Both the position numbers and the translations under genes were made by a program. A model generated the notes under the pieces. It saw only the letters and a list, made by a program, of their open reading frames with translations, did no database searches and was not told the DNA's origin. Source: Streptomyces thermolilacinus SPC6 (lineage in GTDB: Bacteria > Actinomycetota > Actinomycetes > Streptomycetales > Streptomycetaceae). From it: DNA of 64,000 nucleotides. This document shows, piece by piece, positions 1 through 64,000 of the stretch (position 1 is its first letter; the number at the start of each line of letters is the position of its first letter). The stretch covers positions 4,355,001-4,419,000 of the forward strand of contig NZ_ASHX02000001.1 in NCBI RefSeq assembly GCF_000478605.2. The letters are read 5' to 3'.

Positions 1-41
1 TGCTTAGAAGGCACCTGCTCTATCCACTGAGCTACGGGGGC
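1..41 (-). tRNA. tRNA-Arg (anticodon TCT), 3' part cut off by the window edge
   Basis: Read on the minus strand from position 41, the sequence starts with a seven-base acceptor strand GCCCCCG, then TA, the D-arm start GCTC, and an anticodon loop CTTCTAA, which places the anticodon TCT. The variable loop, T arm and acceptor 3' strand lie outside the window. It decodes AGA, a rare codon in such GC-rich genomes. It is over 6 kb from the integrated element and is not its attachment site. Confidence 0.85.
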
Positions 42-351
42 CGGTGGTGTGTGGCCTGGTGGCCGCTGGAGCCCCGGAGGGTGGTCCGTGACCTTGCCGG
101 GGTCAAGGATAGGGCTCCGGTCACCTTGGCCCGGTCGCTTCACCTGCGTGGCACGATGTGGAGGTTCGGTGAAGCGAACCCGATAATCGCAGGCAGGTGC
201 GATTCCCGCAGCGCTTTTCGCGCCTCACGGCTCGGGTGTTGTGCACTCGTTATGCCTGCGCCCCACTCATCCCCTCTGTCCCCGTGTGCGACCGGCGCGC
301 AGAGAGGCCCATACGCTTCAAAAAGATGCTGAAATTGGGCATTCTTCACAT
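42..351. other. Intergenic region, no gene recognised
   Basis: This 310-base stretch separates the tRNA from the first GTPase. It must hold the divergent promoters of both, but no convincing -35/-10 pair or ribosome binding site stands out. An in-frame GTG at 241 could add 37 residues to the next protein, but that extension is low-complexity and does not look coding. Confidence 0.5.
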
Positions 352-1944
352 GTGGTGACCTTGGACGTACGGCCTCAGCTTCTCGACGCACTCTCCGCCC
401 TGCGCGACCGTGTCGCCGCTGTGCGTCTCCCACTGCCCATTCCGGGGGCTCCCCGGGCGCGGCAGACGCGGGCGGAGCTGCTGGCCCAGCTCGACGACTA
501 CCTGGTCCCCCGACTGCGCGACCCCGAAGCCCCGCTCCTCGCCGTCGTCGGCGGATCGACCGGCGCGGGCAAGTCCACCCTCGTCAACTCCCTTGTAGGG
601 CGCCCCGTCAGCGAAGCAGGCGTCCTGCGGCCCACCACCCGCGTCCCCGTCCTCGTCTGCCACCCGGACGACGAGCACTGGTTCTCCGGCACCCGCGTCC
701 TGCCCCGCTTCACCCGCGTCTGGGGCGCCCCCGGCGAGGACGGCGACGACGAGCCGGAAGGCCGCGCCCTGCGCCTGGAGACCGCCGAAACGCTCCCCCG
801 CGGCGTCGCCCTCCTCGACGCGCCCGACATCGACTCCCTCCTCGTCGGCAGCCGCGAACTGGCCGCCGAGCTCATCTGCGCCGCCGACATCTGGGTGATG
901 GTCACCACCGCGTCCCGCTACGCCGACGCCGTCCCCTGGCACCTCCTCCGCACGGCCAAGGAGTACGACGCCACGCTCGTCACCGTCCTCGACCGCGTCC
1001 CGCACCAGGTGATCGGCGAGGTCTCCCGCCAGTACGAGGCGCTCCTCGTCCGCGCCGGCCTCGGTGCCGTACCCCGCTTCACCATCCCCGAGCTGCCCGA
1101 GTCCGCGGGCGGCGGCAGCGGCCTGCTGCCCGACACCGCCGTCGCCTCCCTCCGCGCCTGGCTCGCCCACCGCGCCCAGGACCCCGCGGCCCGGCAGCAG
1201 ACCGCCGGCCGCACCGCCAACGGCGTCATCGACTCACTGCGCGTCCGCATGCCCGAGCTCGCCGGAGCCGTCGCCGCCCAGTGCGCCGCCGCCCTGCGGC
1301 TCACCGGAGCCGTCGAGGCCGCGTACGAGGCGGAGGGCGAGCGGGTGCGGCACGAACTGCTGCGCGGCGCCGTCCTCTCCGGCGACGCCCGCGCCCGCTG
1401 GCGCGCCCACCCCCACGACAGCACCTCCGCCGAACTGCTCGACGCCATCGCCGAGTCCTTCGGCGCCCTCCTCCACTGCGCCGTCGCCGCCGCCGACGAG
1501 CGGCTGCGGGAGGCGTGGCGCCACGAACCCGCCGCAGGGGCGCTCGGCCCCGCCCCCGTCGGGCGCGACCGGGAGGCGTGCGAGCGGGTCGGCATGGCGG
1601 TACGCCGCTGGCGCCGCGTCCTGGAGGAGTTGGCCGAGGACGAGGTACGGCGTACCGAACGCACCCCCGTACCCGACGCCGACACCGTCGCCGCACTGCT
1701 CGCCGCCACCCTCCTGGGCGGTCGCCGCGCGCGCGGGGCGGGGGAGCAGCTCGCCGAGCTGATCGGCGCCCAGGGCACCCTGCGCCTGCGCGACAAGGGC
1801 GCCGAACTGATCGACACGTACATCGACCGCGTCCTCAAGGAGGAACGCGACCGGCGCCTGGCGCCCATCGACGCGCTGGGCGTCACCCCGGAGCCGCAAG
1901 CCGAGCTCATCGCCGCACTGTCCGTACTGCAGAAGGAGAGGTGA
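352..1944 (+). CDS. Dynamin-like / YfjP-type GTPase, first of a tandem pair
   Basis: A GTP-binding protein of about 530 residues. The P-loop [10 protein letters not shown] lies near residue 66 and a DAPDID segment occupies the position of the G3 motif. The rest is long, Ala/Arg-rich and mainly helical, as in dynamin-like or septation-associated GTPases. No signal peptide or clear membrane helix is visible. The GTG at 352 (or the in-frame GTG at 355) is preferred because the recognisable protein begins [19 protein letters not shown]; neither has a strong Shine-Dalgarno. It is followed after six bases by a second GTPase, so the two are probably co-transcribed and may form a heterotypic pair. 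The specific role is unknown; a membrane-remodelling or division-linked function is inference from the family. Confidence 0.82.
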
Positions 1945-1950
1945 CGGCGG

Positions 1951-3801
1951 GTGAGCGCCGTGGAGCAGAAGTGGGACGACGGGCTGATCGCCCGCCGGAC
2001 CGCCGCCGGGGACACGCCGCTGCGCGCGGGCACCGCCGACGACCGCGAGGGCGGCGCGTCCGGGACGTACGGCAGTGGGTCCGGGTCCGGGTCAGGTGGC
2101 TCAGGGCCGTACGGCGCCGGCGGCTCGGGACCGTACGACGGCGGGCCCGGTGACGGGAGCGGCGGGGCCGTGCCGCCCCGCGACGAACCCCCCGGCGGCG
2201 CCCACGCCGCCGCCCTCAAGGTCCGCCTCGACGCCCTGCGGGACCTCCTGGGGCTGTCCGCGACCCGCCTCGACCCTCCCGTCATCGCCGAGGCGAGCCG
2301 CGTACTGGACGAGGCCGCCGCCCGGCAGCGGCTCTCCTCACGGCACACCGTCGTCGCCATCGCGGGCGCCACGGGAAGCGGCAAATCGACACTGATCAAC
2401 GCACTCGCCGGGGTGCCCGTCTCCGAGACCGGCCTCAGACGCCCCACCACCGCCGCGCCCATCGCCTGCACCTGGTCCGAGGGCGCCGCCGGGCTCCTGG
2501 ACCGGCTCGGCATCCCCGGCCGGCTGCGCCGCAGACCCCTCGCGGGCGGCGACGGCGACGAGGCGCTGCGCGGGCTCGTCCTCGTGGACCTGCCCGACCA
2601 CGACTCGGCGCTCACCGCCCACCGCGACCAGGTCGACCGCGTCCTCGGCCTGGTGGACGCCGTCATCTGGGTCGTGGACCCGGAGAAGTACGCCGACGCC
2701 GCCCTCCACGAGCGGTACCTGCGGCCGCTGGCCGGGCACGCCGAGATCACCTTCGTCGTCCTCAACCAGATCGACCGCCTCCCCGGCGACGCAGCCCACC
2801 AGGTCCTCGACGACCTGCGCCGCCTCCTCGACGACGACGGCGTGGCCCTCGGCGAACACGGCGAACCGGGCGCCACCGTCCTCGCCCTGTCCGCCCTGAC
2901 CGGCGAGGGCGTCCCCGAACTGCGCGAACTGCTCGGCACGTTCGTCCAGGGCCACCAGGCCGCGACCCGTCGCCTGTCCGCCGACGTCGACGCGGCCGCC
3001 AGCCGGCTGCGCCCCGTCTACGTGGGGGAGGGGCGCCCGGGGCTCGGCGAGCGGTCCCGGGAGGACTTCACCGCCCGGCTCGCCGTCGCGGTCGGCGCCG
3101 CCGCCGCGGGCGAGGCCGCCGAGCGCGAGTGGCGGCGCAACGCCGGACGCGCCTGCGGCACCCCGTGGCTGCGGCTGTGGCGCTGGTACGAGCGGCTGCG
3201 CACCCCCGGCGGCGGTGGCGGCGAGCCTGCGGGGACGCCCCCGCCGGAGGAGGAGCCGACGGCCCGGCAGCGCGTCGAGCACGCCGTACGGGTCGTCGCC
3301 GAGGAGGCCGCGCGGGGGCTGCCCGCCCCGTGGGCGCAGGCGGTGCGGGAGGCGGCGGCGCGCGGCGCGCGGGGCCTGCCGGAGGCGCTTGACGAACTGG
3401 CGGCGGGAGCCCGTGACCCGAAGCCGGGCGGGAAGCCGCCGCGCCCCGCCTGGTGGCCGGTCGCCGTGCTGGTCCAGGCCTCCATGACGCTGCTCCAGGT
3501 GTTCGGCGCGCTGTGGCTGGTGGGGCAGATCGTGGGCGTACTGGAGCCGGGGCTGATGCCGCCGGTGCTGGTGATGCTCGCCGGGATCGTGGGCGGGCCG
3601 CTCGTGGAGTGGGCGTGCGTGGCGGCGGCCCGTGGGCCCGCGCGCCGGTACGGGCGGGAGACGGAGCGGCGCTTGCGCGAGGCGGCGGCGGGCTGCGGGC
3701 GGGCCATGGTCCTGGACCCGATCGCGACGGAGCTGATGCGGTACCGGGAGGTTCGGGAGCAGTACGCGACGGTGTCGGGCGGCAGGGTCCCGACCGGGTG
3801 A
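1951..3801 (+). CDS. Membrane-anchored YfjP-type GTPase, second of the tandem pair
   Basis: A 616-residue GTPase with a low-complexity Gly/Ser/Pro N-terminus (about residues 30-85), a P-loop AGATGSGKST near residue 136, a DLPDHDS segment as G3 and a NQID segment as the NKxD-like G4. Near the C-terminus two hydrophobic stretches (around VAVLVQASMTLLQVFGALWLVG and the following GLMPPVLVMLAGIVGGPLV) should form a membrane hairpin. The first protein of the pair has no such hairpin, so this one likely anchors the complex. It starts with GTG six bases after the upstream stop. The function is inferred from fold only. Confidence 0.82.
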   Translation: MSAVEQKWDDGLIARRTAAGDTPLRAGTADDREGGASGTYGSGSGSGSGGSGPYGAGGSGPYDGGPGDGSGGAVPPRDEPPGGAHAAALKVRLDALRDLLGLSATRLDPPVIAEASRVLDEAAARQRLSSRHTVVAIAGATGSGKSTLINALAGVPVSETGLRRPTTAAPIACTWSEGAAGLLDRLGIPGRLRRRPLAGGDGDEALRGLVLVDLPDHDSALTAHRDQVDRVLGLVDAVIWVVDPEKYADAALHERYLRPLAGHAEITFVVLNQIDRLPGDAAHQVLDDLRRLLDDDGVALGEHGEPGATVLALSALTGEGVPELRELLGTFVQGHQAATRRLSADVDAAASRLRPVYVGEGRPGLGERSREDFTARLAVAVGAAAAGEAAEREWRRNAGRACGTPWLRLWRWYERLRTPGGGGGEPAGTPPPEEEPTARQRVEHAVRVVAEEAARGLPAPWAQAVREAAARGARGLPEALDELAAGARDPKPGGKPPRPAWWPVAVLVQASMTLLQVFGALWLVGQIVGVLEPGLMPPVLVMLAGIVGGPLVEWACVAAARGPARRYGRETERRLREAAAGCGRAMVLDPIATELMRYREVREQYATVSGGRVPTG

Positions 3802-4032
3802 GCGCGCAGGGGCCTCCCGGGGCCGTCGGCTCAGGCCCCGGTGAGGTGACCGTCCCGGCCCGCTGGGCGAACCCGTGGCGTGGGTCTCCGGCACGTCGTT
3901 CCACGAACGGGTGACGGGGATTTCCCCAGGCGCCGTCGCCGTCCACAGGGCCGAGCGGGGTGGGCCCGTCGCGGCCACCATGGAGGGACGGACGACGCGG
4001 GGGAGCGTCGCGAACGGGGAGGAGAACGCGTC

Positions 4033-4494
4033 ATGAACGACACCCTGGTGACGGTCGTGGGGAACGTGGCGACCAACGTGGAGTACAGGGAGACGCCGAC
4101 GGGCGGGGTGGCGAGGTTCCGCTTCGCCGCCACGGCCCGTCGGTGGGACCGGGAGCGTGCGGCGTGGTCCGACGGGCCCACCAGCTTCTACACGGTCAGC
4201 GCGTGGCGGCAGCTCGGTGCGAACCTGGCGGCGTCGGTGACCGTCGGTGAACCGCTGGTCGTGCACGGGCGGCTGAGGGTCCGTGAGGAGCAGCCGGTCG
4301 CCGGGCAGGGCGGGCAGGGCGGACCCGGGGGGCAGCGCAGGACCTTCGTGGACATCGACGCGGTGGCCGTCGGCCACGACCTGGCGCGCGGCACGTCGGC
4401 GTTCCGCCGGGGCGGGAAGCGAGGACCTGAACAAGCCATGACGGAAGGGCCGGAGGAGCTGCCAGTGCGCGGCCCGGAGCTGGTAGCCACCTGA
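4033..4494 (+). CDS. ssbB: Single-stranded DNA-binding protein, SsbB type
   Basis: A 153-residue OB-fold protein starting MNDTLVTVVGNVATNVEYRE with the SSB core to about residue 115, including FRFAATARRWDRE and the TFVDIDAVAVGHDL strand. The C-terminus is short and ends GPELVAT. It lacks the acidic DDDIPF-like tip that housekeeping SSBs use to recruit partners, which marks it as the paralogue SsbB rather than SsbA. In Streptomyces coelicolor SsbB is needed for normal chromosome segregation during sporulation. The ATG is preceded by GGGGAGGAGAACGCGTC, a good ribosome binding site. It lies 230 bases after the GTPase pair and just before a gene that may be developmentally controlled. Confidence 0.93.
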   Translation: MNDTLVTVVGNVATNVEYRETPTGGVARFRFAATARRWDRERAAWSDGPTSFYTVSAWRQLGANLAASVTVGEPLVVHGRLRVREEQPVAGQGGQGGPGGQRRTFVDIDAVAVGHDLARGTSAFRRGGKRGPEQAMTEGPEELPVRGPELVAT

Positions 4495-4595
4495 GATGGC
4501 CTCAGAACGCCGCCCATACCGGCACGAACGGGACGGTCATCGCGCAGAGTTGAACGCCCTTTGGCCGAAAGTCACGAGGTTCATGCGCGGTTGAC

Positions 4596-4623
4596 GGTAA
4601 CGATTCTGAATCGGAATGGTTGA
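4596..4623 (+). promoter_or_regulatory. Candidate sigma-BldN promoter of the thioester surface protein
   Basis: GGTAAC (4596-4601), a spacer of exactly 16 bases, and GGTTGA (4618-4623). The published sigma-BldN consensus in Streptomyces is CGTAAC-N16-CGTTGA, so each half has one mismatch. Transcription would start near 4630, giving a leader of about 150 bases. Within the leader GGGACTCGCC (4639-4648) can pair with GGCGAGTCCC (4698-4707). Confidence 0.5.
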
Positions 4624-4780
4624 GCGAGGGCATCAGGGGGGACTCGCCGTGGCCGCCTCTCTAGGATTCCGGTACTCACGGGGCACTTGAGTCATCAGGC
4701 GAGTCCCATCCCCCACGTGTCCCACGACGTGATCCGCGCCGTGGGCACGGCGCAGGAGGACTCGCCCAGAGGGGAAATCT

Positions 4781-6211
4781 GTGTTTGCTGCGTTTTCTGT
4801 CCAGCGGCGGGAGCGGCTCGGCCGCCGGGTCGCCGCCGCGGTCCTGACCTCCGGTCTGGCCGTGGGAGGCTCCATAGCCGGGACGGCCGTCGCCGTCGCC
4901 GACGAGACCCCCCACCACCAGGGAGGCGCCTCCGCCACCCTCAACGGGCTGACCACCTACGACGGTGCCGTCTTCAAGGAGAACGGCAAGGAGAAGTCGC
5001 TTCCCGCGGGCCTCTTCGAGATGGCCGTCGACGGGGGCGGCACGCTCAAGACGTACTGCATCGACATCCACAACCCGACCCAGCAGAAGGCCAAGTACCT
5101 CGAGACGCCCTGGGAGCAGACCTCGCTCGGGCACAACGAGCAGGCCGGCAAGATCCTGTGGGTCCTGAAGAACTCCTACCCGCAGGTGGACAACCTCGCC
5201 GCGCTGGCCGAGAAGGCGCAGAGCGGCCCCCTGACGGAGAAGACCGCCGCCGCCGGCACGCAGGTCGCCATCTGGCGCTTCTCCGACGGCGCGAACGTCG
5301 AGGCCAAGGACCCGGCCGCCGAGAAGCTCGCCGACTGGCTGGAGGAGAACGCCAAGAAGCTCGAAGAGCCCAAGGCGTCGCTGACCCTGGAGCCGAACGC
5401 CGTCTCCGGCAAGGCCGGCGGCAAGCTCGGCCCGATCACCGTCCGCACCAACGCCGGGACGGCCACCGTGACCGCCCCGGACGTCGCCGGTGTGAAGGTC
5501 ACCGACAAGGACGGCAAGCCGGTCACCGAGGCCAAGGACGGCCAGGAGCTGTACGTCGACGTGCCCGCCGGCACGGCTGACGGCTCCGCGAAGTTCAACG
5601 TCCAGGCGAGCACGTCCGTCTCCGTGGGCCGCGCCTTCGCCAGCCTCTCCAAGAGCCAGACGCAGATCCTGGCCGGCTCCAGCGAGTCGACCGTCTCCGC
5701 GACCGGCAGCGCCACCTGGGCGAAGAAGGGCGCCATCCCGGCCCTGACCGCCGAGAAGAACTGCGCCAAGGGCGGCGTCGACGTCACCGCGAAGAACGAG
5801 GGCGACGAGGCGTTCACCTTCGAGCTGGCGAACCAGAAGGTCGAGATCGGCGCGGGCGAGTCCAAGACCGTCACCATCCCGGTCGCCGAGGACCAGCCGT
5901 ACGAGTTCACCATCGACCTGCCCGGCGGCGAGAAGAAGACGTTCAAGGGCGTCCTCGACTGCAAGACCAGCAGCGACACGACCGCCCCGCCGACCACGGG
6001 CGACGACAAGCCGAGCTCCGAGCCGACCCCGCAGTCCGGCGGCACCACCGACGGTGCGACCGGCGGTGACGACACCACCGGTGACCTCGCCGAGACCGGC
6101 GCCTCCAACGCCACGCCGATGATCGCGGGCATCGCCGTCGCGCTGCTCCTGCTGGGCGGCGGCGCGGTCTTCCTCGTCCGCAAGAAGAAGGGCGCCGCGG
6201 CCGGTCAGTGA
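4781..6211 (+). CDS. Cys-Gln thioester-forming surface protein with LAETG sortase signal
   Basis: A 476-residue secreted, wall-anchored protein. A signal peptide spans about residues 1-40 (cleavage near AVAVA-DE). A thioester domain follows, with Cys93 in TYCID and Gln161 in GTQVAIW as the predicted thioester pair. Two or three beta-rich repeats come next, then a Thr/Asp-rich stalk, LAETG near residue 438, a hydrophobic segment and RKKK. LAXTG motifs are the preferred substrates of class E sortases in Streptomyces. Thioester domains can bond covalently to target surfaces, so this is probably an adhesin of aerial or substrate hyphae. The GTG start matches the signal peptide. Its promoter resembles a sigma-BldN site, and a strong terminator follows. 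Confidence 0.9.
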   Translation: MFAAFSVQRRERLGRRVAAAVLTSGLAVGGSIAGTAVAVADETPHHQGGASATLNGLTTYDGAVFKENGKEKSLPAGLFEMAVDGGGTLKTYCIDIHNPTQQKAKYLETPWEQTSLGHNEQAGKILWVLKNSYPQVDNLAALAEKAQSGPLTEKTAAAGTQVAIWRFSDGANVEAKDPAAEKLADWLEENAKKLEEPKASLTLEPNAVSGKAGGKLGPITVRTNAGTATVTAPDVAGVKVTDKDGKPVTEAKDGQELYVDVPAGTADGSAKFNVQASTSVSVGRAFASLSKSQTQILAGSSESTVSATGSATWAKKGAIPALTAEKNCAKGGVDVTAKNEGDEAFTFELANQKVEIGAGESKTVTIPVAEDQPYEFTIDLPGGEKKTFKGVLDCKTSSDTTAPPTTGDDKPSSEPTPQSGGTTDGATGGDDTTGDLAETGASNATPMIAGIAVALLLLGGGAVFLVRKKKGAAAGQ

Positions 6212-6228
6212 CCCCGTAGCGACCCACA

Positions 6229-6267
6229 GGGACGGCCCCGGACGCACACCGCGCCCGGGGCCGTCCC
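6229..6267 (+). terminator. Intrinsic-type terminator after the thioester protein
   Basis: Perfect 13-base-pair stem GGGACGGCCCCGG (6229-6241) / CCGGGGCCGTCCC (6255-6267) with a 13-base loop, 18 bases past the stop codon. There is no T-run, as is common in Streptomyces. Confidence 0.8.
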
Positions 6268-6728
6268 CGTTCCCCCGCCCCGCGAGCCGGCGCGCCCGGC
6301 GAGCCGGTCAAGGACGTGCGGCTCGTACTGGTGAGGTCCGTGAGCCCCGCGGCGTCCAGGGGACGCCCCGTTGTCCTGTGCCCGTGTCTTCGAGAGGACG
6401 TCCCCCGACTGTGCTCCGGCCGCGTGGCTCTCCCGGGCCACGCCCTGACTCTCCCAGGCCCTTCGCCCGCAGTCCCTCGCCCACCTCGGGGCCCCCAGGG
6501 CTCTTCGGGCCGTCCGTCACCGTCTGTCGGAAACGCCGGCAGTCCCCGGCTCTCCGGGGCTTTCCCCCGCCGTCCGTAGGGGGCTGCCGAGCCGTCCTCG
6601 GGCTGTCGCCCGGCTCTGCGGGCCGTCCCAGGCCGTGGAGGCACGTTCGCGGGCGGGGGTGACCTCCGAGGGGGGCGTCCAGAAGCGGAAGCGTGTCTTC
6701 CCGTGGCCCCGGTCGGCAGGTGCCCGGA
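6268..6728. other. Non-coding chromosomal stretch up to attL
   Basis: About 460 bases with no reading frame showing convincing coding character or a ribosome binding site. Several GGGCCGTC octamers occur (for example 6507-6514 and 6620-6627), the same octamer found clustered inside the element next to both att cores. This was presumably the original upstream region of ettA before the element inserted. Confidence 0.45.
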
Positions 6729-6773
6729 CTACTCGTTTTCGTCTGGGGGTGGCGGTCAGGCAAGATGGGGTGT
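6729..6773. repeat. attL, 45-bp core direct repeat
   Basis: Starts CTACTCGTTTTCGTCTGGGG and ends CAAGATGGGGTGT. It is identical over all 45 bases to 18423-18467; the first differing base on each side fixes the limits. No tRNA overlaps it. The integrase gene ends 94 bases inside it. Confidence 0.93.
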
Positions 6774-6831
6774 TTCTTGCGAATCCGGAGTAGAAAGGGG
6801 CCCCCTGACCTGCGGGGGAGCCGTCCATCAG

Positions 6832-6868
6832 GGGCCGTCGTGGGGCCGTGGGCCGTCTGTGGGCCGTC
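6832..6868. repeat. GGGCCGTC octamer cluster beside attL, possible integrase arm sites
   Basis: GGGCCGTC at 6832, 6850 and 6861 and GGGCCGTG at 6843, spaced about 7-11 bases. A matching cluster occurs next to attR at 18313-18342. Short repeats flanking both cores at similar distances are typical of arm-type integrase or excisionase binding sites. The last copy overlaps the integrase stop codon. Confidence 0.4.
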
Positions 6869-8114
6869 AGGCCGCCAGGGGGACGTCCGAAGCGCGTCCG
6901 AAGACCGCAGACACCGCCGCCCGTGTCCTCTGCTCGCTGCTCGGCATCAGGTGCGTGTAGATCCGGAGCGTGAATCCCGGATCCGAGTGCCCGAGGTACA
7001 CGCTCAGGGCCTTGATGCTCTCGCCCCCGTCCAGGAGTACCGAGGCGTAGAAGTGCCGCAGTGCGTGCATCCCGTCGTCCGGTGCGGCAGCGTATCGCTT
7101 GCCTGGCTCTCGGGGCGGGATGACGCCAGCGGACGCCAGGGCTGGCTTCCAGACGTAGTCATCGAAGTAGCTGCGCCAGATGGCATTGCCCACGGTGCTC
7201 GTGAAGACGAGCTGGCGGGCCACCAGCGGCCCATCCGGGGTCTTCCAAGGCAACTTCACCTCGACGGGCGGAAAGCGCTCCATATGGGCGCGTAGAGCCT
7301 CGGCGGTCACCGGGCTCAGCGGCACGTCACGGAGCTTGCCGCGCTTGGGTGGAGCGAACACGAGCGTGCCGCCTACGCGCTTGACCTGCTGCCGGACGTG
7401 GAGCCACCCGTTCGTGAAGTCGATGTCTTCCTGATCCAATCCGAAGATCTCCCCTTGGCGCAGACCACAGCCCCCACCGACGTCCACAGTGGCGGCGTAC
7501 CGGTCGGGCAGTCCTGCCCGGACGGCGAAGACGCGTTCCTCGGGCCACGGCTTGACCAAGCGCGGGTCCGGTTCGGGGGCCTTGACTGACTGGGCGTGGC
7601 ACGGATTCGACCGGATGACTCCGTCGTCTACCGCTGCGTTGAACAGCGACGAGACAGAGTCGTAGATGGCTCGCCGGTACGTCGCATTGGGGAGCGAAAC
7701 CTTGAGGCTGCTCAGCCAAGCTCTCATGTGTTCCGGCTTGAACGACCCCATGGGGCGGGCACCCAGTGAAGGGATGGCGTGGAGCCGAATCCGTCGCCTC
7801 ACCACCTCCTGGCTGACAGCGTCGGTCGTCAGTTCGGCGAGCCACTTCTCGGCGTACTCGCGGAACGTGATCCGCCCGGCTTTCGGATCAAAGAACTGCC
7901 CTGCGTCCATGTCCGCCTGGATTCGCCTGAGCCACTTCTCGGCCCGGCCCTTCTCACGGTCTGGGAAGCTCTGCGACTGCTCGCTGCCGTCGGGGGCGAT
8001 GTAGCGGGCGCGGTAGCGCATGCCGGTGCCGTAGCGGTCGGTTTTCACGCGGCGGGGCTTGCCGTCTGGGCCGGGTTCGGTCTTGTACCAGCGGTCTTGG
8101 ATGTGGCCAGCCAT
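6867..8114 (-). CDS. int: Tyrosine site-specific integrase of the AICE
   Basis: A 415-residue tyrosine recombinase that integrates and excises the element. Domains are an N-terminal arm-binding region (residues 1-80), a SAM-like core-binding domain (80-180) and a catalytic domain. Catalytic residues visible are Arg219 (CGLRQGE), His350 and Arg353 (HALRH), His376 (LGHSDP) and the nucleophile Tyr386 (IYTHL). Length is normal for AICE integrases. The ATG is preceded by AAAGGACC. It lies downstream of xis and a strong hairpin separates them, so the two may be expressed independently. It abuts attL, as is usual. Confidence 0.95.
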   Translation of the reverse strand: MAGHIQDRWYKTEPGPDGKPRRVKTDRYGTGMRYRARYIAPDGSEQSQSFPDREKGRAEKWLRRIQADMDAGQFFDPKAGRITFREYAEKWLAELTTDAVSQEVVRRRIRLHAIPSLGARPMGSFKPEHMRAWLSSLKVSLPNATYRRAIYDSVSSLFNAAVDDGVIRSNPCHAQSVKAPEPDPRLVKPWPEERVFAVRAGLPDRYAATVDVGGGCGLRQGEIFGLDQEDIDFTNGWLHVRQQVKRVGGTLVFAPPKRGKLRDVPLSPVTAEALRAHMERFPPVEVKLPWKTPDGPLVARQLVFTSTVGNAIWRSYFDDYVWKPALASAGVIPPREPGKRYAAAPDDGMHALRHFYASVLLDGGESIKALSVYLGHSDPGFTLRIYTHLMPSSEQRTRAAVSAVFGRASDVPLAA

Positions 8115-8145
8115 GTGGGCTGTGGGTCCTTTCGCTGCGCTGGAA

Positions 8146-8180
8146 GGCCCGTGCCGCTCCTGGGCGGGGCGGCACGGGCC
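8146..8180 (-). terminator. Hairpin between xis and int
   Basis: Perfect 12-base-pair stem GGCCCGTGCCGC (8146-8157) / GCGGCACGGGCC (8169-8180), 11-base loop, starting 15 bases after the xis stop. It would limit read-through from xis into int. Confidence 0.7.
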
Positions 8181-8195
8181 GACGGGTTGGTGTGG

Positions 8196-8426
8196 TCAGG
8201 CGGCCGTGTCGAGGGCGCTCTGCTGGGTGACCCAGGCGCGGACGGCGGCGGGGTCGTAGCGGACGTGGCGGCCGACGCGGAAGCCGGGCGGGCCGGTGTG
8301 CTGCTTGCGCCAGTGGTAGACGGTCTCGATGGGGACGGAGAACATCACGGCGATGTCGTCGGGGGTGAGGTAGCGGTCGGGAAGACCGCCTCGGAGTGTG
8401 GCCATGGGGTCGGGTTCGGGCTTCAC
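8196..8426 (-). CDS. xis: Excisionase-type helix-turn-helix protein
   Basis: A 76-residue MerR-like HTH_17 DNA-binding protein. The core YLTPDDIAVMFSVPIETVYHWR is the helix-turn-helix, followed by GFRVGRHVRYDPAAVRAWV, the typical wing and strand of AICE excisionases. The GTG at 8426 is chosen because GGAGGG lies six bases upstream; an ATG seven codons later has no ribosome binding site. A longer frame opening at 8513 runs into the TGACGCAG repeat array and is unlikely to be translated. Its position next to int and the family suggest it directs excision with Int. Confidence 0.85.
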   Translation of the reverse strand: MKPEPDPMATLRGGLPDRYLTPDDIAVMFSVPIETVYHWRKQHTGPPGFRVGRHVRYDPAAVRAWVTQQSALDTAA

Positions 8427-8504
8427 TGGGCGCCCTCCGAAGTTGGGTGACGTGGCTTTGAGTCGTGGCTCTCGTGCGTCCGCGCCTGTCCGAGGTTCGG
8501 ATTT

Positions 8505-8715
8505 CTGCGTCACTGCGTCATCTACGTCATGCCATGCGCTTGACCTGCGGCTTTCCTATGACGCAGCGGGTGGTGGGGTGCGTCATCGGTGACGCAGGGC
8601 TTGTGTCACCGATGACGCAGGTGACGCGGGATGACGCAGCCGCAGCCGTCTGCGTCACTCCCGTCGTGGCAGGTCACCGGCTGTTTGCGGCCCTTGGGTG
8701 ACGCAGGTGACGCAG
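8505..8715. repeat. Array of about twelve TGACGCAG repeats, candidate replication origin
   Basis: Direct copies TGACGCAG start at 8559, 8590, 8613, 8632, 8699 and 8708, with TGACGCGG at 8622. Inverted copies CTGCGTCA start at 8505, 8513 and 8650, with one-mismatch copies at 8522 and 8578. Many neighbours are 8-10 bases apart. The array fills the gap between xis and the replication genes. Iteron arrays of this kind are replication initiator sites in plasmids; an operator for xis is the alternative. Confidence 0.6.
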
Positions 8716-8720
8716 CGTCT

Positions 8721-8742
8721 CCCCTCTTAGGACGAAGAGGGG
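8721..8742. repeat. Short hairpin beside the TGACGCAG array
   Basis: CCCCTCTT (8721-8728) / AAGAGGGG (8735-8742), six-base loop, six bases after the last repeat. It is A/T-richer than its surroundings and might be part of the origin. Confidence 0.4.
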
Positions 8743-8829
8743 GGTGTCTGTAGTAGTGCGCGTGGCTCAGAGCGCGAAATGCGGAGCCGCTTCGCGGCGC
8801 GTCCATCGGCGGCGGCGAGCCGCCGAACT

Positions 8830-8870
8830 GCAAGAGGAGCACCGGCGTGCGAGGCGGGTGCTCCTCTTGC
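8830..8870 (-). terminator. Terminator after the replication genes
   Basis: Perfect 14-base-pair stem GCAAGAGGAGCACC (8830-8843) / GGTGCTCCTCTTGC (8857-8870), 13-base loop, 24 bases past the helicase stop codon. It would shield the repeat array from transcription out of the replication operon. Confidence 0.75.
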
Positions 8871-8894
8871 TTGTCCGCGCGCGCCGTGCGGCGG

Positions 8895-10370
8895 TCAGTG
8901 CAGGGTGTCCTGCTGGTGCGCGGGCTGTTCGGGCGTGCGGGTCATGGCGATGTAGCGGGCGGTCCTGGTGCGGCCCCAGTCGATGAGCACGCCCCGGGCG
9001 GCAAGGGTCGGCTGGAGGCGCTTGAGGCGGTCGGAGAGGACTTTCCCGGTGGTCGGCCAGCCTTTGGGCAGGGGGCGGCATTCTTCGCCGCTGTAGAGGC
9101 CGGTGAGGGCGTACAGCCATTCCGAGGACGTCATCCGCGTCTCCTCGCCCGGCGCCATACCGGCCGCCTGCTTGAGCACGGTCTGGGCGAGCAAGTCGCC
9201 CTCGATGACGTCGTCGTTGAGGTCGTCCAGGCTGGCCCGGTAGGCGGCGAGCGAGCCGAAACCGGTCGCCGCGTCTAGCTGCGCGCACAGGTGGGCGAAG
9301 TCGGCCATCCGCAGGTCGGTGGGGATGTCGGCTTCGGCGGCCCGCACCTTTACCGTGAGGTCGAGGAGCGAGCCGAGGATGACGGGCAGCATCTGCTCGT
9401 ACTCGGCCCACAGCTCCGCCTCGGTCCGCCGCACGCGTGGCCGCTCCAGGCGGAGGGGGAGGAGGCGTTCGGCGAGGTCGGGGCGGATGACGCCGACGTC
9501 GATGCCGGTCAGCAGCAGGGGGCGGCGGTAGCGGGCACGGTGGACGTCGCCGTCGGTGAACAGGGCCCGCTTGACGTTCTCCGCTCCGGTGACGATGCAG
9601 CACATCGCGTCGGACAGGTCCGGGGTCATGTGGGAGAGGTTGTCCAGGGCGGTGACCCATCCGGCGGCGACGGCCGCCGTCAGGTTCTCCTCGTCCTTCG
9701 GCGCGCGGCGCAGGTCGCCGCTCATGCCCTCGATGATCCGCAGGAGCATCCGCCCGGCGGTGGACTTCCCCGCCCCCTGCGGCCCGGTGAGGAACGGCGC
9801 CGGGACAGGCACGGACGGGCCCAGGCATCCGACGAGCCAGGCGAGGGCCAGACATTCGGTTTCGGCGTTGGCGAAGTTCGTCAGCCGCAGCAGGGCGTCG
9901 ATGCCCTTGCCGTCGGTGTCCTTGGCTGGCAGGGGGAGTTCCCCGGTGAGCTGGGTCCTGCGCCAGCACACCTCGCGCGGGTCGGGGATGGCGATGTCCC
10001 ACCCGGTGGGGTGGATACGCACCGACCGCCCGTCCGTGCGACCGAGGTCCAGCCACGTCGCCCCGTCGAAGCCGGGCGCGACACGGATGTGCACAGACTG
10101 GACGTCCTCGGTGAGCGCGAGCGCTTCGATGAGGTCGAGGGCTTCCTTGAGGGCGGTGCCGTTGAACACGCCGATGCCGTCCTTGAACAGGCCGACCATG
10201 AGTTCCTGGCGGTGGCTTCCGGTGGTGCCCTGTGAGCGGATGGGGCGGGCGACGGGGTGGCCGTTGCGCTGGGCGTAGACGGTGCCGTCGGCGGTGCGGA
10301 AGTACCGGAAGTGCTGCTGCGCGTAGTCGGTGATGATCTCGCGGGCCGGGGTCTTGTCGTCCTCAGCCAT
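8895..10370 (-). CDS. AICE replication helicase/ATPase
   Basis: A 491-residue protein with Walker A GPQGAGKST at residues 196-204 in a DUF927/SF3-like ATPase setting, and an acidic Walker-B-like region around WVTALDNLSHM. Arginine-rich sensor segments follow (RYRRPLLLTGIDVG, RLLPLRLERPR). No membrane or secretion signal is seen. The ATG is three bases after the prim-pol stop with no separate ribosome binding site, so translation is probably coupled. In prim-pol AICEs the paired primase-polymerase and helicase carry out replication of the excised circle. It is likely the helicase acting at the repeat array 180 bases downstream. Confidence 0.82.
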   Translation of the reverse strand: MAEDDKTPAREIITDYAQQHFRYFRTADGTVYAQRNGHPVARPIRSQGTTGSHRQELMVGLFKDGIGVFNGTALKEALDLIEALALTEDVQSVHIRVAPGFDGATWLDLGRTDGRSVRIHPTGWDIAIPDPREVCWRRTQLTGELPLPAKDTDGKGIDALLRLTNFANAETECLALAWLVGCLGPSVPVPAPFLTGPQGAGKSTAGRMLLRIIEGMSGDLRRAPKDEENLTAAVAAGWVTALDNLSHMTPDLSDAMCCIVTGAENVKRALFTDGDVHRARYRRPLLLTGIDVGVIRPDLAERLLPLRLERPRVRRTEAELWAEYEQMLPVILGSLLDLTVKVRAAEADIPTDLRMADFAHLCAQLDAATGFGSLAAYRASLDDLNDDVIEGDLLAQTVLKQAAGMAPGEETRMTSSEWLYALTGLYSGEECRPLPKGWPTTGKVLSDRLKRLQPTLAARGVLIDWGRTRTARYIAMTRTPEQPAHQQDTLH

Positions 10371-10373
10371 GGT

Positions 10374-11240
10374 TCACAGCCCCAGGGCGGTGCGGGCGTT
10401 GGACCACGCGTCCAAGCAGTGCCGCACGGTCTCGCCCTTGGCCTGCGCGGCGGCGAACAGCCGCGTGACGTGGGCGTCGGTGAGGCAGCCGCACCGGCCA
10501 TGCGTGGACAGCACTGCCAGGAACGTGGCGTAGACGGTCGCGTGGACCTGGCAGCGGGCTTCGGTGATGCGCTGCTCCGCCATGGCGATCCCACGTTCCA
10601 GGAAGACGGGCGAGCGGTGCGGGCACTGTCCGCCCCCGCCCGGCAAAGAGGCGGTGACGGGGTGCGGTCGTACCACGCCAGGCGTTTTCTCGACCAGCGC
10701 GCGGACGGCGTCTGGGAGCGGGGTCGTGGTGCCGGATCCGGGCCCGAGATAGCGGGCGTAGGACATGGCGGACTTGATGTCCACGCCGGGACGCACCGCG
10801 TTGCGGGACTCCATGGCGCCCCGGTAGATCCAGTGCTCCCCCCGCGTCGTCGGCACGGTCCGGGTGGCAGGCAGGTGCTCGCGCGCCCAGGCGACCGCGT
10901 CGGCGTCGTCCAGGTCGACCACGGTCACCCCCGCGCCGCCGGGGTGGTAGGCGACCGCCGCCGCCCGCCTCCACACGGCCGTCCAGGCGGGCGAGCCGAT
11001 GACGGCGGGGTCGGTGGTGGCGGCGGCCCAGCCGTGGCACGGCCGCCGGCACGCGCAGGAGCCGGGGGTCTTCATGTTCGGCCGCCCGCCGCACGCGTTG
11101 CCGGCGCACGCGGGGCAGTTGCCGAACGGGACCTTCCCCGCCCGCAGAGGCAGCACCGGTACCCCTGCGTCGGCCAGCGCCAGGGCGACGGGCAGGTGAC
11201 CGGCCCGGGCATCTCGCCGGATCAGGGTGGCATAGGTCAT
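10374..11240 (-). CDS. Bifunctional DNA primase/polymerase (prim-pol domain)
   Basis: A 288-residue prim-pol protein of the archaeo-eukaryotic primase type. Near the N-terminus ALALADAGVPVLPLRAGK is the family signature; a Cys/His cluster follows (CPACAGNACGG, CACRRPC). The catalytic hhhDhD motif is VTVVDLDDA, with GEHWIYRG further on as the strand carrying the conserved His. The ATG has GGAGG upstream. It is the first gene of a two-gene replication operon with the helicase. It would synthesise primers and extend them on the excised element. Confidence 0.87.
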   Translation of the reverse strand: MTYATLIRRDARAGHLPVALALADAGVPVLPLRAGKVPFGNCPACAGNACGGRPNMKTPGSCACRRPCHGWAAATTDPAVIGSPAWTAVWRRAAAVAYHPGGAGVTVVDLDDADAVAWAREHLPATRTVPTTRGEHWIYRGAMESRNAVRPGVDIKSAMSYARYLGPGSGTTTPLPDAVRALVEKTPGVVRPHPVTASLPGGGGQCPHRSPVFLERGIAMAEQRITEARCQVHATVYATFLAVLSTHGRCGCLTDAHVTRLFAAAQAKGETVRHCLDAWSNARTALGL

Positions 11241-11338
11241 GCTGGAAACCTCCAGGTCAGTAGATCAGGAGCAGAGGGCGGCCCCGGTTCTTGGTCGGAT
11301 GGGGGCCGCCCTTATGCGGAATGGCGTGTGGTGGGTGT

Positions 11339-11500
11339 TCAGGGAGGCGGGAGTACCCCCCCTCGCCGGGTGTCTGCGAGGGGGTTTCGGGGGCTGTGAG
11401 CTGGGGTGCCTCCCTGCCTCCCTGCAAGGTCGTTTGTGCAGGTCAGTGCGAGGGAGGTGGGTCAGGGAGAAGTTGAGGGAGTTCTCCCTGCCTCCCTGAC
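11339..11500. repeat. CAGGGAGG repeat region beside traB, candidate clt transfer locus
   Basis: Copies of CAGGGAGG (one mismatch allowed) start at 11340, 11450 and 11463. Inverted copies CCTCCCTG start at 11409, 11417, 11483 and 11491. The arms GTCAGGGAG (11461-11469) and CTCCCTGAC (11492-11500) form a perfect dyad. The region lies directly downstream of the TraB gene. In Streptomyces plasmids TraB recognises clt loci made of repeated 8-base sequences near traB. No gene fits the 281-base gap 11241-11521. Confidence 0.55.
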
Positions 11501-11521
11501 CGTTGTGGGGTGCGGTTCCCT

Positions 11522-13657
11522 CTACTGGGCGGCGGAAGCGGAACCGTCGTTGGTCCGGTTGGCGAGGGCTCGGGCGATGCGGTCGCGGCCGACGACCATG
11601 CGGCCGTCGGACTTGTACGGCTGGGCTCCGGTGCCCTCCAGCACCCGCTTCAGATCGGCGTGGGTCCATGACCCGTACGCCTTGGGGTTGGTGGTGGCCA
11701 GCCGCTGGAGCACGTCCTGCGTGAGCACGCGGGGGGCGGTGCCGATCACGTGGGCGATGTCCGTCAGCGGGTCGGTCGGCTCGTCGGTGTCGATCACCCG
11801 CAGGGTGGTGACCCCGTCGCGCAGGGCCCGCGCCCGTGCGCCGACCTCGGCTGCGGCCTCGGTGTCGATGTAGTGCGTCCGCACGGTGATGGACGCCTGA
11901 CCGGCCGGGATGTCGATCCCGTCGCTCGCCACGACAAGGGTGCCCTTGTCGAGGCCCTGGCGCAGCAGGTGCGGGGCGGCGCCGCCGTCCACGGCCTTGT
12001 CGCCCAGCGCCATGCGGGCCTGCGACTCGGTGCCCAGCGCGAGGGACGCGCGGGTGTGGGCGCCTTCGCGGACGAGCTTGGGAAGGTTCTGGTCAGTGGG
12101 GTCCTGCGTGCCCTGCCACAGCAGCACATTGACCGCACGCCCCTGGTTGTGAATCTTCCGCGCCGCCATGAAGTACCGGGACGTGGCCTTGGAGCCGCCG
12201 TAGGGGCGCTTCTCCTCATCCACGGCCGGGCACATGAACGCGACCTGCGCTTCGTCCACGAGGACGATGAGCGGGGGGAAGGCGGTGCCGGGCGGGGCGG
12301 TCAGGCGCCGCTCCATCTCCGTGACGCCGGACTCGACCATTTCGGTGGCCTGGATGACGTGGTCGTCGGTGGGGCCCTGGATAAGGACGGTGGCGATCCC
12401 GTCGAACATGGCCCAGTCCCCGGCGCCCTTGAGGTCCGCGATCCGGAACTCCACCGTCGGATCGAGGGCCAGCCACAGGGCGAGGGCGCGGACGGCGGCG
12501 GTCTTGCCCTGGTTCGACAGGCCGGTGACGAGCATGTGCCGCTGATACAGGCTCAACGCGGCGGCATCCCCGCGCAGGTCCTGCCCCCACGGCGCCTTGC
12601 CCTTCTTGTAGTCGGCCCGCAGCTCGGCGTCCAGGACGAGCGGGGACGGACCGATCGGCTCGTCCAGCGCTCCCGAATCAGCGATCCACAGCCGGACCGT
12701 GCGGGCGGCGGTGGGGATGGTGATGAACACCTCGTGCTCGTGCCGGGCGAGGTTCTCCGCGAGCTTCCGGCGCCGCCCCTGCACCTCCTGCGTCGACACC
12801 CCCGACGGCAAGGTGACATCCACCTCGACACCGCATCCGGCAATCTTGATGGGGCTGAGCATCGCGGCGCCGACGTCGCCCATCTCCTTGATGGCCTTCC
12901 GCAACGGCGCGATACCCAGATCCCGCAGGGCGGTGACGACGACGGACGGCGTGATCGGCGCCCCAGCGTCGCTTCCGCGCTGCTGGGCGGGAAGGGCCCA
13001 CTGCGGCGCCGCCTGCTGGTGACGGCCGACCGCCCACAGACCGCACAGCGCCAGCCACGGCGCCACGGCGACGGCCGGTCCCCACACCACCGAGACGATG
13101 ACAATCATCAGCTCGATGAACTCCACCACCGCCATCAGCGGGGTGACCACGTCGCCCGGCTCCTTCGTCGCCACCGCGAGCGCGACGCCGAGCAGCAGCA
13201 GACCGGCGAGGGTGCCGCCGGTGGCGTAGGCGGCGTTCTTCACCAGCGGCTCCGGGGAGGTCAGCAGGTCCATGCGCCGCTGGTGACGCGCCGCCCGGTA
13301 CTGCCGCCCCCGCTCCTCCCACTCCGCGGCCGCCTCCAGGTTCCCCGCGGCTTCGGCGGCGCGGATCATCCGCTCGTACCGCGCCGCCGTACGGCCGTCC
13401 CACGCCCGGCGCGCCACGATCCGCGTACCGCCGACCACGTACGAGCCGTGACGGACCACGGCCCGCCCGGCGGCCCGCGTCCGCTCATCCCGCGCCGCCC
13501 GGCCGACCGCCCGCCCGCTGCGGCGCCACACCGGCACCGGACGGACCTCGGCGGCCTCCAACGGCAGCGGGTCGGCGGCCGGGGCGTCCGGGGCGGGGGC
13601 CCGGTCATCGGTGTCGGCGGGCGGGTCTTTGAAGAGGTGTACGACGTTGTCCGTCAT
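11522..13657 (-). CDS. TraB-like FtsK/SpoIIIE conjugal DNA translocase
   Basis: A 711-residue translocase that would pump double-stranded element DNA into the recipient. It has a charged N-terminus, two hydrophobic segments (about residues 140-163 and 170-210), an FtsK ATPase with Walker A GLSNQGKTA (379-387) and Walker B LIVLVDEAQ (463-471), and a C-terminal winged-helix-like region (after about 640: DVLQRLATTNPKAYGSWTHADLKRVL) matching the DNA-reading gamma domain of TraB. The ATG has AGGAG upstream. In AICEs this single protein replaces a type IV secretion system. Confidence 0.92.
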   Translation of the reverse strand: MTDNVVHLFKDPPADTDDRAPAPDAPAADPLPLEAAEVRPVPVWRRSGRAVGRAARDERTRAAGRAVVRHGSYVVGGTRIVARRAWDGRTAARYERMIRAAEAAGNLEAAAEWEERGRQYRAARHQRRMDLLTSPEPLVKNAAYATGGTLAGLLLLGVALAVATKEPGDVVTPLMAVVEFIELMIVIVSVVWGPAVAVAPWLALCGLWAVGRHQQAAPQWALPAQQRGSDAGAPITPSVVVTALRDLGIAPLRKAIKEMGDVGAAMLSPIKIAGCGVEVDVTLPSGVSTQEVQGRRRKLAENLARHEHEVFITIPTAARTVRLWIADSGALDEPIGPSPLVLDAELRADYKKGKAPWGQDLRGDAAALSLYQRHMLVTGLSNQGKTAAVRALALWLALDPTVEFRIADLKGAGDWAMFDGIATVLIQGPTDDHVIQATEMVESGVTEMERRLTAPPGTAFPPLIVLVDEAQVAFMCPAVDEEKRPYGGSKATSRYFMAARKIHNQGRAVNVLLWQGTQDPTDQNLPKLVREGAHTRASLALGTESQARMALGDKAVDGGAAPHLLRQGLDKGTLVVASDGIDIPAGQASITVRTHYIDTEAAAEVGARARALRDGVTTLRVIDTDEPTDPLTDIAHVIGTAPRVLTQDVLQRLATTNPKAYGSWTHADLKRVLEGTGAQPYKSDGRMVVGRDRIARALANRTNDGSASAAQ

Positions 13658-13699
13658 GCTGAAAGCTCCTGTCTGCCCACCGAGTGGGCGGATGAGGGC

Positions 13700-13742
13700 C
13701 CGGAGCGGCCGGTAGTCCTTGGCCGGGTGACGGCCGCTCCGG
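13700..13742 (-). terminator. Hairpin between the small Cys-rich gene and traB
   Basis: Perfect 12-base-pair stem CCGGAGCGGCCG (13700-13711) / CGGCCGCTCCGG (13731-13742) with a 19-base loop, starting 15 bases past the Cys-rich ORF stop. Likely a terminator or attenuator upstream of traB. Confidence 0.6.
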
Positions 13743-13757
13743 GGTGGGGGGAACTAG

Positions 13758-13898
13758 CTAGTCGCACTGGCAGTAGTCGGCGAGCTGCATGCACTCGTCG
13801 CAGCGCCAGCAGTCACAGCCGCAGACGTGTCCGACGGCGCAGGAGCAGTGGCACATGCCCTCGCCGCAGGGCTCTTCGGTGCTCGTGTCGTCGTACAT
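13758..13898 (-). CDS. 46-residue cysteine-rich peptide, function unknown
   Basis: A small ORF starting MYDDTSTEEPCGEGMCHC and ending with a TAG. It has 11 cysteines in 46 residues (24%) at 11, 16, 18, 20, 26, 28, 30, 33, 36, 43 and 45, plus His17 and His24. Spacings are mostly CxC and CxxC, which points to metal binding (zinc or a metallothionein-like cluster) rather than disulphides; there is no signal peptide. The ATG is preceded by GAAGAGAG. It lies between the small spread genes and traB, in step with the minus-strand operon. The frame keeps cysteine codons TGC/TGT throughout, so it is unlikely to be chance. It is too short for most gene callers. Confidence 0.72.
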   Translation of the reverse strand: MYDDTSTEEPCGEGMCHCSCAVGHVCGCDCWRCDECMQLADYCQCD

Positions 13899-13914
13899 GG
13901 GGCTCTCTTCGTGG

Positions 13915-14106
13915 TCAGTGGGCGTGGCGGGCGCGGGCGTAGTCGGCGGGCGCGCATCCGGCGGCCTCAGCCGCGCGGGCGGCCTTGTCGGCCAGGTGGG
14001 CGGCCTGCTTGGCGATGTCGGAGTGGATGCCGTGCTGGGCGCCGATGCGGACCATGTCGCGTCCGGCGGCGACGGCGAGGGCGGCGAGCTGCTGCTTGCT
14101 GGTCAT
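13915..14106 (-). CDS. Small helical AICE protein, 63 residues
   Basis: Starts MTSKQQLAALAVAAGRDMVRIG and is Ala-rich, predicted helical and soluble. The ATG has GGGGGACC upstream. It is transcribed in line with the spread genes on its 5' side and the Cys-rich ORF 16 bases on its 3' side. No family is recognised; genes of this size between spd and tra in AICEs are usually of unknown role in intramycelial spread. Confidence 0.68.
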   Translation of the reverse strand: MTSKQQLAALAVAAGRDMVRIGAQHGIHSDIAKQAAHLADKAARAAEAAGCAPADYARARHAH

Positions 14107-14151
14107 GCGGTCCCCCTTGTGGCGGTGGGCCGGGCTGTCCGGCTCCCCTCA

Positions 14152-14175
14152 CCACCCCCGCGCGGGCGGGGGTGG
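14152..14175 (-). terminator. GC-rich hairpin upstream of the 63-residue gene
   Basis: Perfect 10-base-pair stem CCACCCCCGC (14152-14161) / GCGGGGGTGG (14166-14175) with a four-base loop, 27 bases past the stop of the 69-residue gene. Confidence 0.7.
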
Positions 14176-14202
14176 ATCGGGCAGGCGGCAGGACGGCGGG
14201 GT

Positions 14203-14412
14203 TCAGCGCCGGGGGTAGCCGTGGCCGGTGGGCGGGTAGGTTTCGGCGGCCTTGTCGGTCATCAGGCCCTCCATGACGACCGACTGGAAGTCGGCGTCCA
14301 GGCCGTTCGTCGGCTCGTGCTGGAAGGCGGTGTCGGCCCGGTCCAGGAGCCGACGGGTGCGGGCGTCGTCGGTGGCGGGCGTCTCGCTGCTGCTGCGGCG
14401 GAACAGACCCAT
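14203..14412 (-). CDS. Small AICE protein of unknown function, 69 residues
   Basis: Starts MGLFRRSSSETPATDDARTRR and is charged and soluble, with no cysteine or membrane segment. ACTCC-type complementarity upstream (GAGGAGTGATCGC before the ATG) gives a good ribosome binding site. It sits between two strong hairpins, so it may be a monocistronic unit or be expressed by partial read-through from the spd operon. No family recognised. Confidence 0.66.
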   Translation of the reverse strand: MGLFRRSSSETPATDDARTRRLLDRADTAFQHEPTNGLDADFQSVVMEGLMTDKAAETYPPTGHGYPRR

Positions 14413-14439
14413 GCGATCACTCCTCAGAGGTCTTGGGCG

Positions 14440-14470
14440 AGGTCCCGCCCGGCCTGTCCGGGCGGGACCT
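14440..14470 (-). terminator. Terminator after the spdB-like gene
   Basis: Perfect 13-base-pair stem AGGTCCCGCCCGG (14440-14452) / CCGGGCGGGACCT (14458-14470), five-base loop, 24 bases past the stop codon. Confidence 0.8.
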
Positions 14471-14494
14471 TAGGGGGCGGGGCACCACACGGGC

Positions 14495-15361
14495 TCAGGC
14501 GGCGACCCGCCTCCACGCGGCCCGCAGGCGGGTCTCGGAGGCGGAGTGCCCGGCGGCGCGGAAGCGGGTGGCCATCTCCCGGTAGGACAGGGCCGGGGTT
14601 TCGCTGTGGCGGATCTCGTCCACCAGCCGGTCCAGCTCCGCATCCGTCGCATCCGTCGGCGCGGGCAGCGCGTCCAGCGGGGGGACCGGATTGCTCGGCC
14701 CCCACACCGGCAGCTCCCAGGAGGGTGCGACGCCGGGTGTGACACGGCCCGTCACGCAGGTTAGAGCCCTTGCGGTGTCCTCACCGCCCCGTACCGTTTC
14801 GAGCGTGGACCACGCCCGTGAGAGGGCTTGCGCGGTGCGGGCCTGGACGCGTGCGACGCGTGCCCCGGCCTGTGTGACGGCCGTCAGCCGCGTCTCCTCC
14901 GTGACCGCGTCCGCCCGAAGCCGGGCGCGGGCCACGGCCGCTTCGTCGCGGGCCTCCTGCTGGATGCCCCGGATCGTCTTGAGCGCGTGCGCCGTCAGCG
15001 CGGTGCGCTCCCACAGCCCGTGCACCAACCACAGCGCCTTCGCGGCCAGGGGCAGCCAGGCCACGGCCAGCCACGCACCCGCGTTCTCCTCGGCGGTCAA
15101 CGCGTGGGCGACCAGGACGCCGGTGGCGACCAGACCGAACCCCCACCCCACCGCCGTGACGGCGGGCGAGTGGTCGCCCTGCGCTGCCAGACGGCGCTCG
15201 TAGGCGAGAGTGGCCAGCCACCCGCCGTCGATCCCCAGACCGACGACCAGAGCGACCGGCCACGGCACCGCCGCACCCAGCCACATCATCACGACCGCGA
15301 GGGTCAGCACCATGGACACCGCCGTCATCGCGACGGCCGGCACAGTGGTCTTCGCGTTCAC
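14495..15361 (-). CDS. SpdB-like membrane protein for intramycelial spread
   Basis: A 288-residue protein with four hydrophobic segments in the first 115 residues (MTAVSMVLTLAVVMMWLGAA, WPVALVVGLGIDGGWLATLA, VGWGFGLVATGVLVAHAL, AGAWLAVAWLPLAAKALWLV). A charged helical stretch follows, then a C-terminal region ending in a helix-turn-helix-like segment (SYREMATRFRAAGHSASETRLRAAWRRV). This architecture matches SpdB-type proteins of Streptomyces conjugative elements, which work with TraB to spread DNA through septated mycelium. Its ATG overlaps the stop of the upstream DUF6284 gene (ATGA), so the two are translationally coupled. Confidence 0.82.
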   Translation of the reverse strand: MNAKTTVPAVAMTAVSMVLTLAVVMMWLGAAVPWPVALVVGLGIDGGWLATLAYERRLAAQGDHSPAVTAVGWGFGLVATGVLVAHALTAEENAGAWLAVAWLPLAAKALWLVHGLWERTALTAHALKTIRGIQQEARDEAAVARARLRADAVTEETRLTAVTQAGARVARVQARTAQALSRAWSTLETVRGGEDTARALTCVTGRVTPGVAPSWELPVWGPSNPVPPLDALPAPTDATDAELDRLVDEIRHSETPALSYREMATRFRAAGHSASETRLRAAWRRVAA

Positions 15362-15624
15362 GCGGCACCGCCCGCCTGCACCGTGGCGGCGCGGTTCGTC
15401 AGGTCGCGGCGGGCGGCCAGGACGCGGTGGCGGGCCCGGCGGATGCGCCGGGCGTCCAGCTCCGTGACCGGCCGGTCCAGGGTCATGATCTGCGCGTCCA
15501 GCAGGTCCACTTCCGCAAGGATCAGCGGGAGTTCCTGCTCGATCCCCTCCAGCTCCGCCGCCGACGGCTCACCGTCGAACAGCACCGCCGTAACGGGCGC
15601 GCGAAGCGCTCCGATGGACTTCAT
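15358..15624 (-). CDS. DUF6284-family AICE protein, 88 residues
   Basis: Starts MKSIGALRAPVTAVLF and contains the family pattern of an acidic helix (PSAAELEGIEQELPLILAEVDLLDAQIMTLDR) and a basic helix (ELDARRIRRARHRVLAARRDL). It is a predicted helical hairpin without cysteine or membrane segment. The ATG at 15624 is preceded by GGGAGC; an upstream in-frame extension to 15864 is low-complexity and rejected. It is the first gene of the spread operon and overlaps spdB by four bases. The role is unknown but it is a frequent AICE companion of spd genes. Confidence 0.8.
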   Translation of the reverse strand: MKSIGALRAPVTAVLFDGEPSAAELEGIEQELPLILAEVDLLDAQIMTLDRPVTELDARRIRRARHRVLAARRDLTNRAATVQAGGAA

Positions 15625-16250
15625 TGGGTCGTGCTCCCTTCTCAGAGGAACGGCCCGAGCGAGGTCCCGGAGGGGCAACTCCGGGGCCTCTCGCCGTTGG
15701 AACCATCCGGCTCCCCTCGACCCCGCCCGTGCGGCACCCCCGTGAAGGGGGCCCGGACGGACGGAGGAGGCAACCGGCCGCAGCGGTGAGCTGCGGAGGT
15801 GGCGAAGCGTTCTACGGCCCCCAGTGGGGGCCCGCGATCTCTGCCCTTGTCTCACCGCGCGCACGGATCACTTGTCGCCCCGAAAGGGCGGCCTGGGAGA
15901 AGGTGCTTGCTACTCGCGCGGCAGGGCCTACGGCTTGTCGCAGATGCCTGAATGTCTGTCCCCTGTTGAGTTCTCAAGCCAGCAATCGCTTCCTTCGAGC
16001 CGTTTCACGGGCCCTCCGGGCGACGGGGCAGCCCGAAGAGGGCCCTCCCATGCGCGCCATTCGGCTCCAAGGAGCCATCTGGTGCGCACCAACAGATTGG
16101 CATCTGGTGCGCACCAGATGCAACCCCTGCGGTGCGACTGGTGTCGGCGCGTGTCTCCAGGGAACGGCCGGAACGGGGTGCCTCGGTAGCCAACGGGGGT
16201 TAACCTCAGGGGTGTTAACCAGCTCTCACCTGCGGCTTTATGGAGGCGGC
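15625..16250. promoter_or_regulatory. Divergent control region of the AICE
   Basis: This 626-base gap separates the minus-strand transfer operon from the plus-strand XRE regulator. It holds a G-U-tolerant hairpin (GAGGTCCCGGAG 15659-15670 with CTCCGGGGCCTC 15680-15691), the operator pair at 16076-16120, and two GTTAAC palindromes (16199-16204 and 16214-16219) fifteen bases apart just before the regulator. No coding frame is supported. Confidence 0.6.
16076..16120. promoter_or_regulatory. Twin palindromic operators, probable GntR binding sites
   Basis: CATCTGGTGCGCACCAGATG at 16101-16120 is a perfect 20-base palindrome. A second copy, 16076-16095, keeps CATCTGGTGCGCACCA but ends ACAG. Centre-to-centre distance is 25 bases. 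They lie in the divergent control region of the element, the place where a KorSA-type GntR repressor would act on pra- and transfer-like promoters. Confidence 0.65.
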
Positions 16251-17384
16251 ATGGCGACGGGGTTAAGGGCGGCCAGGGCGGCGCGAGGCTGGTCGCAGGA
16301 CCGTTTGGTCTACGAGATGCAGCGCTTCGCGGAGCGACGGCTCTTGGACATCGCCTCGGCGGCGAGCCTGAAGACGTACGTCTCAGAGTGGGAGAACGGG
16401 CACCGTACGGTCAGTGACCGGTACGCCGCGATCCTGCGGCCGCTTCTCGGTGTCACCGATGCTGAGCTGCGAGGGGAGGTTGAGTCACCGCCTCCCCAAG
16501 CGGACGGGTACGGAGATCTCCTGAGCCGCATCGACTTGGCGGGCAGCCTCAGTGAGTCCATGGTCCAGTCGTTCTACGACCAGACTGAGTTGTTGCGGAC
16601 CATGGACCGGCAGATGGGTGCGACCGGCCTGATCGACCAGATGAACGGTCACCTCGCGGCCATGGAGGACGCACTGACCTTCGCGGTTCTGCCGGGCACG
16701 CGACGCCCCATCGCGACGGCCTTGGCCGGGGCCTCCACCCTCGCCGCGTGGCAGGCCCTGGACGCGGGCGCCGTCGAACGGGCGTGGAGGCGCTACGAGC
16801 TGGCCAGGAAGGCGGCCCAGGACGCAGAGTCGCCGTTGTACCTGGCGCATGCCATGGGCGAGCAGGCCTATGTGCTGGCCGACGCCGGCCGCCCGCAGCT
16901 CGCCGTCCAATTGGTGCGAAGCGCGCAGCAGACCCAGCCCGAGCGGCAGTCGCCCCGGCTGCGCGCGTGGCTCGCCGCAGCGGAGGCCGAACTGTGTGCC
17001 GCCGCCGGGGCCGGTATGGAGTCGGACGCACGGGCGGCCATGGATCGGGCAACAGCGCTGCTGCCGGACGACGGAGAGGCGCGCGATCCCGACATGCTGA
17101 GCATCTTCCTCAACACGGGACACCTTGCCCGATGGCGCGGAAACGTGCTGGCCAAGCTCGGAGACGGGTCAGCGATGGAGGAGCTGTACACCTCCCTGAA
17201 CAGTGCTGACCCGTCCTTCGTGCGCGCGCGGTCGGGCCTGCACTGCGACCTCACGCAAGCGCACCTCGCCCGTGGTGAGCTGGACGATGCGCGCACCCAT
17301 CTACAGCAGGCCAGGTTGCTGGCGAACCGAACGGGGTCTGTGCGGTACCGCCGACGCGTGGAGCTGCTTACCGGGCGGCTGTAG
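16251..17384 (+). CDS. XRE-family regulator with helical-repeat C-terminus
   Basis: A 377-residue protein. Residues 1-65 are a helix-turn-helix of the XRE type (LRAARAARGWSQDRLVYEM, then TYVSEWENGHRTVSDRYAAIL). The rest is alpha-helical with TPR-like pairs (AWQALDAGAVERAWRRYELARKAAQD, AYVLADAGRPQLAVQLV, LTQAHLARGELDDARTHLQQARLL). The ATG has GGAGGC upstream. It is the only plus-strand gene in the element and converges with the GntR-NUDIX gene, overlapping it by 17 bases. By position it may be the activator of replication and transfer (the role Pra has in pSAM2), but there is no sequence proof. Confidence 0.8.
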   Translation: MATGLRAARAARGWSQDRLVYEMQRFAERRLLDIASAASLKTYVSEWENGHRTVSDRYAAILRPLLGVTDAELRGEVESPPPQADGYGDLLSRIDLAGSLSESMVQSFYDQTELLRTMDRQMGATGLIDQMNGHLAAMEDALTFAVLPGTRRPIATALAGASTLAAWQALDAGAVERAWRRYELARKAAQDAESPLYLAHAMGEQAYVLADAGRPQLAVQLVRSAQQTQPERQSPRLRAWLAAAEAELCAAAGAGMESDARAAMDRATALLPDDGEARDPDMLSIFLNTGHLARWRGNVLAKLGDGSAMEELYTSLNSADPSFVRARSGLHCDLTQAHLARGELDDARTHLQQARLLANRTGSVRYRRRVELLTGRL

Positions 17385-18219
17385 GCCGCGACGAGAGAAG
17401 GTGAAGGAGAGCTACCAGCGTTCCTGACCCCATCAGCTTGCCCTCGCTCATGAGCCTGGGAATCTCGTTCAGGGGAATCCAGGCGACGTGCCCGGCCTCC
17501 TCCGCGTCGGTCGGCTCACCGACCTTTGTGGCGCCGTGCGACACGAAGATCTCGTGTGGCGAGTCCACCATGCCGATCATGGGTTGGTACGTGACGACGT
17601 GCTCGACCTTCGCCGGGCGCCAGCCCGTTTCCTCCTCGGTTTCACGCGCGGCCGTGACAGCGGCGTCCTCGCCCGCGTCCACGATGCCGCCGGGAAGCTC
17701 CCAACCCCACTGGTCGGGGACGAAGCGGTACCGCCACAACATGAGGACGCGCTCTTGGTCATCGACCACGGCGGTGATCGCGACGTGGTGCAGCCGGACT
17801 ACATGGTGCTCGAAGCGCGCCACGCCGGGCGGCTCGACATCCACCAGGTCCAGGTTCACCCAGCGGTTCTCGTAGATGCGGCGGCTGCCGTGAATCTGCC
17901 ATGAATCCAGGTCGGGCGGCGTGGGGACGCCTTCGCCGCCCGCGACCCGGTAGGCGCTGCGGTCGTACGCCTTGATGAACCGCTCGTTGGCGAGCCGGGC
18001 CATGACCTGGCGGAGCGCTGTACGGCCGATCTCCAACTCGGCGCTCAGCGCGCGTTCCGACGGCAGCTTGTCTCCCGGTCCGTACCGACCCGACTCGATC
18101 CAGGAACGGATCGTCTCGTAGACCCTCTGCGTCTTGGGTCCCATCCTCGGCGCACACTCCCGGATCGACGGCTGTTGCTGGCCAGCGTATCGAGGGAGCC
18201 GAGTGATTGACTCTGCCAT
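17368..18219 (-). CDS. GntR repressor fused to a NUDIX hydrolase domain
   Basis: A 283-residue fusion. Residues 30-95 are a GntR winged helix (KTQRVYETIRSWIESGRYGPGDKLPSERALSAELEIGRTALRQ region). Residues 140-275 are a NUDIX hydrolase with the full GX5EX7REUXEEXGU box at 178-200 (Gly178, Glu184, Arg192-Glu193, Glu196-Glu197, Gly199). In pSAM2 two separate genes do these jobs: KorSA, a GntR repressor of transfer and replication, and Pif, a NUDIX-motif protein conferring conjugal immunity. Here they are one polypeptide. It likely binds the twin palindromes at 16.1 kb. An alternative is a nucleotide-sensing repressor whose NUDIX domain is the ligand sensor. Confidence 0.87.
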   Translation of the reverse strand: MAESITRLPRYAGQQQPSIRECAPRMGPKTQRVYETIRSWIESGRYGPGDKLPSERALSAELEIGRTALRQVMARLANERFIKAYDRSAYRVAGGEGVPTPPDLDSWQIHGSRRIYENRWVNLDLVDVEPPGVARFEHHVVRLHHVAITAVVDDQERVLMLWRYRFVPDQWGWELPGGIVDAGEDAAVTAARETEEETGWRPAKVEHVVTYQPMIGMVDSPHEIFVSHGATKVGEPTDAEEAGHVAWIPLNEIPRLMSEGKLMGSGTLVALLHLLSSRPTAAR

Positions 18220-18526
18220 TCGAATCTCTCTTCGTCGCCGTCACCCGCGCCGGAAGCGAGGGTGCGTGTCCAAGGTTTTTAGCCGTCTGAGCTGCGCTTC
18301 CCGGCCTTCTCTGGGCCGTCTCTGGGCCGTCAGAGGGCCGCCAACGGTCACCGATGACCACCAATGACCACCTGATCAACTCGAAGCGGTCCGCACCTGG
18401 CCGCAGGTCAGAGGCCCCCGACCTACTCGTTTTCGTCTGGGGGTGGCGGTCAGGCAAGATGGGGTGTATCTGCCCTCATGCGGCGGAGCCGCGAATCGAC
18501 CCCTACTGATTGCCGGACGGTTTCTC
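18220..18526. other. Right end of the AICE and ettA leader
   Basis: No gene. It holds GGGCCGTC at 18313 and 18324 and GGGCCGCC at 18335 (mirror of the cluster beside attL), attR at 18423-18467, and 59 bases of ettA leader. CAAGAT at 18455-18460, inside the att core, could be a weak -10 for ettA. Confidence 0.5.
18423..18467. repeat. attR, 45-bp core direct repeat
   Basis: Identical to 6729-6773. It ends 59 bases before the ettA start codon, so the chromosomal target is the ettA leader or promoter region rather than a tRNA gene. Confidence 0.93.
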
Positions 18527-20191
18527 TTGGCTGAGTACATCTACACGATGCGCAAGGCGCGCAAGGCGCACGGCGACAAGGTCATCCTCGATGACGTGAC
18601 GCTGAGCTTCCTGCCCGGCGCGAAGATCGGTGTGGTCGGCCCGAACGGCGCCGGTAAGTCCACCGTTCTCAAGATCATGGCGGGCCTGGAGCAGCCCTCC
18701 AACGGCGACGCGTTCCTGTCGCCCGGCTACACGGTCGGCATCCTCCTCCAGGAGCCCCCGCTCAACGAGAGCAAGACCGTCCTGGAGAACGTCCAGGAGG
18801 GCGTCGCCGAGATCAAGGGCAAGCTCGACCGGTTCAACGCGATCGCCGAGGAGATGGCGACCAACTACACCGACGAGCTCATGGAGGAGATGGGCAAGCT
18901 CCAGGAGGAGCTCGACCACGCCAACGCCTGGGACCTCGACGCCCAGCTCGAGCAGGCCATGGACGCCCTCGGCTGCCCGCCCGGCGACTGGCCGGTCACC
19001 CAGCTCTCCGGTGGCGAGAAGCGCCGTGTCGCGCTCTGCAAGCTGCTGCTGGAGGCCCCCGACCTGCTCCTCCTCGACGAGCCCACCAACCACCTGGACG
19101 CCGAGTCGGTCCAGTGGCTGGAGCAGCACCTCGCCAAGTACGCCGGCACCGTCGTCGCGATCACCCACGACCGGTACTTCCTCGACAACGTCGCCGAGTG
19201 GATCCTGGAGCTCGACCGCGGTCGCGCCTACCCGTACGAGGGCAACTACTCGACGTACCTGGAGACCAAGCAGGCCCGTCTCAAGGTCGAGGGGCAGAAG
19301 GACGCCAAGCGCGCCAAGCGGCTCAAGGAAGAGCTGGAGTGGGTCCGCTCCAACGCCAAGGGCCGCCAGGCCAAGTCCAAGGCCCGCCTCGCCCGTTACG
19401 AGGAGATGGCCGCAGAGGCGGAGAAGGCCAGGAAGCTGGACTTCGAGGAGATCCAGATCCCGCCGGGCCCCCGCCTGGGCAACGTCGTCGTCGAGGTCGA
19501 GAACCTCAGCAAGGCGTTCGGAGAGAAGGTCCTCATCGACGACCTCAGCTTCACCCTCCCGCGCAACGGCATCGTCGGCGTCATCGGCCCGAACGGCGCG
19601 GGCAAGACCACGCTGTTCAAGATGATCCAGGGCCTGGAGCAGCCCGACTCCGGCGCCATCCGCGTCGGCGACACGGTCAAGATCAGCTACGTGGACCAGA
19701 GCCGCGAGAACATCGACCCGAAGAAGACGCTGTGGGCCGTCGTCTCCGACGAGCTGGACTACATCAACGTCGGCCAGGTCGAGATGCCGTCCCGCGCCTA
19801 CGTCTCCGCCTTCGGCTTCAAGGGCCCGGACCAGCAGAAGCCCGCCGGTGTCCTCTCCGGCGGTGAGCGCAACCGCCTCAACCTGGCGCTCACCCTCAAG
19901 CAGGGCGGCAACCTGCTGCTCCTCGACGAGCCGACCAACGACCTCGACGTCGAGACCCTGTCCTCCCTGGAGAACGCGCTGCTGGAGTTCCCCGGCTGCG
20001 CCGTGGTCGTCTCCCACGACCGCTGGTTCCTCGACCGCGTCGCCACGCACATCCTTGCGTACGAGGGCGACTCCAAGTGGTTCTGGTTCGAGGGCAACTT
20101 CGAGTCGTACGAGAAGAACAAGGTCGAGCGCCTCGGCCCGGACGCGGCCCGGCCGCACCGCGCCACGTACAAGAAGCTCACCCGAGGCTGA
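18527..20191 (+). CDS. ettA: Energy-dependent translational throttle protein EttA (ABC-F)
   Basis: A 554-residue soluble ABC-F ATPase that binds the ribosomal E site and gates the first peptide bond according to energy state. There are two ABC domains, each with Walker A GPNGAGK, ABC signatures LSGGEKRR and LSGGERNR, and Walker B LLLDEPTNHLD and LLLDEPTNDLD. A charged arm and linker (residues about 235-305, KRLKEELEWVRSNAKGRQAKSK) separates them. Length matches the E. coli protein (555). The TTG at 18527 gives the family N-terminus (M)AEYIYTMRKARKAHGDK; longer frames run back into attR. The AICE now sits directly upstream and may have altered its promoter. Confidence 0.95.
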   Translation: MAEYIYTMRKARKAHGDKVILDDVTLSFLPGAKIGVVGPNGAGKSTVLKIMAGLEQPSNGDAFLSPGYTVGILLQEPPLNESKTVLENVQEGVAEIKGKLDRFNAIAEEMATNYTDELMEEMGKLQEELDHANAWDLDAQLEQAMDALGCPPGDWPVTQLSGGEKRRVALCKLLLEAPDLLLLDEPTNHLDAESVQWLEQHLAKYAGTVVAITHDRYFLDNVAEWILELDRGRAYPYEGNYSTYLETKQARLKVEGQKDAKRAKRLKEELEWVRSNAKGRQAKSKARLARYEEMAAEAEKARKLDFEEIQIPPGPRLGNVVVEVENLSKAFGEKVLIDDLSFTLPRNGIVGVIGPNGAGKTTLFKMIQGLEQPDSGAIRVGDTVKISYVDQSRENIDPKKTLWAVVSDELDYINVGQVEMPSRAYVSAFGFKGPDQQKPAGVLSGGERNRLNLALTLKQGGNLLLLDEPTNDLDVETLSSLENALLEFPGCAVVVSHDRWFLDRVATHILAYEGDSKWFWFEGNFESYEKNKVERLGPDAARPHRATYKKLTRG

Positions 20192-20204
20192 GGCGGCGCT
20201 TCGA

Positions 20205-20639
20205 GTGGCTCGGCACATCTACAGCTGCCCCCTGCGGTGGTCGGACATGGACGCCTTCGGGCACGTCAACAACGTGGTCTTCCTCCGCTACCTGGAAGAG
20301 GCGCGGATCGACTTCATGTTCCGGCTGGCGCCCGGGGACGGCTCCCCGTCGTTCTCCGGCGGGTCCGTCGTGGCCCGCCACGAGATCGACTACCTGCGGC
20401 CGCTGGTCCACCGGCACGAGCCGGTGACCATCGAGTCCTGGGTCACCAAGATCGGCGCGGCGTCCCTGACGATCGCGTACGAGATCAAGGACCCCGACCA
20501 GGTGTACGTGCGCGCCTCCACCGTCGTCGTCCCCTACGACCTGGAGGCGCAGCGCCCGCGCCGCATCACCGCCGAGGAGCGGGAGTTCCTCCAGGAGTAC
20601 GTGGACGACGGGATGCGCTCGGAGGGCGCCGTCGCATGA
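20205..20639 (+). CDS. Hotdog-fold acyl-CoA thioesterase (YbgC/FadM-like)
   Basis: A 144-residue thioesterase. It shows the family active-site segment RWSDMDAFGHVNNVVFLRYLEEAR with the catalytic Asp in SDMDAFGHVN, followed by the hotdog helix and strands (VVARHEIDYLRPL, EPVTIESWVTKIG, SLTIAYEI). It hydrolyses acyl-CoA thioesters; substrate length cannot be read. The GTG at 20205 lies 13 bases after ettA, so it is probably in the ettA transcript. It overlaps the next gene by four bases (ATGA). Confidence 0.9.
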   Translation: MARHIYSCPLRWSDMDAFGHVNNVVFLRYLEEARIDFMFRLAPGDGSPSFSGGSVVARHEIDYLRPLVHRHEPVTIESWVTKIGAASLTIAYEIKDPDQVYVRASTVVVPYDLEAQRPRRITAEEREFLQEYVDDGMRSEGAVA

Positions 20640-21319
20640 CGGCCCCGCTGCACTTCGTCGAGCCCAGGGAGGCGGCGGGCATCGCCGCCTTCCTGGCCCG
20701 GCTCGTCCACTACGACCGGGCCGCCGCCGTCCGCCTCCAGGCGGGAGACGGGGCCCTGGCCGTCTTCGGCCGCCCCCCGTCGTTCGAGGTGATCGCCGTC
20801 CGCACGGCCGCCCTCCACGACGACACGCCCCTCGACACGACCGTCTCCGCCGGTGAGCTGCTCGACGGCATCGAGGAGGCGGCGGGCAAGGCGATCGTGC
20901 CCGCGCCCGTCACCGGCCCGCCGTGGAGCGGGCTCCTCCCGCCGCGCGGCGGCTGGCGCGAGGTCGCGGGACTCCCGGACGCCGCCGGGCTGCGCGGCGC
21001 CGTCGCCGAGGCCGTCGCCGAGTTCCGCACGCGCGACGGGGAACTGCCGCCGCAGCACCGCACCCGCTCCGAACGCGACCGGATCGGCCGCGAGATATGG
21101 TCCCGCACCGTCGCCGGTACGGGCCTGCCGCTGCGCGCCGCGCACGCCGCCCAGTCGCTGGGGTTCCTGCCGCCCGCCGGGGCCCTCCCCCACGAGGTGC
21201 CCGTGGTGCTGCTCGCAGCCGGGCCGTGGCTGCGGCTGCGCACCCCGTACGGCTCCGTGGCCGTACGCACGGCGACGGGCCTCGGGCAGCTGGGCGTCAC
21301 GCCCCTGCGCCACCCCTGA
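20636..21319 (+). CDS. Conserved-looking soluble protein of unknown function
   Basis: A 227-residue protein beginning MTAPLHFVEPREAAGIAAFLARLVHYDRAAAVRLQAG. It has no membrane segment or catalytic motif that I recognise. The order ettA, thioesterase, this gene, with four-base coupling to the thioesterase, suggests one operon. Its mix of beta-like (ALAVFGRPPSFEVIAVRTA, VPVVLLAAGPWLRLRTPYGSVAVRTATG) and helical segments looks like a genuine folded protein. Function unassigned. Confidence 0.82.
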   Translation: MTAPLHFVEPREAAGIAAFLARLVHYDRAAAVRLQAGDGALAVFGRPPSFEVIAVRTAALHDDTPLDTTVSAGELLDGIEEAAGKAIVPAPVTGPPWSGLLPPRGGWREVAGLPDAAGLRGAVAEAVAEFRTRDGELPPQHRTRSERDRIGREIWSRTVAGTGLPLRAAHAAQSLGFLPPAGALPHEVPVVLLAAGPWLRLRTPYGSVAVRTATGLGQLGVTPLRHP

Positions 21320-21350
21320 GGCCCGCCGGTCCGGATTCTCCAGCCGTGGT

Positions 21351-21755
21351 TCAGCCCGCGGTGTTGACCATCGACGCCGCCGCGTACGTCAGGTAGTTCC
21401 ACAGCTGGCGCTCGTGCTCCTCGGAGAGCCCGAGCTCGTCCACGGCGACCCGCATGTGCTTCAGCCACGCGTCGTGCGCCGCCCGGTCCACCACGAACGG
21501 GGCGTGCCGCATCCGCAGCCGCGGGTGCCCGCGGTGGTCGCTGTACGTGCGGGGGCCGCCCCAGTACTGCATCAGGAACAGCGCGAGCCGCTCCTCGGCC
21601 GGGCCCAGGTCCTCCTCCGGGTACATCGGCCGCAGCAGCGGGTCCTCGGCGACGCCCTGGTAGAAACGGTGGACGAGCCGCCGGAACGTCTGCTCGCCGC
21701 CCACCTGGTCGTAGAACGTCTGCTCCTGGAGAGTGCCGCGCGGAATCTCATTCAC
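21351..21755 (-). CDS. glbO: Group II truncated haemoglobin GlbO
   Basis: A 134-residue globin. Signatures include [20 protein letters not shown], the group II motif [12 protein letters not shown] with the distal-pocket Trp-Gly-Gly, and RHAPFVVD with the proximal haem His. Group II globins of actinobacteria take part in oxygen or NO/peroxide chemistry. ATG 21755 is in the divergent gap to the methyltransferase. The gene is convergent with the preceding operon, 31 bases apart. Confidence 0.95.
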
Positions 21756-21838
21756 CCGTCCATCGTCTCAGACCCGCCGACGGAAGACCGGGGCCCTAGG
21801 ACCCCCCTCCTGGCGGACGAAACGGTCATAGTGGGTAT

Positions 21839-22840
21839 ATGGGTGTGGTGCGAGGGCAGGACCCGTTCGCCGAGGACGCCGCCGAGGCGCGGCGCAGGCT
21901 GGTCGCCGCGCTCGACGCCGAGGGGTGCCTGCCCGACCCGACCTGGCGGGCGGCGTTCGCCGAGGTGCCCCGCCACCTGTTCGTCCCCGTCTACCACGTC
22001 GGCGCCTTCGGCGGGTACGAGCGGCTGTCGCGCGACGACCCCGACCCCCTGGACCGGCTGCGCTGGCTGGAGGGCGCCTACGAGGACCGGCCGCTGGGCA
22101 CCCTGCTGCGCGACGACGACCTCCTGTCGTCCGCGAGCCAGCCGTCCCTCATGGCCGACATGCTGCACGCCCTCGACGTACGCGACGGCGACACGGTGCT
22201 GGAGATCGGCGCGGGCTCCGGGTACAACGCGGCGCTCCTCTCCCACCGTCTGGGCGACTCCCGCGTCACGACCGTCGATCTCGACACGGACATCACCGAC
22301 GCCGCCCGCGCCCACCTCCACGAAGCCGGGTACCACCCGGCCGTCGTCACCGGCGACGGCGCCCTCGGCTGCCCGGGCCGGGCGCCCTTCGACCGGATCA
22401 TCGCCACCTGCGCCATGCCGTCCGTGCCCGCGGCCTGGCTCGGCCAGTGCCGACCGGACGCGATCGTGGTCACCCCGCTGTCCACGGGGATCGTGCGGCT
22501 GCGCGTCGAGGACGCCGGACACGCGGAGGGCCGCTTCCTGCACACGTCCGCGTACTTCGTCCCGGTGCGCGGCGCCCTCCCCGCCGCGCCCGAGCCGCGT
22601 ACGGGCGGGCTGCCCCGGCGGGCGCTGGACAGCGACCTGTTCCGGTTCCTGCTGACCCTGGCGTCGGAGAGCCTCGACCCGTACGAGGCGTACGCCCTGT
22701 GGCGGCGCGAGGGCCGCCCGGACCGCGAACGGTACGGCGTGACCGTCCGCGGAGGGCGGCAGTGGGCGTGGCTGGACGACCCCGGGGGCCCCTACAGCTG
22801 GGCCCTCGGGGGACCGGCGCGTTCTCCGGCCGGTGCTTAG
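21839..22840 (+). CDS. PCMT-like SAM-dependent methyltransferase
   Basis: A 333-residue protein-L-isoaspartate O-methyltransferase relative. SAM motif I is VLEIGAGSGYNAALLSHR (about residue 120), preceded by SSASQPSLMADMLHALDV, the PCMT substrate-loop context. FDRIIATCAM is motif post-II and the N-terminus has the PRHLFVP hallmark. It may repair damaged aspartate or act on another acceptor, since actinobacterial members often methylate lanthipeptide or other targets. The stop codon TAG is exactly where the IS630-type transposon begins; the C-terminus ends SPAGA and seems intact. Confidence 0.87.
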   Translation: MGVVRGQDPFAEDAAEARRRLVAALDAEGCLPDPTWRAAFAEVPRHLFVPVYHVGAFGGYERLSRDDPDPLDRLRWLEGAYEDRPLGTLLRDDDLLSSASQPSLMADMLHALDVRDGDTVLEIGAGSGYNAALLSHRLGDSRVTTVDLDTDITDAARAHLHEAGYHPAVVTGDGALGCPGRAPFDRIIATCAMPSVPAAWLGQCRPDAIVVTPLSTGIVRLRVEDAGHAEGRFLHTSAYFVPVRGALPAAPEPRTGGLPRRALDSDLFRFLLTLASESLDPYEAYALWRREGRPDRERYGVTVRGGRQWAWLDDPGGPYSWALGGPARSPAGA

Positions 22841-22870
22841 TGGTCGGCTCCAGGAGTCCTTCGAGGGTTG
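22840..22870 (+). repeat. Left terminal inverted repeat
   Basis: 31 bases starting GTGGTCGGCTCCAGGAGTCC. It matches the reverse complement of 26687-26717 except at positions 13 and 15. Confidence 0.9.
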
Positions 22871-23169
22871 ACTCCGGAGTCGATCGTGGGCGCCGCTCAA
22901 GTGCCGAGGTGATGGCGATCGGTGATCTGGAAGCGGTTCGTCTCGAGTAAGGCCCGCGATCAAAGGGGGGAGAGCGTTGTTCCGCTGGTCGGGGGTGGCG
23001 TAGAGGCGGTCGTACTCGCGGGCGGCGTGGAAGCAGCAGGCCCTGCCGCTGACCTGCGGCTCCTGTTGTTCCGTCAGTTCCCATGCGAAGCCAGTCGATC
23101 ATGAGTGAATGCGGCGCGTCGCGGTGCTCGGAGTGCTATTGCCGCGCACGCTCTCTGCTCTCGATGTGG
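22871..23169. other. Non-coding left arm of the transposon with a possible gene remnant
   Basis: No intact gene. On the minus strand a frame from about 23095 down to 22880 reads like coding sequence (HAAREYDRLYATPDQRNN), but lacks a start and continues into the inverted repeat. It may be the end of a decayed gene picked up by the transposon. Confidence 0.3.
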
Positions 23170-23189
23170 CGCAGGTCACATCGACTCCA

Positions 23190-23217
23190 TGTCACGAACG
23201 GAAGGGCAGCTTGCGTC
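23190..23217 (+). promoter_or_regulatory. Candidate ECF41-dependent promoter
   Basis: TGTCACG (23190-23196), 17-base spacer, CGTC (23214-23217). Published ECF41 promoters share TGTCACA at -35 and CGTC at -10. A second GGTCACA lies at 23174-23180. It is 53 bases ahead of the oxidoreductase start, so the sigma factor would drive its own operon. Confidence 0.6.
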
Positions 23218-23269
23218 TGGTGGTCGTCCGCACAGCGGGAACGACCGACACGAAAGAGACAGCAGAGCG

Positions 23270-24463
23270 ATGAACGCGACAGCAACGCAGCAGCACAAGG
23301 TCCTGGTCCTGGGCGCCGGCTACGCCGGGCTCTCCGCCGCGATCCAGCTCGCGGCCCGCACCAGGAAACGCGGAAACCTGCGAGTGACGCTGGTCAACCC
23401 CTACGACACCTTCACCGAGCGGCTCCGACTGCACATGACCGCCACCGGTCAGGAGACGGCCGAGATGAACATCCCGGGGCTGCTGGACGGCACCGGCACC
23501 GGCTTCGTCCGTGGCTGGGTCACCGCCGTGGACGCCGAGACGAAGACCGTCCGGATCGACGACGACCGGGTCCTGCGCTACGACACCCTGGTCTACGGCC
23601 TGGGCAGCATCGCGAACACCGTCGCCGTCCCCGGCGTGGACAACCACGCCTACACCCTTGACAGCCCGGAGGACGCCGCCATCCTCGCCGACCGGCTGAC
23701 CCGGCTCGACGGTGGGACCGTCGTGGTCGGCGGCAGCGGCCTCACCGGCGTCGAGGCCGCCGCGGAGATCGCCGAGCGGCACCCGGAGCTCGAGGTGGTG
23801 CTGCTGGGCCGGCAGGAGCCGGGCGCGAGCATGCACCCGAAGGCCAAGGCCTACATGGACGCGGCGCTCGCCCGGCTTGGCGTGCGGGTGCGCAGCGGCG
23901 TCGAGGTGGCCAAGGTGCTGCCGGGCAGTGTCGAGCTCGCGGACGGCTCCAGCATCCCGGCGGGCGCGGTGCTGTGGACCAGCGGCACCCGTGTCTCGCC
24001 GCTGGCGGCCGCCGCGGGCCTGACCGTCGACGAGCGCGGCCGTGTGGTCACCGACAGCGCGCTGCGCTCGGTCTCCCACCCGGACGTCTATGCCGTGGGC
24101 GATGCGGCGGCGATCCGCCAGGGCTACGGCGTGATGCACGGGACCTGTCAGGGGGGTATGCCCACCGGCGTGCACGCGGCCCTCTCGATCCTGCGGGTGC
24201 TGGCCGGCAAGGAGCCCAAGCCCTTCCGTTTCGGCTATTACCACACACCTGTCAGTCTGGGCCGGAACGACGCCGTCGTGCAGTTCACCCACCCCGACGA
24301 CAGCCCGCGCCGGATCGTGCTGACCGGCAAGCGAGCCGCAAAGTACAAGGAGACGGTCACCGCCGCGCCGTGGCCGACCTTCGCCCGCATGAAGAAGATG
24401 CCCGCCTCGGGCGCGTTCTGGCCGCACGGCGGCCGCTACACCCGGATTCGGAGCGCCAAGTGA
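23270..24463 (+). CDS. FAD/NAD(P)-dependent oxidoreductase (NDH-2-like), ECF41 partner
   Basis: A 397-residue flavoprotein. The FAD-binding Rossmann motif is VLVLGAGYAGLSAAIQLA near the N-terminus, the NAD(P) motif is VVVGGSGLTGVEAAAEIAE near residue 150, and the second FAD contact is DVYAVGDAAA near residue 280. There is no redox-active CxxC, so it is closer to type II NADH dehydrogenases than to thioredoxin reductases. ECF41 sigma genes are typically next to oxidoreductase, epimerase or carboxymuconolactone-decarboxylase genes, and this is such a pair. The ATG at 23270 is favoured over an upstream GTG because the promoter lies between them. Its stop overlaps the sigma start (GTGA). It is a passenger in the transposon. 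Confidence 0.9.
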   Translation: MNATATQQHKVLVLGAGYAGLSAAIQLAARTRKRGNLRVTLVNPYDTFTERLRLHMTATGQETAEMNIPGLLDGTGTGFVRGWVTAVDAETKTVRIDDDRVLRYDTLVYGLGSIANTVAVPGVDNHAYTLDSPEDAAILADRLTRLDGGTVVVGGSGLTGVEAAAEIAERHPELEVVLLGRQEPGASMHPKAKAYMDAALARLGVRVRSGVEVAKVLPGSVELADGSSIPAGAVLWTSGTRVSPLAAAAGLTVDERGRVVTDSALRSVSHPDVYAVGDAAAIRQGYGVMHGTCQGGMPTGVHAALSILRVLAGKEPKPFRFGYYHTPVSLGRNDAVVQFTHPDDSPRRIVLTGKRAAKYKETVTAAPWPTFARMKKMPASGAFWPHGGRYTRIRSAK

Positions 24464-25377
24464 CCCAGCCGCAGCAGGCCGGCCCCGACCAGCTTGCCTT
24501 CCAGCAGTACCGCACCCTGCTCTTCTCCGTCGCCTACCGCATCCTCGGCACCGCCGCCGATGCCGAGGACGTGGTCCAGGATGCCTGGCTCAAGTGGTCG
24601 GCGGCCGACCGTTCCCACGTCGCCGACCCCAAGGCCTACCTGACCCGGATCGTCTCCAACCTGGCGATGGAGCGTCTTCGTTCGACCCGCCACCAGCGCG
24701 AGACCTACGTCGGGCCATGGCTCCCCGAGCCGATCCTCACCGGCCCGGACGCAGCTGACGGCGTCGCCACGACGGACTCGGTCTCCATGGCCCTGCTGGT
24801 TGTGCTGGAGACGCTGAGTCCCCTGGAGCGCGCGGTCTTCGTGCTGAAGGAGGTCTTCGCCTTCAGCTATGCGGAGATCGCGGAGGCGGTGGAACGCTCG
24901 GAGGCGGCGGTCCGGCAGGCCGCGCACCGCGCCCGCGAGCACGTCCAGGCCCGCCGGCCCCGTTTCACCGCGGACCGCGCCCGCCAACGCGACGTCACCG
25001 AGCGCTTCTTCGCGGCGACGGCGGGTGGGGACATCAACACCCTCATGGAGCTGCTCTCCCCGGACGTGACCCTGTGGACCGATGGCGGCGGCAAGGTCCG
25101 CCAGGCCCTCAAGCCGGTCGTCGGCCTGGAAACCGTGGCCCGTTGGTTCGCCGCGCTCGGCACCGCGACCTACCAGGGCATCGAGCCCGGGCAGATGCGG
25201 GCAGAGCTCACCTGGATCAACGGCGGCCCGGGCGTGGTCTTCCACGGCCCTGACCGCGTGGTCGCCACGCTGACCTTCGACTTCGATCCGGAAGGCCGCA
25301 TCTCGACCATCCACAACGTGGCCAACCCCGACAAGCTCCACGCAGTCGCCGACGGAACTCGGCACGAACTCTCCTGA
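24460..25377 (+). CDS. ECF41-family sigma factor with SnoaL-like regulatory tail
   Basis: A 305-residue RNA polymerase sigma factor. Region 2 spans about residues 12-78 (DAEDVVQDAWLKW), region 4 about 112-165 (LSPLERAVFVLKEVFAFSYAEIAE). The ECF41 hallmarks are all present: WLPEP in the linker at 87-91, DGGGK at 208-212 and NPDKL at 289-293 in the C-terminal SnoaL-like extension that regulates activity in place of an anti-sigma factor. The GTG at 24460 overlaps the oxidoreductase stop by four bases. It lies inside a transposon, so its regulon may be only its own operon or may reach host genes. Confidence 0.93.
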   Translation: MTQPQQAGPDQLAFQQYRTLLFSVAYRILGTAADAEDVVQDAWLKWSAADRSHVADPKAYLTRIVSNLAMERLRSTRHQRETYVGPWLPEPILTGPDAADGVATTDSVSMALLVVLETLSPLERAVFVLKEVFAFSYAEIAEAVERSEAAVRQAAHRAREHVQARRPRFTADRARQRDVTERFFAATAGGDINTLMELLSPDVTLWTDGGGKVRQALKPVVGLETVARWFAALGTATYQGIEPGQMRAELTWINGGPGVVFHGPDRVVATLTFDFDPEGRISTIHNVANPDKLHAVADGTRHELS

Positions 25378-25389
25378 ACCGCCTGATCG

Positions 25390-26685
25390 TTGTCGACGCC
25401 CTCCGGAATCACTGTGAGCGCCCGGGCCAGCTGCCCCAGCACAGCCCGGCCCCCAGTGGAAGCGGATGCGGCAGGCTGCGGCCGTCCTGATCCACTTCTT
25501 CTGAACGGCTCGCCTGCCTTGCCTGTTGCTGCCGCGCGCCCGATAGTCCTGACCGCCGCCGAGCGGCACCGGTTGAAGAAGGCGGCCCGGGGCCATAAGA
25601 CCGGTTACCGGGCCAGGCTGCGGGCGCAGATCGTCCTCCGGGCGGCTCGGGGTAGGTCCAACGCGCGGATCGCCGTTGAGGTGGGAGTGCACGTGGACAC
25701 CGTGCGCACGTGGCGGGGCCGGATCGCCGAGCTGGGCCTGCCGGGCCTGGCCGACCGCCAGCGCCCGGGGCGGCCCGCCACTTTCACCGCGTTGCAAGCT
25801 GCGCAGGTCAAGGCGCTGGCCTGCCAGCTTCCGGCCGAGGCCGGCGCGCCGCTGTCGCGCTGGTCGTGCCCGGAGCTGGCCCGCGAGGCCGTCGAGCGTG
25901 GCATCGCGCCCTTCCCGTCGACGTCCACCGTGCGCCGCTGGCTCGGCCAGGACGCGCTCAAGCCCTGGCAGCACCGTTCGTGGATCTTCATCACCGACCC
26001 GGACTTCCGGCCCAAGGCCGAGCGCGTGCTGGACCTGTATGCCCGCATTTGGGACGGCATCCCGCTCGGCGCGGACGAGTACGTGATCAGCGCGGACGAG
26101 AAGACCTCCATCCAGGCCCGCTGTCGCTGCCATCCCGCCCTGGCACCAGGCCAGGCGAGAGCGATGCGGGTGAATCACACCTACGGGCGCGGCGGCGCGC
26201 TGGCCTACCTGGCCGCCTACGACGTCCGCCAGGCCACAGTGTTCGGCTACTGCGAGCCGACCACCGGCATAGCCCCGTTCATGGCCCTGGTCGTCCAGGT
26301 GATGCGCCAGGAGCCCTGCGCGGGCGCGAAGCGCGTGTTTCGGGTCGTCGACAACGGCTCCTCCCACCGCGGCAACGCCGCAGCGGACCGCCTTGTGGCC
26401 GCGTTCCCGAACGCCGTGCTGGTCCACACTCCTGTGCTTGCCTCCTGGTTGAACCAGGTGGAGATCTTCTTCTCCATCGTGCAGCGCGAAGTCGTGGCGC
26501 CCAACGACTCCCCCGACCTTGCCCAGGTCGGGGACCGGCTCCGAGCCTTCGAAGACCGCTACAACGCCACGGCACAGCCGTTCCAGTGGAAGTTCGCCAC
26601 CTCCGACCTGGACGATCTGCTGGCCAGGCTCGACCGGCATACCGCCGATCACCCAGAGGAATCCTCCGTCGCGCTGGCAGCATGA
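25390..26685 (+). CDS. IS630-family DDE transposase
   Basis: A transposase of up to 431 residues. The N-terminal helix-turn-helix is RSNARIAVEVGVHVDTVRTWRGRI (helix-turn-helix then DRQRPGRPATF linker). The DDE residues are in ISADEKTSIQAR, RVVDNGSSH and HTPVLASWLNQVEIFFSI. The start is uncertain: TTG 25390, GTG 25414 or GTG 25456 are all possible, and recognisable family sequence begins at RPIVLTAAERHRLKKAARG (about 25540). It is 12 bases after the sigma gene, so it may be expressed from the same ECF41 promoter. The stop is just two bases from the right inverted repeat. Confidence 0.93.
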   Translation: MSTPSGITVSARASCPSTARPPVEADAAGCGRPDPLLLNGSPALPVAAARPIVLTAAERHRLKKAARGHKTGYRARLRAQIVLRAARGRSNARIAVEVGVHVDTVRTWRGRIAELGLPGLADRQRPGRPATFTALQAAQVKALACQLPAEAGAPLSRWSCPELAREAVERGIAPFPSTSTVRRWLGQDALKPWQHRSWIFITDPDFRPKAERVLDLYARIWDGIPLGADEYVISADEKTSIQARCRCHPALAPGQARAMRVNHTYGRGGALAYLAAYDVRQATVFGYCEPTTGIAPFMALVVQVMRQEPCAGAKRVFRVVDNGSSHRGNAAADRLVAAFPNAVLVHTPVLASWLNQVEIFFSIVQREVVAPNDSPDLAQVGDRLRAFEDRYNATAQPFQWKFATSDLDDLLARLDRHTADHPEESSVALAA

Positions 26686-26686
26686 C

Positions 26687-26717
26687 CAACCCTCGAAGGA
26701 CTTCCGGAGCCGACCAC
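26687..26717 (-). repeat. Right terminal inverted repeat
   Basis: Reverse complement starts GTGGTCGGCTCCGGAAGTCC and matches the left repeat at 29 of 31 positions. The next base begins the stop codon of the FHA gene. Confidence 0.9.
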
Positions 26718-28466
26718 TTAGCCGCGTACGACGGTGAGCGTCGTCCAGGCGCCCACGTGCACCCGGTCGCCGTCCTGGAGCGGTACCGGCACGTACGGCT
26801 GGATCGGCTCCTCGGCGCCGTTCATGGTCGTGCCGTTGGTGGAGCTCTGGTCCATCACGGCCCAGGAGCCGTCGGGCTGCCGCACGAACATGGCGTGCTG
26901 GTGCGACACCCCCGGGTCCTCCGGCGGCACCGACAGGTCGATGTCCGGCGACTCGCCCGTCGACTGCCGTCGACGGCCGACCGTCACCTGCTGCCCGGTC
27001 AGCTCCACGCGGCGCTCCGGGGAGTACGCGGGCAGGTTGAGGCTCGCCGCCTCGGGGCCGCTGCGCCGCATCATGGCCATGAAGTAGTCCCGGTCGGGAC
27101 GCACGACGACGGCCCACCCGGTGGGCGCGGCCGGCGCCTGCGGGGGCTGCGCCTGTCCCGTCGGGGCGTGCGGCCGGCCGGGCTGGTGGGGCTGGCCGGG
27201 CTGCGGCTGGCCGGTGGGCGGCTGCGGGTGGCCCTGCGGGGGCTGCGGCGCCTGGGGTGGCTGCGCCTGCGGAGGCCGAGGGGCCTGCGGGGGCTGGGGC
27301 GCGCGCGGTGCTTGCGGCTGGGCGTGCGGGGCCTGGGCCTGTGCCGGTGGGTGCGGCCGACTGTGCGGGGCACCCTGCGGGGGGTGTGCCTGGGACGGCG
27401 GCGGCAGCACCCAGTCGTCACCACCGGGCGCGCCGGGCTGCCGGAATGCCTGCGGCGGCGCCTGGCCGGGCGCGGGTTGGGCGGGGGCGGACTGAGCGGG
27501 GGCGGACTGGACGGGCGCACCGGCACCGGGTCCGGGCTGGTCACCGGGCCGGCTGCCGGACGGTCCCTGGCCGGGCGGTACGCCGTGGCCGGGCGCGCCA
27601 CCTGGGCCGCCCGGTGCCTGGCTCGGTGCGTTGCCGGGTGCGAACGGGCCGTCCGGGCGGGGGCCCGTGGGGTTCTGACCGGTCGGGGCGCCCGCGCCGG
27701 GACCGAACGGCGGGTTGCCCGGGTGAGGTCCCGGGGCGCCGGGTCCAGGAGCGGGGGCACCGTTCGGGCCGCCCGGGCGGCCGCCGAAGGAGGGAGCGCC
27801 CGGCCCGGCGTTCTGGCCGGGGACGGGGCCCTGGCCGGGGTGCGGGGGCTGGCCCGGGTTCGGAGCCTGGGCCTGGTTCGGGGGCTGGCCCGGGTTCGGG
27901 GGCTGCGGGCGGTTCGGGCCCGGGCCGCCGAACGGTGACGAGTCCTGGCCCGGAGCCGACGGGAAGCCCCGGTCGCCCTGCGGGCCCTGCGGACCGGACC
28001 GCGGCCCCTGCGGACCGGACTGCGTGCCCGGCTCAGGCGGCAGGGGCTCCGCCGGGCGGTTCACCTGCGACGGGCGGGAGCCCTGGTACTCGTACGGCTC
28101 CGGCGGGCGCGGCGCGGACGTGAAACCGGGCGGCAGGTTCAGCCCGCCGCCCGGCTTGGACGGGGGCGGCGGGGAGATCGGCGTGTACGAGGTGGCCGTG
28201 TTCGTCAGGAAGTTCCACCGGCACTCCTCGCAGTACGGCGCCATCGCCTCGCGCGGCGTACGGCACTGCGGGCACAGCTCCGTCTGCCGCGTGGCGTCCG
28301 GGTCACCGCCCGCGGGGCCGGACTGGCCGTACCCGGGAGCGGGCGGGGGCGGCGGGGGAGGAGGCGGCACGGCGCCCGCGGGCGCGCCCGCCCCGGCCAT
28401 GCGGTGGCCGCAGACCTCGCACCAGTCGTCGGCGCCCGACTGGTGTCCGTTCGGGCAGGTCGGCAT
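26718..28466 (-). CDS. FHA-domain protein with two zinc ribbons and a long Pro/Gly/Gln linker
   Basis: A 582-residue cytoplasmic phosphothreonine-binding protein. The first zinc ribbon is residues 4-19 (CPNGH, CEVC), the second about 64-79 (CPQC, CEEC). A disordered Pro/Gly/Gln/Ala-rich linker of about 350 residues follows. A C-terminal FHA domain occupies about 485-582, with GRR (phosphopeptide contact), SHQHA and SSTNGT. FHA proteins are the usual effectors of Ser/Thr kinases; in mycobacteria the FHA protein GarA is the PknG substrate. Here it is the last gene of the PknG-like operon and so the likely reader. The TAA stop is shared with the transposon target site. Confidence 0.88.
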   Translation of the reverse strand: MPTCPNGHQSGADDWCEVCGHRMAGAGAPAGAVPPPPPPPPPAPGYGQSGPAGGDPDATRQTELCPQCRTPREAMAPYCEECRWNFLTNTATSYTPISPPPPSKPGGGLNLPPGFTSAPRPPEPYEYQGSRPSQVNRPAEPLPPEPGTQSGPQGPRSGPQGPQGDRGFPSAPGQDSSPFGGPGPNRPQPPNPGQPPNQAQAPNPGQPPHPGQGPVPGQNAGPGAPSFGGRPGGPNGAPAPGPGAPGPHPGNPPFGPGAGAPTGQNPTGPRPDGPFAPGNAPSQAPGGPGGAPGHGVPPGQGPSGSRPGDQPGPGAGAPVQSAPAQSAPAQPAPGQAPPQAFRQPGAPGGDDWVLPPPSQAHPPQGAPHSRPHPPAQAQAPHAQPQAPRAPQPPQAPRPPQAQPPQAPQPPQGHPQPPTGQPQPGQPHQPGRPHAPTGQAQPPQAPAAPTGWAVVVRPDRDYFMAMMRRSGPEAASLNLPAYSPERRVELTGQQVTVGRRRQSTGESPDIDLSVPPEDPGVSHQHAMFVRQPDGSWAVMDQSSTNGTTMNGAEEPIQPYVPVPLQDGDRVHVGAWTTLTVVRG

Positions 28467-28511
28467 CTCGCCCCTTCCCCCTCTCCACGTCGGTCGCCGC
28501 TGCGACCGTCG

Positions 28512-30011
28512 TCACGGCTTCTTCAAGTGCGTCCGGTTCACCCGAACCGTCTTCGTGGACCGGGTCTCGAGCGTCATCTCGTCGGCGTCCGCGACCTTGG
28601 CCTTCAGTCGCACAGTACCCGCCGCCGCGTCCACGACGTCCACCACCTTCGAAAGGAGTTTCGTCGTATCCGTGTTCCCCGAGGTGGCCGCCAGCTGCAC
28701 CGCGCGCCCCAACCTGGCCGTCGCGCCGTACAGATCGCCCGACTTGCGGGCCTGGAGCCCCTGCTGGATGGCCCGGGCCAGCTCCGCCTGACCCGTGTAG
28801 TGCGCGACCCGCGGATGGATGGGCGCGGACGCCGCCGTGTCGGCCGTCCACACCGCCCGTACGAGCCCCTGCGCCAGGACCCGGAGCGGCCCCCCGGCCG
28901 GATCGGGCAACACCAGGGACACACGCGCGGCGAGCATCTCCCGGCCCAGGCCGGCCGGAGGCACCCGCACGCACAGGTGGTAGTCGCGGGACTCGTCGCC
29001 CCACGATCCCGTCGGGTAGTCCCCGGCGCGCGGCCCCGCCTCCGTACGGCGGCCCGTCAGGTCCTCCACGGACGGCGCGACCCGTCTCAGGAAGGCGACC
29101 TCCGCGCCCACGGGTGCCCACAGCCGCAGCGCGACGTCCGGGACCGCCTTGCCCATCGCGTGCTCCATCATCCGCGTGAAGTCCGCTGCGAGGCCCGCCG
29201 GATCGGCCACGATGTCGGCCGTGCCCAGCAGCGCCGAGGCGATGCCGGCGACCTCCCGCACCTCCCAGTCCGTGCCGACGCCCCGCGCGTCGCAGGTGAA
29301 CCGGCCCGCGCAGGTCTCCAGCGCGGCGCGCAGGTCGTGCGGCGCCTCGTGTTCGTTGCGCCCGTCCGTGAGGAGGACGCCATGCCGGATCGCGGCGCCC
29401 GAGGCCGCGAGCAGCCGCTCCGCGAGCCGCAGCCAGGTGCCGATGGCCGTGCCGCCGCCGGGCGTCAGGTGCCGTAGGGCCTCCTTCGCCTCCGCGCGCG
29501 TCCCCGGACCCGCGACGGCGAGGCGGCCGCCGCCCGGGTACACCTCACGGGCCACATGGGTACCGGCGACGACGGCGAAGCACACCCCGTCGCGGAGCGT
29601 GTCCAGCGCGGCGGCCGTGGCGTCACGAACGTGGCGCATCTTCGTCGGCGGGTACTCCATCGAACCGGAGCAGTCCACCATCAGCACGACGGCGGCGGTC
29701 CCCGGACCGGATGCGGCCGTCGCGCCGTCGTACGGTGCCCCGCCTTCGCCGGGCGCCGCGCGGCCGCCGTGTGCCGGGCCGCCGGGCGTCGTCGCAGGGC
29801 GGTCGCGCGCGGGGCCGTCGTGGGTCGGGGCGCGCTGGTGCGGTACGTGGTGGGCCGGTACGGCGGGCAGCGGTGCGCCGCCGGTCGTTCCGCCGCCCGT
29901 GGCCGTGACCGTCACGATGGCGTTCATCTCGTACCCGCCCTCCGGCAGGTACGCGTTCTGGTACACCTCCACCGAGAACCGCGGCACGCTGGACTTTGAG
30001 AAGTTCGCCAT
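28512..30011 (-). CDS. von Willebrand factor A domain protein of the kinase operon
   Basis: A 499-residue protein. A vWA domain begins near residue 105 with a complete MIDAS motif (VLMVDCSGSMEY), a downstream TPGGGTAIGTWL and VLLTDGRN. The N-terminus is a beta-rich segment (FSVEVYQNAYLPEGGYEMNAIVTVTATG) and a His/Pro-rich stretch, the C-terminus has helical repeats. There is no signal peptide. The ATG at 30011 has AGGAGCC upstream; longer frames overlap the PP2C gene. vWA proteins of this type act as scaffolds or substrate adaptors in kinase/phosphatase modules. It lies 101 bases after the PP2C gene and 45 before the FHA gene. Confidence 0.84.
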   Translation of the reverse strand: MANFSKSSVPRFSVEVYQNAYLPEGGYEMNAIVTVTATGGGTTGGAPLPAVPAHHVPHQRAPTHDGPARDRPATTPGGPAHGGRAAPGEGGAPYDGATAASGPGTAAVVLMVDCSGSMEYPPTKMRHVRDATAAALDTLRDGVCFAVVAGTHVAREVYPGGGRLAVAGPGTRAEAKEALRHLTPGGGTAIGTWLRLAERLLAASGAAIRHGVLLTDGRNEHEAPHDLRAALETCAGRFTCDARGVGTDWEVREVAGIASALLGTADIVADPAGLAADFTRMMEHAMGKAVPDVALRLWAPVGAEVAFLRRVAPSVEDLTGRRTEAGPRAGDYPTGSWGDESRDYHLCVRVPPAGLGREMLAARVSLVLPDPAGGPLRVLAQGLVRAVWTADTAASAPIHPRVAHYTGQAELARAIQQGLQARKSGDLYGATARLGRAVQLAATSGNTDTTKLLSKVVDVVDAAAGTVRLKAKVADADEMTLETRSTKTVRVNRTHLKKP

Positions 30012-30112
30012 CTGGTCGGCTCCTGGGCTCTTGGCTCTGGGCGCTGGCTCTGGGGCTTCGGGGCTCCTTGGTGCTCCACACGTCGGACGGTCGGCAGCGG
30101 GCGCCGCTCCGG

Positions 30113-31858
30113 TCAGGCCGGTGCCGCCCCCGGTACGGGTCCGGGCTCCCGCCCCGGCCCCGGTACGGCGAACGGCACCACCGCCACCGTCACGTTGTCG
30201 TGGCCGCCGCCGTCGAGGGCGTGGCCGACCAGGACGCGCGCGCAGTGCAGCGGGTGCTCGGCCGCGTCGGCGGGCAGGACGCGGGCCATGTCGTCGGCGG
30301 ACTCGGCGTAGTTCCACAGGCCGTCCGTGCAGACCACCACCACACCGGGGCGGTCAGGGCGGAACACGGCGGTGTGCGGCTCCAGTTCGTACGCGTCGGC
30401 GCCTAGCCAGCCGGTGATGGCGTGGGCGCGCTCGTCCGCGTACGCCTCGGCCTCGTTCATCAGCCCGGCGGCGACCATCTGCGCGGCCCACGAGTCGTCC
30501 TCGGTGAGCCGGGCCGCCGGGGCGGAGCGGTCGTCGGGCACCCAGTAGGCGCGGCTGTCGCCGACCCAGCCGACGACGAGGAGGCCGTTCGCGGTGACGG
30601 CGCCCACGACGGTGCAGGCGGGAGCGTTGCGGTGGCGGTGCGCGTCGTGCTCGGAACCGGCGCCGCCGTCGCCGGGCGGCTCATCCGCGAGCGCGTTGAC
30701 GGCGTCGGACGCGGCGACGATGGCGTCGTGCATCGCCTGCTGCGGGTTCGTACCGAGGGGAAGGCCGGCCCGCAGGGAGGCGTCGGCGGCGCGGGCGGCC
30801 GCGGCCGAGGCGTCGTCGGGGCGGGACGCGGAGGACACACCGTCGCAGACGATGGCGACGACGGCCGGGGAGCCGTCGGGGAGCGTGGCGTCCGACACGG
30901 CGAACGCGTCCTCGTTGCGGTGGTGCCGCAGCCCCCGGTCGCTGACGGCGGCGACGGCACGCCCCACTTCGCGCTCCATGTGATCCCGCTCCTGTGGCTG
31001 CTTGTGCCCGCAGTTCTCGCAGTACCCGTCCGCCGAGACCCGCCCGGCCCGGCAGGCCACGCAGCCGGTTACGCCGGTTTCGGCGATTGCGTCGGTTTCG
31101 CCCGGGGTGGTGGGGGCGGTGGCGTGCGTGGGGCCGGTGGCCTGGGGGGCGAGGCGCGGGTCGGGCGCGGCGAGCTCGAAGTCGCCCGTCCGGTCGTCGT
31201 ACCGCACGGGCGGCTCGGGCACGGGCCTGGTTGCCGAGGAGTGCTGCTCGGGTGGCGTGGCGGGCTGCTCGGGTGGCGTGCCGGATGCCGAGGCGGCGAC
31301 GGGCGGGGGTGTGGGTGCTAGCGGGGGTGCGGGCGGGCCCGCTTGGACGGCGGGTGCGGCGGGCGGCATGTGGGCGGCCGGGTCCATGGGTGTGTCCACC
31401 AGGGTGGGGGGCGGCGCGGCGGGTGCCGGGGGTACGCCGGGTGCCTGTGGTACGGCGCCGTGCCCGCCGTACGAGGGCGCGGGCGGCGGCACCGGGGCGG
31501 CCGCCGGGTACGCGGGGACGGCCGGGGGCGCCGGGGCAACCGGTGGCGCGGTGGGGGCCGGTGGCGCGGCGGGAGCCAGGGGCGCCGGTGGCGCGGCGGC
31601 CGGTGGCGCGGCGGCCGGTGGCGCGGCGGCCGGTGGCGCGGCGGCCGGTGGCGCGGCGGCCGGTGGCGCGGCGGGGTTCGGAGGCGGGGCAAAGGCCGGT
31701 GGCGGGGGGAGCGGGGTGGTCAGGGCGACCGTCGGGTGGTCCACGGAGGGCTCCGGTACGGCCGACAGGTCGTACCCGCACGCCCCGCAGAACCGGTCAC
31801 CCGGCTCCGGCGGCTCCGAGCAGCCGGGACAGGCCGACAGTTGACGCGTCTTCGACAT
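30113..31858 (-). CDS. PP2C-type Ser/Thr phosphatase with zinc ribbons and Ala/Pro tail
   Basis: A 581-residue phosphatase. A zinc ribbon lies at residues 9-28 (CPGC, CGAC), then a long Ala/Pro-rich linker, a second ribbon (VACRAG, YCENCG) near 265, and a PPM domain from about 290. PPM motifs are SDRGLRHHRNEDAF (metal Asp), VAIVCDGVSS (metal Asp), GWVGDSRAYWV, VVVCTDGLWNY and GHDNVTVAVV. It would dephosphorylate targets of the adjacent kinase using Mn or Mg. The linker DNA contains six exact 15-base tandem repeats. The start is three bases after the kinase stop, so the two enzymes are tightly co-expressed. Confidence 0.88.
   Translation of the reverse strand: MSKTRQLSACPGCSEPPEPGDRFCGACGYDLSAVPEPSVDHPTVALTTPLPPPPAFAPPPNPAAPPAAAPPAAAPPAAAPPAAAPPAAAPPAPLAPAAPPAPTAPPVAPAPPAVPAYPAAAPVPPPAPSYGGHGAVPQAPGVPPAPAAPPPTLVDTPMDPAAHMPPAAPAVQAGPPAPPLAPTPPPVAASASGTPPEQPATPPEQHSSATRPVPEPPVRYDDRTGDFELAAPDPRLAPQATGPTHATAPTTPGETDAIAETGVTGCVACRAGRVSADGYCENCGHKQPQERDHMEREVGRAVAAVSDRGLRHHRNEDAFAVSDATLPDGSPAVVAIVCDGVSSASRPDDASAAAARAADASLRAGLPLGTNPQQAMHDAIVAASDAVNALADEPPGDGGAGSEHDAHRHRNAPACTVVGAVTANGLLVVGWVGDSRAYWVPDDRSAPAARLTEDDSWAAQMVAAGLMNEAEAYADERAHAITGWLGADAYELEPHTAVFRPDRPGVVVVCTDGLWNYAESADDMARVLPADAAEHPLHCARVLVGHALDGGGHDNVTVAVVPFAVPGPGREPGPVPGAAPA
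31584..31673. repeat. Six perfect 15-bp tandem repeats inside the phosphatase gene
   Basis: GCCGGTGGCGCGGCG repeated six times in frame. It encodes PPAAA units in the linker between the two zinc ribbons. A multiple of three keeps the frame when copies are lost or gained, so linker length can vary by slippage. Confidence 0.85.
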
Positions 31859-31861
31859 CGC

Positions 31862-34579
31862 TCACACCCACGTCCGGGGGCGGAACCGGTTGGCCCGTTC
31901 CACCAGTTCGATCCTTTCCTCGCCCCGCTGGGCGAGCCGGGCGAGCACCCGGTACGAGCGTTCCAGGCCGAACCGCAGCCCGCGCTCGTGCAGTTCGCTG
32001 CCGAGCAGCGTGTGGTCCGGGGACAGGCCGCCAGGCCGCCCCGACAGCCACCAGTCCAGGGCCAGGCCCAGGACCTCCGCCGACAGCCGCTCGCGCCGCA
32101 CCGGGTCGAGACCCAAAGCGTCGAGCGCAGCGACCTCGCGGGCCGCCGCGTGCAGGTCGTCCCGCAGCGGCTCCCCGGGGTCCCGCCGACGCAGCCGCGC
32201 CCGCACCGCCGCGACGCGCGCCGCGGTGTAGTGGATCGACGACTCCGGCACGGACTCCAGCGTACGCACCGCCGCGTCCCGGTCGCCCGCCGCCAGCCGC
32301 ACCCGGGCCAGGCCGAACGCCGCGCCCACATGGCTCGGGTCCGTCGTCCACACGAGCCGGTAGTACTCGGCGGCGTTGTCCAACTGGCCCAGCGCCTCGG
32401 CGCAGAGCGCCAGCGCCAGCTTGGCAGCCGGTTCGCCCGGGAACGCGTCGTACACCGCGTCGAACGCCACCGCCGCCGTCGCGTGGTCACCGGTCGCCAG
32501 GGACGCGACGCCCCGGTACCAGACGACCCGCCAGTCGTCCGGGTGCGACCGCTCCAGCGCCTCCAGCACCCGTACGGCGCCTTCCGCGTCGCCCAGTTCC
32601 AGCAGGGCGCGCAGCTCCCGCAGGCGCAGCTCGGGCGACTCGGCAGGGGCGGCGCGCAGGGCGGCGGCCACCTCCGCCGGGCCCGGCGCCATGAGCCCGG
32701 CCAGGAACGCGGCGTTCGGGTCGTCCGGATCGACCAGCGGCACGGGCAGCGCGAGTGCCGCCCCCCGCACGTCCAGCACGGCGAGCAGCGGCCCGGCCCC
32801 CACGCCCCCACCCCCGGCCGCCGAGGCCCCGCCGACCGGTGCGCTCCCATCGACCGCCGAGGTCCTGCCGACCGGCGCGCTCCCGCCATCCGGCGCCTGC
32901 TCCGCACCAGCGGTGGCGGCCCCCGCCCGCGTGCCCTTGCCGCGCCGCGCACGCGCAGGGCGCAGGCCCAGGCGGGACACCTCACCGCCCGGCTCGGCGA
33001 ACAGGGTCGTGTCCGCCACCCGCTGCTCGGGCCCGAACAGCGTCGAGAGCGCCGGTCTCGGCGCGCCCGTCTGGAGGGCGACGACCTCCCGCAGGACGCC
33101 CGTCAGCTGGTCCGCCATCTCCTGCGCCGACGCGAACCGCCGCACCGGGTCCGGGTCCGTCGCCCGCACCAGCAGCCGGTAGAACGACTCGTACCGCCGG
33201 AACACCTCGATGTGCTCGGGCTCCGGCAGCGAGTCGGCGTACACGTTCGCGTAGCCCTGGAAGTCGAACGTCAGCACCGCCAGCGTCCGCGCCACCGTGT
33301 ACAGGTCCGACGCGACCGACGGGCCCACCTCCGCGACCTCGGGCGCCTGGTAGCCGACCGTGCCGTAGACGGCGGACTCCTGGTCGCCCATCCGCCGCAC
33401 CGCGCCCATGTCGATCAGCTTCAGCTGGTCCTCGCTCTGGATGGCGTTGTCGACCTTGAAGTCGCAGTACAGCAGGTTACGGCTGTGCAGATGGCCCAGT
33501 GCCTCCAGCGCCTCGATGCCGTACGCGCACGCCTGCTCGACCGGCAGCGGGTCGCGCCGCCCGTCGGGGCCGCGCCGCCCGTTCGCGATGTCCTTCAGGG
33601 ACTTGCCGCCGACGTACTCCATGACGATGTACCCGTCCAGCGAACCCGTCCGCTGGTCCAGGTGCTCCACGAAGTTGTAGATGCGGACGATGTTGGCGTG
33701 CTCGATCTCGGCGAGGAACCGCCGCTCGGAGATCGCCGCCGCCATCGCGTCCTGGTCGCCCGTGTCCAGCAAACCCTTGAGGACCACCCAGCGGTCGGAG
33801 ACGGCCCGGTCCACGGCCAGGTAGATCCAGCCGAGCCCGCCGTGCGCGAGGCAGCCCGCCACCTCGTACTGGCCGTGCACCACGTCGCCCGCCCGCAGCT
33901 TCGGCACGAACGAGTACGGGTGTCCGCACCGCGTGCAGAACCCCTCCGTACGGCCCGGCCGGTCACCGCGCGCCCGGCCGACCGGCGCGCCGCAGTCGGA
34001 CCGGGAGCAGAACCGGCGCCGCTCGGGCACCTCCGGCCGCTCCATGACCGCCGAACGCGGATCGGGCCTCGGCACCGCCGGTACCGTCACCAGGCCCGCG
34101 CCCAGCCGCCCGCGCGCCGAACGCCCGCTGGACGCGCCGGAGCTGCGCACCGAGACGGACCGCGCCGTCACCGGGCCCGAAAGCCCCTGCGACAGCCGCC
34201 CCGACACCGACCGGCGCGACGCCGCCGAACGCGACGACCGTCCCGCCGAGCGCGCCGAGCGCGCCGAGCGCGCCGAACGCGACGACCGTCCCGCCGAGCG
34301 CGCCGAACGCCCCGACGGCGACACCCCGGCCCCCGGGGATCCGGCCCCCGCCGAAACCCCAGCCCCCGGCACCCCGCCGCCCGCCGACGCCCCGGCGCCC
34401 GGCACCCCGCCGCCCGCCGCGCCCCTGGGCGGCCCGCCGCCAGCGATGCCTGTCGGCGGGGACGACACCGCGCCGTCCGGGGCGACGACGGGGGCCATGC
34501 CGCACGTGTCGCAGTACAGCTCGCCGCCGCCCACGTCCTCGTACGCGCCGCCGCAGTGCGGCCGCTGGCACTTCCTCAT
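31862..34579 (-). CDS. PknG-like Ser/Thr protein kinase with zinc ribbons and TPR domain
   Basis: A 905-residue kinase. The N-terminus has one Cys4 ribbon (CQRPHCG, YCDTCG) at residues 4-28 and a second (FCSRSDCG, FCTRCG) near 190-225, equivalent to the rubredoxin domain of PknG. A disordered stretch lies between them. The kinase domain starts near residue 245 (GGLGWIYLAVDR), with catalytic loop LLYCDFKVDN at about 370 (non-RD, as in PknG) and DMGAV in place of DFG. The C-terminal 400 residues are TPR-like. ATG 34579 overlaps the coiled-coil gene stop (ATGA). In mycobacteria the GlnX-GlnH-PknG route senses amino acids and adjusts 2-oxoglutarate metabolism. Confidence 0.92.
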   Translation of the reverse strand: MRKCQRPHCGGAYEDVGGGELYCDTCGMAPVVAPDGAVSSPPTGIAGGGPPRGAAGGGVPGAGASAGGGVPGAGVSAGAGSPGAGVSPSGRSARSAGRSSRSARSARSARSAGRSSRSAASRRSVSGRLSQGLSGPVTARSVSVRSSGASSGRSARGRLGAGLVTVPAVPRPDPRSAVMERPEVPERRRFCSRSDCGAPVGRARGDRPGRTEGFCTRCGHPYSFVPKLRAGDVVHGQYEVAGCLAHGGLGWIYLAVDRAVSDRWVVLKGLLDTGDQDAMAAAISERRFLAEIEHANIVRIYNFVEHLDQRTGSLDGYIVMEYVGGKSLKDIANGRRGPDGRRDPLPVEQACAYGIEALEALGHLHSRNLLYCDFKVDNAIQSEDQLKLIDMGAVRRMGDQESAVYGTVGYQAPEVAEVGPSVASDLYTVARTLAVLTFDFQGYANVYADSLPEPEHIEVFRRYESFYRLLVRATDPDPVRRFASAQEMADQLTGVLREVVALQTGAPRPALSTLFGPEQRVADTTLFAEPGGEVSRLGLRPARARRGKGTRAGAATAGAEQAPDGGSAPVGRTSAVDGSAPVGGASAAGGGGVGAGPLLAVLDVRGAALALPVPLVDPDDPNAAFLAGLMAPGPAEVAAALRAAPAESPELRLRELRALLELGDAEGAVRVLEALERSHPDDWRVVWYRGVASLATGDHATAAVAFDAVYDAFPGEPAAKLALALCAEALGQLDNAAEYYRLVWTTDPSHVGAAFGLARVRLAAGDRDAAVRTLESVPESSIHYTAARVAAVRARLRRRDPGEPLRDDLHAAAREVAALDALGLDPVRRERLSAEVLGLALDWWLSGRPGGLSPDHTLLGSELHERGLRFGLERSYRVLARLAQRGEERIELVERANRFRPRTWV

Positions 34580-35871
34580 CCGTGACCCCCGGTCGAAAGG
34601 ACCTCGTTCGCGGCCTGTTGGTACCGCAGCACGGCCCGTTCGGCGGCGCGCAGGTCGCACGGCGCGCTCCACAGCATGCGGCGCGCCGCGTCGTACCGCT
34701 CGGCCAGGACCGCGTCGTCGCCGAGCCCCAGCCGCGCCAGCCGCGCCCGGTACGCGTCGAGCCTGCCGCGCAGTTCGGCCCGGACGGCGAGCGGCGCCGT
34801 GACGGCCGTCAGCGACTCGCGGGCGCGCAGCAGTTCCTCCTCGGCCTCCCGCTCCAGCGCCTCCAGCAGCGGCGACAGCCGGTGCCACTGGGCGTGCCGC
34901 CGGTACTCGGCGGCCGTCGCCAGCCGCTCGTGCAGTGCGGTCGGCGGGCCGCTCACCGCCGGAACGTCCGACGCGGCGATCTTCGACAGGACCTCGACGC
35001 GCGCGGTGCGGGCCTCGGCGAGCGTACGGTCGGCGCGCGACAGCAGGTCCCGCAGCCGCAGCAGCCGCGACTCGGAGTCCTGCCGCACCTGGAGAACCGC
35101 CTCGATCTCCCGGCGTACGTCCTCCAGCGCCCGCGCCGCCCTGTCGTACCGGTCCGTGTCCGGTCGCCCGCCACCGGGCGCCGAACTGCCCTCCGCCGGG
35201 TGCCAGAACGCCAGCGGGTCGCTGACGACCCGCGCCCGCAGCTCCGCCAGCTCCTCCGTGATGGCCTCCAGGTCGTCCCCGGCCGGATGCTCACCGGGAC
35301 GCACGCCGACGGAACGCGCCAGTGACCGGGTCCGGTGCAGCTCGGCCGCCAGGAGGTCTATCCGGGCGGGCAGCGCCGACCAGACCGCGTCCGCCGACAC
35401 GACGACGTCGAGGGACCGCGCGTACAGTTCGTTGATCCGCGCGACCAGCCCGTCCAGCGTGAACCGCTCCACGGGCGCGGACGCTGCGGGCGCCGCCGAC
35501 GGCTCGGGCGATGGGCCGGAAACCGGCGCGTCCGGTACGGCGACGCTCTCGCCGCACAACCGCTCCGTCAGCTCCGCCAGCTCCTCACGCCCCGGCCAGC
35601 GGCGCCGGGCGCGCACCTCCCGGGCGGCGCGCAGCACGTCCGTGTACACGTCGAAGTACGTCCACAGCAGCGCTATCGTCCGCTCCGTCGCGGCCCAGCG
35701 CTCCTTGGTCACCCCGGTCAGCTCGGCGCCTTCGAGGAGTCTGCGGCCCGCGTGGTCCTGCAACGCGAGCAGCGAGTCCTCGACCGCCTTGTGCTCCGCG
35801 CCGAGGCGTGCCAGCGCACGGTCCACCTCGTCCCGGTCCATCACCGGACCGGGGGGACGCGTGACGGCCAT
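34576..35871 (-). CDS. Coiled-coil protein of the PknG-like operon, function unknown
   Basis: A 431-residue, largely helical, soluble protein with Arg/Glu/Leu-rich coiled coils (LAELTERLCGES..., YDRAARALEDVRREIEAVLQVRQDSESRLLRLRDLLSRADRTLAEARTARVEVLSKI). There is a short Pro/Ala break near residue 110-130. No catalytic motif, no signal peptide. The ATG at 35871 has GAGAGG upstream; an internal ATG at 35841 is an alternative. It is between the GlnH-like gene (16-base gap) and the kinase (four-base overlap), so it is probably a scaffold linking sensor and kinase, which is inference from position. Confidence 0.85.
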   Translation of the reverse strand: MAVTRPPGPVMDRDEVDRALARLGAEHKAVEDSLLALQDHAGRRLLEGAELTGVTKERWAATERTIALLWTYFDVYTDVLRAAREVRARRRWPGREELAELTERLCGESVAVPDAPVSGPSPEPSAAPAASAPVERFTLDGLVARINELYARSLDVVVSADAVWSALPARIDLLAAELHRTRSLARSVGVRPGEHPAGDDLEAITEELAELRARVVSDPLAFWHPAEGSSAPGGGRPDTDRYDRAARALEDVRREIEAVLQVRQDSESRLLRLRDLLSRADRTLAEARTARVEVLSKIAASDVPAVSGPPTALHERLATAAEYRRHAQWHRLSPLLEALEREAEEELLRARESLTAVTAPLAVRAELRGRLDAYRARLARLGLGDDAVLAERYDAARRMLWSAPCDLRAAERAVLRYQQAANEVLSTGGHG

Positions 35872-35887
35872 CGATCACCTCTCGCTC

Positions 35888-37057
35888 TCATGGGGACGGA
35901 TTCGTCCGGTACTTGGGCGCGGGCGGCCCGGACATGCCGGGCAGGTCCGCCTTGAGCCACTTCTCGTACGCGCGTATCCACGGCCCGGCACGGTACGCCA
36001 CCAGCACGTGGTTGACGCGGCGCACCAGGTCGTCGTGGCCCAGCCTGGCGGCCACGCCGTAGTACTCCGTCGTGAACGGGGAGCCCTTCAGCTCCACCGC
36101 CGTGTCCTGCGCGGCCTGGCCGGCGGCGAGGGCGCTGTCGGTGACGACCGCGTCCACCTCGCCCGCCTGGAGCCGCACCAGGCAGTCCAGCTGGTTGGGA
36201 ACCGTGTACCGGTCGGCGTCGCGCGGGGTGCCGTCGTGCTCGTCGCGGTACACGGCGCCGTACGACTCCCGCTCCAGTGCCTCGTACGCCGTGGAGCCCT
36301 CGGCGGAGCAGACCCGCTTCCCGGTCAGGGACGCGTTGTACCCGGTGACCGTGGAGTCCTTGGGCGCGAGGACCTGCTGGCCCGTCGCGAAGTAGGCGGT
36401 GGAGAACGCGACCTGCCGGGCCCGGGCGCAGTTGATCGTCATCGTCCGCACCACCAGGTCCACCTTGCCGCTCTCCAGCGCGGCGATGCGCTGGTTGGTC
36501 GGCACCGCCCGGAGGATCACCGCGTCGGGGCTGCCCAGGATGTCCGTGGCGATGGCCCGCGCGAGGTCGATGTCGAAGCCCTCCAGGGTGCCCTTGGCGG
36601 GATTCCGGTAACCCCAGCGGTAGCTGTTCTGGTCCACGCCGACGACCAGCTTCCCGCGCGCCTTGATCGCGTCGATCGTCGGCCCGTCCCCGGCGGACGG
36701 CGGCAGCGACGCCTCCGGGTCCGCGCACTCTTCCGCTGCCTCCCCGGCCGCCCTCCTCCCGGCAGCCGCCGCGACACCGCCGGACGCCCCGCCCCGCGCG
36801 GCCGCCGCCTCCGCCCCGGCTTCCGCCGCTGCTTCGGCCCCGGCTTCGGCTGCTGCGGGCCGCGCCCGCAGCGGGCCCGTCCCCGCTTCCGCCCCGACGG
36901 GCCGCACCCGCACCGGGGCCGTGTCCGACCGACCGGCGGGGTCGCTGCCAGGGCCGTGCCCCAGCGGTACGAGGACCGCGGCCGCCGTCAGCAGACAGGC
37001 GACGCCCAGGGTGTGGACCGCGCCCCGGCCCCGCCGCCGCTCTCCACGCTCGTCCAT
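35888..37057 (-). CDS. GlnH-like amino-acid binding protein, membrane-tethered
   Basis: A 389-residue extracytoplasmic solute-binding protein of SBP family 3. An N-terminal hydrophobic segment (GVACLLTAAAVLVPLG, about residues 14-29) lacks a lipobox cysteine, so it is a membrane anchor or signal peptide. An Ala/Glu-rich region follows, then the binding fold from about residue 125 (KLVVGVDQNSYRWGYRNP, GFDIDLARAIATDILG, LRAVPTNQRIAALESGKVDLVV). Mycobacterial GlnH binds aspartate and glutamate and signals through GlnX to PknG. The ATG at 37057 has GGGAGGG five bases upstream; a GTG 24 bases earlier is less likely. Confidence 0.88.
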   Translation of the reverse strand: MDERGERRRGRGAVHTLGVACLLTAAAVLVPLGHGPGSDPAGRSDTAPVRVRPVGAEAGTGPLRARPAAAEAGAEAAAEAGAEAAAARGGASGGVAAAAGRRAAGEAAEECADPEASLPPSAGDGPTIDAIKARGKLVVGVDQNSYRWGYRNPAKGTLEGFDIDLARAIATDILGSPDAVILRAVPTNQRIAALESGKVDLVVRTMTINCARARQVAFSTAYFATGQQVLAPKDSTVTGYNASLTGKRVCSAEGSTAYEALERESYGAVYRDEHDGTPRDADRYTVPNQLDCLVRLQAGEVDAVVTDSALAAGQAAQDTAVELKGSPFTTEYYGVAARLGHDDLVRRVNHVLVAYRAGPWIRAYEKWLKADLPGMSGPPAPKYRTNPSP

Positions 37058-37077
37058 CGATTCCCTCCCGTCACCGG

Positions 37078-39039
37078 TCACCGGTACTCCGCCAGCCGTC
37101 GGTTCACGCCCGTCACCACACCGACCGCCCCCAGCACCGCCAGGGCGGCCGCCCCGGCCGGAAGCGCCGTCAGGGCGTCGCGGGCCCGCCCTGCCGTCCG
37201 GGTGAACGCGCCCTGCTCGTGGTCGAGGGCCTTACGCAGCGCCGCGTCGACCCGGTCGAACGCGGCGCCCGTCGACGCCTCGCCGCCTATGACGTGCTTC
37301 AGCGCGCCCTCGTAGTCGCCGGCCTCGTCCGTACGCCGTACCGCCGCGTGCCGCTCCCGCCACTCGCCCGCCCAGCCGATGGCGTCCCGTACCGGCTCCT
37401 CGCCCGCCGGGTCGTCGGCGAGCCGCCGTGCTTCGGCGAGCGCCCGGTCGAGTCCGGCCATGGCCGTGGCGTACTCCGTCGCGTACTTGTCGTTCTTGCC
37501 GTCGTCGGTCAGTACAGCGCCACGTGCCACGAGGGTCAGGTTCTCGTTCGCCCGCGCCTTCAGGGAACCGATCCGTGCCTCGTTCAGCACCTTGAGCGAA
37601 TCCTGCCCGTGTGACCGGGCGTCACCCAGTCCGGTCCGCGCCATCGTGTGCGCCCCGGCGAGCCACAGCAGCACCACCGCCGTCGCGGCCGTCGCGGCCA
37701 GCAGCCCCGGGTTGAGGAGACGGTTCGTGCGGCGCTGGTCGCGCCACTGCGCCCAGGCGAGGGCGCCCAGCACGAGCACGCCCGCCGAGAGGGAGAGCAC
37801 GGGCCACGCGCGCGCGTCCGCCTCGTCCTCGGCGAGTCGCGCCGTCTCCGCCTCGTACAGCCGCTCGGCGGCGGGCAGGAGCTGGGCCGTCATCCGCTGG
37901 TTCGCGTACCGCAGGTAGGCGCCGCCGAGCGGCAGGCCCTGCCGGTTGCCGGCACGGGCGCGCTCCACCAGGCCCGTGTACTGCGGCAGTTGTTCGTTGA
38001 GCGTGGTGATCTCGGCGGCAGACGCGGAGGAACCGTCCGTGTTCGCCGCGGCCTTCACCAGCAGGCGGGCCGCCGTGGCGATGTCCTTCTCGTACCGCTC
38101 GCGCACGTCGGCCGGCTCCTGCGCGCCCGCGAGGAACCCGCTGGCCGCCGCAGTGTCGGCGTCGGCGAGGGAGCGGTAGATGTGCGCGGCGTCGGCGCTG
38201 AGCGGCTGACTGCTGCCCACCACGTCGACGGCGGCGTCCGACCGGGCGGTGACCTCCAGCGAGGTGACCGCGCCGAACAGCAGCGCCAGCAGGGCCAGTA
38301 CGGCACACACCAGCCGCAGCCGCCCGGGCGGCGTGGTCGCCGCACCCCGCAGCCGCGCCAGCCCCTCCCGCAGAACCAGCCCACGCGGCACGCCGGGCTC
38401 CCGGCCCGGGCCGCCACCACGCGCGAGCGACGGGGCACCGCCGTGCGGGGTGCTGCCGGGCCCACCGTGAGGGGCGTTGCCGGGTGTGCCCGGCGGGGCG
38501 TTGCCGTACGAGGCGCCGCCGGGTTCGCAGTGCGGGGCACGCGGACCGGGTACGCCCGGCCCGGGAGCCGGGACGCCCGGGCCGTGAGCCGTAGCGCCCG
38601 CGCGGTGCGTCAGGGGCGTCGAGCCCGGAGCCGTGATCCCCGCGCGTGGAGCCGCGCCAACCGCGCCGGAACCCGTAAGGTCCTGCCCCGGAGTCGTAAC
38701 GCCCGCAGGTGGAACCCCGGGAGCGACGGTGGCCGAGCCGGGGTACGCACCAGCAACCGGGGGACCGGACACCGACGGACCGGGCACCGGCGAGCCGGAC
38801 ACCAGCGGACCGGACACCGGGCCACCGGAGACCGACGGGGGTGCGGAGCCCGCGTACGGCCCCTGCGCCGGGTAGTGGCCCGTCGAGGAGTGCGCACCGG
38901 GCGCCGGGTACGGGCCGCCTGTCGGGACCGCGCCCGTCGATGGGGGCACGCCCGATGGGCCGTCCGGCGGTTGCGCGGGTGTGCCCGGGGACTCCGGGGC
39001 GGCCCCCGGTACGGGCCGCGCGTTTCGCGCGTCTGACAC
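37078..39039 (-). CDS. GlnX-like four-helix membrane sensor with Pro-rich N-terminus
   Basis: A 653-residue integral membrane protein. The first 230 residues are a cytoplasmic Pro/Gly/Ala-rich tail. Transmembrane helices are about residues 245-265 (LVCAVLALLALLFGAVTSL), 420-440 (WPVLSLSAGVLVLGALAWAQW), 455-475 (LLAATAATAVVLLWLAGAHTMA) and 630-650 (AGAAALAVLGAVGVVTGVNRRL). Two extracytoplasmic helical domains lie between the pairs, as in GlnX, where they contact GlnH. It starts with GTG behind AGGGGGAGG and is the first gene of the operon. No kinase or HAMP domain is visible. Confidence 0.85.
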   Translation of the reverse strand: MSDARNARPVPGAAPESPGTPAQPPDGPSGVPPSTGAVPTGGPYPAPGAHSSTGHYPAQGPYAGSAPPSVSGGPVSGPLVSGSPVPGPSVSGPPVAGAYPGSATVAPGVPPAGVTTPGQDLTGSGAVGAAPRAGITAPGSTPLTHRAGATAHGPGVPAPGPGVPGPRAPHCEPGGASYGNAPPGTPGNAPHGGPGSTPHGGAPSLARGGGPGREPGVPRGLVLREGLARLRGAATTPPGRLRLVCAVLALLALLFGAVTSLEVTARSDAAVDVVGSSQPLSADAAHIYRSLADADTAAASGFLAGAQEPADVRERYEKDIATAARLLVKAAANTDGSSASAAEITTLNEQLPQYTGLVERARAGNRQGLPLGGAYLRYANQRMTAQLLPAAERLYEAETARLAEDEADARAWPVLSLSAGVLVLGALAWAQWRDQRRTNRLLNPGLLAATAATAVVLLWLAGAHTMARTGLGDARSHGQDSLKVLNEARIGSLKARANENLTLVARGAVLTDDGKNDKYATEYATAMAGLDRALAEARRLADDPAGEEPVRDAIGWAGEWRERHAAVRRTDEAGDYEGALKHVIGGEASTGAAFDRVDAALRKALDHEQGAFTRTAGRARDALTALPAGAAALAVLGAVGVVTGVNRRLAEYR

Positions 39040-39193
39040 GTGACCTCCCCCTTGGTCTCCGGCACCGGCCCGCCCGCTCCCGTCGGGTCAGGAAAAGCAG
39101 TGGTCCGGCCAGCAGTATGAACGCAGGGGGTTCGCAAAGACACGGTCTTGACTGGATCTTGTTCTTATCGTGCCCGACGTCCCCTTCGCACCG

Positions 39194-40330
39194 TCATTCG
39201 AACCCTCCACCCATAGAACACCGCCCCCTCCCACCGGGTTTCAGCCCCGGCGCGAACCGCTCTCTGAGCGCCTCCCCGGCCGCCCCGCGCGCCCCCACGT
39301 CGTCGAGCCCCAGAAGCGCCGCACCCAGCACGGGCGGCGCGGCCACCACGGTCGGCACCGCCACAGGCGCCCGCTCCCGCAGCAACTCCTCGATCCGGCC
39401 GTTCAGCTCCGGGTGCCCGGCGGCCAGGACGCTCCCGCCCAGCACCACCGGAACCGGCTCCGGCGCGTCCCGCAGCCCGAGCCGCTCCAGGGCGACCACC
39501 GCCATCGCGACGACCTCCTCGGCCATCCGCGCCACCAGCGCCCCGGCCACCGGGTCGCCCGCCGCGCCGACCGCGAACACCACCGGCGCCAGTTCGTGCC
39601 GCCGCCCGGCCGGGACGCGGCCCAGGTGCAGGGCCTCGATCAGCGCGTACATCGAGCCGAGCCCGAAGTGCGCGGGCAGCGCCCGGGCCAGCTCCGTCGG
39701 TTCGCCGCGCCCGTCCTCGGCCCGCGCCGCGTACCAGAGCGCCTCGTCGGCCAGTCCCGCGCCGCCGCCCCAGTCGCCGGAGAGCCGTCCGAGGGCGGGG
39801 AACCGCGCGGTACGCCCGTCGGGGAGCAGGCCCACGCAGTTGATGCCGGCCCCGCAGACCACGGCCACACCACGCGGCTCGTCCACCCCGGCCCGCAGTA
39901 CCGCGAACGTGTCGTTCCGCACCCGTACGGACACGCCCCAACCACGCGCCTCCAAGGCGCGGGCCAGCGCGTCCTCCTCCACCGGCAGGTCGGCGTTGGC
40001 CAGACACGCCGATACGTGCACGGCTCTCGCCGCGCCACGCACAGGGCCCCCCGCCGTGACGCCCGCAGAGCCCCCCACCGCGCCGCCCGGGGCACCGCCC
40101 GCCGAAACACCAGCCTCAGCCCCGGCACCCCGGTCAGCCCCGGTTCCCCGCACCGCCTCCGCGACTGCCGCCTCCAACACGTCGACCGCCGCTTCGACGC
40201 CCACCGCCTGCGGCCGGAAGCCGCCGCCGTGCCCCGTCCCGAGGACCGTCCCGTCCACGCCGACGAGGGCGACGTCCGTCTTGCTGTTGCCCGCGTCGAT
40301 GGCCAGCACGGCGCCCGCCGCCGCGTTCAC
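39194..40330 (-). CDS. BadF/BcrA-type ATPase, N-acetylglucosamine-kinase-like
   Basis: A 378-residue sugar kinase of the ASKHA fold. Phosphate-1 motif AIDAGNSKTDVALV lies near the N-terminus, the adenosine motif GGSVLAAGHPEL near the C-terminus, with VCGAGINCVGL and LSGDWGGGAGLADEAL between them. The insert around residues 75-100 is Gly/Ala-rich. It would phosphorylate an amino sugar released by the adjacent GH4 enzyme or imported. The GTG at 40330 overlaps the GH4 stop (GTGA). It is the last gene of a three-gene minus-strand cluster with the ROK regulator. Confidence 0.85.
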   Translation of the reverse strand: MNAAAGAVLAIDAGNSKTDVALVGVDGTVLGTGHGGGFRPQAVGVEAAVDVLEAAVAEAVRGTGADRGAGAEAGVSAGGAPGGAVGGSAGVTAGGPVRGAARAVHVSACLANADLPVEEDALARALEARGWGVSVRVRNDTFAVLRAGVDEPRGVAVVCGAGINCVGLLPDGRTARFPALGRLSGDWGGGAGLADEALWYAARAEDGRGEPTELARALPAHFGLGSMYALIEALHLGRVPAGRRHELAPVVFAVGAAGDPVAGALVARMAEEVVAMAVVALERLGLRDAPEPVPVVLGGSVLAAGHPELNGRIEELLRERAPVAVPTVVAAPPVLGAALLGLDDVGARGAAGEALRERFAPGLKPGGRGRCSMGGGFE

Positions 40331-41637
40331 GCCCACGCGAGGTGATCCCGGTTGTGCGCGAGGAGCCGGTCCGTCAGCGTGTCCGCGTACGCGTACTGGC
40401 CGATCAGCGGGTGCGCCAGCAGCGCCCGGAACACCCGGTTTCTGCCACCGCGCAGCGCCGCGTCGAGCGCCAGCTCCTCGTACGCCGTGACGTGCGCGAT
40501 CAGCCCCGCGTACAGCGGGTCCACGTTCCGTACCGGCAGAGGGCGGGCGCCGTCCGCGTCCACCCCGGCCTGGACCTCCACCACGGCGTCGTCCGGCAGG
40601 AAGGGCAGCGTGCCGGCGTTCCGCACGTTCACCACCTGCGCGGCACCGCCCGGTGCCCCCGCACCACCCCGCTCCCCGGCCCCGCCGCGTCCGCCCAGCA
40701 GCGAGGCGGCGAGTTCGACGGCGGCCTCCGAGTAGTAGGCGCCGCCCCGCTTGGCGAGCAGCGCGGGCTTCTCCTCCAGCGCCGGGTCGCCGTACATCTC
40801 CAGCAGGCGCCGCTCCATCGCCGCGACCTCGGCGGCCCGCGACGGCTTGCCGCGCGTCTCGTCGACCACCTCGTCGTGCTGGTAGAAGTACCGCAGGTAG
40901 TACGAGGGGACCACCCCGAGCCGGTCGAGCAGGGCGCGCGGCAGCCGCAGGTCGGCGGCGACGGCGTCCCCGTGCTCGGCCAGCAGCCGGGGCAGCACGT
41001 CCGTCCCGTCCGGCCCGCCGAGCCGTACGCCCAGCTCCCAGGTCAGGTGGTTGAGGCCCACGTGTTCCAGGTGCACGTCCGCCGGGGCGACATCCAGCAG
41101 CGCGGCGAACTTCCGCTGGAGGCCGATGGCGACGTTGCACAGGCCGACCGCCTTGTGCCCGGCCTGGAGGAGGGCGCGTGTGACGATCCCGACCGGGTTG
41201 GTGAAGTCGATGATCCAGGCGTCCGGGTTGGCGCGGCGTACCCGTTCGGCGATGTCGAGGACGACGGGCACGGTCCGCAGCGCCTTCGCCAGACCGCCCG
41301 CCCCGGTGGTCTCCTGCCCGACGCAGCCGCACTCCAGCGGCCAGGTCTCGTCCTGCTGCCGGGCGGCCTGCCCGCCGACACGCAGTTGCAGCAGCACGGC
41401 GTCGGCGCCGTCAACGGCGGCGTCCAGATCACCCGTTGTGGTGATCTTCCCGGGGTGGCCCTGTTTGGCGAAGATCCGCCGGGCCAGCCCGCCCACCAGC
41501 TCCAGCCGGTCGGCCGCCGGGTCCACGAGGACCAGCTCGCCGACCGGCAGGGAGTCGCGCAGCCGCGCGAACCCGTCCACCAGCTCCGGCGTGTACGTGG
41601 AACCGCCCCCCACGACCACGAGCTTCAAGTCACCCAT
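40327..41637 (-). CDS. GH4 family 6-phospho-beta-glucosidase-like enzyme
   Basis: A 436-residue NAD-dependent glycosidase. The Rossmann motif is VVVGGGSTYTPELV (residues 7-20), the acid region DFTNPVGI near 144-151, and metal ligands Cys167 (LCN) and His197 (LNHLTW) are in place. YLRYFYQHDE supplies the catalytic tyrosine region. GH4 enzymes cleave by redox-assisted elimination and need Mn plus NAD. They usually act on phosphorylated sugars, although some actinobacterial members take unphosphorylated ones. The ATG at 41637 with GGGAGTGGGG upstream is favoured over ATG 41697. No PTS or ABC transporter is next to it here. Confidence 0.9.
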   Translation of the reverse strand: MGDLKLVVVGGGSTYTPELVDGFARLRDSLPVGELVLVDPAADRLELVGGLARRIFAKQGHPGKITTTGDLDAAVDGADAVLLQLRVGGQAARQQDETWPLECGCVGQETTGAGGLAKALRTVPVVLDIAERVRRANPDAWIIDFTNPVGIVTRALLQAGHKAVGLCNVAIGLQRKFAALLDVAPADVHLEHVGLNHLTWELGVRLGGPDGTDVLPRLLAEHGDAVAADLRLPRALLDRLGVVPSYYLRYFYQHDEVVDETRGKPSRAAEVAAMERRLLEMYGDPALEEKPALLAKRGGAYYSEAAVELAASLLGGRGGAGERGGAGAPGGAAQVVNVRNAGTLPFLPDDAVVEVQAGVDADGARPLPVRNVDPLYAGLIAHVTAYEELALDAALRGGRNRVFRALLAHPLIGQYAYADTLTDRLLAHNRDHLAWA

Positions 41638-41717
41638 CGTCCCCACTCCCATCCACGCGTCCGTTCGTTCGGAGCCCGCCCGTGAGGGCGGCAACACACC
41701 GGGCCCGCCGGGTCCGT

Positions 41718-42998
41718 TCAGCGCGCGGAGGTGTCGAACACCTCGTCGCGGGTCGCGGCCAGCGCGGCCTCCAGGGCGCCCCGCAGCACGGGGTGCTCCC
41801 GTACGGCGCCCAGGACGAGGCGCGGCCGGGCGGCGGCGAGTTCGGCCAGCTCGGCGGCGACCCGCGCGCGCAGCGGCTCACCCCCCGCCACGGCCAGGTC
41901 ACCGGAGAGCACGACCAGCTCGGGGTCGAGCACGGCGACGAGGGAGGCGAGCCCGGTCGCGAGCCCCGTGGCGTACGCGTCGAGCAGCGCACCATACGCC
42001 CCGGAGTCCTCCGCAGCCCTGGACCCCTCGGACACCCCACAAGCCCCACCAGCCCCATCGACCTCACCGGCCCCACCCGCCCCGACCGCCCCCGCAGCCG
42101 TACGCAGCAGTCGCGCCGCCGCCTCGGGGCCGTCCCCCGGCGGCACGTCTAGGCCCAGCTCGCGGGCGAGTCGGGGCAGCGCCTGCGCGCCGGTCAGCTC
42201 CTGGAAGCCGCCGCTGCCTGCCTTGGCGACGTTCCGTACAAGCGGTGCGCCGGGTACGGGCATGAACCCGACCTCACCGGCGCCGCCCGTGAACCCCCGG
42301 TGCAGCCGCCCGCCCATGACGAGGGCGGCGCCGAGGCCCTCCTCGCTCCACAGCAGCACGAAGTCGCGGTGCCCGGCGGCGGCGCCGAGTCGCTGTTCGG
42401 CGACGGCGACCAGGTTGACGTCGTTCTCGTACTCGAGGGGCACCGGCAGCGCGGCGGCCAGTTCCTCCAGCAGGCGGGGCGCGTGCCAGCCGGGCAGGTG
42501 CGAGGCGTACCGGAGCCGCCCGGTCGAGGGGTCGAACGCGCCGGGCGTGCCGATGACGACCCGCCGCACGTCGTCCCGGGTGAGCCCGGCCGCCTTCACG
42601 GCGCCGTCCAGCGCGTCGGTGACCTGCCGCACGGCACCGGGCCCGCCCCGGCGCGGGGTCGGCAGGACGAACTCCCCGGCCACGGCCCCGGTCACGTCCG
42701 CGACGGCGGCCCGCACGCGGCGCGGGTTCACGTCGAGCCCGGCGGCGTACGCGGCGCGCGGGTTCACCCCGTACAGCTGCGCGTTCGGCCCGGGCCGCCC
42801 CTCGGAGGTGCCGGTCACGACGACGAGCCCCGCCGCTTCCAGCCGGGCCAGCAGTTGCGAGGCGGTCGGCTTGGACAGCCCGGTGAGCTTCCCGATCCGC
42901 GCCCGCGACAACGGCCCGTGCTCCAGCAGCAGTTCAAGCGCGGCCCGGTCGTTCATGGCCCGCAACACCCGAGGCGTCCCGGGAATGCCCCCGCTCAC
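41718..42998 (-). CDS. ROK-family transcriptional repressor
   Basis: A 426-residue regulator. Residues 15-75 form a MarR-like winged helix (LLEHGPLSRARIGKLTGLSKPTASQLLARLEAAGLV). A ROK sugar-binding domain follows, with GLDVNPRRVRAAVADVTG as the ATP-like motif, GAFDPSTGRLRYASHLPGW and an EYENDVN segment; GEVGFMPVPG replaces the usual Cys-rich ROK zinc motif (no CxCGxxGC), so zinc binding is unlikely. An Ala/Gly insert spans about 300-325. The start is GTG 42998. A palindrome 30 bases upstream is its probable operator. It would control the adjacent GH4 and kinase genes. Confidence 0.88.
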   Translation of the reverse strand: MSGGIPGTPRVLRAMNDRAALELLLEHGPLSRARIGKLTGLSKPTASQLLARLEAAGLVVVTGTSEGRPGPNAQLYGVNPRAAYAAGLDVNPRRVRAAVADVTGAVAGEFVLPTPRRGGPGAVRQVTDALDGAVKAAGLTRDDVRRVVIGTPGAFDPSTGRLRYASHLPGWHAPRLLEELAAALPVPLEYENDVNLVAVAEQRLGAAAGHRDFVLLWSEEGLGAALVMGGRLHRGFTGGAGEVGFMPVPGAPLVRNVAKAGSGGFQELTGAQALPRLARELGLDVPPGDGPEAAARLLRTAAGAVGAGGAGEVDGAGGACGVSEGSRAAEDSGAYGALLDAYATGLATGLASLVAVLDPELVVLSGDLAVAGGEPLRARVAAELAELAAARPRLVLGAVREHPVLRGALEAALAATRDEVFDTSAR

Positions 42999-43303
42999 GT
43001 CGTCCGGCCCCCGCCTTGAGAACTGTTAGGAAACTTTCCTGTCACCCGCCGGAGACGACGGTAGGCCGGGTGACGTCGTGTCGTCAACAGGTCGATGAGC
43101 GACCGACGCCTCGGATTGTCGGTGCGGCGTTTTACGGTGGGCCGGGAGGAAGTGCGGCAGATGGGGGGGGACCAGCTTGTTGCAGGGACATGCCGCGCCG
43201 TCCATAACGCGTTGACGCTCGCCGACTTCACTCCGTAGCGTCGCGGACGATCTTGAATGGCTCGTGTACTCGAACACGGGCCGTGGTCTGAGGGGGGAGC
43301 CTC
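42999..43303. other. Divergent intergenic region with probable ROK operator
   Basis: 305 bases between the ROK repressor and the LamG protein. The only clear signal is the 43028-43040 palindrome. TTGACGCTCGCC (around 43212) followed by CCGTAGCG could be a weak plus-strand promoter for the LamG gene. No gene seen. Confidence 0.45.
43028..43040. promoter_or_regulatory. Palindromic AGGAAA-C-TTTCCT operator
   Basis: Perfect 13-base dyad with a single central base, 30 bases ahead of the ROK start codon. A/T-rich palindromes of this form are the usual ROK operators, so autoregulation is likely. Confidence 0.6.
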
Positions 43304-45187
43304 ATGCAGTTCACGTCATCCGCCGTACCGGCCGGACCGCCGCGCGCGAGACGCCGGTTCGCCGTCGCCGCGACCGCCGCCCTGCTCCTGGGCGGCGCGG
43401 CGGTGCCCTCCGCGCACGCGCAGGCCGCCGCCGACGACCCGGTGCCGCTCGCGCCGACGGTCACCTCACTCGGCCCCTACGAGGAGTGCGCCCCCAACCA
43501 CTGCCTGCCGCACGGCGGTCCGGGCATGCCTGCCCGCTTCCGCTTCACGCCGAACGCCGCCGACCAGGACGTCACCGGGTACCGAGTGCGGTTCGGTGAC
43601 CAGGTCCGCACCATCAGCGTTGCGGAGGCCGAATCCTTCGAGGTCACGCCCACCGAGGGTGGTGTCTTCTTCCTTGACGTGCAGGCGGTGGACTGGGGCG
43701 CGCGATTCGGAGCCACGACCACCTTCACCTTCAAGGTCGATCCCGTTCTCGCCCACTCCCGCTGGCGCTTCGACGACGGGCTGAACGACCCGGCGGCCAC
43801 CGTTGCCGCGGACTCCGGCACGGGGAGCGAGCGCCACGACGCCGTCGTCCACACCGACGGCACCGGCTGGTCGCCGCTCGCCCGCGCAGGGGAGCAGGAC
43901 CGGGCGCTCCTGCTGGACACGCCCGAGGGGCAGCGCCCCCGCGAGTACGCGGAGACGGCCGGGCCCGTACTGGACACCTCCAAGCCGTTCACCGTGTCGG
44001 CGTGGGCCTACCTGGCCGGCACCGGTGACGACCGCGTCGTCCTGTCCGTGCCGGGCAGCCACGGCACCGCGCTCGACCTGCGCTACTCGGCCGCCGACCG
44101 CACGTGGGCCTTCGGCAGATCGGCGCAGGACGCGCCCGGAGCGCCGAGCGTCCGCTCGCTGGCGGCCACCGACGCGGTGCCGAACGCGTGGACCCACCTG
44201 GCGGGCGTCTTCCACACCCGGCACGACACGGACCCGTCCAACGACACGGTCCAGCTCTATGTGAACGGCCGCCCCCAGGGCAGCCCCGTGGTGCTCGCCG
44301 AACAGGCGCCCGCGTACGAGCCGTGGCGCGCCACGGGCGGCCTCCAGTTCGGGCGCGGCTACGCCGACGGCGACCACGACCACTACTTCCGGGGCCGCAT
44401 CGACGAGGTCACCGCCTGGCAGTGGCCCCGCACCCCGCTGGAGATCCGCCGCCTGACGGAGGTGCGCGACCGGAACGGGGAGGTGGTCTTCACCCCGGCC
44501 GCGCACTGGGACGCGGCGTCCACCGAGGGCGGTCGCGTCCGGCAGACCGGCTCGTACCCGGGCGGGGACCTGGGGCTGTCGCCCACGGGCGCCTCGCTGA
44601 ACGCGGAGGAGGGCAGCCTCGTCCTGGACGGCGAGACCGGCCACGCCGCGACCGAGGGCCCGGTCGTCGACGAGACAGGCTCGTTCACGGTGTCGGCCCG
44701 CGTGCGGGTGGACAGTGCGGCCATGGCGGCCAAGCCCGAGGGGTACCGCGCCCTGGTGGCCGGCCAGCGCGCCGGGACGGAGTACTCGTGGGCGCTGTGG
44801 CTGAAGAAGTACTCGCAGGACGCCTACCTGTGGGAGTTCACCCGCACGTCCCTCGGTCCCGACGGGCAGCCGACCGAGACGATCACCTTCGGCAGCTCCG
44901 ATTACGCCGTCCTCGACACCTGGGTCGAGCTGACCGGGGTCTACGACACCGTGGAGACCAAGGGCGCGGGAAAGCTGAGCCTGTACGTGGACGGGATGGA
45001 GCAGATGTCATGGCGCCCGTCGGACCTGACGCACGCCCAGCAGGGCACCGGCGCCCTCACCGTCGGCGGTGACGCGTCCGGCGGAGCCGCCACGGCCCAC
45101 GCCCTGCCCGGCGCGGTGAAGACCCTGCGGGTGTGGACCGGCGCCATCACCGTCCCCTACATCCACCACTACGTCATGCCGCAGTGA
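43304..45187 (+). CDS. Secreted protein with two LamG (concanavalin-like) domains
   Basis: A 627-residue exported protein. Residues 1-45 are a signal peptide with an Arg-rich n-region (ARRRFAVAATAALLLGG) and cleavage after AHAQA. A fibronectin-like beta domain covers about 50-145, the first LamG 150-385 (TVSAWAYLAG, WTHLAGVFHT, QLYVNGRPQG, FRGRIDEVTAW) and the second 400-620 (FTVSARVRVD, WVELTGVYDT, LSLYVDGMEQM). There is no enzyme domain and no wall anchor, so it is probably a secreted carbohydrate-binding or matrix protein. The ATG has GGGGGGAGCCTC upstream. Confidence 0.87.
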   Translation: MQFTSSAVPAGPPRARRRFAVAATAALLLGGAAVPSAHAQAAADDPVPLAPTVTSLGPYEECAPNHCLPHGGPGMPARFRFTPNAADQDVTGYRVRFGDQVRTISVAEAESFEVTPTEGGVFFLDVQAVDWGARFGATTTFTFKVDPVLAHSRWRFDDGLNDPAATVAADSGTGSERHDAVVHTDGTGWSPLARAGEQDRALLLDTPEGQRPREYAETAGPVLDTSKPFTVSAWAYLAGTGDDRVVLSVPGSHGTALDLRYSAADRTWAFGRSAQDAPGAPSVRSLAATDAVPNAWTHLAGVFHTRHDTDPSNDTVQLYVNGRPQGSPVVLAEQAPAYEPWRATGGLQFGRGYADGDHDHYFRGRIDEVTAWQWPRTPLEIRRLTEVRDRNGEVVFTPAAHWDAASTEGGRVRQTGSYPGGDLGLSPTGASLNAEEGSLVLDGETGHAATEGPVVDETGSFTVSARVRVDSAAMAAKPEGYRALVAGQRAGTEYSWALWLKKYSQDAYLWEFTRTSLGPDGQPTETITFGSSDYAVLDTWVELTGVYDTVETKGAGKLSLYVDGMEQMSWRPSDLTHAQQGTGALTVGGDASGGAATAHALPGAVKTLRVWTGAITVPYIHHYVMPQ

Positions 45188-45215
45188 CCCAGCGCGGCAT
45201 GGTGAGGGAGGCCCT

Positions 45216-45440
45216 GTGGCCAAGACGCGGTGCCGGTGCGGGAACCTGATCCGCGACGACGACCCGGACCACAGCATGGTGCTGAACTCCCACAGGGCCT
45301 CCGAGGACCTGGACTTCGACGGCACCGCCCTGTTCGGCAGAGGCACTGACATGCTGCGCTGCGCGGCGTGCGGGCGGCTGTGGGTCTTCTGGGACGAGCA
45401 CGGCAGCCCCACCGAGTACCGGCCTGTCGCAGAGGGGTGA
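45216..45440 (+). CDS. Small zinc-ribbon protein, 74 residues
   Basis: Starts (M)AKTRCRCGNLIRDDDP and has a second pair in MLRCAACGRLWVFWDE, giving a CxC...CxxC metal site split by an acidic loop. It is cytoplasmic. The GTG at 45216 has GAGGGAGG nine bases upstream. It lies 28 bases after the LamG gene and may be co-transcribed with it. A terminator follows. Function unknown. Confidence 0.75.
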   Translation: MAKTRCRCGNLIRDDDPDHSMVLNSHRASEDLDFDGTALFGRGTDMLRCAACGRLWVFWDEHGSPTEYRPVAEG

Positions 45441-45448
45441 ACGAGGCT

Positions 45449-45485
45449 GGGCGCGGCCACTGCGCCGCGCCCGGCACGGCTTTTT
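45449..45485 (+). terminator. Intrinsic terminator with T-run
   Basis: Stem GGGCGCGGC (45449-45457) / GCCGCGCCC (45464-45472), six-base loop, and TTTTT at 45481-45485. One of the few hairpins in the window with a T-run. Confidence 0.75.
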
Positions 45486-45812
45486 GATCCCCTGCTCCCG
45501 CCTCGGCCCGAGGCGGTCCCCTCCCACGGCCGGTGCCGGACTGGGCCGTGCCCGCCGGGCACCTTGTACGCGTTGGACGCATCCGGCTCACCCTGCTGAA
45601 CGCGGTCGGTGAGCCGGACTGGTTCAGCACGCGTCGACAGTCCACACGTCCGGGTGAAAGAACGATGCCACCCACATCGCAGGATGCACGGCTGACCGCC
45701 GAACCCGCCACAAATGAGTACGGGTACTCAGAATCCCTCTCCCGTTGCGCCATTAGGGTCATTGCGGAAGCCCTGCTGGGGTGTAGGGCTGACCCGCTGT
45801 GGAGGGGCGCCG
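45486..45812. other. Intergenic leader of the ESX-like cassette
   Basis: A 327-base stretch with no supported gene; it holds the candidate promoter at 45762-45789 and a GGAGGGG ribosome binding site at 45801. It is less GC-biased than neighbouring genes. Confidence 0.45.
45762..45789 (+). promoter_or_regulatory. Possible housekeeping promoter of the ESX-like cassette
   Basis: TTGCGG (45762-45767), 16-base spacer, TAGGGC (45784-45789), resembling TTGACN-TAGGAT. A start site near 45796 would leave a very short leader before the ATG at 45813. Confidence 0.35.
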
Positions 45813-46274
45813 ATGTCGTGGGACGAGTGGGAACAGCTCAAAACGGAGGCTGCTGAACGCCAGTCGAGTCGGATGCGGCTCAACCAGTTACCGGCTTCCG
45901 ACCCGGCCGGTGGTGATGGCGGCGGTTCGTCGGGGGATCTGCGGACCCGGAAGCAGGCCTGGACACGGGCGGGTGAGGGCGTCAAGGGCCTGAAGGCGGA
46001 CATCAGCGAGGGCCTGAAGAAGCTGGACGATGGGCAGTCGGGCGTGGCGGAGTCGTCGGGGTGCCAGTCGGCGGCGGCGCAGAAGGAGCTGTACGACTCC
46101 TGGAGGAGTTACGGCGGCAAGGTGAGCGGGCGTTGCGGCACGGTGGGCGGGCTGCTGGAGCGCGCCGGGAGGGATCTGGCGATGACCGACAAGGCGATCG
46201 AGGAAGAGTTCGCGAGGATCAGGGCGCAGTACCAGGACACGGAGCCGGTCGGCGGCCAGGCGAAGGGCCGGTGA
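45813..46274 (+). CDS. Small helical ESX/WXG-like protein
   Basis: A 153-residue protein starting MSWDEWEQLKTEAAERQ. It has a Gly-rich turn near residue 38 and two long helices (ADISEGLKKLDDGQSGVAESSGCQSAAAQKELYDSWRSYGGKVSG, CGTVGGLLERAGRDLAMTDKAIEEEFARIRAQYQ), the outline of WXG100/EspC-type secreted helical hairpins. There is no signal peptide. The ATG at 45813 has GGAGGGG eight bases upstream. It is nine bases ahead of the DUF1023 hydrolase, with which it is probably exported or paired. Confidence 0.72.
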   Translation: MSWDEWEQLKTEAAERQSSRMRLNQLPASDPAGGDGGGSSGDLRTRKQAWTRAGEGVKGLKADISEGLKKLDDGQSGVAESSGCQSAAAQKELYDSWRSYGGKVSGRCGTVGGLLERAGRDLAMTDKAIEEEFARIRAQYQDTEPVGGQAKGR

Positions 46275-46283
46275 CGGTCGGCG

Positions 46284-48095
46284 ATGGATCTGGCGACGCT
46301 GAAGAAGATCAAGCCCGCCGCGTTCGAGGACGCGGCCGACGGTTACCGCGCCACGGGCGAGATGGCCGCCAAGGCGAAGGACGCCATCGACATCCGGATC
46401 TCCTCCGGCATCCGCGCCCAGCTGGAGGGGGAGACGGCGAACGCGGCCCTGGGCGAGCTGAAGGAGCTGTCGAAGAACTTCCACTACGTGCAGACCGAGT
46501 GCGCTCTGGTGAGCACCGCGCTGGCGGGTTTCGCGCACGACATGGCCGCGGCCAGGCGGAAGCTGGACGCGGCCGTCGCGGACGCGCGGGCCGCCGGGTG
46601 CACGGTGAACGCGGACGGGTCGGTCAGCTTCCCCGCGGGCGGCCAGGCGGTCGACGGCAAGATCCCGGAGGGCGGCACGGTCACCGGGGCGGGCGGCCCG
46701 TCCTCCCCGACGGCCGACGCGCTCTACCGGCAGGCGGCCAACGCCCACCCCAACCCCCACTACGGCAAAGCGTTGGAGTTCGCGAACCGGATCGCCGACG
46801 CCGTGCGGGAGGCCACGGAAGCGGACACCAAGTGGGCGCCGAAGCTCCGCGCGCTGAAGGCCGACGACGACCTGACCGTCTCCGACCGGGACTGGACGGA
46901 CACCCAGTCCGACACGAGCGGAGTCCGCCATGCAGCCGCTGCGTACCTGGACACCATCGAAGCCCCGCCGAAGGACGGAACGCCGGAGAAGAACGCCCAG
47001 TGGTGGAAGGACCTCACCCCGGAGCAGCGCGCCGACTACCTCGCCGTCCATCCAGGTGCCCTCGGGGCGATGAACGGTCTCCCGGCGGACGTTCGTGACG
47101 AGGCGAATCGTACGGTCCTGGCGGAGACCAGGGCGATGTACCGGCTGGAGCTCGCCGCCATCCCGAAGGAACCGGCCATGTACGGTCAAGGTCCCGGCGG
47201 TTACCGCGTCGACGTGATCACTCCGGAGTGGCAGGAGTGGCACAGGAAGTACGCGGACAAGAAGGCCGAGATGGAAGGCGTGTTGAAGGGAATGGACGCC
47301 ATCCAGGCCCGCTTCGACCGGACTGGCCGTGATGGGCTCCCCGAGGCGTATCTGCTTGGCTTCGACCCCACCGGGCTGGCTGACGGAAAGGTCATCCTCG
47401 CCAACGGGAACCCGGACACGGCTGATCATGTCGGCATTTATGTCCCCGGCACCTTCTCCCACATCGCGTCCATCGGTGGTGACGACGACACCCACGGGGA
47501 TCTCGGCCGGGGAGACAGACTCTGGACCGAAAGCACCCGTCTCGCCGCGGGGCAGAAGGTCTCCACAATCACGTGGTTCGACTACGACGCCCCCGATCAC
47601 ATCCCGCAGGCGACCCGTCACCAGTACGCGGACGAGGGCGGCCCGCGGTTGTACGACTTTCTGCAGGGCAGCAAAGCGGCGCAGGAGAGTGTTGACGGCA
47701 CGCGCGCGCACACCACCGTGATCGGTCACAGCTACGGAAGTACGGTCGTAGGCGTCGCAGCGCAATCCGGAACTTGGAGGGACCCGGCGGCCGTCAATGA
47801 CTTGGTCTTCGCCGGTAGCCCTGGCGTACAAGCGGACCATGCGGCGGACTTGGGTGTCGGAGCCGACCGTGTTTGGGCGATGGGCGCCCCGTTGGACGAT
47901 TTCGTGGTTCGGCACGGAGGTCGCCTCGTGGGACTGGGTGACAACTGGACCATTCCGACCGATGAGTCGTTCGGTGGGAACGTCATGGAAAGCGACGCGG
48001 GCGGGCACACGAAATTCTGGGACGCAGGCTCCACGAGTCTGTGGAATCAAGCGGCCGTCATGGTCGGCCAGCGCGACAAGGTGGAAATTGAGTAA
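46284..48095 (+). CDS. DUF1023-type alpha/beta hydrolase with ESX-like N-terminus
   Basis: A 603-residue protein. Residues 1-115 are helical (FEDAADGYRATGEMAAKAKDAI...LVSTALAGFAHDMAAARRKLD), like the WXG-type leaders of actinobacterial secreted effectors. Then comes a helical region and an alpha/beta hydrolase from about 360 (LLGFDPTGLADGKVILANGNPD, VGIYVPGTFSHI). The nucleophile elbow is GHSYGS (about residue 475), followed by GSPGVQADHAADLG. A lipase/esterase or cutinase-like role is plausible, substrate unknown. It overlaps the lipoprotein gene by eight bases. Confidence 0.85.
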   Translation: MDLATLKKIKPAAFEDAADGYRATGEMAAKAKDAIDIRISSGIRAQLEGETANAALGELKELSKNFHYVQTECALVSTALAGFAHDMAAARRKLDAAVADARAAGCTVNADGSVSFPAGGQAVDGKIPEGGTVTGAGGPSSPTADALYRQAANAHPNPHYGKALEFANRIADAVREATEADTKWAPKLRALKADDDLTVSDRDWTDTQSDTSGVRHAAAAYLDTIEAPPKDGTPEKNAQWWKDLTPEQRADYLAVHPGALGAMNGLPADVRDEANRTVLAETRAMYRLELAAIPKEPAMYGQGPGGYRVDVITPEWQEWHRKYADKKAEMEGVLKGMDAIQARFDRTGRDGLPEAYLLGFDPTGLADGKVILANGNPDTADHVGIYVPGTFSHIASIGGDDDTHGDLGRGDRLWTESTRLAAGQKVSTITWFDYDAPDHIPQATRHQYADEGGPRLYDFLQGSKAAQESVDGTRAHTTVIGHSYGSTVVGVAAQSGTWRDPAAVNDLVFAGSPGVQADHAADLGVGADRVWAMGAPLDDFVVRHGGRLVGLGDNWTIPTDESFGGNVMESDAGGHTKFWDAGSTSLWNQAAVMVGQRDKVEIE

Positions 48096-48600
48096 ACGAA
48101 CTTCGGTATTCGTTTCCGTTCTGATGGCTTGCATGCTGGCTGCGGCGTGCTCTGGTGGAAGTGAGGCGGAAGTGGAGGTCCGCGACAGTGCGGCAGTGAA
48201 GGCGGACACCAAGAAGGTGTCCAGCCGGGTGCTTGAGATGCTGGCACTTGAGGGAAAAGTGACAGAGACGGGCGCGATGACCATGCGGTGTTCGGGATTT
48301 GACGCCGATGAGAAGGTCTACCGCGCTCGACATCCCTGGAGCGTCTACGATGCCTCCTTTGCCGACATGCGGGCGGCCTTTGACCGTCTCCGTGGTGAGT
48401 TGCCGAAGAACGGCTGGAAGATTGTCAAGGATGGCCCCGACGGCACTGCGGGAAAGAGTCCCCAGATTGTCGCGGAGTCCGAGGGCGGAGATTTCGCAGT
48501 CGACGCACGGCTGCACGAGGAGAATAGAGCACAGAACGCTCCGGCCCTTCTCACGGTCACTGTGGAATCAGCGTGCTACAAGGGGTCCGGCACCTCGTGA
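48088..48600 (+). CDS. Small lipoprotein coupled to the DUF1023 hydrolase
   Basis: A 170-residue lipoprotein starting from TTG 48088, (M)SKRTSVFVSVLMACMLAAACSGG. The lipobox LAAAC puts the lipidated Cys at residue 21. The mature part (about 150 residues) has one later Cys pair (CSGFDADEKV and ESACYKG), possibly a disulphide. It shares eight bases with the hydrolase end and AAGGTGG is upstream, so the genes are coupled. It may be an immunity or chaperone-like partner of the secreted hydrolase, which is speculation. Confidence 0.8.
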   Translation: MSKRTSVFVSVLMACMLAAACSGGSEAEVEVRDSAAVKADTKKVSSRVLEMLALEGKVTETGAMTMRCSGFDADEKVYRARHPWSVYDASFADMRAAFDRLRGELPKNGWKIVKDGPDGTAGKSPQIVAESEGGDFAVDARLHEENRAQNAPALLTVTVESACYKGSGTS

Positions 48601-48660
48601 CGCTGTGGCGCTGATCCTGTTCGGCCTGGAGGCAAGCGCCTTCTGCCGGAATGCCAAAGA

Positions 48661-48686
48661 CGCCCCGCACCAGTAGGTGCGGGGCG
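48661..48686. terminator. Bidirectional terminator between lipoprotein and MscS genes
   Basis: Perfect 11-base-pair stem CGCCCCGCACC (48661-48671) / GGTGCGGGGCG (48676-48686), loop AGTA. It serves the convergent ends of both neighbours. Confidence 0.8.
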
Positions 48687-48707
48687 CCTTCGCGTGTGCG
48701 CGGGCCG

Positions 48708-49829
48708 TCAGTTCTTCGCGAGGTTCGGGCCTGTCGCGGGCTGGGGTATCGGGGTGGCGGCCAGGGACTGGGGGGTGGTGGGGGAGGCGAAGGCGGACGG
48801 GGCGGCCATGCCCGCTGTGGGGTCGGACGGCGAGGGGGTGTCCGACGGGGCCGGGACGCCGCCCACGATGCGGATGCCCGCCGCGTCGAACGCGCGCTTG
48901 ATCCGCCAGCGGATCTCCCGTTCCACGCCCAGCGCCTTGCCCGGCATCGTCTTCGCCGAGACCCGCAGCGTCATCGAGTCGATCATGACCTCGGTCAGGC
49001 CCAGCACCTCGATGGGGCCCCACAGCCGCTCGTTCCAGGGCTCCTCGGCGGCCATCTCCTCCGCCACGTCCTCGATCAGCTTCTTCAGCGCGTCCAGGTC
49101 CTCCGTCGGGCGGACCGTGACGTCCACGCCGGCCGTCGCCCAGCCCTGGCTGAGGTTGCCGATCCGCTTGATCTCGCCGTTGCGGACGTACCAGATCTCG
49201 CCGTCCACGCCGCGCAGCTTCGTCACCCGCAGCCCCACCTCGATGACCTCGCCGGACGCCACGCCCGCGTCGATCGAGTCACCGACCCCGTACTGGTCCT
49301 CCAGGATCATGAAGACGCCCGACAGGAAGTCCGTCACCAGGTTCCGCGCGCCGAAACCGATCGCCACACCGGCCACGCCCGCCGATGCCAGCAGCGGCGC
49401 CAGGTTGATGTCGAAGGCGCCCAGGATCATTAGCGCCGCCGTACCCATGATCAGGAACGACGCCACCGACCGCAGGACCGAGCCGATCGCCTCCGACCGC
49501 TGACGGCGCCGCTCGGCGTTGACCAGCAGCCCGCCCAGCGCCGTGCCCTGCACCGCCTGCGCGCTGCGGTTCATGCGGTCTATCAGCTTCGTCAGCGCCC
49601 GCCTGATCAGGTAGCGCAGCGTGACGGCGATGGCGATGATCAGCAGGATGCGCAGGCCGGTGTTGACCCACGCGGCCCAGTTCTGCTCCACCCAGCCCGC
49701 GGCCGCCCCCGCCTGGCGGGCCGCCTCGTCCAGCGAAACGGGGGACACGGGGGACACGGACGCCCCGGACGACGACGGGGACGGACCTGAGTCGGTCGGG
49801 GGGACAGCGGGCGGGGCCGACCACAGCAC
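48708..49829 (-). CDS. MscS-family mechanosensitive ion channel
   Basis: A 373-residue channel. Transmembrane segments are about 58-78 (LRILLIIAIAVTLRYLI), 125-145 (SFLIMGTAALMILGAF) and the pore helix 148-180 (LAPLLASAGVAGVAIGFGARNLVTDFLSG). A beta domain follows (EDQYGVGDSIDAGVASGEVIEVGLRVTKLR) and a C-terminal alpha/beta domain. The tail is Pro/Ser-rich. It opens under hypo-osmotic shock. The start is GTG 49829 with GGAGG upstream. Confidence 0.93.
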   Translation of the reverse strand: MLWSAPPAVPPTDSGPSPSSSGASVSPVSPVSLDEAARQAGAAAGWVEQNWAAWVNTGLRILLIIAIAVTLRYLIRRALTKLIDRMNRSAQAVQGTALGGLLVNAERRRQRSEAIGSVLRSVASFLIMGTAALMILGAFDINLAPLLASAGVAGVAIGFGARNLVTDFLSGVFMILEDQYGVGDSIDAGVASGEVIEVGLRVTKLRGVDGEIWYVRNGEIKRIGNLSQGWATAGVDVTVRPTEDLDALKKLIEDVAEEMAAEEPWNERLWGPIEVLGLTEVMIDSMTLRVSAKTMPGKALGVEREIRWRIKRAFDAAGIRIVGGVPAPSDTPSPSDPTAGMAAPSAFASPTTPQSLAATPIPQPATGPNLAKN

Positions 49830-50065
49830 GGCGGGGAACCTCCTGGCATCACGGGCGGGTCTCTTCCATTAAACGGGTGGAGCACACCGGTTCGTCGCCT
49901 TGTTCGAGGGAGAGGCTCGTCTCATCTGGGGATGAGCACCCTGTGGTCGAAAACACCTCCAGCCCGTTACCCCCATGTGGTGGCGCTTCGACCTGGCATG
50001 AGGAGAGACTGAGAGCAGATCGTCCCGGCGCGAGCCACGCGCCGCCGGCGTACAAGGAGGCATCC

Positions 50066-50602
50066 GTGCCGCATGTCCTGGTCCTCAACGCGTCGTACGA
50101 GCCCCTCGGCGTCGTACCGCTCCGACGCGCGCTCGTACTCGTCCTCGAGAACAAGGCCGTGTGCCTCGAGGAGTCCGGCGCCTTCATGCACAGCGCGACC
50201 CGAGCGATCGCAGCCCCCAGCGTCGTACGGCTGAAGCGGTTCGTACGGGTCCCCTACAGGGGGCCCGTTCCACTGACCCGCAAAGCACTCTTCGCCCGCG
50301 ACGGCGGACGGTGCATGTACTGCGGTGGCGTCGCAACCAGCGTCGACCACGTCGTCCCGCGCAGCCGCGGGGGCAAGCACGCCTGGGACAACGTGGTGGC
50401 GGCCTGCCGCCGCTGCAACCACATGAAAGCCGACCGGCACCTGCGTGAGCTGGGCTGGCGGCTGCACCAGCCACCAGCCCCGCCCACCGGTCTCGCCTGG
50501 CGCATCATCGGCACCGGGCACCGGGACCCGCGCTGGCTGCCCTACCTGCAGCCGTACGGCGCGGACGACGCCCTGGCCCGGATCGACGGCATCTCAGCCT
50601 GA
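50066..50602 (+). CDS. HNH endonuclease
   Basis: A 178-residue HNH nuclease. The N-terminal segment is VPHVLVLNASYEPLGVVPLRRALVLVL. The HNH core is residues 80-130: zinc ligands CMYCG and CRRCN, catalytic SVDHVVPRSRGGKHAWDNVVAAC. The GTG at 50066 has AAGGAGG nine bases upstream. It stands alone, with no adjacent methylase or prophage gene; such genes are common stand-alone chromosomal genes in Streptomyces. Its biological role is unknown. Confidence 0.9.
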   Translation: MPHVLVLNASYEPLGVVPLRRALVLVLENKAVCLEESGAFMHSATRAIAAPSVVRLKRFVRVPYRGPVPLTRKALFARDGGRCMYCGGVATSVDHVVPRSRGGKHAWDNVVAACRRCNHMKADRHLRELGWRLHQPPAPPTGLAWRIIGTGHRDPRWLPYLQPYGADDALARIDGISA

Positions 50603-50785
50603 CGTCCGGGCCCTGTCGTACCCCCGTCTTCTCTCATGGGGAAGCGGGCGCCCTTCCCGTGGGGAGCAGGGTGCCCTTCCCATGGGGGCGGGCCGGTGCG
50701 ACGGCCGGGCCACGGCTGTCCGCGGACCGGGGCACCGCTCCTCTCCGGGCGGTACCCCGGTCTCCGTACGCCGTCGCAGACGCCG

Positions 50786-53700
50786 CTACTCCGCGACGAC
50801 CGCGTACGCCTGCACGTCGAACAGCGAGTACCCGTACTCCGTCGCCCGCTCCTCGCCCTGTACGCGCAGGAACCGGGTGTCGGGGGCGTCCATGCGGACC
50901 GCCTCGCGGCCGCCCCGCCCGTCGCTGACCGTCGCCGCGGTGCGCCACGAGCGGCCGTCCGGGGAGACCTGGACGCGGTACCGCTTCGCGTGCGCGTCCT
51001 GCCACTGGAGCACCACCTGCCCCACCCGTGCGGGCTCGGCCAGCTCGACCTGCCACCACGCGCCGTCCTCGGCCGGGGACGACCAGCGGGTCTCCGGGTC
51101 GCCGTCGACCGCGGCCGACGCCGGGAAGTCGGGCGTCTCGTCGCCGGACGAGGTGGCCGCCGCGCCGGGGGAGCGGGTCAGGTCCGCGCCGCCCGTCGCC
51201 GGATAGGCCCGGACCGTCAGCGTCCGCTCCTCGCCCGCGAAGGACAGCGTCACCGGGTACGACCCGGCGGGCGTGCCCTTCGGGACCGTGATCGTCAGCG
51301 GCACCCGCGTGTCCACGCCGCGCGGGACCGTCGTCTCCTTCGGCACGCCGACCACGACGCCCTTCGGCGCCCGCACGGCCAGCGCCCCGCGCACCGCCTC
51401 CGGCCGCCGCGTCGACAGCACCGCGTCCACCCGCTGCGGGCGGCCGCCGATCACCGCGTCGGTCTCGGCGCGCGGCAGCTCCAGTCCGACGCGCGGCTCG
51501 TCCGCGAACCACGGCACCAGCGACCGTACGGGCACGGCCTCGCCCGCCGCCCAGCTCACCCGCACCGCGTCCACGCGCAGCGCGCCCGCGACCCGGGCCT
51601 GCGTCCAGCCGCTCGGCGACAGGGGGCCGAGCCGCCGCCAGCCCTCGCCCGGCACGTGCACCTCCACGGCGCCGCCGCCGGGGCCGCCGGGACCGGCCAG
51701 CGCGGTGACCGCCTCCACGGGGCGCGCCCGGCCGAGGTCCACCGTGTACGAGGTGTCCGTACGGTACGGCTCGCCCGCCTTCCGGGACGCGCCCGTCCAG
51801 GCGCCCGCCTCGTCCACGGCCCGCTTCAGGAACGGGTCCAGCACGCCCGTGCCGACCTTCGCGGTGCTCGCCGCCAGGGCCTGCCGCAGCGGCTCCAGTT
51901 CCAGCTGGGCCCGCCACGCGGCGGCGCCGTCGCCGCGCGCCTGCGCCTGGAGCATGTCCACGGCGGCCTCCCCGGCGCGGCCGTACCGGGCGAGCTGGTC
52001 CAGCCAGGGCCGCACCTCGTCGTCGAGGCGGCCCTCCGCCGGGGCGGTCAGCGCGGCCGGGGCGCCCCGCATCACCGTGAACGCCGCCCGCAGTTCCCTG
52101 GCCGCCTCGTCACGGGCCGACGCGGGCACGCCCGTCGTGGTCCGCGTCCGCCAGAACTCGGCCAGCAGGGGCCGCAGGTAGGCCGACTCGCCGTGCGGGT
52201 CCAGCAGCGACGACGCGTCGTTCCCGGCGAGCGCGCCCAGCGCCTCACGGGCCCTCGGGTCGCCGCCCGCCAGGTCGTCCAGCGCGGCCCGCCACGACTC
52301 CTGCGGGCGGTAGCCGCGCGGGTTCCACGCGAAGTCGGCCGCCGTGAACACGGGCACCCGCGACGCGGACGCCTGCTCCATGCCGTTGGCCAGCAGCGCC
52401 GCCGAACCGGCCGCGACGGCGGGCTCCCGGCCGGTGTACGGGCCGAGGAAGATCCGGTCCTGGGCGTAGTCGTTGACCGGGTAGTTGTCCATGGTGACCA
52501 GTGGGTGGCGGAACACCTCGCGGGCCTTCGCCAGTTCGCCGCCGCTGATCGTGCGGGGCACCACGCCGACGCCCGTCCACGCCACCTGCACCCGCGCGTC
52601 GAGCGCGTCGGCGAGCGCGGTCCGGTACTCGGTCGCGCCGTCCTGGTAGTACTCGGTCGGCATCAGCGACAGCGGCTCGGCGTCCGGGTGGCGCTCGGCG
52701 AGGTGCCGGGACAGTTCGCTCGCCACGCGCGCGTGCGCCCGGGCGGCCGCGCCGGGGCCCCGGCCGAAGACCTCCGCGTCCCGCGAGCAGTGCCACTCGT
52801 CGTACGCGGAGTCCTGGAACTGGAGCTGGAAGGCCCGCACTCCGAGCGCGTACATGGCGTCGACCTTGCCCTTGAGCGCCTTCACGTCGTCCTCGGACGC
52901 CAGGCACATCGACTGGGCGGGCGCCACCGCCCACGCCAGCGTCACGTGGTTGCGCCGGGCCCGGTCGGCCAGCTCGCGGAACTCGGCGCGCTGCCCCGCC
53001 GGGTACGGCTCACGCCACCGCGCCTGCCGGTACGGGTCGTCGCCGGGCGCGTACAGATAGCGGTTCTGCTTGGTGCGGCCCATGAAGTCCAGCTGGGCGA
53101 GGCGCTGCTCATGGCTCCAGGGGCGGCCGTAGAAGCCCTCAGCGAGGCCGCGTACGGCGGTGCCGGGCCAGTCGCGGACGACCACTCGGGGCACCGACCG
53201 GGAGGAGGTGATCAGCTGGCGGAGGGTCTGGACCGCGTGGAACAGCCCGTCCGGGCCGACGCCGTCCACGGCGATCGTGTCCCGGCCCTGGTGGCGGCCG
53301 GCCGCGAGCCGGTAGCCGCCGGACGGCAGGTCGCCGCGCTCGGGAGCGCGAAGGGCGCGCAGTGCGCTCTGCGCGCCGGTGCCGCCCCACCACACCACCG
53401 TCTCGCGCGCCCCCGTCACGCCGTCCGCCCGGCGTACCCCGGCCGCGCCAGCCACGCCAGTCGCGCCCGCCGTACCTGCCGCGCCGGCCGTACCCGCCGT
53501 GCCGGAAGACGCGCCGCCCGAAGCGCCCGACGCCCCGGACAGCAAGGACCCGCCCTCCGGCCCGACCCGGCGCACCTTCCGCACGCCCGCGTCCCGCAGG
53601 ACGCCCTCCAGGGCCGCCACGGCGTACGGGTCGGTGTCCGGGTCCGTCACGAGGACCACCTCGTCGCCCAGCCGTACGGCGGCGCCGTCCACGGTCCGCA

Positions 53701-54031
53701 GCGACTGCGGGCGCGGCCAGACGGCCGGTGGCCGCCCCTCGACCGCCGTCGGCGCGGCCCGGTCCGTACCCGGCCGCGGGGCCGGGACCGAGGGGGCCGC
53801 CGTCGTGGCGCGGCCGGTCACCGCCGCTGTGCCCCGCTCGGGCGCCACCTCCGCGTCCCGGTCCGGCGCCGTCGCGGCGGGAGCGCCGGGGCCGCCGGGT
53901 GTGGCGGCCGCGCCCTGCGCGCCGCCGAGCAGACCGCCGATGACCGCGACCGCGACGGCGGTCGCGGTGCCCTTGCCGCCGCGACCGGCGCGACCGGCGC
54001 GGCCGAACTGCGCGAGCTGACCGAACTGCAC
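50786..54031 (-). CDS. Secreted GH84-type beta-N-acetylhexosaminidase with discoidin domain
   Basis: A 1081-residue exported glycosidase. The signal segment GTATAVAVAVIGGLLGGAQGAAAT lies near residue 20-43, then an Ala/Pro linker. The N-terminal alpha/beta domain (about 95-290) and catalytic GH84 domain (from about 295, RGLAEGFYGRPWSHEQRLAQLDFMGR) follow, with NRYLYAPGDDPY, FQLQFQDSAYDEWHC and PTEYYQD. Stalk and NPCBM-like domains come next, and an F5/8 type C domain ends the protein (about 940-1080). The usual catalytic Asp pair at the FDD position reads FQD. The GTG at 54031 has GGGGAG upstream. It likely trims GlcNAc from glycans or glycoproteins. Confidence 0.87.
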   Translation of the reverse strand: MQFGQLAQFGRAGRAGRGGKGTATAVAVAVIGGLLGGAQGAAATPGGPGAPAATAPDRDAEVAPERGTAAVTGRATTAAPSVPAPRPGTDRAAPTAVEGRPPAVWPRPQSLRTVDGAAVRLGDEVVLVTDPDTDPYAVAALEGVLRDAGVRKVRRVGPEGGSLLSGASGASGGASSGTAGTAGAAGTAGATGVAGAAGVRRADGVTGARETVVWWGGTGAQSALRALRAPERGDLPSGGYRLAAGRHQGRDTIAVDGVGPDGLFHAVQTLRQLITSSRSVPRVVVRDWPGTAVRGLAEGFYGRPWSHEQRLAQLDFMGRTKQNRYLYAPGDDPYRQARWREPYPAGQRAEFRELADRARRNHVTLAWAVAPAQSMCLASEDDVKALKGKVDAMYALGVRAFQLQFQDSAYDEWHCSRDAEVFGRGPGAAARAHARVASELSRHLAERHPDAEPLSLMPTEYYQDGATEYRTALADALDARVQVAWTGVGVVPRTISGGELAKAREVFRHPLVTMDNYPVNDYAQDRIFLGPYTGREPAVAAGSAALLANGMEQASASRVPVFTAADFAWNPRGYRPQESWRAALDDLAGGDPRAREALGALAGNDASSLLDPHGESAYLRPLLAEFWRTRTTTGVPASARDEAARELRAAFTVMRGAPAALTAPAEGRLDDEVRPWLDQLARYGRAGEAAVDMLQAQARGDGAAAWRAQLELEPLRQALAASTAKVGTGVLDPFLKRAVDEAGAWTGASRKAGEPYRTDTSYTVDLGRARPVEAVTALAGPGGPGGGAVEVHVPGEGWRRLGPLSPSGWTQARVAGALRVDAVRVSWAAGEAVPVRSLVPWFADEPRVGLELPRAETDAVIGGRPQRVDAVLSTRRPEAVRGALAVRAPKGVVVGVPKETTVPRGVDTRVPLTITVPKGTPAGSYPVTLSFAGEERTLTVRAYPATGGADLTRSPGAAATSSGDETPDFPASAAVDGDPETRWSSPAEDGAWWQVELAEPARVGQVVLQWQDAHAKRYRVQVSPDGRSWRTAATVSDGRGGREAVRMDAPDTRFLRVQGEERATEYGYSLFDVQAYAVVAE

Positions 54032-54350
54032 GCGCGTCTCCCCTCGTCCTGCGTGGTTCTGTGGGTAGCTTTGCCGGTGGCCGTACTGCCGTAACTGCCG
54101 TACCGCTGTTCTGACGGGTCGTCGGACAGGTCGTCCTACTGATGGGTTTCGAGCCCACCACCCCCTGACGAAGGTGTCAATGTGCGTGGCCGATGTGTCG
54201 TATTTGCACACCGAGCCGCCGGGTCCGGGCGCCACCGCCCCGCGACCGGCGCACGCGTGGAGTGTGAGCAGCGCCACGTGACGGGGATGCTCCGGGAAGT
54301 GCTGGGTAGGGCTGCCCGGGACCCACTGTCACCTCGTACAGGAGGCCCTC
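54032..54350. other. Intergenic region between the GH84 and malQ genes
   Basis: 319 bases with no supported gene. It must hold the divergent promoters; TTGCCGG and GGTCGTCC stretches are seen but no confident -35/-10 pair. AGGAGG at 54341 belongs to the following small ORF. Confidence 0.4.
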
Positions 54351-54593
54351 ATGGCCGCGTCCCCCCAGCTGCTGCTCTCCGCCCTCTCCAAACAGGTACC
54401 GGGACAGGTCCACGGCCCGCTCACCGGCCGGGTGCCGGGACCGCTGTCCGGCCCTCTGACCAGCGAACCGCCGCTCGCCGACGCCGCCCCCCTCACCAGC
54501 GAACCGCCGATGACCGACGCCGCGCCCCTGACCAGCGAACCGACCGCGCGCGGCACGGCCGGTGGAGCGGAGTCGTCCCGCACCTACACGTAG
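54351..54593 (+). CDS. Small Pro-rich ORF ahead of malQ, 80 residues
   Basis: Starts MAASPQLLLSALSKQVPGQ behind a good ribosome binding site (AGGAGGCCCTC). Three near-copies of the unit PLTSEP, spaced by PxxDAA segments, fill its middle. No membrane or secretion signal is seen. It ends 28 bases before malQ, which has its own AGGAGGCC, so it may be the first gene of the malQ transcript or a translated leader. Confidence 0.55.
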   Translation: MAASPQLLLSALSKQVPGQVHGPLTGRVPGPLSGPLTSEPPLADAAPLTSEPPMTDAAPLTSEPTARGTAGGAESSRTYT

Positions 54594-54621
54594 AACGCAC
54601 GAGAAGCGTCCAGGAGGCCGT

Positions 54622-56718
54622 ATGACCCTCGCCCGGCTCGCCGCGCTGCACGGAGTCGCCACCGCGTACTCCCCCTCCCCGGGCGTCACGGTCCCGGTCC
54701 CCGACGCGACCGTGGTCACCGTCCTGGGCGCCCTGGACGTCGACGCGACCACTCCGGCCGCGCTGGACGCGTCGCTCGCCGCCGCCGAGGAGGAGCGGGC
54801 GGCGCGGCTGCTCCCGCCCACGGTCGTCGTGTGGCAGGGCGACGAGCCGGCGGGCCGCCCCCGCCCGCTCGCCGCCCTCCCCGAGGGCACCGTCCTGCGC
54901 ATCGGCCTGGAGGACGGCGGCACGGCCGCGTCGCCCGTCCCGTGGGCGCAGCTCCCGCCCGGCGTCCACGCCCTGGAGGCCCACGCCCCCGACGGGCGCA
55001 CCGCCCGTGCCACCCTCGTCGTCGCCCCCGCGCGCGTGCCGCAGCCCGCCGGGCCCTGCCACGGCGTGCTGGTCCAGCTGTACTCGCTGCTGTCCGCCCG
55101 CTCCTGGGGCATGGGCGACCTCGGCGACCTGCGGGAGCTGGCCGACTGGGCGGGCCGGGCGCTGGCCTGCGGCTTCGTGCAGGTCAACCCGCTGCACGCG
55201 GCCGTGCCCGGCACGCCCACCGACCCCTCCCCATACCGGCCCTCCTCGCGCCGCTTCCCCGACCCGGTGCACCTGCGGATCGAGGACGTCCCCGAGTTCG
55301 CGTACGTCTCCGGGGCCGCCCGCGCCGAGCTCGACGCGCTCGCCGGGCGGGCCGGGGAGCTGCGCGACGGCGTGCTGCGCAAGGGCGAGCTGATCGACCG
55401 GGACGCCGTGTGGGTCCTCAAGCGCCGCGCCCTGGAGATCCTCGCGACAGTCCCGCTCGGCCCCGGCCGCCGAGCCGCGTACGAGGCGTTCCGCGCCGAG
55501 CGGGGGCAGGCGCTGGAGGACCACGCCACCTGGTGCGCGCTGGCCGAGCGGTACGGGGCCGACCGCGCCCAGTGGCCCGGGGGCCTGCACGACCCCCGGT
55601 CGGCCGCCACCGCGCGCGCCCGCGCCGAACTGGAGGACCGGGTCGCCTTCCACCGCCTGGCCGCCTGGCTGACGGACGAGCAGCTGGCCGCCGCCGCGCG
55701 CGCCGCTCGCGAGGCCGGGATGCCCGTCGGGGTGGTCCACGACCTGGCGGTCGGCGTGCACCCGGACGGCTCCGACGCCTGGGCGCAGCCCGGGGCGTAC
55801 GCGCGCGGCATGTCGGTGGGCGCCCCGCCGGACGCGTTCAACGCGCGCGGCCAGGACTGGGGGCTGCCCCCGTGGCGTCCCGACGCGCTCGCCGCGTCCG
55901 GCTACGCCCCCTTCCGGGAGCTGCTGCGGTCGCTGTTCCGGCACGCGGGCGCCCTGCGGATCGACCACGTCATGGGCCTGTTCCGCCTCTGGTGGGTGCC
56001 CGCCGGGCTGCCGCCGGCGCACGGCACGTACGTCCGGTACGACGCCGACGCGATGCTCGCCGTGCTCGCCCTGGAGGCACACCGGGCGGGCGCCGCGGTG
56101 ATCGGCGAGGACCTCGGCACGGTGGAGCCGGGCGTACGGGACGTGCTGCGGCGCCGGGGCGTGTTCGGCACGTCGGTGCTGTGGTTCGAGCGCGACTGGG
56201 AGGGCACGCGCCGGCCGCTGCCGCCCGAGGCGTGGCGCGCCGACTGCGTGGCCACGGCGACCACGCACGACCTGCCGCCGACGGCCGCCCGGCTGAGCGG
56301 CGAGCACGTGGAGCTGCGCCACCGGCTGGGGCTGCTCACCCGGCCCCTGGAGGAGGAGCGCGCCGAGGACGCCGAGGACGTCGCCGAGTGGCTGGCGTAC
56401 CTGGGGGAGCTGGGCCTGCTGCAGCGGGGCGCCGCCCGTGACGAGGAGGCCGAGGTGCGGGCCGTGTACCGGTTCCTGCGCCGTACGCCCGCCCGGATGA
56501 CCGGCGTGTGGCTGCCCGACGCGGTGGGCGACCGGCGCCCGCAGAACCTGCCGGGCACCTGGGACCAGTACCCGAACTGGCGGCTGCCCATGGCGGGCGC
56601 GGACGGGCGTCCGGTGAGCCTGGAGGACCTCGCCGCGTCGCCCCGGCTGCGCGCCCTGATGGCCGAGCTGGTGCCGTCCGGGGCCCGTACGGCACCCCCG
56701 GGCGCGCGGTGCGTCTAG
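54622..56718 (+). CDS. malQ: 4-alpha-glucanotransferase (amylomaltase, GH77)
   Basis: A 698-residue GH77 enzyme that transfers maltosyl units in glycogen and maltodextrin metabolism. Signatures include YSLLSARSWGMGDLGDL near the start of the barrel, GMPVGVVHDLAVGVHPDGSDAW, LRIDHVMGLFRLWWVP (nucleophile Asp, about residue 448), AVIGEDLGTVEPGV (acid/base Glu, about 494) and TATTHDLPPTA (third Asp, about 548). The N-terminal 150 residues are the extension typical of actinobacterial MalQ. The ATG at 54622 has AGGAGGCC upstream. Confidence 0.95.
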   Translation: MTLARLAALHGVATAYSPSPGVTVPVPDATVVTVLGALDVDATTPAALDASLAAAEEERAARLLPPTVVVWQGDEPAGRPRPLAALPEGTVLRIGLEDGGTAASPVPWAQLPPGVHALEAHAPDGRTARATLVVAPARVPQPAGPCHGVLVQLYSLLSARSWGMGDLGDLRELADWAGRALACGFVQVNPLHAAVPGTPTDPSPYRPSSRRFPDPVHLRIEDVPEFAYVSGAARAELDALAGRAGELRDGVLRKGELIDRDAVWVLKRRALEILATVPLGPGRRAAYEAFRAERGQALEDHATWCALAERYGADRAQWPGGLHDPRSAATARARAELEDRVAFHRLAAWLTDEQLAAAARAAREAGMPVGVVHDLAVGVHPDGSDAWAQPGAYARGMSVGAPPDAFNARGQDWGLPPWRPDALAASGYAPFRELLRSLFRHAGALRIDHVMGLFRLWWVPAGLPPAHGTYVRYDADAMLAVLALEAHRAGAAVIGEDLGTVEPGVRDVLRRRGVFGTSVLWFERDWEGTRRPLPPEAWRADCVATATTHDLPPTAARLSGEHVELRHRLGLLTRPLEEERAEDAEDVAEWLAYLGELGLLQRGAARDEEAEVRAVYRFLRRTPARMTGVWLPDAVGDRRPQNLPGTWDQYPNWRLPMAGADGRPVSLEDLAASPRLRALMAELVPSGARTAPPGARCV

Positions 56719-56738
56719 GCGTTCGCTACGTTTGCTCC

Positions 56739-56966
56739 GTGGACAAGAAGAACGCCCTGCGCGCCGGCGCCGTCGCGACCGGTACGACGCTGATGATGCT
56801 GCTCATGTCGTCCCCCGCGCTCGCGCTCACCCGTGACGACGGCGACGACCCGGGTCCCGGCCTGAGCGTCGTGGAGACGCTCGGCCTCTTCGTGGTGGCC
56901 CCGATCGTGCTGTTCGCGGTCATCGCCGGCCTCGTCATGGTGCTGGACCGCTCCAAGAAGGCCTGA
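56739..56966 (+). CDS. Small conserved-looking membrane protein, 75 residues
   Basis: Starts (M)DKKNALRAGAVATGTTLMMLLMSSPALALT, with a signal-peptide-like or first membrane segment at residues 7-28. An Asp-rich loop (RDDGDDPGPGLS) follows, then a second membrane helix (TLGLFVVAPIVLFAVIAGLVMVL) and a DRSKKA tail. It begins with GTG 20 bases after malQ. Function unknown. Confidence 0.75.
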   Translation: MDKKNALRAGAVATGTTLMMLLMSSPALALTRDDGDDPGPGLSVVETLGLFVVAPIVLFAVIAGLVMVLDRSKKA

Positions 56967-57104
56967 CCCACCCCGTTCCTCTCCAGGGCGCCGCGCACCG
57001 GGTTCGACCCGCTGCGCGGCGCCCTGCTGCCTTCGTACGCCGCCCTGGTGCGCCGCCTGGTGCGCCGCTGCCCGTGCGCACGAAGGCGGCCCGCGTACGC
57101 CCGC

Positions 57105-57659
57105 TCAGGCGCCCGTCGCGTTGAGCAGCCGCCGCAGCAGCCCGGCGAGCTGCTCCGCCTCGCCCGCGTCCAGCGCCGCCCAGAGGGCCTCCCGCTGTAC
57201 GGCGAGACCGGCGCCGACGGCCTGGTCCACGACCTCCAGCCCCCGGTCGCTGAGCGTCACCCGCAGCGCCCGCCGGTCGTGCGGGTCCGGGTTCCGGCTC
57301 AGCAGCCCGGCCCGCTCCAGCTTGTCCAGCCTGCCGGTCATGCCGCCCGTCGTCAGCATCAGCGTCGCCGACAGCTGGCGCGGTGAGAGCGTGTACGGCT
57401 CGCCGGAGCGGCGCAGCGTCGCCAGCACGTCGAACTCCCCGCGCGAGATGCCGAAGGGCGCGTAGGCCCGCTCCATCCGCTCGCTCATCAGGTGCGTCAG
57501 CCGGTAGATGCGGCCGAAGACGGCCATGGGGACCGTGTTCAGGTCGGGGCGGACGACGGCCCACTGGGCGGTGATGGCGTCCACGGGGTCGGGTTCCGCG
57601 AGGGGGTCGGAGCCCGGGGCGGGCCGGGAGGCGGGGTCGGGGGCTGGGGTCGCGTGCAT
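57105..57659 (-). CDS. MarR-family transcriptional regulator
   Basis: A 184-residue regulator (200 if the GTG at 57707 is used; ATG 57659 is preferred as the longer N-terminus is low-complexity). The winged helix includes YTLSPRQLSATLMLTTGGMTGRLDKLERAGLLSRNPDPHDRRALRVTLSDRG with the MarR DxRxxxVxLT signature. It is divergent from an EamA transporter with a MarR-type palindrome between them, so it probably represses that gene and itself. Confidence 0.88.
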   Translation of the reverse strand: MHATPAPDPASRPAPGSDPLAEPDPVDAITAQWAVVRPDLNTVPMAVFGRIYRLTHLMSERMERAYAPFGISRGEFDVLATLRRSGEPYTLSPRQLSATLMLTTGGMTGRLDKLERAGLLSRNPDPHDRRALRVTLSDRGLEVVDQAVGAGLAVQREALWAALDAGEAEQLAGLLRRLLNATGA

Positions 57660-57723
57660 GGCGGCAGTCTCGTCCTCTCCCCGCCCTCTCGCAAAGAAGC
57701 GGCTCACCGCAAGTAGCTTGCGA

Positions 57724-57751
57724 CTAATTAACTTAGAGCTAAGCTAATTAG
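57724..57751. promoter_or_regulatory. 28-bp MarR-type operator between marR and eamA genes
   Basis: An A/T-rich dyad CTAATTAACTTAG-AG-CTAAGCTAATTAG region with three mismatched pairs. The outer arms CTAATTA/TAATTAG and inner CTTAG/CTAAG are perfect. It lies 28 bases upstream of the transporter start. Confidence 0.75.
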
Positions 57752-57779
57752 TGTCGAGGTACTTTGAGGAGGGGATCGC

Positions 57780-58703
57780 ATGTCGTCCCGCGCCGCCGTC
57801 ATCGCCGTCACCGCGCTCGCCCCCGTCTCCTGGGGGACGACCTACGCGGTCACCACCGAGTTCCTGCCGCCCGACCGGCCGCTGTTCACCGGCCTCATGC
57901 GGGCCCTGCCCGCCGGGCTCGCCCTGCTCGCGCTCACCCGCACGCTGCCGTCCGGCGCCTGGTGGTGGCGGTCGGCGGTGCTGGGCGCGCTGAACATCGG
58001 GGCGTTCTTCCCGCTGCTGTTCCTCGCCGCGTACCGGCTGCCGGGCGGTGTCGCGGCCGTCGTGGCGTCCCTCGGGCCGCTGTTCGTGATCGGCCTCGCC
58101 ACGCTGCTGCTGGGGGAGCGGCCGACCGTACGGGCGCTGCTCGCGGCCGTCGCGGCGGCGTTCGGGGTGAGCCTCGTCGTCCTGACGGCCGGAGCCGCGT
58201 TCGACCTGGTCGGCGTGGTCGCCGGGGTCCTGTCGTCGGCGTCGATGGCCGCCGGGACGGTGCTCACCAAGCGGTGGGGGCGCCCCGAGGGCGTCGGGCC
58301 GCTCGTCATGACCGGCTGGCAGCTCACCGCGGGCGGTCTCGTCATCGCGCCCGTCGCGTTCCTCGTGGAGGGGGCGCCGCCCGCGCTCGACGGCGGGGCG
58401 CTGCTCGGGTACGCCTACCTGGCGCTGGCCAACACGGCCGTCGCGTACTGGCTGTGGTTCCGGGGCATCGGGCGGCTGACCGCCACCTCCGTGACGCTGC
58501 TCGGGCCGCTGTCGCCGATCACGGCGGCCGTCGTCGGCTGGGTGGCGCTCGGCCAGGCCCTCGGCCCCGTCCAGCTCGTCGGCATGGCGATCGCGTTCGC
58601 CGCGACGGTCCTGGGCCAGCTGGCGCCCCGACGGCGCGACCCGCTCGCGGTCGAGGACCTGACGCCCACCGGGGCGGTGCCCCGGACGGCGAACCGCCCG
58701 TAG
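57780..58703 (+). CDS. EamA (DMT superfamily) transporter
   Basis: A 307-residue membrane protein with ten hydrophobic helices in two EamA repeats (first APVSWGTTYAVTTEFLPPDRPLFTGLMRALPAGLALLAL; second from about residue 150, GVVAGVLSSASMAAGTVLTKRWG). Substrate is unknown; family members export amino acids, metabolites or drugs. The ATG has GAGGAGG upstream. Controlled by the divergent MarR gene. Ends 116 bases before the first of the tandem 13-bp repeats. Confidence 0.9.
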   Translation: MSSRAAVIAVTALAPVSWGTTYAVTTEFLPPDRPLFTGLMRALPAGLALLALTRTLPSGAWWWRSAVLGALNIGAFFPLLFLAAYRLPGGVAAVVASLGPLFVIGLATLLLGERPTVRALLAAVAAAFGVSLVVLTAGAAFDLVGVVAGVLSSASMAAGTVLTKRWGRPEGVGPLVMTGWQLTAGGLVIAPVAFLVEGAPPALDGGALLGYAYLALANTAVAYWLWFRGIGRLTATSVTLLGPLSPITAAVVGWVALGQALGPVQLVGMAIAFAATVLGQLAPRRRDPLAVEDLTPTGAVPRTANRP

Positions 58704-58819
58704 CGGCGGCCTGTGGCCCGGCCGCCGTAGCCCGGCTCCCCGTAGCCCGGCCCCCCGGAAGTGCCCCGACGGCCGCGCCCGGAAACACCAGGGGCGGGAC
58801 ACCGACGGCGCCCCACCCC

Positions 58820-58869
58820 TGGATCAACGGCCTTGGATCACCGGCCTGGATCAACGGCCCTGGATCAGG
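58820..58869. repeat. Tandem TGGATCAACGGCC repeats after pepN
   Basis: 13-base units at 58820-58832, 58834-58846 (one mismatch), 58847-58859 and a partial unit at 58861-58869. They lie between the convergent ends of the transporter and pepN genes, 11 bases from the pepN stop. Confidence 0.6.
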
Positions 58870-58879
58870 ACCGGTCGGC

Positions 58880-61444
58880 TCACCTGTCGGCGGCCTGCGC
58901 CTTCAGCGCCCGCTCCACACCCGAACGGGACTCCGAGACCAGGCGGCGCAGCGCCGCGTTCGGCTCGGCGCTCTCCAGCCACGCGTCCGTCCGGTCCAGC
59001 GTCGCCCGCGACACCTGGAGCGACGGGTACAGACCGACCGCGATCTGCTGGGCCATCTCGTGGGACCGGGACTCCCACACGCCCTTGACCGCCGCGAAGA
59101 ACTTCTCCGTGTACGGCTCCAGCAGCTCCCGCTGGTCCGTCTGCACGAAGCCCGCGATCACGGCCTCCTGCACGGCGTTCGGCAGCGTGTCGGACTCCAC
59201 GACCGACGCCCACGCCTCGGCCTTGGCCTCCGCCGTCGGGCGCGCCGCCATCGCCGTGGCCGCGTGCCGCTCACCGGCGGCCGTCCTGTCCCGCTCGTGC
59301 TCGGCGGCGATCTCGTCGGCGCCGAACCGGCCGGTCGCCGCGAGGCGCTCCACGAACGCCCAGCGCAGCTCCGTGTCCACGACCAGGCCCTCGACCGTCT
59401 CCGAGCCGTCCAGCAGCGCCGCCAGCAGGTCGAGCTGCTCGTCCGTGCGGGCCGTCGCCGCGAACGCCCGCGCCCACGCCAGCTGGTGGTCGCTGCCCGG
59501 CTCGGCCGCCCGCAGGTGCTCCAGCGTGGCCTCCGTCCAGCGCGCCAGGCCCGTCTCGCGCCAGTCCGGCGCCGCGTACAGGTCGAGCGCCAGCTTCACC
59601 TGCCGGTGCAGGCTCTGCACGACGCCGATGTCCGACTCCTTGGCGACACCCGAAAGCACCAGGTCCAGGTAGGCGCGGGTGGCCAGTTCGCCGTCGCGGG
59701 TCATGTCCCACGCCGACGCCCAGCACAGCGCGCGCGGCAGCGACTCGGTGAAGTCGCCCAGGTGCGCCACGACGTTGCGCAGCGACTCCTCGTCGAGGCG
59801 GACCTTCGCGTACGACAGGTCGTCGTCGTTCAGCAGGACGACCGCCGGGCGCCGCTTGCCGACCAGCGCCTCGACCCCGGTCAGCTCGCCGTCCACGTCC
59901 AGCTCGACGCGCTCGGTGCGCACCAGCTTGCCCGCGTCGTCCAGGTCGTAGAAGCCGACCGCGATGCGGTGCGGCCGCAGGATCGCCTCGCCCTTGGCAC
60001 CCGCCGGGAGCGCCGGGGCTTCCTGCTTGACCGCGAACGACGTGATGACGCCGGTGGAGTCGGTGTCCACCACCGGGCGCAGGATGTTGATGCCGGCCGT
60101 TTCCAGCCACTTCTTCGACCAGGTCCTCAGGTCGCGCCCGGAGGTCTCCTCCAGCGCGCCCAGCAGGTCGGACAGGCGCGTGTTGCCGAACGCGTGACGC
60201 TTGAAGTACGCCTGCACGCCCTGGAAGAAGGCGTCCATGCCGACGTACGCGACGAGCTGCTTCAGCACCGAGGCGCCCTTGGCGTACGTGATGCCGTCGA
60301 AGTTGACGAGCACGTCGTCCAGGTCGCGGATCTCGGCCATGATCGGGTGCGTGGACGGCAGCTGGTCCTGACGGTACGCCCAGGTCTTCATCTGGTTGGC
60401 GAACGTCGTCCACGAGTGCGGCCACTTCGAGCCGGGCGCGTACGCCTGGCAGGCGGCCTCCGCGTACGTGGCGAACGACTCGTTCAGCCACAGGTCGTCC
60501 CACCACTCCATGGTGACCAGGTCGCCGAACCACATGTGGGCCAGCTCGTGGAGGATCGTCGCGGCCCGCACCTCGTACGCCGCGTCCGTCACCTTCGACC
60601 GGAAGACGTACTGGTCGCGGATGGTGACGGCGCCCGCGTTCTCCATCGCGCCCGCGTTGAACTCCGGCACGAACAGCTGGTCGTACTTGGCGAACGGGTA
60701 GGCGTAGTCGAACTTCTCCTGGAACCAGTCGAAGCCCTGCCGCGTCACCTCGAAGATCGCGTCGGCGTCGAGGAACTCCGCCAGCGACGGACGGCAGTAC
60801 ACGCCCAGCGGCACGACCTGCCCGCCCGGGCCCTCGTACGTCGAGTGCACCGCGTGGTACGGGCCGACGATCAGCGCCGTGACGTACGTCGAGATGCGCG
60901 GGGTCGGCTCGAAGACCCAGACGTCGTCCTTCGGCTCCGGCGTCGGGGAGTTCGAGATCACCTTCCAGCCCGCCGGGGCCTTCACGGTGAACTGGAACGT
61001 CGCCTTCAGATCCGGCTGCTCGAAGCTGGCGAACACCCGCCGCGCGTCCGGCACCTCGAACTGCGTGTACAGGTACGCCTGGCCGTCCACCGGGTCCACG
61101 AACCGGTGCAGGCCCTCGCCGGTGTTCGTGTACGAGCAGTCGGCGACGACCTTCAGCTCGTTGACGCCCCGCTCCAGGTGCTTCAGCGTGATCCGGGACT
61201 CCCGGAACACCGACGCCACATCCAGGTGCCGGCCGTTCAGCACCACCTCGTGCACGGCGGGGGCCACCAGGTCGATGAACGTCTCCGCGCCCTCCTCGGC
61301 GCACTCGAACCGCACGGAGGTCTCGGACCTGTAGGTCCCGCCCTCCTGCGCGCCGCTGAGATCCAGGTCGATCTCGTACGCGTCCACGGTCAGCAGCGCC
61401 GCGCGCCGCCGCGCCTCTTCACGGGTCAGGTTTGTGCCAGGCAC
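58880..61444 (-). CDS. pepN: Aminopeptidase N (M1 zinc metallopeptidase)
   Basis: An 854-residue cytosolic aminopeptidase that clips N-terminal residues from peptides. The exopeptidase motif GAMEN is at about residue 266, and the zinc motif HELAHMWFGDLVTMEWWDDLWLNE (HExxH-18-E) at about 295. The C-terminal ERAP1-like helical domain fills the last 400 residues. Length matches actinobacterial PepN. The GTG at 61444 is favoured as it gives PGTNLTREEARRRA behind GGAGGAG. Confidence 0.95.
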   Translation of the reverse strand: MPGTNLTREEARRRAALLTVDAYEIDLDLSGAQEGGTYRSETSVRFECAEEGAETFIDLVAPAVHEVVLNGRHLDVASVFRESRITLKHLERGVNELKVVADCSYTNTGEGLHRFVDPVDGQAYLYTQFEVPDARRVFASFEQPDLKATFQFTVKAPAGWKVISNSPTPEPKDDVWVFEPTPRISTYVTALIVGPYHAVHSTYEGPGGQVVPLGVYCRPSLAEFLDADAIFEVTRQGFDWFQEKFDYAYPFAKYDQLFVPEFNAGAMENAGAVTIRDQYVFRSKVTDAAYEVRAATILHELAHMWFGDLVTMEWWDDLWLNESFATYAEAACQAYAPGSKWPHSWTTFANQMKTWAYRQDQLPSTHPIMAEIRDLDDVLVNFDGITYAKGASVLKQLVAYVGMDAFFQGVQAYFKRHAFGNTRLSDLLGALEETSGRDLRTWSKKWLETAGINILRPVVDTDSTGVITSFAVKQEAPALPAGAKGEAILRPHRIAVGFYDLDDAGKLVRTERVELDVDGELTGVEALVGKRRPAVVLLNDDDLSYAKVRLDEESLRNVVAHLGDFTESLPRALCWASAWDMTRDGELATRAYLDLVLSGVAKESDIGVVQSLHRQVKLALDLYAAPDWRETGLARWTEATLEHLRAAEPGSDHQLAWARAFAATARTDEQLDLLAALLDGSETVEGLVVDTELRWAFVERLAATGRFGADEIAAEHERDRTAAGERHAATAMAARPTAEAKAEAWASVVESDTLPNAVQEAVIAGFVQTDQRELLEPYTEKFFAAVKGVWESRSHEMAQQIAVGLYPSLQVSRATLDRTDAWLESAEPNAALRRLVSESRSGVERALKAQAADR

Positions 61445-61532
61445 CCGGTCATCTCCTCCATGTACGACTTTGGGGGCCATCCTTCCACGGGCCACCCGCC
61501 ACGCCGAGCGCATAAGACGGCCGTACGGCGAA

Positions 61533-61564
61533 GGGGCGGCCCCGCACATCGGCGGGACCGCCCC
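61533..61564 (-). terminator. Terminator after asd
   Basis: Stem GGGGCGGCCCCGC (61533-61545) / GCGGGACCGCCCC (61552-61564) with one C-A mismatch and a six-base loop, located past the asd stop on the minus strand. Confidence 0.7.
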
Positions 61565-61647
61565 TGAGGCGGCCCGGGACCGCTCGCTCGGCGGCGGGCC
61601 CCTCACCCGGCGGTGACGGGCCGCTCACCCGGCGGCGGGGGCGCGGG

Positions 61648-62955
<1,308 letters not shown>

Positions 62956-64000
62956 TTACGGAGTGACCTTGCCGATCACGACGCTGCCGGTGCCCGCGGC
63001 GGTTCCGCGCGCGTTCAGCAGGTGCACCTCGCCGAAGAACTGGCGGCCCTCGGGGGCGGCGCCGTTCACCAGCACCTGGGCGCCGAAGGCGGCCGAGGCA
63101 CCGTTCGCCAGGGAGATGGACTTGGACTCGTCCACCGTGACCTTGCCGAGCGTGGACGAGAAGTACACGTCCTTGTAGTCGTAGGCGGTCTCACCGGCCG
63201 GAACCGAGTAGCCGTCCACCACGATCGTGTACGTGCCCGGGGCGGGCTTCACCAGGGACACCGACTCCTCGGAGTCGCCGTCCGCGGACGAGCCGACCTG
63301 CACACCGTCGCGCAGGACCGACAGGTCCAGGTCGGCGGCCTTGTCGGAGACGTTGCCGATGGCCACGTCGAACCGCTCCACACCCTCACCGATCACCACG
63401 GTGGTGCGCTGCACCGCGTGGTGGGCGATCGTGGGGCGGGCCACCTTGGCGGAGCCCAGCGAGCCGGCCTTGAGCTTGCCCTCGAGCGCGGCGAAGCCGT
63501 TGGTGACGGTCCACTCGACCGGCGCGGCCTGGCCCGCGGTGACCTCGGGCAGCGTCTGGACGGCCGGGTCGAAGGTGGCGCCGAGCACGCTGACGTCCAG
63601 CTTGTACGGGTTGTCGAGCAGCGGCGACGTGCGGCGCGACTCGACCTCGATCTCCCAGACGCCCGGCTGCGGGTTCGCGTACGAGCGCAGGTCGGGGCGG
63701 CAGGTGTTCGCCGGGTTGTTGTAGTTCGGGTAGCAGTTGATCGTCGAGGTCGGGTCCGACGGCACGCCGTACGGGTGGATCGCGACGAACCGGGTCTGGC
63801 TGTCCTTGGCGAGGCCGCCGAGGGCGATCTCCAGGGACTTCGCGCCGGCCGGGACGTTCACGAAGTGCGACCGGTGGCTGTTGCGCTGGACGGTGCCCTC
63901 CGCCGAGAAGCCGAAGGCGGGCTTGGCCAGCTGCTCGGCCGCGACGACCGTGGTCATGACCTGCTTGTCGATGCCCTTGGTCTTCGGGTCGGTGATCTCC
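62956..64000 (-). CDS. C-terminal part of a large secreted protein, probably an S8 serine protease
   Basis: The frame stays open to the window edge, so only the last 348 residues are seen. They are beta-rich with an extracellular composition (many Thr, Asn, Val; two Cys in INCYPNYNNPANTCRPD). Segments such as SYANPQPGVWEIEVESRRTSPLLDNPYKLDVSVLG resemble the C-terminal jellyroll of secreted subtilisin/tripeptidyl-peptidase-like S8 proteases of Streptomyces. The catalytic domain lies outside the window, so the family is inferred from the tail only. A strong terminator follows. Confidence 0.65.
   Translation of the reverse strand, partial: EITDPKTKGIDKQVMTTVVAAEQLAKPAFGFSAEGTVQRNSHRSHFVNVPAGAKSLEIALGGLAKDSQTRFVAIHPYGVPSDPTSTINCYPNYNNPANTCRPDLRSYANPQPGVWEIEVESRRTSPLLDNPYKLDVSVLGATFDPAVQTLPEVTAGQAAPVEWTVTNGFAALEGKLKAGSLGSAKVARPTIAHHAVQRTTVVIGEGVERFDVAIGNVSDKAADLDLSVLRDGVQVGSSADGDSEESVSLVKPAPGTYTIVVDGYSVPAGETAYDYKDVYFSSTLGKVTVDESKSISLANGASAAFGAQVLVNGAAPEGRQFFGEVHLLNARGTAAGTGSVVIGKVTP

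Follow-up and report, generated by a model that had tools for sequence, protein, structure and literature searches.

An IS630-like transposon carrying an oxidoreductase/ECF41 operon in Streptomyces thermolilacinus and its cargo-bearing relatives

In Streptomyces thermolilacinus SPC6, an oxidoreductase gene, an ECF41 sigma factor gene and an IS630-type transposase gene lie within one transposon of 3,878 bp (22840–26717), which is bounded by 31-bp inverted repeats. Here, positions refer to the window, the whole stretch of 64,000 nucleotides that was analysed. The element is very probably of the transporter-IS type, an IS630-like insertion sequence (IS) whose left interior has been replaced by a chromosomal oxidoreductase/ECF41 operon together with its own promoter. 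Sequence comparison shows the unit, its TTA duplication, the empty site and a second site in another species. The features are as follows.

21839–22840, plus strand: PCMT-like methyltransferase gene of the host flank; its TAG stop takes in the first G of the element
22837–22839, no strand: left copy of the target duplication (TTA within CTTAG), directly outside the left end
22840–22870, plus strand: left terminal inverted repeat, 31 bp, from repeat comparison and consensus search
22840–22908, no strand: left IS remnant; homology to the simple 1.67-kb form stops about here (model 1–75 = element 1–69)
23046–25428, plus strand: captured DNA, approximate limits; longest stretch common to oxidoreductase/ECF41 pairs without a transposon
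23190–23217, plus strand: promoter of the ECF41 type (TGTCACG-N17-CGTC), 80 bp upstream of the oxidoreductase start
23270–24463, plus strand: sigma-factor partner, a pyridine-nucleotide (FAD) oxidoreductase (Pyr_redox_2, 134 bits)
24460–25377, plus strand: ECF41 sigma factor; WLPEP in the linker, SnoaL-like domain at the C-terminus (338 bits with the SigJ model against a cut-off of 271)
25459–26717, plus strand: right IS part (leader of about 60 bp, transposase and right end), from alignment to the simple form
25519–26685, plus strand: IS630-type transposase, likely start TTG (NF033545 151.2 bits, cut-off 100; Pfam DDE_3)
26687–26717, minus strand: right terminal inverted repeat, 31 bp, from repeat comparison and consensus search
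26718–26720, no strand: target duplication, right copy (TTA), directly outside the right end
26718–28466, minus strand: FHA-domain gene of the host flank; its stop lies within the right TTA

The 31-bp cores of the two repeats match at 29 of 31 positions and differ at 2, and the longer inverted-repeat arms (22835–22870 and 26687–26722) show a complementarity of 92%. When the host genome was searched with the repeat consensus at up to 3 mismatches, only the two ends of the element came up, and a reversed control pattern gave zero hits; the full element is present as a single copy. The unoccupied target sequence is CTTAG, and the insertion sits in the overlapping stop codons of two convergent host genes, both of which are spared. 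In 27 of 28 relatives' loci the flanking genes are convergent without the element, the distance between them being -3 to 361 bp. Since this is below the size of the element, the site is empty in these 27 relatives; the 28th locus (L157) yielded no FHA gene within the stretch examined. The cargo transposon that the first-pass annotation had drawn here is thus confirmed by its 31-bp repeats, the TTA duplication and the empty site. None of the 27 relatives whose site could be read has the arrangement named there as speaking against it, a pair in this position with neither repeats nor transposase.

A second, decayed copy of the unit was found in another streptomycete (L119) at a different site with its own TTA duplication, where the ends read CTTA/GTGG ... 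CCGACCAC/TTAG (slashes at the element boundaries). Together with the duplication and the empty site, this copy bears out the proposal that the oxidoreductase, the sigma factor, the transposase and the two repeats form one transposition unit. The unit or its remains occur in four genomes (its own, G366, G106 and G024), and in G032 a decayed left end of this transposon family lies 1.15 kb before the oxidoreductase/ECF41 pair. Apart from the window's copy, the ECF41 unit is known from three copies, all decayed, which counts against our preferred explanation; the laden copy in the window may still be active.

The cargo itself is a complete ECF41 pair, as had been claimed. ECF41 sigma factors are defined by a WLPEP linker motif plus a C-terminal extension and recognize promoters of the consensus TGTCAC(A/G)-N16/17-CGTC (PMC3426412). 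In the window, PWLPEP is present in the translation, the C-terminus carries SnoaL_2 at residues 181–282, and the gene of the oxidoreductase, a COE partner, lies directly upstream of the sigma gene. The conserved operon promoter at 23190 has a spacer of 17 nt, and the final base of its -35 element is G instead of A. From this promoter the sigma factor would drive its own operon, as in studied ECF41 systems.

For the transposase, the most likely start is the TTG at 25519 (388 aa), which is the start of its relatives; the first TTG of the longest open reading frame is 25390. With the start at 25519, 141 bp separate the sigma gene from the transposase. The protein aligns over its full length and without a stop to seven relatives with 77–84% identity, and the conserved acidic residues of IS630 transposases, here D193, D278 and E315 in the numbering of the 388-aa protein, are invariant across the 8 aligned transposases and presumably act in catalysis.

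It had been suggested that the sigma factor may also control the transposase, so that transposition would follow the ECF41 signal. This is possible, but rather unlikely. The sigma gene and the transposase share a strand only 141 bp apart, and no terminator was predicted between them, which is a weak test. Furthermore, three laden relatives (L030, L011 and L031) have lost almost the whole leader; only 31, 46 and 58 bp, respectively, lie between the end of their cargo gene and the transposase, and read-through seems likely there. In the window, however, the only ECF41 motif is that at 23190 and none precedes the transposase, about 60 bp of IS leader are kept before it, and in five laden relatives (L020, L023, L042, L043 and L072) the nearest cargo gene faces away from the transposase. 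No sigma-70-type promoter was predicted in 22700–26900.

The first-pass annotation had regarded passenger genes as unusual, which does not hold for this IS. Among the best 80 of 215 relatives retained from a transposase search, 52 loci have both ends, 28 lacking one or both within 7 mismatches being unscored, and 33 of these 52 complete relatives, 2.1–5.1 kb in size, are laden, a share that is not a census. Together with the copy in the window, the 33 represent 27 distinguishable modules, of which 14 include a regulator gene. The cargo always lies between the left repeat and the transposase, and its junctions, which are approximate because they were read from where local alignments end, are scattered in the left interior. 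In the transposase tree, which omits matches spanning fewer than 930 bases, simple and laden forms are intermixed. The copies of one genome (L033–L039, L054 and L079, two of them with nested DNA) were left out of alignments, junction table and tree; they stay in the duplication counts, L054 and L079 not being counted as laden, and L072 is out of these counts since its left flank is absent.

Matching flanks were observed in 26 of the 33 laden elements, whereas re-paired ends matched in 13.2 on average and 23 at most (5000 re-pairings). Two observations count against our preferred explanation: seven of the 33 laden elements are without a perfect duplication, and the repeats within one laden element are hardly more alike (0.896) than those of different elements (0.867). 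Across all 52 elements, CTWA on the left and TWAG on the right with an identical W were found in 39, and two further elements have well-formed but differing CTWA/TWAG pairs. A preference of CTWAG insertions for stop codons was considered and dropped, since only 4 of the 39 insertions with a perfect duplication coincide with a stop that closes a coding-like frame, by a rough GC3 criterion; the background was 0 of 24 for the remaining CTWAG sites of the flanks and 2 of 6 for the window. The orientation of the cargo was likewise not used as evidence. By hand count, the cargo gene adjoining the transposase is co-oriented with it in 25 of 30 laden elements (34 including that of the window, with L021, L050, L056 and L077 unscored), but 12 of the 25 are divergent pairs, which force co-orientation by geometry, leaving 13 versus 5.

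Mechanistically, the chromosomal oxidoreductase/ECF41 operon, own promoter included, would have taken the place of the IS left interior, which in the simple form is a gene of about 111 aa of no known family (no Pfam family, searched with a relative's longer open reading frame, and no NCBIfam family). The transposase beside the right end is predicted to mobilise everything between both repeats, and insertion at CTWAG would duplicate its centre, most simply TWA. Unspecific recombination, at points that differ between elements within the left interior, may have brought the cargo in. A cargo that is a mobile element of its own was rejected, since no duplicated letters are found at the junctions of L029 and L077, where the overlap of the IS halves is 7 and 4 model positions long, respectively.

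A different history with the same mobility would be a collapsed composite, in which the operon lay between two IS copies and the left one lost its transposase. The roughly 69 bp of IS DNA left of the cargo are compatible with both histories, and related copies occur back to back (L021). Nevertheless, this origin appears unlikely, as the parts in L020 (1–394 and 418–622) and L029 (1–314 and 308–622) add up to roughly the left half of one IS, as expected if the cargo entered a single IS. That a simple IS630 landed by chance near an ECF41 pair, the upstream repeat being left over from another copy, is highly improbable: although pairs exist without a transposon and solitary decayed ends occur (L125), the TTA duplication and the empty site in relatives contradict it, as do the second site, where the same arrangement has a TTA duplication of its own, and the family-wide excess of matching over re-paired ends.

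The approximate limits of the captured DNA follow from the stretch shared with transposon-free pairs (element 207–2542 for L122, 208–2589 for L124). Such pairs include ones up to 96% identical, and on plasmids the best matches are the oxidoreductase/ECF41 pair alone. A donor locus was sought and none can be named, because transposon-free pairs have almost no shared neighbours. The idea that the element spreads ECF41 modules thus stands in part: the unit or its remains occur in several genomes, but of 14 other loci with a pair or a remnant, 11 are free of this kind of transposase over the stretch examined. Since ECF41 pairs mostly sit without it, the transposon is one route of their spread and not the main one.

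Many small regulator-enzyme modules lie in unrelated neighbourhoods of bacterial genomes, rarely with a known means of movement. An element with a single transposase on which such modules are found again and again, in chromosomes and linear plasmids, offers a concrete vehicle, and elements of this type seem to act as general module carriers. A far-reaching version of this is doubtful, namely that one IS630-like clade, centred on Streptomycetaceae, acts as a general shuttle for small modules. Here, cargo would have become tolerated with or after the change from CTAG to CTWAG, modules, often a regulator plus an enzyme, would have been taken in repeatedly, and some copies would have lost the transposase leader, so that a captured promoter and its signal (here ECF41) set the timing of the jump. 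This raises the testable question whether a captured regulator can come to control its carrier transposase. Furthermore, genes beside an 'IS630 transposase' in Streptomyces should not be read as host genes.

In the open literature searched, no paper bringing together 'ECF41' and 'transposase' and no IS630 clade with variable cargo was found (ISfinder lay outside this scope), and the parts of the transporter IS literature that were covered held no IS630 example. The window's pair resembles the known systems of ECF41 plus COE partner (carboxymuconolactone decarboxylase, oxidoreductase or epimerase) in its oxidoreductase partner, linker, extension and promoter, and differs from them in lying inside a transposon. 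The IS630 family duplicates TA at CTAG targets. The window's clade shares with it a transposase above the NCBI IS630 cut-off, inverted repeats and outgroup relatives of about 1.6 kb, several of them in CTAG. In contrast, the clade itself uses CTWAG with a duplication of odd length and, leaving aside the one genome with multiple copies, carries passengers in most of the complete copies that were found; since the duplication is not TA, we label the element 'IS630-like'. The term transporter IS (tIS) denotes an IS derivative with passenger genes (PMC9330008), and the passengers in the window lie between the two IS ends and appear to have moved with them as one unit. Like a tIS, the element has one transposase, two ends and passengers without an evident role in transposition, whereas its clade differs by holding many unrelated modules, each with its own junctions.

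The 3,878-bp unit at 22840-26717 of the window is an insertion. It is bounded by 31-bp inverted repeats whose arms differ at two positions. A search allowing up to 3 mismatches detected these repeats in the 6.45-Mb genome at these two ends only, and the complete unit is present there in one copy. A TTA abuts the unit on each outer side, and three genes are found inside:

23270-24463, pyridine-nucleotide oxidoreductase, first gene
24460-25377, ECF sigma factor, second gene, overlapping the oxidoreductase gene by 4 bp
25519-26685, IS630-type transposase, third gene, 388 aa from TTG 25519

The transposase ORF at its longest begins at 25390; the later start, TTG 25519, was taken because the relatives begin at the equivalent position. 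On the minus strand, an open frame (22842-23102) between the left IS remnant and the promoter yielded no Pfam family for the 87 aa tested. This stretch is common to L119, another copy of the unit, at 76% and is possibly debris of captured DNA.

The unit is bordered by a PCMT-like methyltransferase gene on one side and a convergent FHA gene on the other. A methyltransferase query matched 56 of 61 genomes, many weakly or partially. The site was compared in the 29 best loci (L133-L161), comprising 28 relatives and the own locus. All but one of these relatives have the FHA gene next to the methyltransferase gene, only -3 to 361 bp away, hence no element is present in these 27; in L157 the FHA gene was not found within the stretch examined. 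The nearest empty site (L134) reads CCTAGCCGCG, and the window site, once the element and one TTA are removed, becomes CTTAGCCGCG. The stop codons of both flanking genes are intact after insertion, the left one being completed by the first G of the element. Repeats, outer TTA, genes and empty site confirm the transposon observed by the first-pass annotation.

The larger finding is the clade, a streptomycete IS630-like transposon carrying many different small gene modules. Relatives were collected by a transposase search of genome contigs, and among the best 80 of 215 both repeats were found within 7 mismatches in 52. Here, 17 elements are 1.54-1.70 kb long, 8 of which come from the genome of Streptomyces sp. 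AC1-42W. Another two (L054, L079) are AC1-42W copies with other DNA nested, and 33 are 2.1-5.1 kb long, i.e., laden with cargo. Passengers had been regarded as unusual for an IS630 unit; with 33 of 52 complete relatives laden among these best 80 of 215, this view is not upheld, and cargo appears to be the rule within this clade. AC1-42W itself harbors at least ten simple copies (L032-L039, L054, L079), two with nested DNA, which indicates that the simple form has been active recently. In L021 (123-127), two family elements are arranged back to back, separated by three bases (TAA).

The cargo occupies the space from the left repeat to the transposase, and the transposase is followed by the right repeat. 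Forty GC3-selected ORFs were scanned with Pfam and seven with NCBIfam; in the Pfam scan one was the small gene of the simple form and 4 of the 40 had no family. Examples of cargo are a beta-lactamase fold; an aldo/keto reductase with DUF5937/ArsR; an aldo/keto reductase next to a LuxR-like protein (LuxR score just under the cut-off); a nitrilase; a four-gene set of TetR, SDR, alcohol dehydrogenase and hydrolase; GFO/IDH with AraC; cupin, epimerase or glyoxalase, each with TetR; MFS with an esterase; and, as separate finds, lectin repeats, amidase, GNAT, PEP mutase, DUF3224, MurJ, MerR, LD-carboxypeptidase, SDR and PadR. Grouping by hand gave 27 modules among 34 laden elements including that of the window, leaving out L021 (another transposase gene) as well as L050 and L056 (no clear ORF). 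A regulator gene is present in 14 modules, and four modules are each shared by two species (L014/L017, L015/L026, L041/L049, L061/L062). Relatives are also present in 30 plasmid records, six of which were fetched:

L163, laden, regulator with NTF2-like and MoaF-like genes, flanks matched
L164, simple, flanks matched
L165, laden, MerR with a second gene, flanks unmatched
L166, laden, TetR with a ketopantoate-reductase-like gene, flanks matched
L167, NTF2-like and IS4 genes between poor ends
L168, no ends obtained

If the ends were paired by chance, the flanks of laden units would not match. Perfect CTWA/TWAG pairs were found in 26 of 33 laden elements (that of the window and 32 loci with both flanks), compared to a mean of 13.2 and a maximum of 23 in 5000 re-pairings. 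For all 52 elements with flanks, 39 pairs were perfect (mean 20.1, maximum 31 in 2000 re-pairings); two (L057, L079) have well-formed but differing flanks, and in 11 one flank is irregular. The slightly higher likeness of repeats within a laden element (0.896) than between elements (0.867) gives no real support.

The simple form contains a conserved gene of ~111 aa in its left half, pointing away from the transposase (L022:5646-5978, minus strand; equivalents in L012, L013, L019, L032, L045, L057 and L076), without a family in Pfam or NCBIfam. It seems dispensable, because it is cut short or missing in most laden copies. In these, the left IS piece ends at position 31 to 394 of the simple form and the right piece starts at position 61 to 488, taken as the ends of local alignments. 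Such scattered junctions point to many separate, unspecific captures. In a transposase tree of 65 rows the simple and laden labels change 7 times, compared to a shuffled mean of 8.2 (81 of 500 shuffles as low); the labels do not cluster, so the cargo state switches often.

The sigma factor carries every ECF41 mark examined, using criteria from PMC3426412: 338 bits against the SigJ model (cut-off 271), a SnoaL-like C-terminal extension, a WLPEP linker, the oxidoreductase as partner gene and a promoter, TGTCACG-N17-CGTC, 80 bp upstream of the oxidoreductase start. Of the 12 pair loci compared, 8 show the promoter pattern, counting the own locus and L119; L120, L126, L131 and L132 lack an exact match. 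DNA shared with transposon-free pairs extends at most from ~23046 to ~25428 and IS homology begins again at ~25459, so the operon entered together with its promoter.

The same arrangement between such ends recurs in L119 (G366), with 88% identity over element positions 1-3759. Its flanks (CTTA before GTGG at the left, CCGACCAC before TTAG at the right) and the lack of methyltransferase and FHA genes in the surrounding 19.9 kb indicate a different site with its own TTA duplication. In this copy the transposase is split over two frames and has lost its 3′ end, and most of the right repeat is gone. The remains in L120 (G106) and L129 (G024) are more damaged, and the sole intact copy found is that of the window.

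The unit had also been suggested as a route for ECF41 spread. Such a transposase is present in only 3 of 14 further pair regions fetched (L119, L120, L129) and in none of the other 11 (5.6-19 kb examined each). The flanks of these regions have little in common: outside the pair, a single nucleotide match exceeds 700 bp (L124 vs. L129), and translated flanks gave five matches at E <= 1e-25. The pairs of L121-L128 are 86-96% identical to that of the window in almost wholly different neighborhoods, so they are also moved by something other than this transposon. A decayed left end of the IS family, directly preceded by CTAA, lies 1.15 kb (1149 bp) upstream of the pair in L125 (G032, locus ~7535). 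It has 7 mismatches, the best otherwise being 8-10 in 0.46 million positions, the own end of L119 aside, and counts against calling the 11 regions free of the transposon. None of 212 plasmid records contains 80% of the element, and the best 12 match the pair region at 74.7-78.5%. Thus, the transposon is among the vehicles of ECF41 pairs without being the usual one.

That the sigma factor controls the transposase, as had been considered, is rather doubtful. Both genes lie on one strand, 141 bp apart, without a predicted terminator-like site between them, and in L030, L011 and L031 the IS leader is nearly lost, the cargo gene ending 31, 46 and 58 bp upstream of the transposase. However, ~60 bp of IS leader are still present in the window's element, no second ECF41 motif occurs within the window, and in five other laden elements the nearest cargo gene is directed away from the transposase. 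Taken as a whole, the earlier interpretation is partly supported. No description of an IS630 clade with variable cargo was found in the open PMC papers searched (including PMC3426412, PMC9330008, PMC11092175, PMC7031236 and PMC7188733), and the novelty of this clade is provisional.

Ten loci lie across the midpoint root of the tree from the Streptomycetaceae-centred clade. In this outgroup the length from repeat to repeat is 1.59-1.61 kb in eight loci (for L082 and L084 measured solely between inner repeats), excluding L089 (contig end) and L080 (none obtained). CTAG stands at both ends of L076, L081, L083 and L088 and at the left end of L089; L068 has CTTA and TTAG, L086 has unmatched flanks, and these readings do not cover L082 and L084. 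The Streptomycetaceae-centred clade occupies CTWAG sites, with W identical at left and right, which gives the duplication an odd length. From sequence alone it would be 1, 3 or 5 bp, TWA being the simplest reading. The window site (22837-22840 and 26717-26720) was compared with the CTAG sites of the outgroup. CTAG vs. CTWAG looks like a target shift of a single base pair.

As a rule, IS630 elements duplicate TA. In contrast, the element of the window and its clade display CTWAG with an odd-length duplication instead, and because of this departure from the TA duplication the element is named IS630-like.
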